From the NCBI RefSeq assembly GCF_024345415.1, contig NZ_JAGQBB010000026.1, forward strand, positions 1 to 33,025: 33,025 nt of DNA, given 5' to 3'. This DNA comes from Synechococcus sp. Tobar12-5m-g. GTDB taxonomy: Bacteria > Cyanobacteriota > Cyanobacteriia > PCC-6307 > Cyanobiaceae. Position numbers and translations under genes: made by a program. The notes beneath the pieces are model-generated. The model ran no database searches, was not told the origin of the DNA, and saw nothing but the letters and a program-made list of their open reading frames with translations. This document shows, piece by piece, positions 1 through 33,025 of the stretch (position 1 is its first letter; each line of letters begins with the position of its first letter).

Positions 1-23
1 GCGGGCCAGTCCCCAAACATGGT

Positions 24-51
24 GAGATCAGGCTCATTCCAGCCTGATCTC
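24..51. terminator. Perfect 11-bp hairpin downstream of menB
   Basis: Positions 24-34 and 41-51 are perfect reverse complements (GAGATCAGGCT / AGCCTGATCTC) around a 6-nt loop. The hairpin lies about 70 nt beyond the menB stop. Neither strand has a clear T-run after the stem, so it is a terminator-like or transcript-end hairpin rather than a textbook intrinsic terminator. The rest of 1-122 shows no gene. Confidence 0.45.
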
Positions 52-122
52 TGCTGAAATAGTCCAATCCGAACAATTGGTGGACCGCGACTGGCTATGC
101 GGACGTGTTGTCCAGAGCTTCC

Positions 123-986
123 CTAGGGCAGCCAGGGCTGGGTTGAGAAGTCGGGATCCCGCTTCTCCAGGAAGGCATCGCGGCCCTCCTGGGCCTCGGC
201 GGTTCGGTAGAAGAGATGGGTGGCCTGGCCGGCCAACTCCTGGAGCCCGGCCATGCCGTCGGTTTCGGCATTGAAGGCGGCCTTGAGGCAACGAATCGCC
301 GTGGGGCTCTGGCGCAGCACCTCCCGGGCCCAGCGCAACCCCTCCGCCTCCAGCTCGGCGAGCGGCACCACCGCATTGACCAGCCCCATGGCCAAGGCTT
401 GCTCGGCGTTGTACTGGCGGCCGAGGAACCAGATCTCGCGGGCCTTGCGCTGCCCCACCACCCGGGCCAGGTAGCTCGCCCCGAAACCGCCGTCGAAGCT
501 GCCCACCCGCGGCCCGCTCTGGCCGAACACGGCGTTGTCGGCCGCCAGGCTGAGATCACAGAGCAGGTGCAGCACCTGGCCGCCACCGATCGCGTAGCCG
601 GCCACCAGGGCGATCACCACCTTGGGCAGGGAGCGGATCAGCCGTTGCAGATCGAGCACGTTGAGCCTGGGCAGGCCCGCTCCGTCCAGGTAGCCCCCGT
701 CCCCCCGCACGCTCTGGTCGCCGCCGGAGCAGAAGGCGTAGCCCCCGTCGGCGGCCGGTCCGACGCCGGTGAGCAGCACCACCCCCACGGACGGGTCTTC
801 GCGCACCCGGGAGAAGGCGTCACAGAGTTCCACGACAGTGCGGGGCCGGAAGGCGTTGCGCTTGGCCGGGCGGTTGATCGCGATCCGGGCGACACCCTTC
901 GGGCCCCGATCGAAACAGATGTCCTGGTAGGTGCCGGCCGGGGTCCAGGCCACGGGCGGCTCGGCCGGGGTGGACTCGGCGCTCAT
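123..986 (-). CDS. menB: 1,4-dihydroxy-2-naphthoyl-CoA synthase (MenB)
   Basis: MenB is a crotonase-fold enzyme that closes the ring of O-succinylbenzoyl-CoA to 1,4-dihydroxy-2-naphthoyl-CoA. In cyanobacteria this is a step to phylloquinone, the secondary electron carrier of photosystem I. The 287-residue product shows the crotonase hallmarks [13 protein letters not shown] near the N-terminus, [31 protein letters not shown], and the MenB-specific stretch [21 protein letters not shown]. It ends in the usual [10 protein letters not shown] chose the ATG at 986 because an upstream in-frame start would run into menD, whose stop is at 1009. That leaves 22 nt and suggests a menD-menB operon. No strong Shine-Dalgarno is visible. 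Family assignment is secure; cofactor subtype (bicarbonate-dependent) is inferred from family. Confidence 0.95.
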
Positions 987-1008
987 CGAGGCGTAGGCGA
1001 CGGGGAGG

Positions 1009-2808
1009 TCATTCTGGGCCGCGGGCGGCGGCGGCCCGCAACCGTTGCCGCAGGGCCGCATCGGCGCGGCGGTCGGTGCGCAGCTCCAGCAGGGCCAGGG
1101 GCTGGCTCAGGCTCCAGGCCAGGGCGTCGGCCAGGTGCTCAAGGCGCTCCACCCGGCGCCAGGCCACCCCATGGGCCGCCGCCAGGGCGCCGTGATCCAA
1201 GCCCTGGGCCATGGCGAACAGGCGCTCGAAGTCGATCAGCTCGCCATTCGGGGCGGCGGGGCGAATCGGCAGTTGCTCGAAGATGCCGCCACCGCCGTTG
1301 TCGATCACCACCACGGTGAGCCGGCCGGTGAGTTGCCGTCGCCACAGCCAGCCGTTGCTGTCGTGCAGCAGGGCCAGATCCCCAGTGAGCAGCACCAGCT
1401 GCCCGAGGCTCTCTGCCAGACCCGCCGCAAGCGAGAGCGTGCCGTCGATGCCGGAGGCGCCGCGGAAGCCGAACAGCTCCCGGGCGGGTGCGGCCGGGTC
1501 TGAGAAGCTCTCCCAGTCGCGGACCGGGCTGCTGTTGGCCAGCATCACCGGCCAGCCCGGCGGCAGCAGCCGGCTGAGCGCCCGGGCCAGGGCCGGCTCC
1601 CTGGGCACCCCGCTGGCCGGGAGCTGGCGGTTCAACAGGGCCTGGCAGTGGTCCTCCTGTTGACGCCAATGGTGCTGGTGGGTGAGGCTGGCCGGGGAGG
1701 CCCCACCGCGCCAGACCCCCTCGGGCAGGGACCGGCACCAGCGATCGAGGCCGGCGCCGAGGCGCAGCGACGCCGTGCCAAGGGGATCCAGGTTGCGGGG
1801 CTCGGCTTCGCCGATCAGCAGCTGGCGACCCCCGAGGCCCCCCAGCCACTGCTGCAGGCGACGGCTGGCCGGCAGCGGACCGAGCCGCAGCACCTGATCC
1901 GCCGCCAACGCCTCGGGCGGGTCCTCCAGCACCAGGTCGTAGCCGCCGATCGCCGCCAGGCCGGTCTCACCCCGCAGGCCGGAGAGCCCATCGGCGAGCA
2001 GGGGCCAGCCAGTGCGCCCCTGCCAGCGCCCCAGGGCGGCCAGGAAGGGGGCACGCTCCTGCGGTGGCCCCCGCCAGGGACCGGCCACGATCACCCCTGG
2101 CCGATCCGGATCCAGCAGCGGGGTGACCCCAGGCCTGGCGGCCTCGCCCGATCGGTCCCCGGCCGGAGCGTCCGGGGCGGGCCTGTCCTGGCCGGCTGCC
2201 AGCCCTGAGGCCAGGGACAGCACGTCCGCCGCCGCGGCGTGGAGGGGGTCCTCGAAGGGCAGGTTGAGGTGCACCGGCCCGGCGGGCGCACCGGTGGCGG
2301 CCCGCCACGCCGTCAGGGCGAGCTGGTGGAGAGCTGCGGGGGCCATCACCGCCAGGCCGGCCGGATCGCCTTCCCCCACCCAGCGGCAGCTGGGCCGCAG
2401 GAAGTCCTGCTGGTTCACGGTCTGGTTGGCGCCGCACCCCTTCCGGTGGCCGGGCCGATCGGCACTGAGCATCAGCAGGGGGATGGCGCCGTGGTCGGCT
2501 TCCACCGCCGCCGGCAGCAGGTTGGCCACGGCGGTGCCGGAGGTGGTGACCACCGCCGCCGGCTGGCCGTCGGCCCGGCTCAGTCCCAGGGCGAAGAAGG
2601 CCGCCGAGCGCTCGTCGATGCCGGTGTGGAGGCTGAACTGACGCCCCTCCAGCATCCCGGCCGCCACCGCCAGGGGGCCGGATCGACTGCCCGGACAGAG
2701 CACCAGCCGCTGCAGGCCAAGCCGCTGAAGTCCCCGCAGCAAAGCCAGGGAGGCTTTGAGGTTGTCGGCTCCGCTCACCCTGGCCCTGGCCTGTTCAGGA
2801 TGGATCAT
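1009..2808 (-). CDS. menD: SEPHCHC synthase (MenD)
   Basis: MenD is 2-succinyl-5-enolpyruvyl-6-hydroxy-3-cyclohexene-1-carboxylate synthase, a thiamine-diphosphate enzyme that joins isochorismate and 2-oxoglutarate early in phylloquinone synthesis. The 599-residue protein has the three ThDP-enzyme domains in order. The N-terminal pyrimidine-binding domain contains [11 protein letters not shown], the [11 protein letters not shown] stretch with the catalytic-type Glu, [13 protein letters not shown] and [10 protein letters not shown] Pro/Ala/Gly-rich central domain follows. The C-terminal diphosphate-binding domain has [16 protein letters not shown] and [16 protein letters not shown]. The ATG at 2808 ([10 protein letters not shown]) leaves 27 nt to the divergent lepB start; a longer start at 2850 would overlap lepB. 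It is slightly longer than typical MenD because of a low-complexity central insert near residues 200-240. Confidence 0.95.
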
Positions 2809-2835
2809 CGCCAATGCCCCGGACAGACCTGCCCC

Positions 2836-3441
2836 ATGACGACCCCCCATGGCCCTGGCAGTGGTTCAGGCGGTGCCCCAGCCCGTTCCGATTTTGTTCG
2901 CCAGTGGCTGCCGCTGCTGCTCTGGGCCGCCCTGGCCCTGCTGCTGCGCTGGCTGGTGATCGAGCCCCGCTGGATCCCCTCGGGCTCGATGCTGCCCACC
3001 CTGCAGCTGCGGGATCGGATTCTGGTGGAGAAGATTCGGCCGCGGCTGCCGGGCCCCCTGCCGCTCGGGACGATCGTGGTGTTTCGCCCGCCTGATCCGC
3101 TGCTGGCCGCCGGCTACGACCCGGGCGCCGCCCTGATCAAACGGGTGGTGGCCGGGCCGGGGGACCGGATTGAGGTGCGCGAAGGCGCCTTGCGCCGCAA
3201 CGGTTCGGTGGTTGTGGAGCCCTGGCGCCCGGCGCCGATCGACTACGACCTGGCGCCGCTGCTGGTGCCGCCCGGCCATCTGATGGTGCTGGGGGACAAC
3301 CGCAATGCCAGCCTGGATTCCCACCTCTGGGGACCTCTTCCCGCCGACCATGTGATCGGCACGGCGGTGTTCCGCTACTGGCCCCTGAACCACCTCGGCC
3401 CGATTCGGTTCTCCCTCCCGGACCCGCTCGGTGCCGCTTGA
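2836..3441 (+). CDS. lepB: Type I signal peptidase (LepB)
   Basis: A membrane-bound Ser/Lys protease that removes signal peptides from exported proteins at the thylakoid or plasma membrane. The 201-residue protein has one N-terminal transmembrane segment (about residues 24-41). The catalytic box PSGSMLPT follows with Ser51, then box D around KRVVAGPGDRIEV with the general-base Lys102, then the GDNRNASLDSHLWGPLP signature from residue 153. These are all the conserved boxes of the family in the right order, and the length suits a short cyanobacterial LepB. The ATG at 2836 lies 27 nt from the divergent menD start, so both share a compact intergenic promoter region. Cyanobacteria often have two paralogues (LepB1/LepB2); the sequence does not say which this is. 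Confidence 0.95.
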   Translation: MTTPHGPGSGSGGAPARSDFVRQWLPLLLWAALALLLRWLVIEPRWIPSGSMLPTLQLRDRILVEKIRPRLPGPLPLGTIVVFRPPDPLLAAGYDPGAALIKRVVAGPGDRIEVREGALRRNGSVVVEPWRPAPIDYDLAPLLVPPGHLMVLGDNRNASLDSHLWGPLPADHVIGTAVFRYWPLNHLGPIRFSLPDPLGAA

Positions 3442-3467
3442 TCGCCTGCGGTAGGGTGCAGACCGTG

Positions 3468-3830
3468 ATGCAGAGCACACCGGAGATGTTCAACCCGGAG
3501 TTCCTGACGACCGACAGCGAAGCGATCAGCAGCAACCTGCTGATTCAGTACCTTCAGGATCAGTCCCCGGATGTGCTCCAGCGGGTGGCCCGCTCCGCCA
3601 GCGGCGACATTCAGGACATCATTCGCCACAACGTCCAGGGTCTGCTCGGCATGTTGCCCGGCGAACAGTTCGAGGTGAAGATCCAGGCCAGCCGCGACAA
3701 CCTCGCCGGCCTGCTTGCTTCGGCCATGATGACCGGTTACTTCCTGCGCCAGATGGAGCAGCGCATGGAGCTGGAAACCACCCTCTTCGGCGAAGGCGGT
3801 GAGGACGACCCCGGTGAGCTCAAGCTCTGA
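3468..3830 (+). CDS. DUF760-family protein
   Basis: A 120-residue soluble protein that I recognise as the DUF760 family of cyanobacteria and plastids. Typical features are NLLIQYLQDQSPDVLQRVARSAS, then DIQDIIRHNVQGLLGMLPGEQF, then the helical NLAGLLASAMMTGYFLRQMEQRMELE. The acidic tail GEGGEDDPGEL is variable. Its biochemical role is not established, so no function is claimed. The ATG at 3468 is preferred over an earlier in-frame start at 3438 that would overlap the lepB stop. It follows lepB by 26 nt on the same strand and may be cotranscribed with it. It ends 23 nt from the convergent DUF4336 gene. Confidence 0.85.
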   Translation: MQSTPEMFNPEFLTTDSEAISSNLLIQYLQDQSPDVLQRVARSASGDIQDIIRHNVQGLLGMLPGEQFEVKIQASRDNLAGLLASAMMTGYFLRQMEQRMELETTLFGEGGEDDPGELKL

Positions 3831-3853
3831 GCGGCTGAAGCTCTGATGGCCGG

Positions 3854-5029
3854 CTAGTCGGTTTTCTTCGGCTCCTGCTCTCCCGGCACCAGGCCCCAGG
3901 CCACCAGGGTCTGGTCCAGTTGGGCCAGAAAGGCCCAGGAGCCGCTCGATGGGGCCCAGGCCCGGCTTTCCAGTTCGGTGGCGAGCTTCTCCAGGTCGAC
4001 GCTGCGGATGGGCAGCGGGGCCTCGTAATGGGCGGGCACCAGCCAGGCCAGGCCCTCAATCGCCGCCAGCTCCCGCAGCCAGGCCACCAGCTGGGACCGT
4101 TGCCGAGGAAACACCAGCCGCTCCAGCACCGGCGCCACCTGCAGCAGCGCCTCCCCAGGCCGGATCAGCGCCGCGCATTCCCGCTCCCAGCCGGCTTCCC
4201 AGCGGAATGGGTAGAGGCCGAAGTAAAGGCGTGCCTGGCGTTGTCCGGGCTGCCAGCAGGCGGCCAGCAGCTCCCGCCAGGGGGGCATCCGCACGCTCTC
4301 GGGCCGCAGGAACGAAGCGAACAGCACCAGGCGCCACCAGCCGCGCCGCCGCTGCTCCGGGTCGTCGCGCAGGGGTTGATCACCTCGCTCGCGGGCATGG
4401 AACAGCAGCGGGGTGGGATCGGCCTCGAACAGCGCCGGCGGCTCGGCTGAAATCGCCACCAGGGCATCGGTGAGCACCAGGGCGCCGCTGGCGCGGTGAA
4501 AGCAGGCCACCTCCATGAAGGTGCCCAGGCCCAGGTCCAGGGGTCCGAGCGGCAGCCAGCTGAGTTCCTCCTCGTGGGGCAGGCCCTGCTCGAACAGCAC
4601 CCGGGTGCGGCGGGCCGGGAAGCCCAGCCAGGCCAGGGGAAGCGGCAGCGGAAAGCTCCACTGGCATGGGCTCACCCACACGCTGGCCTCGGGGAAGGCC
4701 CGGGCCATCGCAGGCACCGGCAGCTTGTGCTCGAGGCCGGAGCTGGTGGGCAGCACGATCGAGAGCACCGGCCCGCAGCGCTCCACCAGCGGCTCCAGGG
4801 CGGCCAGCAATTCCCCGGTGGGGGGCACCGGCGCGTAGAGCAGCAGGCCCCCGCGCAGGCGCAGCACGGTCATCCGGATCGGCACCGCCACATAGAGCAG
4901 GCCCTGGAGTTGCTCGAAGCTCCAGGCCTGGTCTGGAATCAGCTCTCGTACCAGGGTGTGGCGCTGGCCGTAGGGATAGAGAGGCAGCAGCGGCCACCAG
5001 GGCCAGCGCCGATCCGGCCCGGAGCTCAA
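3854..5029 (-). CDS. DUF4336-domain protein coupled to Mn transporter
   Basis: A 391-residue protein that I recognise as DUF4336 from its opening motif (WPLLPLYPYGQRHTLVREL) and the following VAVPIRMTVLRLRGGLLLYAPV block. The SGLEHKLPVPAMARAFPEA segment resembles a degenerate metallo-beta-lactamase-type fold, which I infer rather than demonstrate. No HxHxDH metal motif is seen. The start is a TTG at 5029 that overlaps the mntB stop by 4 nt (TTGA), which implies translational coupling to the Mn transporter. The first ATG would fall about 52 residues in and remove conserved sequence, so the TTG or something close to it is likely right. Function unknown; an accessory role in metal handling is only suggested by the operon. 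Confidence 0.75.
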   Translation of the reverse strand: MSSGPDRRWPWWPLLPLYPYGQRHTLVRELIPDQAWSFEQLQGLLYVAVPIRMTVLRLRGGLLLYAPVPPTGELLAALEPLVERCGPVLSIVLPTSSGLEHKLPVPAMARAFPEASVWVSPCQWSFPLPLPLAWLGFPARRTRVLFEQGLPHEEELSWLPLGPLDLGLGTFMEVACFHRASGALVLTDALVAISAEPPALFEADPTPLLFHARERGDQPLRDDPEQRRRGWWRLVLFASFLRPESVRMPPWRELLAACWQPGQRQARLYFGLYPFRWEAGWERECAALIRPGEALLQVAPVLERLVFPRQRSQLVAWLRELAAIEGLAWLVPAHYEAPLPIRSVDLEKLATELESRAWAPSSGSWAFLAQLDQTLVAWGLVPGEQEPKKTD

Positions 5030-5892
5030 GAGGCGGGTCCCTGGGATTGGCGCCGCTGCCGCGACTGGGCCAGCAGGCCGTGGCGCGGAGCGAACAGGAA
5101 GCTGAGCACGAACAGGCCGGTCTGGACCAGCACGATGCAGCCGCCGGTGGAGGCATCGAGCCAGTAGCTGACGTAGATCCCCACCAGGCTCGAGAGCACG
5201 GCGGAGAGGATTGCGATCCAGGTCATCCGATCGAAGCGGTCGGTGAGCAGGTAGGCCGTGGCCCCGGGTGTGACCAGCATCGCCACCACCAGGATGATCC
5301 CCACGGTCTGCAGTCCCGCCACCGCTGCCAGGGAGAGCGCCGAGAGCAACAGGTAATAGAGGAAACCGGTGTGGATGCCGATTGATCGGGCGTGGGTGGG
5401 ATCGAAGCAGAACAGCACCAGATCGCGGTAAAACACCGTCAGCACGCCCAGCACCAGCAGGCTGATCAGCAGCGTCTGGACGATGTCGGAGGCGCTGATC
5501 CCCAGCACGTTCCCGAAGAGGATGTGGGTCAGGTCGATCGAGCTCCTCACCTTTGACACCAGGGTGATGCCCAGGGCGAAGAAGCCGGTGAACACCAGGC
5601 CGATCACCGTGTCCTCCTTGATGCGGGTCATCTGCTTGATGTAGCCGATCACGGCCACCGAGCCCACCCCGAACACGAAGGCGCCCAGGGCGAAGGGCAG
5701 GTTGAGGGCGTAGGCGATCACCACGCCGGGCATCACGGCGTGGGACACCGCATCGCCCATCAGCGCCCAGCCCTTCAGGGTGAGGAAGCAGGAGAGCATT
5801 CCGCAGACCGTGGCCACCAGGGAGCTGACCAGCAGGGCCTTCACCATGAAGGAGTGCTGCAGGGGCTCGATCAGCCAGATCGGAGCCCCCAT
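5026..5892 (-). CDS. mntB: Manganese ABC transporter permease (MntB-like)
   Basis: Integral-membrane permease of the ABC-3 family, which imports Mn, Zn or Fe with a periplasmic binding protein. About eight to nine hydrophobic segments are visible in 288 residues, together with the family stretches LKGWALMGDAVSHAVMPGVVIAY, GLVFTGFFALGITLVSK and LLVVAMLVTPGATAYLLTDRF-like sequence. The ATG at 5892 overlaps the mntA stop by one base (TGATG); an alternative in-frame start five codons upstream is possible. Its 3' end overlaps the DUF4336 start. The Mn assignment rests on the partner binding protein (see mntC) and on the C-A-B order known from Synechocystis mntCAB. Permease sequence alone does not distinguish Mn from Fe or Zn. 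Confidence 0.88.
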   Translation of the reverse strand: MGAPIWLIEPLQHSFMVKALLVSSLVATVCGMLSCFLTLKGWALMGDAVSHAVMPGVVIAYALNLPFALGAFVFGVGSVAVIGYIKQMTRIKEDTVIGLVFTGFFALGITLVSKVRSSIDLTHILFGNVLGISASDIVQTLLISLLVLGVLTVFYRDLVLFCFDPTHARSIGIHTGFLYYLLLSALSLAAVAGLQTVGIILVVAMLVTPGATAYLLTDRFDRMTWIAILSAVLSSLVGIYVSYWLDASTGGCIVLVQTGLFVLSFLFAPRHGLLAQSRQRRQSQGPAS

Positions 5893-6617
5893 CAGCTCTG
5901 GCCCCAACCGAAGGTGCGGGCCAGGTTCTCCTCGGTGAACACCTCGGAGGTGTCGCCGTAGGCCAGCACGGTCTTGTTGATCAGCACCACCTGATCGCAG
6001 AAGCCGGTGACATGGGCCATGTCGTGGGTGGAGATCAACAGGGTGCGCCCTTCGCGGCGGAACTCCTGGAACAGTTCGATCATCAGTTTTTCGGTGCGGA
6101 TGTCCACCCCGGCGAAGGGTTCATCCAGCAGCAGCACCGAGGCCCCCTGGGCCAGGGCCCGGGCCAGGAAGGCGCGCTTGCGCTGGCCCCCCGAGAGTTC
6201 GCCGATCTGCCGTTGGCGCAGGGGCCACAGCCCCACCCGCTCCAGGCTGTCGCGAACGGCCTGGTGGTCGGAGCGCCGGGCGATCCGCAGCAGGTTCATC
6301 GATCCGTAGCGGCCCATCATCACCACATCGGCCACCTGGACCGGAAAGTTCCAGTCCACGCTCTCGGCCTGGGGCACGTAGGCCACGGCATGGTCGCGGC
6401 GGGCCTGGCGCAGGGAGTTGCCGTTGATCGCGATCTGGCCGTAGGAGGGTTGGACAAAGCCCATCAGGGCCTTGATCAAGGTGCTCTTTCCGGCACCGTT
6501 CATGCCGACCAGGCCGCAGATGCTGCCGGCCCTCACCTGCAGGGAGGCGTCGTAAAGGGCGACCACGCCGTGGTAGTCGACGCTGAGGTGCTGAACGGAG
6601 ATCCTGTTCTCTGGCAT
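5892..6617 (-). CDS. mntA: Manganese ABC transporter ATPase (MntA-like)
   Basis: Cytoplasmic ATPase that powers the metal ABC importer. The 241-residue protein has a complete ABC cassette: Walker A GMNGAGKST (residues 38-46), Q-loop in YVPQAESVDW, signature LSGGQRKR (141-148), Walker B VLLLDEP with catalytic Glu166, D-loop AGVD, and switch His198 in STHDM. VDWNFPVQVADVVMMGRYG is typical of the Mn/Zn/Fe chelate subfamily. The ATG at 6617 lies only 4 nt after the mntC stop, and the stop overlaps the mntB start, so the three genes form a tight operon. Substrate is inferred from MntC. Confidence 0.92.
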   Translation of the reverse strand: MPENRISVQHLSVDYHGVVALYDASLQVRAGSICGLVGMNGAGKSTLIKALMGFVQPSYGQIAINGNSLRQARRDHAVAYVPQAESVDWNFPVQVADVVMMGRYGSMNLLRIARRSDHQAVRDSLERVGLWPLRQRQIGELSGGQRKRAFLARALAQGASVLLLDEPFAGVDIRTEKLMIELFQEFRREGRTLLISTHDMAHVTGFCDQVVLINKTVLAYGDTSEVFTEENLARTFGWGQS

Positions 6618-6621
6618 CGGC

Positions 6622-7566
6622 TCAGGATCCCTTCAGGCCATCGACCAGGGTGCGGATGTTGTGGCGCTGGAGCTCCAGCAGGGTGCTGGCCGGACCGCTG
6701 GGGGCGGAGAGCGAATCCACGTAGAAGATGCCGCCGAAGCGGGCGCCGGATTCCGCGGCCACCTGCCGCTGGGTCTCGGCGCTGACGGTGCTTTCGCAGA
6801 ACACGGCCGGCACCCGCCGCGTGCGGACCAGCTCGATCAGGCGTGCCATGCGCTGCGGGGTGACTTGTGATTCGGCGTTGACCGGCCACAGGTAGGCCTC
6901 CTTCAGACCATAGTCGGCGGCGAGGTAGGAGAAGGCCCCCTCGCAACTGACCAGCACCCGCTTGCCCGGCGGAACGGCGGCCAGGGCGGCGCGCAGCTCC
7001 CGGTCGAGGGCCCGGAGCTTGGCTCGGTATCGCTCGGCATTGGCGCGGTAGTGGTCGGCATGGGCTGGATCCAGCCGCGTGAAGGCCCGCCGAATGTTCT
7101 CGACATAGACCTCCGCCAGCTTCGGGGACATCCAGGCATGGGGATTGGGCTTGCCGGCGGCCTTGTCTTCGGCGATCGGCAGGGCCACGATTCCCTCGCT
7201 CAAGGTGGCCCGCGGAACCGCTGGAATCGAGCTGTAGAACCGAGCGGCCCAGGCCTCGAGATGCAGGCCGTTATCCAGGATCAATTGCGCATCCCCCACC
7301 CGCTTGAGATCACTGGGGGTGGGCTCATAGCCATGGATCTCGGCACCCAGCCTGGTGATCGATTCCACCTGCAGCTGGTCGCCTGCCACCTGGCGGGCCA
7401 TGTCGGCCAGCACCGTGAAGGTGGTGAACACCAGGGGGCGGGAGTCTGGGACCGCTGCGCCAGGTTGGGGATTTTCCTGCTCCGGCGCAGCCGACGGGCG
7501 GGGGGCAGGGCAGCCCGCCAGGGCGATGCCAAGCAAGGCCGTCAAGGCCCACGCCAGCTGCCGCAC
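6622..7566 (-). CDS. mntC: Manganese-binding lipoprotein (MntC-like)
   Basis: Cluster A-I periplasmic metal-binding protein that feeds the MntAB importer. With the GTG start at 7566 it has 314 residues and a lipoprotein signal (LLGIALAGC, acylated Cys19). Predicted ligands are His78 in EIHGYEPTPSD, His143 in NPHAWMSP, Glu209 in SCEGAFSYLA and Asp284 in YVDSLS. Glu at the third position is typical of Mn/Fe members; Zn-type ZnuA has His there. Cys208 just before the Glu and Cys257 in VFCESTV match the disulfide pair described for Synechocystis MntC. A longer reading starting with TTG at 7665 is rejected because that codon sits in the T-run of the psbA terminator. An AAGG sequence lies just upstream of the GTG. 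Confidence 0.88.
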   Translation of the reverse strand: MRQLAWALTALLGIALAGCPAPRPSAAPEQENPQPGAAVPDSRPLVFTTFTVLADMARQVAGDQLQVESITRLGAEIHGYEPTPSDLKRVGDAQLILDNGLHLEAWAARFYSSIPAVPRATLSEGIVALPIAEDKAAGKPNPHAWMSPKLAEVYVENIRRAFTRLDPAHADHYRANAERYRAKLRALDRELRAALAAVPPGKRVLVSCEGAFSYLAADYGLKEAYLWPVNAESQVTPQRMARLIELVRTRRVPAVFCESTVSAETQRQVAAESGARFGGIFYVDSLSAPSGPASTLLELQRHNIRTLVDGLKGS

Positions 7567-7660
7567 CGGCCTTGTTGGTTTCGATCCCCGCAAGCCTCGC
7601 AAGGCGCGCCAACCCAATCCATCAGCCTGGCATCCCTGCGCGGCGGCCCGGCAGAACGGG

Positions 7661-7690
7661 CACAAAAAAGCCCCCTGCAGGAGGGGGCTT
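7661..7690 (-). terminator. Intrinsic terminator of psbA
   Basis: On the minus strand, AAGCCCCCT pairs with AGGGGGCTT across a 5-nt loop and is followed directly by TTTTTTG. This is a strong rho-independent terminator starting 49 nt after the psbA stop. It isolates the highly expressed psbA transcript from mntC, which begins about 95 nt further on. Confidence 0.92.
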
Positions 7691-7738
7691 GACGGAGGAA
7701 TGGCCAGAACCGTGTTGTAGGGCCGTTGCTTGGCGGCT

Positions 7739-8815
7739 TCAGCCGATCGCCGGGGCCACCAGGGCCACGGGACGGGCTTCGGTGAGGGCCAGATCGAGGG
7801 GGAAGTTGTGGGCGTTGCGCTCGTGCATCACCTCGAAGCCGAGGTTGGCGCGGTTGAGCACATCGGCCCAGGTGTTCACCACCCGGCCCTGGGCATCAAG
7901 GATCGACTGGTTGAAGTTGAAGCCGTTCAAGTTGAAGGCCATCGTGCTGACTCCCAGGGCGGTGAACCAGATGCCCACCACCGGCCAGGCGGCCAGCAGG
8001 AAGTGGAGGCTGCGGCTGTTGTTGAAGCTGGCGTACTGGAAGATCAGGCGACCGAAGTAACCGTGGGCGGCCACAATGTTGTAGGTCTCCTCTTCCTGGC
8101 CGAACTTGTAGCCGTAGTTGAGGCTCTCGGTTTCAGTGGTTTCCCGCACCAGGGAGCTGGTGACGAGGGAGCCGTGCATGGCCGAGAACAGGCTGCCGCC
8201 GAACACACCGGCCACACCGAGCATGTGGAAGGGGTGCATCAGGATGTTGTGCTCAGCCTGGAACACCAGCATGAAATTGAAGGTGCCAGAGATGCCGAGG
8301 GGCATGCCGTCGGAGAAGGAGCCCTGGCCGAAGGGGTAGATCAGGAACACGGCGAAGGCGGCCGAGAGCGGGGCGCTGTAGGCAATGCAGATCCAGGGGC
8401 GCATGCCGAGGCGGTAGCTCAGTTCCCACTGGCGGCCCAGGTAGGCGGAGATGCCGATCAGGAAGTGGAACACCACCAGCTGATAGGGCCCGCCGTTGTA
8501 GAGCCACTCATCAAGGCTGGCCGCTTCCCAGATCGGGTAGAAGTGCAGGCCGATGGCGTTGCTGGAGGGAACGACGGCACCGGAGATGATGTTGTTGCCG
8601 TAGAGAAGCGAACCGGCAACGGGCTCGCGGATGCCGTCGATATCGACGGGGGGAGCGGCGATGAAGGCAATGATGAAGCAGATCGTGGCTGCCAGGAGGC
8701 AGGGGATCATCAGCACACCGAACCAACCCACATAGAGGCGGTTGTCGGTGGAGGTGACCCACTGACAGAAGCCTTCCCAGGAGCTGGAACGTCCGCTGCG
8801 AACAGCTGTTGTCAT
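7739..8815 (-). CDS. psbA: Photosystem II D1 protein, D1:1 (Gln130) type
   Basis: D1 binds the reaction-centre chlorophylls, the QB quinone and most ligands of the Mn4CaO5 cluster. The 358-residue protein is full length. Numbering runs one below the standard because the N-terminus is one residue shorter. Present in standard numbering are Tyr161 ([10 protein letters not shown]), Asp170 (SFSDGMPLG), His190 and His198, His215 (AMHGS), Ser264 ([10 protein letters not shown]), His332/Glu333/His337 ([10 protein letters not shown]), Asp342 and Ala344. A 15-residue C-terminal extension after PLDLA should be removed by CtpA. LGRQWEL carries Gln at position 130, the low-light or constitutive D1:1 form; stress-type D1:2 has Glu. 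Start is the ATG at 8815 (MTTAVRSG). The gene is monocistronic, with its own terminator. Confidence 0.98.
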
Positions 8816-8851
8816 CGGAAAAACGAAGACGAATGAGGACGGGATGATCCG

Positions 8852-8889
8852 GACATCCAAGGGACAGGCCCAAGAGACAGCCGGATGTC
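8852..8889. promoter_or_regulatory. Inverted repeat in the psbA upstream region
   Basis: GACATCC (8852-8858) is the reverse complement of GGATGTC (8883-8889), about 37-74 nt upstream of the psbA ATG. It could form a stem in the 5' untranslated region or be a protein-binding site. I could not assign -35/-10 boxes with confidence anywhere in 8816-8980. Confidence 0.3.
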
Positions 8890-8980
8890 TCAACCTAGGA
8901 AGGGCCCAGGGTGGGACAGAAGCCACTCCAGGAAACGCAAGACCCCGTTGAAAAACTCCATGAAGAATGTTTTTGTTGCT

Positions 8981-10393
8981 TCATGAAGAAGCCTGAAGTG
9001 ATGGTGTTTGGTCGGCTGGGGATCGGGCCGCTCCGCCGCCAGCCAGCCAGGTGCGGGCCTGGGCGAGGAAGCCCGACCAGTCGAGCCGTTCCGCCTCCGC
9101 CGCCCGGGCGACCAGCAAAGGCGCCTGTCGGCGCAGCTCGGCCAGATCGGTCTCCGGCAGGCCGCTGCTCAGGGCCATCACATCGGCCATCGCCCGGGCC
9201 ACCACCCGGGTGAGGTAGGCCGCGCTCAGGGCCTGCAGGGCGCTGCCCACCAGCCAGGTGCTGGCCTCAAGCCGCATCAGGGTGAGCAGGGCCTGGCTGC
9301 TCCACTCCGCCACGCCGAGGGCCAGGGCCGCCTTGGCCAGTTCCAGGGCGGCTTCCCGCAGCTGGTCGGCTCCCCAGGGGCAATCCCACAGGCGGGCCAT
9401 CTCCTGGAGCATCACCCCATTGGCAACGGCCAGGACCAGCAGATCCAGGCTGGGCAGGGGGGCGACCACCACCGACGCGGCCACCAGCCACTGGGTGCGC
9501 TGCACGAGTGGCCTCAGCCGCTGGCGGCGCAGCACCTCCAGCTCCCGCTGCCAATCGAGGTGCAGGGTTTCGAGGCAGCGCAGATCGGTGGCGATCAATT
9601 GCTGCTGCCCGCCGCCCTGCAGATGCTGGCGCAGGGGCTCCAGGGTGTGGTGCAGCTCACGGGCCGCCCCCCCCCAGAACAGCAGGCGATCTCCCAGCCG
9701 GGCCGGCAGCTGGGCGCGGAGCTCGGCCTCTTGCGCAAGGCGCCGCTCGCCGTCGGCAGGGTCGCTGGTCACCAGCAGCCAGACGGGCTGCTGGGCCGGC
9801 AGGCTGTCGAGCCAGCGCAGATCGGCGCCCCCCAGGCTGGAGCCAAGGCAGTACAGAAGTTGGTCGGATTCGGCGAACGGGGCGGGCCATCGCCAGTTCG
9901 GGCTGGAGGCAGGCAGGGGATGGCCCCAGTGCAGGGCCAGGGGAAGGGCTCCCCGCAGGGCCGCCAACAGTACCGGCTGCAGGCTTGGTGATGGCAGGGT
10001 CACCCCCACCACGGCCAGCTCCAGCTGCCGCCGATCCTGGCGCCGCCGCAGGCGCTCGAGGCGCTCGCGACGGCTGCGCTGGGCCGGGGTGGACCGATGC
10101 TCCCCGGCGGGGCCGGCCGCTTCAAGCCGCTCGAACTGGAGCAGAAGCCCGTCGCAGCGACGGAACCAGGCCTCACAGGTCTGGGGCAGGGCGGGGCACA
10201 TGGTTCGTCGGCCACGGCAGAGCCACCACCAGCCACCGGCCATCGCCCCCACCAGGAGGGCTCCGGAACCCGGCCCGTGCAATGCCTCCGTCACCAGCCA
10301 GCCCCCCGCCAGCAGGCCGGCGGCGGGAAGCCAGGGAATCGGCCAGCGGCCCGGCGCGGCGGCGGCCTGGTCGGAGCGGGAGAGGGGTGCCAA
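8981..10393 (-). CDS. Membrane protein, degenerate GTPase plus DUF697 region
   Basis: A 470-residue protein. Two hydrophobic segments lie near the N-terminus (about residues 20-62), followed by an Arg-rich linker. Residues about 125-275 look like a GTPase-type alpha/beta fold without a Walker A GxxxxGKS. The VWLLVTSDPAD strand sits where a base-specificity motif would be. A C-terminal DUF697 (YcjF-like) membrane region follows, containing VVVAPLPSLDLLVLAVANGVMLQEMARLW. The apparent start at 10393 is a TTG with no clear Shine-Dalgarno; the first ATG (about residue 50) would drop the first membrane segment, so the start is uncertain. It lies about 165 nt upstream of psbA on the same strand. Function unknown; the DUF697 call is by motif resemblance. 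Confidence 0.65.
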   Translation of the reverse strand: MAPLSRSDQAAAAPGRWPIPWLPAAGLLAGGWLVTEALHGPGSGALLVGAMAGGWWWLCRGRRTMCPALPQTCEAWFRRCDGLLLQFERLEAAGPAGEHRSTPAQRSRRERLERLRRRQDRRQLELAVVGVTLPSPSLQPVLLAALRGALPLALHWGHPLPASSPNWRWPAPFAESDQLLYCLGSSLGGADLRWLDSLPAQQPVWLLVTSDPADGERRLAQEAELRAQLPARLGDRLLFWGGAARELHHTLEPLRQHLQGGGQQQLIATDLRCLETLHLDWQRELEVLRRQRLRPLVQRTQWLVAASVVVAPLPSLDLLVLAVANGVMLQEMARLWDCPWGADQLREAALELAKAALALGVAEWSSQALLTLMRLEASTWLVGSALQALSAAYLTRVVARAMADVMALSSGLPETDLAELRRQAPLLVARAAEAERLDWSGFLAQARTWLAGGGAARSPADQTPSLQASS

Positions 10394-10512
10394 GGCGGGC
10401 GGGCAAGGGTGCCAGTGGGGATCCGGCGGGGCCGACCCAGGTGAGCATCTCTAGCTCAGCTGCGCCTTTCTGCCCAGGCCATCCATAAATTGGGGTGGAT
10501 CCCGCCCTCGGC

Positions 10513-11451
10513 ATGGCCATCTCCACCCCGCCAGGGAGCGCCTCCCCTTCGAGCGACAGCCGGGCGGAGGTGAATCGGGTGTTGCTCACTGCCCTGGCGG
10601 TGAATGTGCTGATGAGCCTGCTGAAGCTGGTGGTGGGGCTGATGAGCGGCTCGTTGGCGGTGCTGGCCGATGCGATGCACAGCGCCACCGATGGCCTCTC
10701 CAGCCTGCTGGGACTGATCACCAACGGGCTCTCCGATCCGAAGCCTGACCGCGACCATCCCTACGGCCACCACAAGTACGAAGGGGTGGGCGCCCTGGCG
10801 ATCGCCGCCTTCATCTTTTTCGCCTCCTTCGAAATTCTCCAGACGGCCACCCAACGGCTCATCAACGGTTTCGCCCCGCTGCGCATCGGCAGGCTGGAGC
10901 TGCTGCTGCTGTTGCTGGCCCTGGCCTGCAACGTGCTGCTGGCGGCCTACGAGCGGCGGGAGGGCAACCGGCTCGGCAGCCGCCTGCTCCTGGCCGATGC
11001 CATGCACACCACCAGCGACATCTGGACCACCTTGATGGTGCTGGTGGGCCTGGCCGGGGTGCTGCTGCTGGGGATGAACTGGCTCGACGTGGCGGTGGCC
11101 GTGCCCCTCGCCCTGCTGCTGGTGCGGGCCTGCTGGCAGGTGCTCAGCTCCAACCTGCCCTGGCTGGTGGACCAGATCGCCATTGCCCCGGAGGCGATCC
11201 ATGCCGTGGCGATGGCGGTGCCGGGGGTGCTGAACTGCCACGACATCGCCAGCCGCGGTGTGCTGGGACAGCAGGTGTTCATCGACATGCACATGGTGGT
11301 GGCCGCCAACGACCTGCCCACGGCCCACCGGGTGACTGAGCTGGTGGAGGAGCACCTGGAGGCCCGTTTCGGGCCGGTGCGCTGCACGATCCACCTGGAG
11401 CCCAGCGAATATGCCAGCTCCGACATCACCTTCCGGGGTGTCCATGGTTGA
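10513..11451 (+). CDS. Cation diffusion facilitator metal exporter
   Basis: Proton-coupled divalent-metal exporter of the CDF family in the cytoplasmic membrane. The 312-residue protein has about six hydrophobic segments and both metal-binding helices. The first is ADAMHSATD (His56, Asp60) in helix 2 and the second is ADAMHTTSD (His165, Asp169) in helix 5. DHPYGHHKYEGVGALAI, typical of the family, lies in the loop after helix 2, and a cytoplasmic ferredoxin-like domain forms the C-terminus (about 215-300). His/Asp in both helices is the pattern common in Zn-type CDFs, so Zn is the likely main substrate, but this is inference. I prefer the ATG at 10513 over a GTG six codons upstream. Its last 8 nt overlap the next gene. 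Confidence 0.9.
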   Translation: MAISTPPGSASPSSDSRAEVNRVLLTALAVNVLMSLLKLVVGLMSGSLAVLADAMHSATDGLSSLLGLITNGLSDPKPDRDHPYGHHKYEGVGALAIAAFIFFASFEILQTATQRLINGFAPLRIGRLELLLLLLALACNVLLAAYERREGNRLGSRLLLADAMHTTSDIWTTLMVLVGLAGVLLLGMNWLDVAVAVPLALLLVRACWQVLSSNLPWLVDQIAIAPEAIHAVAMAVPGVLNCHDIASRGVLGQQVFIDMHMVVAANDLPTAHRVTELVEEHLEARFGPVRCTIHLEPSEYASSDITFRGVHG

Positions 11452-11968
11452 GACCAGCCGCTGGGGGACCCTGACCCCCCGCCAGAGGGTTCTGCTGGCC
11501 CAGCAGTGGCACGGCCTGCAACGGCAGACCGCCTGGCACGGCCAGCTGCCGGTGCTGCTGCTCAACCGCTGCTGGTTGCGGCTGGAGGTGGCGCCGGTGG
11601 CCGATCTGGCCCGGCTGCTGCCTCCAGACAGCACCGCCGAGGCCCCGGAGCTGGCCCGCTTCCGGGGGCTGCGGCACGACGGCATCGATCCGGCGCTAGC
11701 CGAAACCCTCTGCTGGCGAGAGTTCGGCCCCCAGGCCTGCCAGGCGGCCCTGCGACGCTATTGGGAGGCCCGGGACCGTGGCAACCACGGCTGGACCCTG
11801 GCGTCCTATCTGGCCTTCCTGGCCCGCTACCGGGCGGTGTTCGAGCGGCCGGGGCGGCGACCGCTTCCCCTGGTGGTGCTGGCCCGCAGCTCCCAGCCGG
11901 ACCCGCACCAGCTGCACTGGCTGCCTGACCCCGGCGCCGTTGATGCGGCAAACTTGCCCCCGGATTGA
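11444..11968 (+). CDS. Unrecognised protein overlapping the CDF gene
   Basis: A 174-residue protein that I do not recognise. It starts at the ATG at 11444, inside the last 8 nt of the CDF gene, which suggests coupled translation. The sequence is rich in Leu, Arg and Trp, with no signal peptide or clear membrane segment. RYWEARDRGNHGWTLASYLAFLARYRAVFERP reads as a helical pair. A proline-rich stretch (PGRRPLPLVVLARSSQPDPHQ) leads to the C-terminus. GC content and codon use match the neighbours. The next gene begins 12 nt later. Confidence 0.7.
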   Translation: MVETSRWGTLTPRQRVLLAQQWHGLQRQTAWHGQLPVLLLNRCWLRLEVAPVADLARLLPPDSTAEAPELARFRGLRHDGIDPALAETLCWREFGPQACQAALRRYWEARDRGNHGWTLASYLAFLARYRAVFERPGRRPLPLVVLARSSQPDPHQLHWLPDPGAVDAANLPPD

Positions 11969-11980
11969 AGGGGTGCGGCC

Positions 11981-12664
11981 ATGGCCGAACAGAGCAACAC
12001 CGAGATGACCGAAACGGGCGAGGTGGCGGCGGTCCCAGGGATCTCCCCGGAGCCGGAACTGTCGAGCGAGGCGGAGCCTTCGCCCGACTCCCGGCCCGCC
12101 GCCGGCAGCGAGCGGGGCCGCCCAACCGGCGCAGGTCGCGAGAGGGGGCGCGAGGGCGGACGGGAGGTCGGGGGCTTCCGGATCCGACTGAGTGAAAACG
12201 AGCAGCGGGCCGCCCAGCTGGTGCAGGAGAGCTTTCAGTTGCGCTCCACCGTGGCCGCCCTGGGCTTCTCGATCCGCACCGTGGCCCAGTTGCTGGAGCA
12301 GGGCAAGCTCGATGAGCTGGTGGTTCAACAGAGGGCCCAGGGTGGCGGCCGCCCGGAGGTGTCCCGGGACCCGTCCCGCGAGGCTACCCCGGTGCGCCGG
12401 CTGGAGCGGGGCGAACGCCGCGGCGACACCAGGGGCGAGACAAGGGGTGATGCCCGGGGCGGCGAGCGGCGCGGCGGCCGGCCCGATCCCTTCGCCCGCC
12501 CCAGCCGTCCCCAGCCCGCCCCACCCGAGCCGCTGCCCCTTGATGACACCCCTCTGGTGGAGGTGGCACCACTGCTGGATCCGGCCCTGCTCGATCAAGG
12601 CCTTGGCGATCAAGCCGTGGCCGAGGAGCCGATCCTGCCGGTCACGATCGAACCGCAACCGTGA
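11981..12664 (+). CDS. Unrecognised protein with RGG-type repeats, coupled to trpS
   Basis: A 227-residue protein of unknown function. Three parts are visible. An acidic then Arg/Gly-rich N-terminus covers residues 1-65. A compact, probably helical core spans about 66-115 (FRIRLSENEQRAAQLVQESF and STVAALGFSIRTVAQLLEQG). A basic low-complexity segment at about 138-167 has many RG/RGG units (RRGDTRGETRGDARGGERRG), followed by a Pro-rich acidic tail. RGG-type segments often bind RNA, but that is an inference. Its stop overlaps the trpS start by 4 nt (GTGA), so the two genes are translationally coupled. Confidence 0.75.
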   Translation: MAEQSNTEMTETGEVAAVPGISPEPELSSEAEPSPDSRPAAGSERGRPTGAGRERGREGGREVGGFRIRLSENEQRAAQLVQESFQLRSTVAALGFSIRTVAQLLEQGKLDELVVQQRAQGGGRPEVSRDPSREATPVRRLERGERRGDTRGETRGDARGGERRGGRPDPFARPSRPQPAPPEPLPLDDTPLVEVAPLLDPALLDQGLGDQAVAEEPILPVTIEPQP

Positions 12665-13692
12665 GCGATCGCCCCAGGGTGCTCTCCGGGGTGCAGCCCA
12701 GTGGCGCCCTGCACCTGGGCAATTGGCTGGGGGCGATCCGCAACTGGGTGGCCCTGCAGGAGTCCCACGACACCTTTTTCTGTGTGGTGGATCTTCACGC
12801 GATCACCGTGCCCCACGATCCTGCCCGGCTGGCGGAGGACACGCTTCGCACAGCCGCCCTCTACCTGGCCTGCGGCATTGATCCGCAGCGCTCCACGGTG
12901 TTCGTGCAGAGCCAGGTCGCGGCCCACGCCGAGCTCACCTGGCTGCTGAATTGCCTCACGCCGTTGAACTGGCTGGAGCGGATGATCCAGTTCAAGGAGA
13001 AGGCTCTCAAGCAGGGCGACCAGGTGTCGGTGGGTCTGCTGGATTACCCGGTGCTGATGGCCGCTGACATCCTCCTCTACGACGCCGATCTGGTGCCGGT
13101 GGGTGAGGACCAGAAGCAGCACCTTGAGCTGGCCCGGGACATCGCCCAGCAGCGTGTCAACGCCCGCTTCGGCGCCAAGGGCCCCGATGGCGAGCCGATC
13201 CCGATTCTCAAGGTGCCCGAGCCGTTGATCCTCTCCGAGGGGGCCCGGGTGATGGGCCTCAGCGACGGCCGCAGCAAGATGAGCAAGAGCGACCCCAACG
13301 AGGGCTCCCGCCTCAACCTGCTCGATCCGCCCGAGCTGATCACCCGGAAGATCAAACGGGCCAAAACCGATGCGGTGCTCGGCCTGGAGTTCGGGAACGC
13401 TGAGCGCCCCGAGGCCGACAACCTGCTGGGGCTCTACGGGCTGCTGAGTGGCCAGAGCCGGGAGCAGGTGGCCGCAGCGTGCGCGGCGATGGGCTGGGGC
13501 CAGTTCAAGCCCCTGCTGGCCGAAGCGGCCGTGGAGGCGCTGCGGCCGCTGCAGGGGCGCTACGCCGAGATCCGCGCCGAGACGGGTTACCTCGATCAGG
13601 TGCTGCGGGAAGGGGGCGATCGGGCCTCTGCGGTGGCTGGGGCAACCCTGCAACGGGTCCGAGCTGCTCTGGGATTTCTGGCGGCAGGCTGA
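12661..13692 (+). CDS. trpS: Tryptophanyl-tRNA synthetase
   Basis: Class I aminoacyl-tRNA synthetase that charges tRNA-Trp. The 343-residue product has GVQPSGALHLGNWLGAI near the N-terminus (the HLGN form of the HIGH motif), the central DLHAIT and QVSVGLLDYPVLMAADILLYDADLVPVGEDQKQHLELARD blocks split across residues 110-160, and the SKMSKSDPNEGSRL signature (KMSKS) near 205. Length is normal for bacterial TrpRS. The start is a GTG at 12661 within the GTGA overlap with the upstream gene. A hairpin follows the stop. Confidence 0.96.
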   Translation: MSDRPRVLSGVQPSGALHLGNWLGAIRNWVALQESHDTFFCVVDLHAITVPHDPARLAEDTLRTAALYLACGIDPQRSTVFVQSQVAAHAELTWLLNCLTPLNWLERMIQFKEKALKQGDQVSVGLLDYPVLMAADILLYDADLVPVGEDQKQHLELARDIAQQRVNARFGAKGPDGEPIPILKVPEPLILSEGARVMGLSDGRSKMSKSDPNEGSRLNLLDPPELITRKIKRAKTDAVLGLEFGNAERPEADNLLGLYGLLSGQSREQVAAACAAMGWGQFKPLLAEAAVEALRPLQGRYAEIRAETGYLDQVLREGGDRASAVAGATLQRVRAALGFLAAG

Positions 13693-13706
13693 CCCTCATC
13701 AACCAG

Positions 13707-13734
13707 GCTGATCCTCAGCCGCGCTGAGATCAGC
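13707..13734 (+). terminator. Hairpin after trpS
   Basis: GCTGATCCTCAGC (13707-13719) can pair with GCTGAGATCAGC (13723-13734) with one bulged base and a 3-nt loop. It begins 15 nt after the trpS stop. There is no T-run behind it, so termination is plausible but not certain. The arm is part of a near-perfect 14-nt direct repeat (13685-13698 and 13705-13718, one mismatch). Confidence 0.5.
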
Positions 13735-13787
13735 TGTGCTGATCATTTGGCCGCGGAAAGGGGCCCCGGCAGTTCCCTCATGACCGA

Positions 13788-13808
13788 AGGATGCTTTCTA
13801 AGCATCCT
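13788..13808. other. Perfect 9-bp hairpin upstream of the GH104 gene
   Basis: AGGATGCTT (13788-13796) and AAGCATCCT (13800-13808) are perfect reverse complements around TCT. It lies between trpS and the lytic transglycosylase gene and could be a second transcript end or a leader structure. No T-run follows directly. Confidence 0.4.
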
Positions 13809-13854
13809 ACAGGACTTTTGTCAAGGGGGCCCTCGGGAGTCTTGCGCTCAAACG

Positions 13855-13900
13855 GTGTCGATAGACACAGTAAATGTCTGGATATCGATACACGTAGACA
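13855..13900. promoter_or_regulatory. TGTC/GACA inverted-repeat cluster before the GH104 start
   Basis: Directly upstream of the ATG at 13901 are GTGTC/GACAC (13855-13859 and 13864-13868), TGTCT (13875-13879) pairing with AGACA (13896-13900), and the perfect palindrome TATCGATA (13883-13890). The last AGACA abuts the start codon, so no Shine-Dalgarno is present there. The nested symmetric arrangement suggests operator sites. No regulator can be named. Confidence 0.35.
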
Positions 13901-14545
13901 ATGCCGTTATGGCCCCCCGGGGTTTTGTCGCTCCAACCGCTGAGCCTGTCGCTGCTGCTGGCGGGTCTGCCGCTGCTCTGCTCGTCCGCCGCGTCTGACC
14001 TGAGCCCGACCCCCAAGCCCGCCAGCGTGATCCTCCCCACAGCCAAGGGACCGGGCTTGTATGCGCTCACGCCCGAGCGCCGCGCCGCCCTCGAGACGAT
14101 CCGCTTTGCGGAGGGAACCTGGAGCGGCGGCAGCACGAAGGGCTATCGCATGTTGTACGGCGGGGGATCGTTCCAGAGCTTTGAGCGCCATCCCGACAGG
14201 GTGGTGGTGAAGCGGTATGCCAGTGCCGCCGCCGGGGCCTATCAATTCCTGCCGGGGACCTGGCAGGCGGCCCAGCGCCAGCTCGGCCTCTCCGGGTTCG
14301 GTCCCGCCAGCCAGGATCAGGCCGCCCTCCACCTGGTGGAGAGTCGCGGGGCCCTGGTGGACGTGGATCGGGGCGTGCTCTCCGACCGTGCGATCGATCG
14401 ACTGGCCCAGGAATGGGCGTCTTTCCCGACCGCCTCAGGCGGTAGCTCCTATGGACAACCCAGCAAGACGGTGACCCAGCTCCGCACATTCCACCGCGCA
14501 GCCTTGCGGCGCCACCAGCTCAGGCTTGGCGGCTCCCCAGCCTGA
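13901..14545 (+). CDS. Exported lambda-R-like lytic transglycosylase (GH104)
   Basis: A 214-residue protein with an N-terminal signal peptide (hydrophobic residues about 12-30, SSAAS cleavage region) and a domain resembling the phage lambda endolysin R (glycoside hydrolase family 104), which cleaves peptidoglycan. Matching blocks in order are TIRFAEGTW with candidate catalytic Glu71, GYRMLYGGGSFQSFERHPDRV, SAAAGAYQFLPGTWQ, LGLSGFGPASQDQAALHLVE, and DRAIDRLAQEWASFP with YGQPSK. Phage R has no signal peptide, so this looks like a domesticated, secreted version. There is no holin or phage gene nearby. It overlaps the convergent PEP-CTERM remnant by 26 nt. No Shine-Dalgarno is visible at the ATG, so the exact start is moderately uncertain. 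Confidence 0.85.
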   Translation: MPLWPPGVLSLQPLSLSLLLAGLPLLCSSAASDLSPTPKPASVILPTAKGPGLYALTPERRAALETIRFAEGTWSGGSTKGYRMLYGGGSFQSFERHPDRVVVKRYASAAAGAYQFLPGTWQAAQRQLGLSGFGPASQDQAALHLVESRGALVDVDRGVLSDRAIDRLAQEWASFPTASGGSSYGQPSKTVTQLRTFHRAALRRHQLRLGGSPA

Positions 14546-15113
14546 TCCTGCGACGTCGTTGGCGTGACCAGGCAAAGGTCATGGAGGCACCTGCCAGCGG
14601 CAGCGGGTCGGGCACCTGGATCGGAATGGCACCGCCAAGGTCACGAAAGGCGTTTCCATTCACGAGAGGCGTGACGAAGCCGGAATGGCTGTGGGCACAC
14701 CTGTGCTCGTCTTGATTTTTAACCATTGTCCACCCGCGTAGTTCTGGGTAAAATGGGCCTTGAAATCGGCGCTGAAGGAGAGTTGAAGGCTGGGGTTGCC
14801 CGTTTGATCTGGGTGTAGGTGGCGGTTGGGATTGGCGAGATCAATGGAGAAAAAAAACTCCCCCTGAGATGGCTCCATACAGAATGCCGGAAGCGGTCAA
14901 CAGCAATGTCGCCAAAAATGTTCTGGTACGCTGTGATTCCAGCAATCGTGAATTTTGTCTTGGTGCCAGCCGTGGGTGCAGAAGGAATCGAATAGTTCAA
15001 GGGGATTTTGGTGAGCGTAGTGCTCCCTTGAGTAAAGTACCAGTAGCTGTTGTTGCAATACACAGCATTAGCAGGTTAACTGGAGCCAATCACCCTTGGG
15101 AGGGCCACATTGA
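14520..15113 (-). pseudogene. PEP-CTERM protein, C-terminal part (IS5-disrupted)
   Basis: The minus strand encodes the C-terminal two thirds of a cyanobacterial PEP-CTERM surface or extracellular protein, spread over three frames. Reading downstream: NVALPRVIGSS, an in-frame TAA, then PANAVYCNNSYWYFTQGST, KFTIAGITAYQNIFGDIAVD. A frameshift near 14880 gives GEFFFSIDLANPNRH, PSLQLSFSADF and QNYAGGQWLKI. A second shift near 14700 gives GFVTPLVNG, DLGGAIP, and the sorting tail VPDPLPLAGASMTFAWSRQRRRR. The tail has the Pro-rich signal, hydrophobic helix and Arg cluster expected of PEP-CTERM (exosortase) substrates. It continues the fragment at 16565-16857; the IS5 element lies between them. Not functional as it stands. 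Confidence 0.72.
15110..15113. repeat. Left copy of putative IS5 target duplication (TTGA)
   Basis: TTGA here and at 16565-16568 flank the IS5 terminal repeats. Four bases is within the range for IS5-group elements. Because it is short, it supports but does not prove the boundary. Confidence 0.45.
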
Positions 15114-16564
15114 GGGAACCTCAAATAATTGAGTTACAGTCGCATTTTCAGGAATAAAGGCTATATTCTATACATCCTTATTTTACAACCATATGGGCCA
15201 GCGCGGTTTTTGGGATGAAGTATGACGGATGGAGAAGATCGAGGGAATGCAGTCCTCGTTACCTAGAATCAAAGAGCTTATTTCCTGGGAGTTCTTCCGC
15301 TTTCTGCTCGTGCAGGGCTATGCCCAAGATTGGAAGAGTAATGCTAGCCGCAAAGCTATTGACCCAGTAATGATGTTCAGGATGCTGGCACTTTAGCAGT
15401 TGTGCAACTTGAGCTACGAAGAGCTTGAATATCAGGTCAACCATCGTCGTTCGTTCGAAGAATAAATTGGTCTTTGAATTATGAATTCAAATTCAGATGC
15501 CAAGACAGTCTGATTCTTTAGGGAGAGACCGATGAATGCGGGAGCGATTGAGGGGCTGTTTCAGTTGTTTAATCAGTTGCTCTGTGAGGCTGGATATTAG
15601 CCCAGAGGAGGGCAGATCGATGATGCTACAATAAAATCCTTTCCAATCCATAGAAACACAAGTGAGGAGAATCAAGAGATGAATTCAGGTAATGTCCCTG
15701 ACTCATTCAAGGAGAGCCCAAACCACTTGCCCCAGAAGGATTTTGGCACACGGTGGGTGAAAAAGAATGACGTAAGTAACTACGGTTAGAAGAACAGTAT
15801 TAACATTGAAAGGCACATGAATTCATTCGCAAATATGATGTTACACTGACAAGTCTTCATGATTTTCAAATGCTGCTTGCCTTGTTTGACCATGAGAATG
15901 AGCAGAATTTCTTCTTTGCAGTCTCTGTCTATGCAGGCAACATATTTTAGGAGTTTCTTATAGCCGCTGGCTTCGAAAGCTTTTTCCATGAGAAGGGCCA
16001 AAAGAACAAGCCACTATCAGAGGCCAGCAAAGCATTCAACTCAGTAAAGTCCAGGATAAGAGCTCTAGTTGAACATGTCTTTAGTCAAATTGTCATCATA
16101 ATGAAAGGGAAGTATGCCCGTCTGATTTGCCTTCCACGAGTCAAGGCTTGGTGGGGACTTCGTAAACTTAGCTTCAATATTCGTCGGATTACGATGAATG
16201 CTGCGTGACTAGTCACTGCAATTGGGCAAGGGTTAATCATGTAAACATGACCTCTCTTGTAGCCGTTCAGGGGGTGGTTATGGCGTGTACGGCTCTCCGA
16301 AACGCCACCTGTCGTGCCTGTGGCTGGTCTGCAGGCGCGAAATGGGGCCAGTTGGGGCCATGGCGATGGGTCTTTAGATATCTTCAAATGACAGCCAGAG
16401 GAGCAGATCCATTGCACTGCAATGCATCTCAGTTTCATCCAGCCCCCTGATCGGGTACCCTCTCTTTAACCATGGACAAAGGTGGATGTGCAAGGACTCT
16501 CCCATGGTAGAATTATTTATTGCCTTCTATAAGCCGGCCAACATAGCAATTCTTCGAGGTGCCT
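15114..16564. mobile_element. Decayed IS5-family element inside PEP-CTERM gene
   Basis: About 1450 bp, clearly more AT-rich than its surroundings, holding a dead IS5-type transposase on the plus strand. The left end begins GGGAACCTCAAATAATTG. The reverse complement of the right end begins AGGCACCTCGAAGAATTG. These are imperfect terminal repeats with 14 of 18 positions identical. TTGA flanks both sides. The homology of the disrupted PEP-CTERM gene stops exactly at these ends (TPTLS at 16565 side, NVALP at 15113 side). The transposase ends at 16208, leaving about 350 nt of unexplained DNA before the right end, including the palindromes GTGACTAGTCAC (16205-16216) and TCATGTAAACATGA (16237-16250). 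The element cannot move on its own. Confidence 0.7.
15247..16208 (+). pseudogene. IS5-family transposase, multiple stops
   Basis: From the ATG at 15247, one frame reads ELISWEFFRFLL, then SNASRKAIDPVMMFRMLAL, a TAG, then LCNLSYEELEYQVNHRRSF, two stops, then DAKTV, a TGA where Trp is expected, FFRERPMNAGAIEGLFQLFN, a TAG, PRGGQIDDATI, and VKKNDVSNYG before another TAG. After one frameshift near 15820 it continues as HEFIRKYDVT, DFQMLLALFDHENEQ, VYAGNIF, a TAG, then FESFFHEKGQKNKPLSEASK, KSRIRALVEHVF, and AWWGLRKLSFNIRRITMNAA. These are the IS5-family blocks in order. The first catalytic Asp (IDDATI) and the Glu (VEHVF) remain. The second Asp, expected in the ADSAY-type motif, is Val here (AVSVYAG). 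Damage is mostly point nonsense changes, with a single frameshift. Confidence 0.82.
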
Positions 16565-16857
16565 TTGATAGGGTTGGGGTGCCGCCATCCCAGAACTTCA
16601 GGTTACGGGCGTCATCAACAAAGAAGAATTGTTTCCTGAGCGCATCATAGGCGAAAGCATTTGATGAACCCGTGAGGTTTATTTTGAAGATCGCCGTGGC
16701 TGATGGAATGAGGGTATTGATCTCATAGATCTTATTGTTATCGGCAATACTACAAATGAAATCTGCTCTGGCGCTCAGGGCCAAAACAGAGCCCCCATGG
16801 CCCCGCCAGGAGAGCGAAGGCAGATTTCGAGAAAGCCCTGACGGCTGCTTCATGGCT
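16565..16857 (-). pseudogene. PEP-CTERM protein, N-terminal part (IS5-disrupted)
   Basis: The minus strand from an ATG at about 16857 (MKQPSGLSR) encodes a weak signal-peptide region, then ADFICSIADNNKIYEIN, a TAIFKINLTGSSNAFAYDALR segment, FFFVDDARNLKFWDGGTPTLS, and stops matching at 16565, where the IS5 end begins. The same kinds of blocks occur near the N-terminus of cyanobacterial PEP-CTERM proteins. The downstream half is at 14520-15113. The signal peptide looks frame-damaged: the +1 frame gives a better hydrophobic stretch (FALLAG) midway. An open reading extends upstream to 16925, overlapping the TM2 gene by 4 nt, but the upstream part lacks signal-peptide character. Confidence 0.65.
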
Positions 16858-16921
16858 GAAGCGTGATCATCACATTCTCCCTTTTCTGCCAAATAGAAAT
16901 CAAGAGAAATCAGGATTCTGC

Positions 16922-17380
16922 TCAAGGCTCCCTGTATACCACTCGGCCGCGCTCATCGTTGCCCACATCGAGGAGGTCGGCGATCATCAGTCGCTCGATC
17001 TCCGATCGGACCGTCCCACTGGAAGATCCACTGGGCAGCTCCACCACCAGGATGGCATCGTTGATGGTGAAGCCTTGGTGACCCACCTGCCGAGCCAGCA
17101 GGAGTAACTGTCGCTCGATCGACGGGGGGCGTGAGCGATCGGCCAACGCCAGGGCCTCCTGGAGGAGCAGGGGCTGGTTGGCTTTCTCCACCATGTCAGG
17201 GATCAGAAACAGATCGATCAGCTGCCCGATGCCGCACCAACCCATGGTCAGCAACCAGATCGTGCCGCTTAGGGGCTTGCGGGCGTAGAACCGTTGGATT
17301 CCGCAGACGCCGGCGATCGAGAGGGCCCAGAGCAGGTAGGCGATCGCCACCCGGCGCCGTTCAGGCAACGGCTTGGGCAT
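16922..17380 (-). CDS. TM2-domain membrane protein
   Basis: A 152-residue protein. After a basic start (MPKPLPERRRVAIAYLLW), two membrane segments with a tight turn match the TM2 domain: AYLLWALSIAGVCGIQRFYA, then SGTIWLLTMGWCGIGQLIDLFLIPDMV, where the DLFLIPDM ending is typical. The C-terminal 75 residues (ERQLLLLARQVGHQGFTINDA, EIERLMIADLLDVGN) look like a winged-helix-type or partner-binding domain often found after TM2 in cyanobacteria. Function unknown. The ATG at 17380 is preferred; the frame is open to 17485 but the extra N-terminus lacks character. It is intact between two decayed insertion sequences. Confidence 0.82.
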   Translation of the reverse strand: MPKPLPERRRVAIAYLLWALSIAGVCGIQRFYARKPLSGTIWLLTMGWCGIGQLIDLFLIPDMVEKANQPLLLQEALALADRSRPPSIERQLLLLARQVGHQGFTINDAILVVELPSGSSSGTVRSEIERLMIADLLDVGNDERGRVVYREP

Positions 17381-17559
17381 GGCCTGAAAACTCGTCGCAT
17401 CACAATCTGAACCTAAGCCAGCAGTGGCGGGTGAGCAGCCGAGCTGTTCGTAAGCTGGGCATTGCGCATCAAACTGGAGCACCAACCCTTTGCTGACAGG
17501 TGATCCTGAACGGACCTTGCCGGAGATCGATGCCGAACTGATCAGGATGGTGTGTCTGA

Positions 17560-17697
17560 ATCGGGTTTGGCTTGGTGGCCATGTTCCTGGTCCTCGGCAC
17601 CAGTGCCCAGGTGCCGATCAGGCCGCTGCATCCCGAATGGCAGCTCGCCGTGGTGGCCTCGCTGGTGGGGAAATGCTGGCTTGCTGTTGTGGGGGTG
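17560..17697 (+). pseudogene. Possible membrane-protein fragment cut by the IS3 element
   Basis: The plus strand reads GLVAMFLVLGTSAQVPIRPL, then HPEWQLAVVASLVGKCWLAV, up to the left end of the IS3 element, with hydrophobic character typical of an N-terminal membrane segment. It resembles the start of small membrane proteins of picocyanobacteria, but I cannot name a family. No continuation was found beyond the right end of the IS at 18990. Apart from this, 17381-17697 shows nothing I can support. Confidence 0.25.
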
Positions 17698-17710
17698 AGG
17701 TGGATGGCTT

Positions 17711-18628
17711 TTATAGGACAGATTCGGCCCCTGACATCGTTAACCCCGGGCGGGAGGAACAAGGTTCAGAAGAAGTATAGACCTCATAGGGAGTTCTGCC
17801 TCCCAAAGAGCTGTGTGGTCTTACATGGCAGTACCTCCACAGGAAGCGGGCCAGGCTGATCTCTGCATCCCAGCCATCGCTATAGGCACGCAGGTAGACC
17901 TCAACTCGGCTTCGCCGAGAAGCCTTCGGCTACGTACTTGACCGTACGCCATAGCCTCTCCACCAGGATGTTGTCGTAGCACCGCTTTCTTCCGGACCAG
18001 CTGATCTTGATCTTCTCGACCTGAAGCCTAGTCACGAAGTCAGTGGAGGTGAACTGGCATCCCTGGTCGGAGTGAAAGATCTCTGGCTTACGGCCACCTG
18101 AAAGTGCCACATCTCCAGGGCATCCAGACAGAACTCCGTGTCAAGGCTGTTGGTGAGCTTCCAGCTGAGCACATTCCTGGAGTAGAGATCAACGACCGCC
18201 ACCAGGTAGAGAAAGCCTTTCTGCAGCGGGATGTAGGTGATATCGGTCTCCCACACCTGATCCACAGCCGTGACCTGTTTGAGATCCACCAGGCAGGGGA
18301 AGCGCTCGGATGGATCGCCGGGAATCGTGGTGCGAGGCTTCTGGTAGATCGCCCGTAAACCCATGCGGCGCAGGAGGTTTCGCACGCGGTCACGGCTGAT
18401 CGGAATTCCTTCTCTGGCCAGGTAGTCCACCATCCGGCGACTGCCGCTGCAGGGATCCTCCAGGTAGTGAGCGTCAATCCTGGCCATGCGCCGCATCGTC
18501 GATTCACGCACCGGAGTGGGCCGGTAGTAGAGCGTGGATTGAGGCAGGCCCAACAGCTCGCACTGGCGGCTGACGCTGAACTCAGGGTGGTCGTGATCGA
18601 CCAGCTTGCGCAGTTCATGGGCATTACA
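17711..18628 (-). pseudogene. IS3-family OrfB (DDE transposase), frameshifted
   Basis: The frame with conserved sequence begins near 18628 (NAHELRKLVDHDHPEFSVSRQ) with no clear start codon. It continues through STLYYRP, a helix-turn-helix region (GSRRMVDYLAREGIPISRDR), AIYQKPRTTIPGDP, and the catalytic core VWETDITYIPLQKGFLYLVAVVD. A 2-nt insertion near 18103 shifts the frame to KPEIFHSDQGCQFTS and NILVERLWRTVKY, giving the second Asp and the Glu of DDE. A 31-nt palindromic insertion (17903-17933) breaks it again, after which EVYLRAYSDGWDAEISLARF, CHVRPHSSLGGRTPYEVY and SGAESVL lead to TAA at 17711. All catalytic residues survive in pieces, but no intact protein can be made without several frameshifts. 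Confidence 0.85.
17903..17933. repeat. 31-nt palindromic insertion inside IS3 orfB
   Basis: Between the codons for VKY and EVYL of OrfB lie 31 extra bases containing two adjacent small hairpins: CTCGGC-TTC-GCCGAG (17905-17919) and AGCC-TTC-GGCT (17921-17931). GGCTTC/GAAGCC can also pair. The protein homology resumes immediately on either side, so this is a discrete insertion, like a small mobile palindromic repeat. I found no second full copy in the window. Confidence 0.6.
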
Positions 18629-18632
18629 TCAG

Positions 18633-18911
18633 TTAAGACTTCTTTTTGAGCCACTCCAGCTCCATCTGGAGTTTGCCGATCTGCTGGAACAGCTCGGCCT
18701 CCTTGGCCTGGCTCTCCTCTTTGTCGGTGCTCTTCTTGCCTCGGGTGAACAGCTCGCTGGCACCGTCCAGGAGTTGCCTCTTCCACTGGCTTACCTGGAT
18801 CGGGTGAATGCCGTGGTTGGCGGCGATCTCCTGCAGTGTCTTGCGGCCGCTGATCGCTTCCATGGCGACCCTGGCTTTGAACTCGGGGCTGTGGGTACGG
18901 CGCTTGCTCAT
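18633..18911 (-). CDS. IS3-family OrfA (transposase DNA-binding subunit)
   Basis: A 92-residue protein: basic start MSKRRTHSPEFKARVAMEAI, helix-turn-helix TLQEIAANHGIHPIQVSQWK, KRQLLDGASELF, then a coiled-coil with a leucine zipper (EAELFQQIGKLQMELEWLKKK). This is the typical IS3 OrfA that binds terminal repeats and joins OrfB by programmed frameshifting. The A-rich AAAAAG before its TAA would be the expected slip site. However, the preserved OrfB sequence is in the +1 frame rather than -1, so a further indel probably lies just downstream. The ATG is at 18911. Confidence 0.88.
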   Translation of the reverse strand: MSKRRTHSPEFKARVAMEAISGRKTLQEIAANHGIHPIQVSQWKRQLLDGASELFTRGKKSTDKEESQAKEAELFQQIGKLQMELEWLKKKS

Positions 18912-19015
18912 CGGTGGGACCCCCTTTCAGGGGCGATGCCCCGCCTCAGAGATTAACGATGGGGGCTGTCCAGAAAAGCCAGACCACCTAATTTTCTTGA
19001 CTGTGCAGTTTTTTG

Positions 19016-19033
19016 AATTTTTTCGAGGTGCCC
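19016..19033. repeat. IS5-type terminal sequence without an element
   Basis: AATTTTTTCGAGGTGCCC here closely matches the right end of the IS5 element (AATTCTTCGAGGTGCCT at 16548-16564). It lies 27 nt beyond the IS3 right end in a short AT-rich tract. It could be a leftover end of a second IS5 copy into which the IS3 element inserted. Confidence 0.4.
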
Positions 19034-19093
19034 AATGGTTGCATTGTTCGACGGTTTGGCCTTACGCGATCGCCCCTGCTCGGAACCGCAACC

Positions 19094-19783
19094 TCAACAG
19101 CGCAGCCGCACTGTCCGCGGCAACTCCTCCGCCAGCTCCCCCTCCGCCGTGAGCGCCGGGTAGGGGCGGCCTTCACGGCGGCACCAGTCGGCCACCTGGG
19201 GGTAGGCCCACTCGAACAGCAGCTGCTGGCGCCGCTCTGCTGGCACCCCCTCCCCGGCCAGCGGCAGCAGGCCTGCCGCCTGCCGCTGGCGCAGGGCCTC
19301 GAACAGCAGCACCGCCGCCGCCACCGACACGTTCAGCGACTGCACCATGCCGCCCATCGGCACGAACAGCCCCTGGTCGACGCCGGCCGCTGCCGCGGCG
19401 CTCAGGCCCCACTTCTCCGCACCGAGCACGAAGGCGGTGGGGCCGGTGAAATCGCACTGGCGGTAGTCCATCGCTGCGCCGCCCAGCCGGGTGCCATAGA
19501 TCCTGAACCCCTCCTGTCGCAGCCGTTGCAGGGCGTCCTCCACCGTGGCGTGCGGATGCACCGCCACCCACTTCTCGCAGCCCAGGGAGGTGTGGTTGAA
19601 GCGGCGGCTGCGGCCCGCCAGGCTCACCGCATGGGCTTCCAGCACCCCCACGGCGTCGCAGCTGCGCAGGATCGCCGAGAGGTTGTGGGGCTTGTCCACC
19701 GCTTCCAGCAGCACCGTCAGATCGGCCATGCGACGGCTCAGTACGGCCTTCAGCCGCTCGAAGCGGCGCGGCAGCAGGGGCAT
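19094..19783 (-). CDS. trmH: tRNA (guanosine-18-2'-O)-methyltransferase (TrmH)
   Basis: SPOUT-fold methyltransferase that makes 2'-O-methylguanosine at position 18 in the D-loop of tRNAs. The 229-residue protein shows the N-terminal RRFERLKAVLSRR with LTVLLEAVDKPHNLSAILRS (motif 1 with Asn and Arg), motif 2 FVLGAEKWGLS, and motif 3 PMGGMVQSLNVSVAAAVLLFE, which form the SAM-binding knot. A TrmH-specific C-terminal extension (WAYPQVADWCRREGRPYP) follows. Start ATG at 19783. The gene is intact and close to the degraded IS region. A GCGATCGC (HIP1) octamer lies at 19066-19073 after its stop. Other SpoU relatives are possible but the N- and C-terminal extensions favour TrmH. Confidence 0.92.
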   Translation of the reverse strand: MPLLPRRFERLKAVLSRRMADLTVLLEAVDKPHNLSAILRSCDAVGVLEAHAVSLAGRSRRFNHTSLGCEKWVAVHPHATVEDALQRLRQEGFRIYGTRLGGAAMDYRQCDFTGPTAFVLGAEKWGLSAAAAAGVDQGLFVPMGGMVQSLNVSVAAAVLLFEALRQRQAAGLLPLAGEGVPAERRQQLLFEWAYPQVADWCRREGRPYPALTAEGELAEELPRTVRLRC

Positions 19784-19842
19784 GGAACGGTGCGGAGCGG
19801 GTGCCGTTCAGTTCAGCACCACGCCTCAGTCCAGGCCAAGCA

Positions 19843-20940
19843 TTAGTTCAGCACCGGGTCGAGGCCCGGGATCACGGCCACGGCGTCGCTGCTGCTGCGT
19901 ACGGCCACACCGGCGTCGGTGCGGCGGAAGCTTCCCTGGTCGGTGCGGTTGCCGCCGGCGCCGTCGTCGGCCTGGATCGCCACCAGGCCGTTGCCGAAGA
20001 AGGCGTAGGTGTTGCGGGAGCCGTCGGCCCAGGCGAGCTGGTAGATCGTTTGCCCGTCGGGGGTCTGGGCATCGCTCAGCCGGCAGGGAATCTGCTCGGG
20101 GTCGGCGCTCTCGGGCCGCTTGAACAGGCAGAGGGTTTCGCCGCCGTCCGCGTTTGCGCCTGCCTCGGGCGGCCGGGGAGCGGCGGCCTGCTCACCGGCT
20201 GCTGCTGCCGGCAGATTCGCCAGGAAGTCGCGCACCACCGAGGCGGAAATCGCGAAGTTCAGGCCTTCGCTGTCGTTCAACTTGAAGGTGGCCACGCCCG
20301 CCACGCAGTTGCCCCTGTCCAGAACCGGACCGCCCGAGTTGCCCGGGTTCACGGCGGCGTCGATCTGAAGAATCCTGTCCTTCTCCCGCACACTGCTCAC
20401 CACGCCGCGGCTCAGGCTGAACTCCAGACCCTTCGGCGCGCCGATCACGAACACCTCCTGCCCCACCGCCGCGGGATGGTCGCCCATCGCCAGCGGCGTG
20501 CCCCGGCTGCCAGCCACCGCGAGCAGGGCCAGGTCGGAGGTGGGGGTGTCGCCGCTCCCGCGGGCCACCACCTGGGCCGCATCGCTGGAACCATCCACCC
20601 ACTTCAGCCGCACCGTGTCACTGCCTCGCACCACGTGGGTGTTGGTGATCAGATAGGTCTGCCCGCCCTGGTGCGCCACCACGAAGGCGCTGCCCAGCCC
20701 CTCCCCCGTCGAGACGACGGCCACCCCCTTGCTGGCGGTGCTGAACACCTGCTCGGCGCTGAGGTTCCTGGCGCTGCAGCTTCCGGCCGGGGCCATGGCC
20801 AGTTTTGGCGTCCGCGCCGGTTCACCGCTTCGCACCATGGCGCAGCTGGTGAGCAGGAGGGCCAGGCCCGTGGCACCGAGGGCGGGCCTCCAGCGGAGCG
20901 GTTTCGTTCCGGGGTGGCTGGGGATGTGGGCAGAGGGCAT
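19843..20940 (-). CDS. Trypsin-like serine protease lipoprotein without PDZ
   Basis: A 365-residue exported protease of the trypsin/DegP-like fold. The N-terminus has a lipoprotein signal (LALLLTSC, acylated Cys33). The catalytic triad is His102 in LITNTHVV, Asp136 in TSDLALL and Ser202 in NPGNSGGPVL. No PDZ domain follows, unlike DegP/HhoA. The C-terminal 130 residues, after a Pro/Ala-rich linker near 245-265, contain several Cys and the YQLAWADGSRNTYAFFGNGLVAIQADD block, which I do not recognise. It may be a small beta domain for substrate or wall binding. Start ATG at 20940. The gene is divergent from the alkyltransferase-like gene. The target substrate is unknown. Confidence 0.88.
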   Translation of the reverse strand: MPSAHIPSHPGTKPLRWRPALGATGLALLLTSCAMVRSGEPARTPKLAMAPAGSCSARNLSAEQVFSTASKGVAVVSTGEGLGSAFVVAHQGGQTYLITNTHVVRGSDTVRLKWVDGSSDAAQVVARGSGDTPTSDLALLAVAGSRGTPLAMGDHPAAVGQEVFVIGAPKGLEFSLSRGVVSSVREKDRILQIDAAVNPGNSGGPVLDRGNCVAGVATFKLNDSEGLNFAISASVVRDFLANLPAAAAGEQAAAPRPPEAGANADGGETLCLFKRPESADPEQIPCRLSDAQTPDGQTIYQLAWADGSRNTYAFFGNGLVAIQADDGAGGNRTDQGSFRRTDAGVAVRSSSDAVAVIPGLDPVLN

Positions 20941-21062
20941 GGGGCCTCGTCGAGCAACGGATCAAAACAAGCTTTCGTTCTACGGTGGGTCCCCGATCCC
21001 GGGGCCGTCGGCTGGGCCCCTGCCGATGACAGGATCTTCCCGTCAGAGCCTGCGGTCCGACC

Positions 21063-21407
21063 TTGTCATCGCTGCCCTCCGCGCCTGGCTTCGATCAGCG
21101 GGTCTATGCCGCCGTGGCCCAGATCCCCTGCGGCCAGCTCGCCACCTACGGCCAGATCGCCGATCGGATCGGCGCCTTCGGTTGCGCCCGCCAGGTGGGC
21201 TGGGCCCTGCGCCGCCTCGCCCTGCCGTCGGAGATCCCCTGGCACCGGGTCGTCAATGCCCGTGGCCAGATCTGCATGAGCCTCAGCCGCGAGGGCAGTG
21301 ACTGGATCCAGCGGGAGCTGCTGCTTGCCGAAGGCATCCCCGTCGACGCCGAGGGCCGCCTGCCCCTGCGGCGCTATCTGTGGAGGCCACCGCCACCAGC
21401 TGGTTGA
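21063..21407 (+). CDS. Alkyltransferase-like DNA-repair protein (ATL)
   Basis: A 114-residue protein homologous to the DNA-binding domain of O6-alkylguanine-DNA alkyltransferase. The helix-turn-helix (LATYGQIADRIG, ARQVGWALRRL) is present, but the active-site PCHRV is PWHRVVNARGQI here, with Trp in place of the acceptor Cys. That exchange defines the alkyltransferase-like proteins, which flag O6-alkylguanine lesions for nucleotide-excision repair instead of reversing them. QRELLLAEGIPVDAEGRLPL and the C-terminal Tyr-Leu-Trp fit the family. The start is a TTG at 21063, the only suitable start in the frame. It lies 13 nt upstream of rsmB and probably shares its transcript. Confidence 0.88.
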   Translation: MSSLPSAPGFDQRVYAAVAQIPCGQLATYGQIADRIGAFGCARQVGWALRRLALPSEIPWHRVVNARGQICMSLSREGSDWIQRELLLAEGIPVDAEGRLPLRRYLWRPPPPAG

Positions 21408-21420
21408 GCCATCCCGCCCC

Positions 21421-22752
21421 ATGACCGTTGCGCCGGAAGCCGTTGGCCTTGATTCGCGCCGGGTGGCCTGGCGGGCGCTCCAAGCGGTGGCGGCCGGGGC
21501 TTACGCCGATCTGGCCCTGGAGCGGGAGCTGCACCGCCTGCCGCTCGCGCCGCCGGATCGGGCCCTGGCCACCGAGCTCTGCTTCGGGGCGATCCGCCAG
21601 CGCCGCCGGCTCGATGCCTGGCTCGACCAGCTCGGCCGGGTGCCGGCCGAGCGTCAGCCGCCCCGGCTGCGCTGGCTGCTGCACCTCGGCCTCTACCAGC
21701 TGCTGGCCACCGAACGGGTGCCCGCCTCGGCGGCGGTGAGCACCACGGTGGAGCTGGCCAAGCGCGATGGCCTGGCCCGGCTGGCGCCTGTGGCGAACGG
21801 CCTGCTGCGCTCCTTCCTGCGCCGCCCCCAGCCGGATCTGCCCCTGCCACCGCTGCCCGCCGCCGCCCTCGGCCTGCGCCACTCCCTGCCCGACTGGCTG
21901 GCGGCCCAGCTGCTGCAGTGGTTGCCGCCGGATCAGGCCGAGGTCTTCGGCGTGGCGGCCAACCAGCCGCCGCCCCTGGATCTGCGGGTCAACCGGCTGC
22001 GGGCCAGCCGCGAGGCGGTGCTTGCCGCCTTCGCCGCCGCTGGGCTGGCGGCCGAACCGCTCGATGATGCGCCCTGGGGCCTCACGCTCCACGGTCGCAT
22101 CGGCGACCTGCGCGAGCTGCCCGGCTACGCCGAGGGCCACTGGTGCGTCCAGGACCGCGCCGCCCAGCGGATCGCGCCCCTGCTTGATCCCCAGCCCGGC
22201 GAGCGGCTGCTGGATGCCTGCGCCGCCCCGGGTGGCAAGAGCACCCACATCGCCGAGCTGATCGGCGATGTGGGCACGGTGGTGGCGGTGGATCGCTCGG
22301 CCGGCCGCCTGCGGCGGGTGCGGGCCAACGCCGATCGGCTTGGCTTGGCCGCACTCCAGCTGCGCCAGGCCGATGCGGCCGCGCTGGGTGGCGAACTGGT
22401 GGGTGGCGAACCGCTTGGGGTGCTTTTTGATCGGATCCTGCTCGACGCCCCCTGCTCGGGCCTGGGCACCCTGGCTCGCCATGCCGATGCCCGCTGGCGG
22501 ATCGACCCCGCCACGATCGAGGAGCTGGTGGGGGTGCAACGCCGCCTGCTGGAGGGGATGGTGCCCCTGCTCAAGCCGGCCGGCCGCTTGGTCTACGCCA
22601 CCTGCACGGTGCACCCGGCCGAGAACGGCGGCCTGATCAGCGCCTTCCTGGCCGGGCGGCCCGACTGGAGCCAGCTCTCCGAGTTGCAGCTCTGGCCGCG
22701 GCCAGGCGGCGGCGATGGCTTCTACGCCGCCGTGCTCCAGGCCCCCGGCTGA
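21421..22752 (+). CDS. rsmB: 16S rRNA m5C967 methyltransferase (RsmB)
   Basis: SAM-dependent RNA methyltransferase that makes 5-methylcytosine at position 967 of 16S rRNA. The 443-residue protein has an N-terminal NusB-like RNA-binding domain (about residues 10-150, ALQAVAAGAYADLALERELH and VAWRAL). The Rossmann methyltransferase domain follows, with SAM motif LLDACAAPGGKSTHIAELI, motif IV LLDAPCSGLGTLARHADARW (one catalytic Cys) and motif VI VYATCTVHPAENGG (second catalytic Cys). These two Cys are the NOL1/NOP2/Sun pair. An earlier in-frame start at 21298 is rejected because it would overlap the ATL gene. ATG at 21421. Confidence 0.94.
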   Translation: MTVAPEAVGLDSRRVAWRALQAVAAGAYADLALERELHRLPLAPPDRALATELCFGAIRQRRRLDAWLDQLGRVPAERQPPRLRWLLHLGLYQLLATERVPASAAVSTTVELAKRDGLARLAPVANGLLRSFLRRPQPDLPLPPLPAAALGLRHSLPDWLAAQLLQWLPPDQAEVFGVAANQPPPLDLRVNRLRASREAVLAAFAAAGLAAEPLDDAPWGLTLHGRIGDLRELPGYAEGHWCVQDRAAQRIAPLLDPQPGERLLDACAAPGGKSTHIAELIGDVGTVVAVDRSAGRLRRVRANADRLGLAALQLRQADAAALGGELVGGEPLGVLFDRILLDAPCSGLGTLARHADARWRIDPATIEELVGVQRRLLEGMVPLLKPAGRLVYATCTVHPAENGGLISAFLAGRPDWSQLSELQLWPRPGGGDGFYAAVLQAPG

Positions 22753-22797
22753 GAGACCAGGGCGGCGGTCCAGGGCGGCGGCTTCAAGGCGGAGTTT

Positions 22798-24957
22798 TTA
22801 TGGCGGAGTTGGCGCCACCGGGGGCGGTGGGGCGGCAGGTGGATCCGCAGCTGGCGCCGGTGGCGGGGCGGCGGCTGGAGCCGGAGCCGGAGCCGCTTCC
22901 GGCCGGGGGGCAGGGCCGGGGGCTGGCTCGTTTCGCGGTTGGGCGGGGGCAGGAACCTCGGGGCGCCATTCCTGGCGCCATCCCTGCGGTGCAGGGGTGG
23001 CGGGCGGTTCCCACCGGTCCGGTTCCCAGGGCCTGGCGTCGTCGTTGACGGCCGGCTCCTGAGGCGACCACGGCCTCTCGGCCTTCGGCTTGCTGGCCCG
23101 GAATTCGCCGGTGAGCACCGGCTTGGGCGGGAACTCGCGCACCGGCAGATCCTTGACCACCACGGTCATGTACCGGCCCCAGGCCGCGGCGGCAGCGCCA
23201 CTGTCGCTGCCGGTCTTGCGGTTGTTGTCGTAGCCGAGCCAGATGCCAGTGGTGAGCTGGGGAATCGAGCCGATGAACCAGAGGTCACGGGCCCCCTCCG
23301 AGGTGCCGGTCTTGCCGGCCACCGGCCGGTCGGCCAGGGAGGCGGCGCCACCGGTGCCGCCCCGAACCACCCCCTGCAGCATCCACACCATTGCGTCTGC
23401 AATGTCGCTGTCGACGGCGCGGCGGCCCCGCTCGCCCTGCAGGCGGCGGCTCCAGAGCAGCTCGCCATTGGGGCCGCTGATCTCCTCGAAGGGGGTGGGC
23501 GGCACGAACACACCCCGGTTCACCACACCGGCGTAGGCCGCCGTCATGTCGAGAACCGTCTGCTCGTAGGCGCCGATCACCATCGGATAGAACCGGCCCA
23601 GCTCCCGGGTGATGCCCAGGCTCTTGGCTGTGGCGATCACCTTGTCGAGGCCCACCATCTGGCTGAGGGCCACCGCCACGATGTTCAGGGAGTTCTGCAG
23701 GGCCGTCGCCATCGAGACCCGGCCGAGGTAGCGGTTGCCGAAGTTCTTGGGGCAGTAGCCGGCGAAGCAGCGCGGCGAATCGAGGATGGTGGTTTCCGGC
23801 CGCATGCCCTCTTTGAGGGCGGTGAGATACACGAACAGCTTGAAGGTGGAGCCCGGCGAGCGCAGGGCCTGGGTGGCCCGGTTGAACTGGCTGGTTTCGT
23901 AGTCCTTGCCGCCCACCAGGGCCCGCACCAGGCCGGTGCCCGGTTCGATCGTGACCAGCGCCCCCTCCAGCCCGCCGTAGGCGCTGCTGTTGATCACCCG
24001 CTGCGCTTCCGCCTGCCAGGCCAGGTTGAGGCTGCTGCGGATCGTCAGCCCGCCCACCTCAAGCTGCTCGGGGCTAAGCACCTTCGGCAGCTCCTGGGCC
24101 ACCCAGCTGGTGAAGTAGGGGGCCTGGCTGTTCCAGTACTTCGGCAGGGCGGACTTAAGCTTCAACGGCGCCGCGTTGGCCTCCGCCTGCTGGGTCCCGT
24201 CGATGAAGCCCGCCTCCCGCATCCGCTCCAGCACCACCGCCCGCCGCTGCAGGGACAGCTCGGGATTCACCAGCGGCGAATACACCGAGGGAGCGGGTGG
24301 CAGGCCGGCGATCAGGGCTGCTTCCGGCAGGGTGAGCTGGGCCGGGGTCTTGGAGAAGTAGATCCAGGCAGCATCGGCGACGCCGTAGGCGCTGGAGCCC
24401 AGATACACATAGTTGAGGTATTGATCGAGGATCTGCTGCTTGCTGAGCTGGCGCTCGAGCTTGCCGGCCAGGGCAGCCTCCTTGAGCTTGCGCACGAGGG
24501 TGCGGTCCTGGCTGAGGTACACCGTGCGGGCCAGCTGCTGGGTGATCGTGCTGGCTCCCTCCTCCACCGCCCCGCTGCGGATGTTGCGCAGCATCGCCCG
24601 GCCGATTCCCACCGGATCGACGCCGCCGTGTTCGTAGAAGCGCCGGTCTTCGGCGGCCACGAAGGCCTGGCGCAGCAGTTTGGGCATCTCGCCGCTGGCC
24701 ACCTTGTCGCGGGTGGCGGGGCCGAGTTTCTGCAGCACCTGGCCGTCGGCCGAGAGGATCGTCACCGTGCCGGGGCGGTTGAAGGTGTTGATCCGCTCCG
24801 TTTCCGGCAACAGGCCGTCGATGCCCCGCACCAGGGCAGCCTGGCCGAAGGCCACCAGGCTGCCGGCCCCAGCCGCCAACATCGCCACGATCACCAGCTG
24901 GCGTCGCCGGCTTCTGCGCAGCTGGCGGCCCTCCCCCTGGCGGGCCGTCGCGCTCAC
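22798..24957 (-). CDS. Class A penicillin-binding protein (PBP1a-like)
   Basis: Bifunctional peptidoglycan synthase of 719 residues, anchored by an N-terminal membrane segment (about 19-43). The glycosyltransferase domain (GT51) has AAEDRRFYEHGG with catalytic Glu103, GASTITQQLARTVYL and RKLKEAALAGKLER. The transpeptidase domain has SPGSTFK with nucleophile Ser370 and Lys373, SLN at 423-425 and KTGT at 549-552, so all three penicillin-binding motifs are intact. The last 80 residues are a Pro/Ala-rich periplasmic tail of low complexity. The start is a GTG at 24957 that overlaps the chlG stop by 4 nt (GTGA). Cyanobacteria have several class A PBPs; which paralogue this is cannot be told. Confidence 0.93.
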   Translation of the reverse strand: MSATARQGEGRQLRRSRRRQLVIVAMLAAGAGSLVAFGQAALVRGIDGLLPETERINTFNRPGTVTILSADGQVLQKLGPATRDKVASGEMPKLLRQAFVAAEDRRFYEHGGVDPVGIGRAMLRNIRSGAVEEGASTITQQLARTVYLSQDRTLVRKLKEAALAGKLERQLSKQQILDQYLNYVYLGSSAYGVADAAWIYFSKTPAQLTLPEAALIAGLPPAPSVYSPLVNPELSLQRRAVVLERMREAGFIDGTQQAEANAAPLKLKSALPKYWNSQAPYFTSWVAQELPKVLSPEQLEVGGLTIRSSLNLAWQAEAQRVINSSAYGGLEGALVTIEPGTGLVRALVGGKDYETSQFNRATQALRSPGSTFKLFVYLTALKEGMRPETTILDSPRCFAGYCPKNFGNRYLGRVSMATALQNSLNIVAVALSQMVGLDKVIATAKSLGITRELGRFYPMVIGAYEQTVLDMTAAYAGVVNRGVFVPPTPFEEISGPNGELLWSRRLQGERGRRAVDSDIADAMVWMLQGVVRGGTGGAASLADRPVAGKTGTSEGARDLWFIGSIPQLTTGIWLGYDNNRKTGSDSGAAAAAWGRYMTVVVKDLPVREFPPKPVLTGEFRASKPKAERPWSPQEPAVNDDARPWEPDRWEPPATPAPQGWRQEWRPEVPAPAQPRNEPAPGPAPRPEAAPAPAPAAAPPPAPAADPPAAPPPPVAPTPP

Positions 24958-25937
24958 AGGACCACCGTTAGCCGGCTGTGGCCGATCGCCAGCGCCGTGA
25001 CCAGCATCCCCAGCACCAGAAAGGGCTGGGCGCTGGCCTGATACTTCACATCGAAAGCCACCGGATCCCGCAGCAGCCAGAGGTCCTGGAAAGTGATCTG
25101 GGGAATGATCAGCAACACCAGCAGCACCGCAGCGAAGTGCTGGTCGATCGCAATCAGCACCGCCACCATGGCCAGCTGGAACAGGTCGATCATCGCGGCG
25201 CTGATCCAGCTGGCCCGCTCGATGCCGAACACCACCGGCAGGGATTGCAGCCCCAGGGCCCGGTCACCCTCCACGCTCTTGAAATCGTTGACCACGGCGA
25301 TGCCCAGGCCGGCCAGGCTGTAGGCCAGGGTGAGGCCAGCGGTGGCCCAGGTGAGACGGCCGAACAGGGCCTGGCCGGCCCACCAGGGCAGGGCGATGTA
25401 GCTGGCGCCAAGGGCGTAGTTGCCGAGCCAGCCGTTCTGCTTGAGCTTCAGCGGCGGCGCCGAATAGATGTAACTGACCAGGGAGCCCCCCAGGGCGAGC
25501 AGCAGCAGCACCGGCGTGGTGTGGCCGGCCCAGAGGTCGAGGCCGCCGGCCACCGCCAGGCCTGCCAGCAGCAGCACCCAGATCTGCGTCCGCACCTGCT
25601 CCAGGCCGATGGCGCCGGAGGGGATCGGCCGGTAGGGCTCGTTGATCGCGTCGATCTCGCGGTCGTAATAGTCGTTGAGGGTCTGGGTGTAGCCGGCCAG
25701 CAGCGGCCCACTCATCACCATGCAGGCCAGGGCGGCCAGCACCTCGGGACCTCTCCAGCTGAACCCCCCTGAAGCGGCCGCGCCGCAGATCACTCCCCAG
25801 ATCAGCGGAATCCAGGTGACCGGTTTCATCAGCTGCAGGCGCAGCTTCCAAAGGCTGGTGGTGCCGGTGGCCCCCTTCATGCCGAGCAACTGGCGGGCGC
25901 CTCCGCTGCTGGAGGGGGAGTCGGGAGCGTCGCTCAA
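24954..25937 (-). CDS. chlG: Chlorophyll synthase (ChlG)
   Basis: UbiA-family prenyltransferase in the thylakoid membrane that attaches phytyl or geranylgeranyl diphosphate to chlorophyllide a, the last step of chlorophyll synthesis. The 327-residue protein has about eight or nine hydrophobic helices and both Asp-rich motifs: NDYYDREIDAINEPYRPIPSG and VNDFKSVEGDRALGLQSLP. MKPVTWIPLIWGVICGAAASG is typical of ChlG. Its stop overlaps the start of the class A PBP gene. The start at 25937 is a TTG; an ATG 19 codons in (25880) is an alternative, and neither has a clear Shine-Dalgarno. Confidence 0.95.
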   Translation of the reverse strand: MSDAPDSPSSSGGARQLLGMKGATGTTSLWKLRLQLMKPVTWIPLIWGVICGAAASGGFSWRGPEVLAALACMVMSGPLLAGYTQTLNDYYDREIDAINEPYRPIPSGAIGLEQVRTQIWVLLLAGLAVAGGLDLWAGHTTPVLLLLALGGSLVSYIYSAPPLKLKQNGWLGNYALGASYIALPWWAGQALFGRLTWATAGLTLAYSLAGLGIAVVNDFKSVEGDRALGLQSLPVVFGIERASWISAAMIDLFQLAMVAVLIAIDQHFAAVLLVLLIIPQITFQDLWLLRDPVAFDVKYQASAQPFLVLGMLVTALAIGHSRLTVVL

Positions 25938-25974
25938 CGGATTGAAGCGGAGATCGCCAGCATGATGGAGCGCT

Positions 25975-26199
25975 CTAGGCCGGAGCGATCTCGTCGTCGA
26001 AGAACCAGCCGCTGCTGCCGTTGCTCAGCTCCACCACCACGCCGATGCCGCTGCCGTCGGTCATCTTGTAGCCGCGAACGGTACCGGTGGCATCGCTCTT
26101 GAGAACCTCGACCAGATCGGCCGGAATGCGGTCACGCACCCGGGTGATCTTGACCTTGGAGCCGATCGTGATCGTGCCTGGGGTGGCAGCCTGAGTCAT
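25975..26199 (-). CDS. petP: PetP / DUF2862 cytochrome b6f-associated protein
   Basis: A 74-residue soluble protein of DUF2862. The SH3-like core ITIGSKVKITRVRDRIPAD, VRGYKMTDGSGIGVVVEL and SGWFFDDEIAP matches Synechocystis PetP (ssr2998), a peripheral subunit of the cytochrome b6f complex implicated in tuning linear versus cyclic electron flow. Start ATG at 26199. It lies 37 nt upstream of chlG on the same strand, so the two may be cotranscribed. It is divergent from hisF with 57 nt between. Assignment to PetP is by family resemblance. Confidence 0.85.
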   Translation of the reverse strand: MTQAATPGTITIGSKVKITRVRDRIPADLVEVLKSDATGTVRGYKMTDGSGIGVVVELSNGSSGWFFDDEIAPA

Positions 26200-26256
26200 G
26201 GCCTGCGCGGCTGGACAAGTGGCGCAACCTTAACAGCGCCCCCTGTCTGAGATTCC

Positions 26257-27054
26257 ATGGTCGCCAAGCGCCTGATTCCCTGCCTCGACGTGGCCGATGG
26301 ACGGGTGGTCAAGGGGGTGAACTTCGTGGGGCTTCGCGATGCGGGTGACCCGGTCGAGTTGGCCTGCCGCTACGACGCCGCCGGCGCCGACGAGTTGGTG
26401 TTCCTCGACATCGCCGCCAGCCACCAGGGCCGCAGCACCCTGGTGGAGCTGGTGCGCCACACCGCCGAGGCGCTGACGATCCCGTTCACGGTGGGGGGCG
26501 GCATCGGCAGCGTCGAGGGCATCACCGAGCTGCTCCGCGCCGGCGCCGACAAGGTCAGCCTCAACTCATCGGCCGTGCGCGACCCGGAGCTGGTGGCGGC
26601 GGGCGCCCGCCAGTTCGGCTGCCAGTGCATCGTCGTGGCGATCGATGCCCGCCGCCGCGCCGATGGCAGCGGCTGGGACGTGTTCGTGAAAGGGGGCCGG
26701 GAGAACACCGGCCTCGATGCCGTGGCCTGGGCCCGCCGGGTGGTGGCGCTCGGTGCCGGTGAACTCCTGCTCACCTCGATGGATGGCGATGGCACCCAGG
26801 CCGGCTACGACCTGGCCCTCACCCGGGCCGTGGCCAGCGCCGTGGCGGTGCCGGTGATCGCCTCCGGTGGCGCCGGCTGCATCGACCACATCGCCGCCGC
26901 CCTTGAGGAGGGGCAGGCGGCCGCGGCGCTGCTGGCGTCCCTCCTGCATGACGGGGTGCTCACGATCGGGCAGATCAAGACGGGCCTGCTGGAGCGGGGG
27001 CTGCTGATTCGGCCCCTGGAGCCCGCGGGGCCATGTGACGTGACGTTACATTGA
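26257..27054 (+). CDS. hisF: Imidazole glycerol phosphate synthase cyclase (HisF)
   Basis: TIM-barrel subunit that, with the glutaminase HisH, converts PRFAR and ammonia to imidazole glycerol phosphate and AICAR in histidine synthesis. The 265-residue protein has the catalytic Asp11 ([12 protein letters not shown]), Asp130 (VVAIDARR), the phosphate-binding [17 protein letters not shown] and IASGGAG loops, and the C-terminal half-barrel repeat. Length is normal. ATG at 26257. HisH is not in the window. The 3' end carries a near-palindrome that may serve the next gene. Confidence 0.96.
27033..27051. promoter_or_regulatory. 19-bp interrupted palindrome at the end of hisF
   Basis: ATGTGACGTGACGTTACAT is a palindrome of the form ATGTnACGTnACGTnACAT, symmetric apart from one mismatched pair. 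It overlaps the last hisF codons and sits 45 nt before the 27097 gene. A weaker GTGA-N8-TCAC follows at 27057-27072. This is operator-like; it does not fit the NtcA or CRP consensus spacing. Confidence 0.35.
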
Positions 27055-27096
27055 TTGTGAGAATTTCATCACTACATTTCACTTCTCCCTCCCCCC

Positions 27097-27441
27097 GTGT
27101 CGGCTCTGTCGTCCCCTGTCGCCACTGTCGTTGCCTTGCTGACGGTGGTTCTGGTGGTTGGGCTGGTGGCCTGGGCGCTCTCGCTGATGCAGGCCGCCAA
27201 CGACCGCCAGGAGTTTTCGCTGATGCTGGCCGGCTGCATGGTCTGCTCCGCCGCGGTTGGTCTCACCACGGTGATGGTGCTGACCTTTGCGAGCCCCAAC
27301 CGGTTGCTGGCCGCCGGAGCCGGCTTCGGGTTTCCAGGCGGTGAGGAAGTAATCAGCCTCGATGCGGTCTCCCTGCCCTGGGCCACCTCCCTCGACTGCC
27401 TGGTGGATCCAGCCCGCTGCACCGCTCTGCCATCCTCCTGA
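27097..27441 (+). CDS. Small membrane protein of unknown function
   Basis: A 114-residue protein with two hydrophobic segments: about residues 8-31 (VATVVALLTVVLVVGLVAWAL) and 42-65 (LMLAGCMVCSAAVGLTTVMVL). A Gly/Phe-rich loop and a C-terminal region with two Cys (LDCLVDPARCT) follow. The start is a GTG at 27097; an ATG would begin only after the first membrane segment. It lies between hisF and menG with short gaps (42 and 21 nt) and could be part of that transcript. I do not recognise the family. Confidence 0.65.
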   Translation: MSALSSPVATVVALLTVVLVVGLVAWALSLMQAANDRQEFSLMLAGCMVCSAAVGLTTVMVLTFASPNRLLAAGAGFGFPGGEEVISLDAVSLPWATSLDCLVDPARCTALPSS

Positions 27442-27462
27442 GCAACTGTTCGCCGCCGTCGC

Positions 27463-28176
27463 TTGAAGCCCGGTGATCCCGAGGCGGTGCGTGAGCTGTT
27501 CGAAGCGATCGCGCCCCGCTACGACCAGCTCAATGACCTGCTCAGCCTTGGCCTGCATCGTCTCTGGAAGAGGCAGGCGGTGCAGTGGTTGCGGCCCCGA
27601 CCTGGCCAGCGCCTGGTTGACCTGTGCTGCGGCACCGGTGATCTGGCCCTGGTGCTGGCGGCGAAGGTGCGCCCGGGCGGCAGCGTGCTGGGCCTCGACG
27701 CCGCTTCCGCGCCCCTGGCGCTCGCCCGCCGCCGCGGCTTGCGCCAGCGGTGGCTGCCCGTGCGCTGGCAGCAGGGCGATGCCCTGGCAACCGGCCTCGC
27801 CGATGGCTCCGCTGACGGGGCGGTCATGGCCTATGGCCTGCGCAACCTGGCCGATCCGGCGGCGGGGTTGCGGGAACTGAGGCGGCTGCTGCGGCCGGGT
27901 GGCCGTGCCGCGGTGCTGGATTTCAACCGCCCCGATCCCGCCACCGCTCCGGGGGCGCTGGTGGCGGGCTTCCAGCGGCTTTACCTGCGCCGCCTGGTGG
28001 TGCCCGCCGCCCGCAGGTTCGAGCTGACCGAGCAGTACGCCTATCTGGAGGCCAGCCTGGCGTGTTTCCCCAGCGCAGCGGAACAGGAGCGGTTAGCCGC
28101 CGCCGCCGGTTTCAGCGCCGTGCGTCACCGTCCCATCGCGGCCGGCTTAATGGGCCTGCTGCAGCTGGTGGCCTGA
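27463..28176 (+). CDS. menG: Phylloquinone methyltransferase (MenG/UbiE family)
   Basis: SAM-dependent C-methyltransferase. In cyanobacteria the UbiE-family enzyme methylates 2-phytyl-1,4-naphthoquinone, the last step to phylloquinone. The 237-residue protein has VRELFEAIAPRYDQLNDLLSLG (UbiE signature region), SAM motif I VDLCCGTGDLALVLA, MAYGLRNLADPAAGLRELRR and LRPGGRAAVLDFNRP, and a C-terminal AAGFSAVRHRPIAAGLMGLL. The start is a TTG at 27463; no ATG or GTG is available before the conserved region. It joins menB and menD at the left end of the window in the same pathway, though 25 kb apart. Confidence 0.93.
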   Translation: MKPGDPEAVRELFEAIAPRYDQLNDLLSLGLHRLWKRQAVQWLRPRPGQRLVDLCCGTGDLALVLAAKVRPGGSVLGLDAASAPLALARRRGLRQRWLPVRWQQGDALATGLADGSADGAVMAYGLRNLADPAAGLRELRRLLRPGGRAAVLDFNRPDPATAPGALVAGFQRLYLRRLVVPAARRFELTEQYAYLEASLACFPSAAEQERLAAAAGFSAVRHRPIAAGLMGLLQLVA

Positions 28177-28199
28177 GCCCGCTCTGAGAGGATCGACCC

Positions 28200-29105
28200 A
28201 TGCTTTTTCAGGACATCATCGGCACCCTGAACCGGTTCTGGGCCGAGCGGGGTTGCCTGTTGCTGCAGCCCTACGACACCGAAAAGGGGGCGGGCACCAT
28301 GAGCCCCCACACGGTGCTGCGGGCGATCGGGCCGGAGCCCTGGGCGGTGGCCTACCCCGAACCCTGCCGCCGCCCCACCGACGGCCGCTACGGCGACAAC
28401 CCCAACCGTGCCCAGCACTACTTCCAGTACCAGGTGTTGATCAAGCCGTCGCCGGACGGCATCCAGGAGACCTATCTGGCCTCGCTGGAGGCCCTGGGCA
28501 TCCGCGCCGCCGACCACGACATCCGCTTCGTGGAGGACAACTGGGAATCCCCCACCCTCGGCGCCTGGGGGGTGGGTTGGGAAGTGTGGCTCGATGGCAT
28601 GGAGGTGACCCAGTTCACCTACTTCCAGCAGTGCGGCGGCCTCGATTGCCGGCCCGTGTCGATCGAGATCACCTATGGCCTCGAGCGGCTGGCCATGTAC
28701 CTCCAGGATGTGGAGAGCCTCTGGGAGCTGCGCTGGAACGCCACCCGCAGCTACGGCGACATCTGGCTGCCGTTCGAGAAGGGCCAGTGCAGGTACAACT
28801 TCGAGGCCTCCAATCCCGAGCGCCTGCTGCAACTGTTCGCCCTCTATGAGGCGGAGGCCGCCGACCTGGTGGCGGCGAAGCTGCCGGCTCCGGCGTTGGA
28901 TTACGTGCTCAAGTGCAGCCACACCTTCAACCTGCTGGAGGCCCGGGGCGTGATCTCGGTCACCGAGCGCACCGCCACCATCGCCCGCATCCGTCACCTG
29001 GCCAGGCAGGTGGCTGAAGCCTGGCTGGAGGAGCGCCGGGATCTGGGCTTCCCGCTGCTGGGCGAGGCGGCCCGCCAGGCGCTGCTGGCCGAGTCTTTCG
29101 GGTGA
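28200..29105 (+). CDS. glyQ: Glycyl-tRNA synthetase alpha subunit
   Basis: Catalytic alpha subunit of the alpha2-beta2 bacterial glycyl-tRNA synthetase (class II). The 301-residue protein begins [14 protein letters not shown] and shows [64 protein letters not shown] and [13 protein letters not shown], with YGLERLAMY near 165. These are all diagnostic of GlyQ. Length is normal. ATG at 28200. The beta subunit gene (glyS) is not in the window, as is common in cyanobacteria. Its stop overlaps the next small gene by 4 nt (GTGA). I saw no glycine riboswitch or T-box in the 23-nt leader. Confidence 0.97.
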
Positions 29106-29284
29106 AGCGCACCCTGCTGGTGGGGCTGCTGCTGGCCGGCGCCTTCCAGGCCGGCCGCCTCACCGAACGGGCGATCTGGCCCTGTCGCCTGCGGCCGCTC
29201 GCAGGCCTGGTGGCCCCCCTGCTCGGTCAGGAGCTGCCCAGCCCCGAGCTCTGCGACCTGATGCTCAAGCTGCCCAGCTTCTGA
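29102..29284 (+). CDS. 60-residue protein coupled to glyQ
   Basis: A 60-residue protein starting at a GTG within the glyQ stop (GTGA overlap). The N-terminus ([18 protein letters not shown]) looks like a signal or membrane anchor. The rest ([34 protein letters not shown]) has two Cys and no known domain. The codon pattern and the coupling support a real gene. Its last 15 codons form the left arm of a long inverted repeat whose other arm lies after the stop, so the mRNA end is highly structured. Function unknown. Confidence 0.55.
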
Positions 29285-29307
29285 GCACCAGGTCGCAGAG
29301 CTCGGGG
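29242..29307. repeat. Long near-perfect inverted repeat
   Basis: CCCCGAGCTCTGCGACCTG (29242-29260) pairs perfectly with 29289-29307. After one mismatch, TGCTCA (29262-29267) pairs with TGAGCA (29282-29287), and AGCT repeats inside the loop pair again. The stem is about 29 bp. It covers the end and stop codon of the 60-residue gene. There is no T-run. It may act as a transcript end or stability element between glyQ and comEC. Confidence 0.85.
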
Positions 29308-29361
29308 TCAACCGGCCGCGGCGGGGGAACCCTAGAGGGTGCGGTTCGGAGCGGGAGCTCG

Positions 29362-31518
29362 ATGCCAGTGCTGTCGCGGCCACTGCTGATGAGGCCCCCT
29401 CTGACGATCCCCCTGGTTGTGGTCTCGCTGGCGCTGGCGGGGCTCAGCCTCGGCGTGATCCCCCTCGACGCTCCCCTCCGCTGGCTGGCCCTCGGCCTGG
29501 TCAGCGCCCTGGCCTGGTGGCTGGCGGGCTCGCACGGGGCCGCCCCGGCAACCCGCCTGGCCCTGCTGGTCGTTGCGCCGGCCCTGCTGCTCTGGGGCCT
29601 GGCGGCCCAGCCCCAGCCTGGTCGCGCCGATCCGGTGCGGCTGCTGCCCGCCGCGCCGCTGGCACGGCTGCCGGTGCAACTGCAGGGCCGCCTCGGCGGC
29701 GACCCCCAGCCCCGCGGCGAGCAGGGCGGCTGCCGCTCCGAGCTGGAGCTGGCCGGCGGCCGCACCGAACTGTTGTTTCGCCGGTGCCCTCCCTTGCAGC
29801 AGGGCTGGCGGCTGGCGGTACGGGGCGAGCTGCGCCGGCCGGCCACCGGTCCCCATCCGCTGTTGAGCGGTCCGGCCGAGCGGCTGGCCCGCCAGGGGAT
29901 CTGGAGCCAGCTGCAGGTGGAGGGCCAGCCCGAGGTGCTGGAGCGACCCTCCACCCCGGTGGCGGGATTGCGGCGACGAATGGCGGCGGCCCTGCTGGAG
30001 CACGGCGGGCCGGAGCGGGGCGGGGTGCTGGCTGCCCTGGTGCTCGGCAGCGCCGTGGTGCCCCTGCCCAGCGACGTCCGCGACGCCTTCCGGGTGGCCG
30101 GGCTCTCCCATGCCCTGGCCGCCTCCGGTTTCCACCTCACCGTGCTGCTGGGGGCCGTGATGGCCCTGGGGCGCCACCTGCCCCGGCCACCCCGGGCGGC
30201 TTTGGCGGTGGGGGCCATGCTGCTGTTCCTGCTGCTGGCCGGCCCGCAGCCCTCTGTGGTGCGGGCGGTGCTGATGGGGGGTGTGGCCTTCGCGGTGCTC
30301 GAGAGCGGCGGCCGCAGCCGTCCGCTCGGGGTGCTGCTGCTCAGCGTGCTGGTGATGCTGCTGGTGCGTCCCAGCTGGCTGCTGGATGTGGGTTTTCAGC
30401 TCTCGGTGGCGGCCACCGCCGGCCTGATCCTCACCGCCTCCGACCTGGAGGCGGCCCTGGTGCGGCGGCTGCCGGCCTGGGCGGGGGCCCGCTGGATCGG
30501 GGCGGGTCTGGCGGTGCCGGTGGCGGCCTCGCTCTGGACCCTGCCGCTGCAACTGCTCCATTTCGGCGTGGTGCCGCTGTATGCGGTGCCCGCCAACCTG
30601 GTGGTGGCGCCGCTGCTCACCCCACTCACCCTCGGGGCGATGGCGATGGCCCTGGCCGCCGTGATCCTGCCGCCCCTGCTGCCCCTGCTGGCCTGGCCCC
30701 TGGGGATGCTCACGGGGTTGCTGCTGCTGCTGGTGCGCGGCTTCGCGGCGTTGCCGATGGCCCAGTGGCAGATCGGGCGGCCCCTGCCCTGGCTGGTGCT
30801 GTTGTTCTTTCTCGCCCTGCTGCCCTGGCTGCTGGCAGACCTGGGCTGGCGACGCCTCGGGGCGGCCGGTATCGGGCTCACCCTGGCCCTGCACCTGGCC
30901 CTGCTGGGCGGCGACCAGGTGCTGCTGATCCACCAATGGGGTGGGGATCTGCTGCTGGCCCGCCACCGGGGCCGCGGCGCCCTGGTCAGCAGCCGCGCCG
31001 ATGGCCTCAGCTGCGCCACCGCCGCCAAGCTCGCCACCGGGCTCGGCCTGGCCCGCTTCGACTGGATCGCCCTGCTCGACCCCGTGGCGGCGGACGAGCC
31101 CGCCTGCTGGAGCGCCCAGGGCTCCCTGGTGCTGGCTTCCACTGACGGCAGCGCTCCGCTGGCCCCGGGCCAGCGGCTGGAAAGCCCCGGCCTGGTGCTC
31201 ACACCGCTCAGTGCCGACAGCCGCGCCCACACCTTGGCGGTGGGGGGTCACCGTTGGCTGGTGCTGCCGGATCCGCAGTCGCTGGCAGCCTGGCAGCTGG
31301 CCACGGCCGGGGTGGGCGGGTCCGGAACGGCGGCTCTGCCTGTGGAAATGGCCCAGCTCAGTGGCGCCTGGCTCGGCTTCCAGCCCCGCCGCGGCGAGCA
31401 GCAGGCCGTGACGGCGGCAGCTCCCCGCCGGATCTGGGTGAGCGGCCACTGGCCGGGGGCGCCGCGGGGCTGGCAAGCCAGCGGCGCCAGTGGATCGTTG
31501 CAAGGCCCGGCCGGCTGA
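29362..31518 (+). CDS. comEC: ComEC/Rec2-type competence channel protein
   Basis: A 718-residue membrane protein for DNA uptake during natural transformation. In order: hydrophobic N-terminus (about residues 15-85), an extracellular OB-fold-like domain (LPVQLQGRLGG and RCPPLQQGWRLAVRGELRR, about 100-195), then the competence domain of many membrane helices (about 210-510) with the hallmark GLSHALAASGFHLTVL, PQPSVVRAVLMG and DVGFQLSVAATAGLIL. The C-terminal 200 residues sit where ComEC usually has a metallo-beta-lactamase domain, but no HxHxDH motif is present (GGDLLLARHRGRGALVSS, FDWIALLD), so that domain is probably inactive or reduced. ATG at 29362; a later ATG at 29389 is possible. Confidence 0.9.
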   Translation: MPVLSRPLLMRPPLTIPLVVVSLALAGLSLGVIPLDAPLRWLALGLVSALAWWLAGSHGAAPATRLALLVVAPALLLWGLAAQPQPGRADPVRLLPAAPLARLPVQLQGRLGGDPQPRGEQGGCRSELELAGGRTELLFRRCPPLQQGWRLAVRGELRRPATGPHPLLSGPAERLARQGIWSQLQVEGQPEVLERPSTPVAGLRRRMAAALLEHGGPERGGVLAALVLGSAVVPLPSDVRDAFRVAGLSHALAASGFHLTVLLGAVMALGRHLPRPPRAALAVGAMLLFLLLAGPQPSVVRAVLMGGVAFAVLESGGRSRPLGVLLLSVLVMLLVRPSWLLDVGFQLSVAATAGLILTASDLEAALVRRLPAWAGARWIGAGLAVPVAASLWTLPLQLLHFGVVPLYAVPANLVVAPLLTPLTLGAMAMALAAVILPPLLPLLAWPLGMLTGLLLLLVRGFAALPMAQWQIGRPLPWLVLLFFLALLPWLLADLGWRRLGAAGIGLTLALHLALLGGDQVLLIHQWGGDLLLARHRGRGALVSSRADGLSCATAAKLATGLGLARFDWIALLDPVAADEPACWSAQGSLVLASTDGSAPLAPGQRLESPGLVLTPLSADSRAHTLAVGGHRWLVLPDPQSLAAWQLATAGVGGSGTAALPVEMAQLSGAWLGFQPRRGEQQAVTAAAPRRIWVSGHWPGAPRGWQASGASGSLQGPAG

Positions 31519-31573
31519 CGGCTCCGTAAAGTTCAGCTTCGTGCGGGCCGCTCAGCCGGCTCCGGGCGAAGCC

Positions 31574-31658
31574 GGAGAGGTGGCTGAGTGGTCGAAAGCG
31601 AACGACTCGAAATCGTTTGAAGGGAAACCTTCCGTGGGTTCGAATCCCACCCTCTCCG
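31574..31658 (+). tRNA. tRNA-Ser (CGA anticodon)
   Basis: Class II tRNA of 85 nt. The acceptor stem is GGAGAGG (31574-31580) with CCTCTCC (31651-31657) and discriminator G73. A D-arm follows, then the anticodon stem AACGA/TCGTT with loop CTCGAAA, giving anticodon CGA for UCG serine codons. A long variable arm with AAGG/CCTT and T-arm GTGGG-TTCGAAT-CCCAC complete it. CCA is not encoded. An integrase gene lies just downstream, so its 3' end is a likely phage or island attachment site; no second copy of the 3' end is in the window. Confidence 0.96.
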
Positions 31659-31843
31659 TTAACCGAGATTTTTGGGGTTTTCCTGGGGGTCCCTTGACGT
31701 CCCTGGATGTACCCATACTGATTGCAGTGCAGCGGATCTGGGGGATTGGGGCGTCCCAAGGCATCCCTGGAAAAACCGGGGCAGAAAAAAATAGTGGTGG
31801 TGTAATAGGTGGTTACGATTTGGAGTGGTGGTGTAAATGCGCC

Positions 31844-32838
31844 ATGGCTCTAACCGACGCAGCTGTTCGCGGGCTGCCACTGCGGTCTCAGCGTTACCGG
31901 GTTTCCGACAGCGCCGGCCTGCTGCTCGAGGCGGATCCGGTTGGCGGCAAGTACTGGCTCTGGCGCCACCGTTTTCCTCCCACCAAAGACGGCCGCCTGC
32001 AAGATCTGAGGCTTGGGCCCTATCCAGCCGTCTCTCTGAAAAGAGCCCGCGAACTCAGAGATGAACAGAAAAAGCTGCTGCACGACCAGGGAATCATTCC
32101 CTGCGAGGCCAAGCAGCGGCACAAAAGCGAGCGTTTGGGCGTCCATCAGAAGCTCACGTTTGAGGCGGTGGCCCTCGATCGGCGCCGCACCAAGAGCGCC
32201 GGCACCTGGAGCGCTCGCCATGGCGAAGACGTGATCAAGAAACTCAACAAGGATATTCTCCCGGCGATCGGCAGCATGGCCATTGCCGAGATCTCCGCTG
32301 TGGATTGCCTGGGCGTGTTGCGCTCCATTGAGAAGCGGGGTTCTCACGAGACCGCCAAGCGCTCGCTTGGGGTCATCAGCATGGTGCTGGATTACGCCGT
32401 GGCCCTCGGCCATTGGACCAGCAACCCAGCCCACTCCCTCAAGCGCCACGCCCCGGTCAAGCAGACCATCACCCACTTCCCCTGCCTGCTTTGGAGCGAG
32501 CTGCCCGAGCTCTTGGGGGCGATGCGCACCAACACCGTCAAGGCAGATCCCACCACCCTCAACGCCATGTGACTGTTGGCACTGACCTTCGTGCGCACCA
32601 GCGAGCTGATCGCTGCGCGATGGGAGGAGATCGATCCCAGCTGGCGCGGACCAGATGGCGATCACCAGGCTGTCTGGACGGTGCCGGCCGAGCGGATGAA
32701 AGGCAAGCGCGGCATCCGGAAGGAGCATCTGGTGCCCCTGAGCCGTCAGGCCGCGGCGATCCTGCAGGCCCAGTCCCTCCTCACAGGCCCCAAGGGCTTC
32801 GTGTTCAAGAGCTTGCGCACCAGCAGCGGTGACTTTCA
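31844..32838 (+). pseudogene. Tyrosine integrase, in-frame stop and lost C-terminus
   Basis: A P4-type integrase with an N-terminal arm-binding domain (MALTDAAVRGLPLRSQRYRV, GKYWLWRHRFPPTKDGRL, LRLGPYPAVSLKRARELRD), a core-binding SAM-like domain (HGEDVIKKLNKDILPAIGSM, KRSLGVISMVLDYAVALGHW) and the start of the catalytic domain (ALTFVRTSELIAARWEEID with the first catalytic Arg). At 32570-32572 the frame has TGA after LNAM where CGA would fit. It reads on in the same frame to SLRTSS near 32830, and then homology ends. The HxxR and Tyr nucleophile are missing, replaced by the end of another transposase. It lies 185 nt after tRNA-Ser in a more AT-rich tract, so it is the remnant of an island integrated there. 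Confidence 0.88.
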
Positions 32839-32865
32839 GGGAAGGTGTCACTCCTTGGCTGCCAC

Positions 32866-33025
32866 TCAGGCGGCCTGGACCAAGGCTAGCGCGAGGATCG
32901 GTTCGGGCTCTTCTGGTGGCTTGTTGATCCACACTTCTTCGGGTTGACGCCAGCAGCGGGTGCTTCGGCTCCACCGAGTTGGATTGGCCCGACGGGCCTT
33001 CTCGTAGACATCGACTCGCTTCTTG
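32866..33025 (-). CDS. Transposase C-terminus (partial at window edge)
   Basis: Minus strand, running off the right edge: 52 residues of coding sequence end in LVQAA and TGA (32866). VDVYEKARRANPTRWSRSTR then QPEEVWINKPPEEPEPI resembles the C-terminal tails of rve/IS3-family transposases. The integrase homology stops at about 32830, and the sequence between (GAAGGTGTCACTCC) could be the IS terminal repeat. It probably disrupted the integrase. Family call is tentative because only the tail is visible. Confidence 0.5.
   Translation of the reverse strand, partial: KKRVDVYEKARRANPTRWSRSTRCWRQPEEVWINKPPEEPEPILALALVQAA

Follow-up and report, generated by a model that had tools for sequence, protein, structure and literature searches.

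A decayed surface-protein gene, interrupted by an insertion sequence and bearing a putative exosortase sorting tail, in Synechococcus sp. Tobar12-5m-g

The window, a stretch of 33,025 bp from Synechococcus sp. Tobar12-5m-g (contig NZ_JAGQBB010000026.1), very probably carries the remains of a gene whose product was a secreted beta-propeller surface protein with an exosortase-sorted tail; the gene was interrupted by an insertion sequence (IS) and decayed together with that element. The sorting system outlived this substrate, since the genome still has an undamaged exosortase and two further undamaged proteins bearing this type of tail. We would class the gene as a defunct substrate belonging to a variant of the PEP-CTERM/exosortase system that is found in Cyanobiaceae, and its tail was probably served by the exosortase still encoded in the genome. 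From the sequence comparisons given below we infer that the intact protein would have been exported over the inner membrane and retained in that membrane by a short tail at its C-terminus, composed of V-P-x-P, an uncharged core of 13 residues and an arginine-rich end. The exosortase would then cut near V-P-x-P, and the cut protein would be passed on toward the cell exterior.

The N-terminal fragment of the gene (16566..16853, minus strand) is an open frame of 96 codons ending in ...GGTPTLS at position 16566, and it aligns with the residues that precede the insertion point in intact orthologues. The C-terminal part (14520..15113, minus strand) begins with NVALPRVIGSS directly at the left end of the insert, contains an in-frame stop as well as several changes of frame, and runs out in the sorting tail VPDPLPLAGASMTFAWSRQRRRRIRLGSRQA (14523..14615, minus strand), with its stop codon at 14520-14522. 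The initial annotation had placed these two fragments at the ends of an insert with imperfect terminal repeats and TTGA on both sides, all of which was confirmed. It had also proposed that excision of the insert and one TTGA, with a single base change, would rejoin the gene, and this part failed. After excision the junction lies one base out of frame, an in-frame TAA remains (SS*PANA), and between this TAA and the VPDPLPLAG tail the homologous frame shifts through 0, 2, 0, 1, 0; repair by one base change is thus ruled out, as a stop and several frame changes are left. That these lesions arose from errors in sequencing, leaving the IS as the one genuine change, is very unlikely. One frame change does sit at a run of eight A, but the lesions are several and of different kinds, the transposase of the IS is likewise broken, and the genome is estimated to be 99.97% complete, although this figure does not measure base accuracy. 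The splitting of a gene by an IS is in itself ordinary gene decay.

The inserted element (15114..16564) measures 1451 bp and is tentatively labelled IS5-like, as in the initial annotation. Of the marks expected of an IS5-type element (a DDE transposase, inverted ends and a 4-bp target repeat), it has inverted ends, identical at 14 of 18 positions (a chance probability of about 4e-6 for fixed ends), and a 4-bp repeat, TTGA, at the left (15110..15113) and right (16565..16568), the latter overlapping the end of the N-terminal fragment. A search for related copies in 300 genomes drawn for this purpose supported these boundaries, because six of ten related copies elsewhere for which both ends were located showed identical 4-bp flanks. 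The insert is longer than five related full copies, each of 1245-1249 bp. Within it lies a nested segment of about 200 bp with inverted ends of its own (16258..16460), to which stretches of 71-83% identity were present in four other genomes (G147, G114, G314 and G290); at the three of these loci that were checked, the rest of the IS was not found. The transposase reading frame is broken, and its match to a Pfam DDE transposase family is just under the cut-off (22 against 23 bits).

Orthologues were sought with the stitched fragments as query in 400 drawn Cyanobiaceae genomes. The N-terminal fragment alone had matched only itself among 60 genomes, and no relative was found in the genome contigs. 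The stitched query found relatives in which one protein aligned continuously through the insertion point to both fragments, so an origin of the two halves from unrelated proteins is ruled out and their initial reading as halves of one protein stands. The intact relatives lack the insert, so that neither of the two outcomes named as refuting in the initial annotation occurred. Three IS-free continuous orthologues (G102, G337 and G342) lie in the same gene neighbourhood as in the window. This neighbourhood consists of a gene which we take to be trpS-like and which served as syntenic anchor (12661..13692, plus strand), a conserved gene of 214 amino acids (13901..14545, plus strand) and a TM2-domain gene kept in relatives (16922..17485, minus strand; PF05154, 49.2 bits). 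The 214-amino-acid gene and the surface-protein gene are convergent and overlap by 26 bp in the window and by 25 bp in G337 and G342. A provisional lysozyme-like name for this neighbour was dropped, as it had no Pfam match.

The order of events is less firmly indicated. The gene may have been dead through small lesions, or dispensable, before the IS landed in it, which we hold to be a substantial possibility though somewhat short of even. An orthologue without IS (G127) carries two stops, and a comparison of eight syntenic regions found the gene in G337 and its absence between kept neighbours in G002, G063, G008 and G227. Among the other regions, that of G087 had a gap of 1.5 kb without match, that of G003 stops at a contig edge and that of G162 gave no trpS match. 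The rejoined site being one base out of frame points the same way. Against this, all the lesions could postdate the insertion, and the IS has decayed too.

The tail was characterised on 59 proteins, of which 58 were collected by pattern and nearness to the stop codon and one was the second substrate of the genome itself. The consensus is V-P-G-P-L-P, a core of 13 residues and S-R-x-L-R-x-R, in part by construction because of the way in which the 58 were picked. The residue between the prolines is Asp in the window (VPDP) and Gly in 49, Ala in eight and Ser in one of the 58 tails, with Glu in none. In 30 tails taken by profile score alone, with a profile itself built from three tails, all 30 showed 13 uncharged residues followed by a basic cluster, and the distance from the end of the match to the stop was -2 to 14 residues in every one. 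The core is 16-19 residues long in six homologues.

Curated models recognised these tails poorly, which counts against the sorting reading. The tail piece of the window had no NCBIfam or Pfam match, and none of the 59 tail proteins was among the matches listed for PF07589 and TIGR02595. The cyano_PEP model TIGR04155 matched 21 of the 59 weakly at E<=1 (best E 0.0013), and the two intact substrates of the genome scored 10.9 and 14.9 bits against its cut-off of 21.6. Not all tails are missed, because the cistern family PEP-CTERM model NF033947 matched two of the 59. The tail, initially labelled PEP-CTERM, is not of the textbook type, given the lack of Glu, the shorter core and the weak or absent match to curated models, and is better described as a variant of it in Cyanobiaceae. 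Within the genome a fourth tail match was counted at E<=0.05; the weak hits C11, C8 and C44 were attributed to chance, being antisense to long ORFs or at their ends. A search of phage records with the tail gave no match.

The genome was found to encode an exosortase, and the two genes that flank it are intact and bear this type of tail. It matched PF09721 with 91.7 bits (cut-off 25.7) and TIGR04178 with 48.7 bits (cut-off 23). The suggestion that exosortase-sorted proteins had been part of the envelope of this lineage is thus supported, and in the present tense, by this locus; this enzyme would be the one that acts on these tails. An alignment was made of 31 of the 34 exosortases in hand (27 of them from the 30 best-scoring loci of the 400-genome search), leaving out L021 and L022 as over-long and L033 for a stop. 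C184, N227xxR230 and H256xxxG260 were invariant in all 31, the enzyme of this genome having the Cys, Arg and His residues, and Cys, Asn-x-x-Arg and His-x3-Gly are given as the exosortase motif by Haft et al. 2006 (PMC1569441).

Cyanoexosortase A (CrtA, TIGR03763) is the best-matching exosortase model for the enzyme of this genome and matched all 31, and the two CrtA-linked models TIGR04153 and NF050013 gave sub-threshold matches to the associated protein and to the HpsJ-like neighbour. Together with the weak TIGR04155 matches, this would fit an ordinary CrtA and an ordinary cyano_PEP tail that are both under-scored by their models. We regard this as rather unlikely. The enzyme of this genome scored 105.3 bits, that of G008 127.1 and that of G092 62.2, all below the cut-off of 150 that was passed in 59 of 194 genomes of the class. 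In a tree the 31 were set apart from 30 curated CrtA, the 30 best CrtA loci of the 194-genome search, with a support of 100/100, the root being arbitrary and long branches calling for caution. The tail model, moreover, found only two of the 194 class genomes, both of them Cyanobiaceae.

The body of the protein is predicted to be a beta-propeller, based on a model of the orthologue L163 and not of the window protein. This model (pLDDT 74) matched Pizza6 with an E value of 7.2e-8 and VIA with Z scores up to 14.9. No clear signal peptide was seen by eye at the N-terminus of the window gene, which counts against the reading proposed here. The full-length set comprised the 11 of 39 loci that were readable throughout; it did not include L164, L172, L173, L175, L177, L179, L180 or the loci consisting of a tail only. 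A type IX tail suspected by eye on L172 was dropped, as no such model matched. Planctomycete and verrucomicrobial homologues of the predicted propeller carry VPEP tails of the PEP-CTERM type at the same alignment column, and one body with two tail types across phyla is a natural tail swap.

Among the 400 Cyanobiaceae genomes, with tails called at E<=1e-8, 53 had both tail and exosortase, 16 the exosortase only, five the tail only and 326 neither, so that an exosortase was found in 53 of 58 tail genomes. The 16 and the five count against the sorting reading. The tail could also be an uncut C-terminal membrane anchor, its link to the exosortase reflecting shared ancestry of the genomes; most tail genomes indeed fall in one genus (g6), and the 16 exosortase genomes without tail would fit as well. 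We consider this improbable, as at the genus level all eight tail genera fall within the 12 exosortase genera out of 59 (2e-7), the core was of 13 residues in every score-picked tail, in homologues this column is occupied by recognised PEP-CTERM tails and the exosortase of the genome itself is flanked by tail genes. A core of 13 residues is short for a membrane span.

We find it fairly likely that the Cyanobiaceae possess an exosortase dialect of their own, in which a divergent CrtA-like enzyme would serve a Glu-free tail with a fixed core of 13 residues. This tail would be present on as many as 20 or more proteins in a genome and would largely escape annotation models. Bodies would pass between planctomycetes or verrucomicrobia and picocyanobacteria, the tail being exchanged for the host's own version. 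With the PEP-CTERM/EpsH system (TIGR02595, PF07589, PF09721), as described in PMC1569441, it has in common a C-terminal motif, a hydrophobic stretch and a basic end, the catalytic motif of the exosortase and several substrates per genome; it differs in the near-invariant Pro-Glu-Pro of the latter and in core length. Cyanoexosortase B of Nostoc punctiforme, for which PMC12188702 describes a polysaccharide link, belongs to another subfamily and organism and was studied by experiment, while the present work is on sequence; crtB is reported to be missing from some unicellular cyanobacteria in common use as models.

Picocyanobacteria rank among the major primary producers. The sorting of their surface proteins was little described in the literature searched (exosortase with Synechococcus or picocyanobacteria), and nothing was found there on PEP-CTERM in Cyanobium. 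The Cyanobiaceae tail and enzyme yield a list of candidate surface proteins which current models mostly skip. A comparable case is the ice-binding protein of Nostoc sp. HG1, described in PMC7783341 as having a body common to planctomycetes and a cyanobacterium and, in the cyanobacterial protein, a sorting tail; that tail is described as being of the PEP type, whereas in the present case the cyanobacteria have one tail type and the other phyla another. The occurrence of this body with either tail type, depending on the phylum, offers a natural tail-swap test of exosortase recognition.

The gene split by an insertion sequence (IS) on the minus strand of the window (14520-16853) is ordinary in itself. 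It leads to what appears to be a Cyanobiaceae form of the exosortase signal that current models mostly miss; this is testable and of moderate interest. The main points of the initial annotation were correct. The Tobar12-5m-g genome is 2.95 Mb (completeness estimate 99.97%), and contig C19, the whole window, has 33025 bases. A minus-strand open stretch ends in ...FWDGGTPTLS at 16566, and NVALPRVIGSS begins beyond an insert of 1451 bp (15114-16564). The insert ends are identical at 14/18 positions (about 4×10−6 by chance with the ends fixed), TTGA flanks each side and several inner frames hold transposase remnants, one piece of which matched DDE_Tnp_1 at 22 bits (cut-off 23; query typed omitting a stop). 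This anatomy had been described correctly. The proposal that removing the insert and one TTGA, with a single-base change allowed, would rejoin the halves did not stand: minus insert and one TTGA, the halves sit out of frame by one base, an in-frame TAA follows the junction and the homologous frame shifts several further times ahead of the VPDPLPLAG tail. The broken gene is more decayed than previously held.

The IS boundaries were tested on ten related copies with two recognisable ends. Identical 4-bp flanks were found in six (L152, L155, L156, L157, L158 and L159), five of them 1245-1249 bp long; the flanks do not match in L151, L154, L161 and L147, the last from Tobar12-5m-g. By this comparison the predicted boundaries of the window IS hold. 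The window copy exceeds its 1245-1249-bp relatives by about 200 bp. Segment 16258-16460 has inverted ends and 71-83% identity to stretches in four other Cyanobiaceae genomes (G147, G114, G314 and G290), and the rest of the IS had no match at three checked loci sharing it. Most simply, this segment would be a second, nested element; at about 200 bp it resembles a small, non-coding mobile element. Elsewhere in Tobar12-5m-g, DNA matches to the IS are partial (115 and 152 bp), and L147, a diverged relative, retains both ends 1267 bp apart. In G003, of the same genus, contig C9 starts within a related IS (C9:1-600, L144) and contig C8, bearing its TM2 gene, likewise ends nearby.

The best relatives of the window are named Synechococcus, Cyanobium and Synechococcaceae, and from these names we take the family searched to be Cyanobiaceae. 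A stitched read-through of the broken gene matched 61 of 400 genomes (E≤0.01); among the matches listed, tail-only ones are the majority and long body matches few (G127, G102, G337, G342 and G087). Intact orthologues were sought and found in G102 (Synechococcus sp. ATX 2A4; open, 301 residues, 44% identity) and in G337 and G342 (360 residues each), all crossing the insertion point without a break. G337 and G342 conserve the order TM2, orthologue, 214-aa gene, trpS-like gene, so the IS-free gene lies between the same neighbours. The 3' ends of the gene and the 214-aa gene overlap by 26 bp in the window and by 25 bp in both genomes. The closest relative, G127 (55%), carries a copy with two stops and no IS, and the gene is absent though its neighbours are present in G002 (same genus), G063, G008 and G227. 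The locus seems to be lost readily. In G102 the order is TM2, orthologue, remnant, second tail gene, trpS-like gene (L106:1899-5658); the paralogue and remnant adjoining the orthologue suggest turnover of this protein family there.

An AlphaFold2 model of the ATX 2A4 orthologue (11 sequences, mean pLDDT 74) gave a beta-propeller followed by a C-terminal helix of low confidence. The top Foldseek match was the designed Pizza6 propeller (E 7×10−8), and VIA-align gave Z up to 14.9. Partial propeller-body matches in genus g5 (L082, L083 and L084, from G208, G086 and G295), spanning roughly stitched-query residues 28-221, lie within open frames of 1763-4464 residues.

The exosortase gene was also located, on contig C15 of Tobar12-5m-g (PF09721, 91.7 bits, cut-off 25.7), with a protein weakly matching a CrtA-associated family (21.6, cut-off 100) and an HpsJ-like gene (55.5, cut-off 140). 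Intact genes on both sides of the locus end in VPAPLPILG...FSRKLR(S/N)RI. With the larger tail model (E≤0.001) three tails were found in the genome, those of the two flanking genes and the dead one, and the sorting system is predicted to be alive. Cys184, Asn227-x-x-Arg230 and His256-x3-Gly260 are invariant across 31 Cyanobiaceae exosortases; in Haft and colleagues (PMC1569441) the same residues form the putative triad. All 31 matched TIGR03763, the cyanoexosortase A (CrtA) model, at E≤0.001, but the Tobar12-5m-g enzyme with 105 bits against a cut-off of 150. The 31 enzymes formed their own group (100/100) in a tree beside 30 curated CrtA; its branches were long, its root arbitrary and its comparison set chosen. 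The Tobar12-5m-g exosortase probably works like cyanoexosortase A and was not filed as a member.

Exosortase was present in 69 of the 400 Cyanobiaceae genomes and the tail (V-P-x-P, uncharged core, Arg-rich end) in 58 at E≤10−8: both in 53, exosortase only in 16, tail only in five and neither in 326. All eight tail genera fall inside the 12 exosortase genera of 59 (2×10−7), a comparison taking partial account of shared ancestry. Tail and exosortase thus co-occur in this family. The 16 exosortase genomes lacking this tail at that threshold (e.g. G033, G076 and G101) may therefore use another tail form. Twelve of the 400 genomes hold at least 20 tail matches each (E≤0.05). Among 194 genomes across the class, the tail was found at E≤0.001 in Tobar12-5m-g and G008 only, and TIGR03763 matched above cut-off in 59.

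Between the tail prolines, 58 tails carry Gly (49), Ala (8) or Ser (1), never Glu; the window tail has Asp. The core measures 13 residues in 30/30 tails, a set picked by profile score, and 16-19 in six VPEP-tailed homologues. For 59 tail proteins, TIGR04155 matched 21 at E≤1 (best 0.0013) and the cistern family PEP-CTERM model two; neither TIGR02595 nor PF07589 was listed as a match for any.

Searching named genomes with the orthologues gave 39 loci. Among them, the same body occurs at 29-35% identity in nine MAGs, eight of planctomycete type and one of Verrucomicrobiales; the C-terminus was readable in seven of these nine, and all seven have VPEP. The five readable cyanobacterial homologues (two from one genome) have V/IPGPLP. 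Both motifs occupy one column in an alignment of 11. Six VPEP proteins were scored by PF07589 over cut-off in 4/6, TIGR02595 in 2/6 and at least one model in 5/6; three cyanobacterial homologues scanned had no sorting-model match at E≤0.1. This would be a natural tail swap, with different tail types on the same body. Since the motifs share a column and the VPEP ends are recognised, the cyanobacterial end is placed at the homologues' recognised exosortase signal, which provides the strongest evidence for its putative role. For another cyanobacterial PEP-CTERM protein, a planctomycete origin has been put forward (PMC7783341).

Elsewhere in the window, two transposase pieces at 18032-18911 on the minus strand (PF00665 integrase core, 48.7 bits; HTH_Tnp_1, 41.8 bits) form a pair that is presumably IS3-like. 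A tRNA-Ser gene (31573-31659, plus strand) is followed, close to the contig end, by a weak phage-integrase match (32576-32944, plus strand; 16.7 bits, cut-off 27.1), and the pair may mark the boundary of an integrated element.
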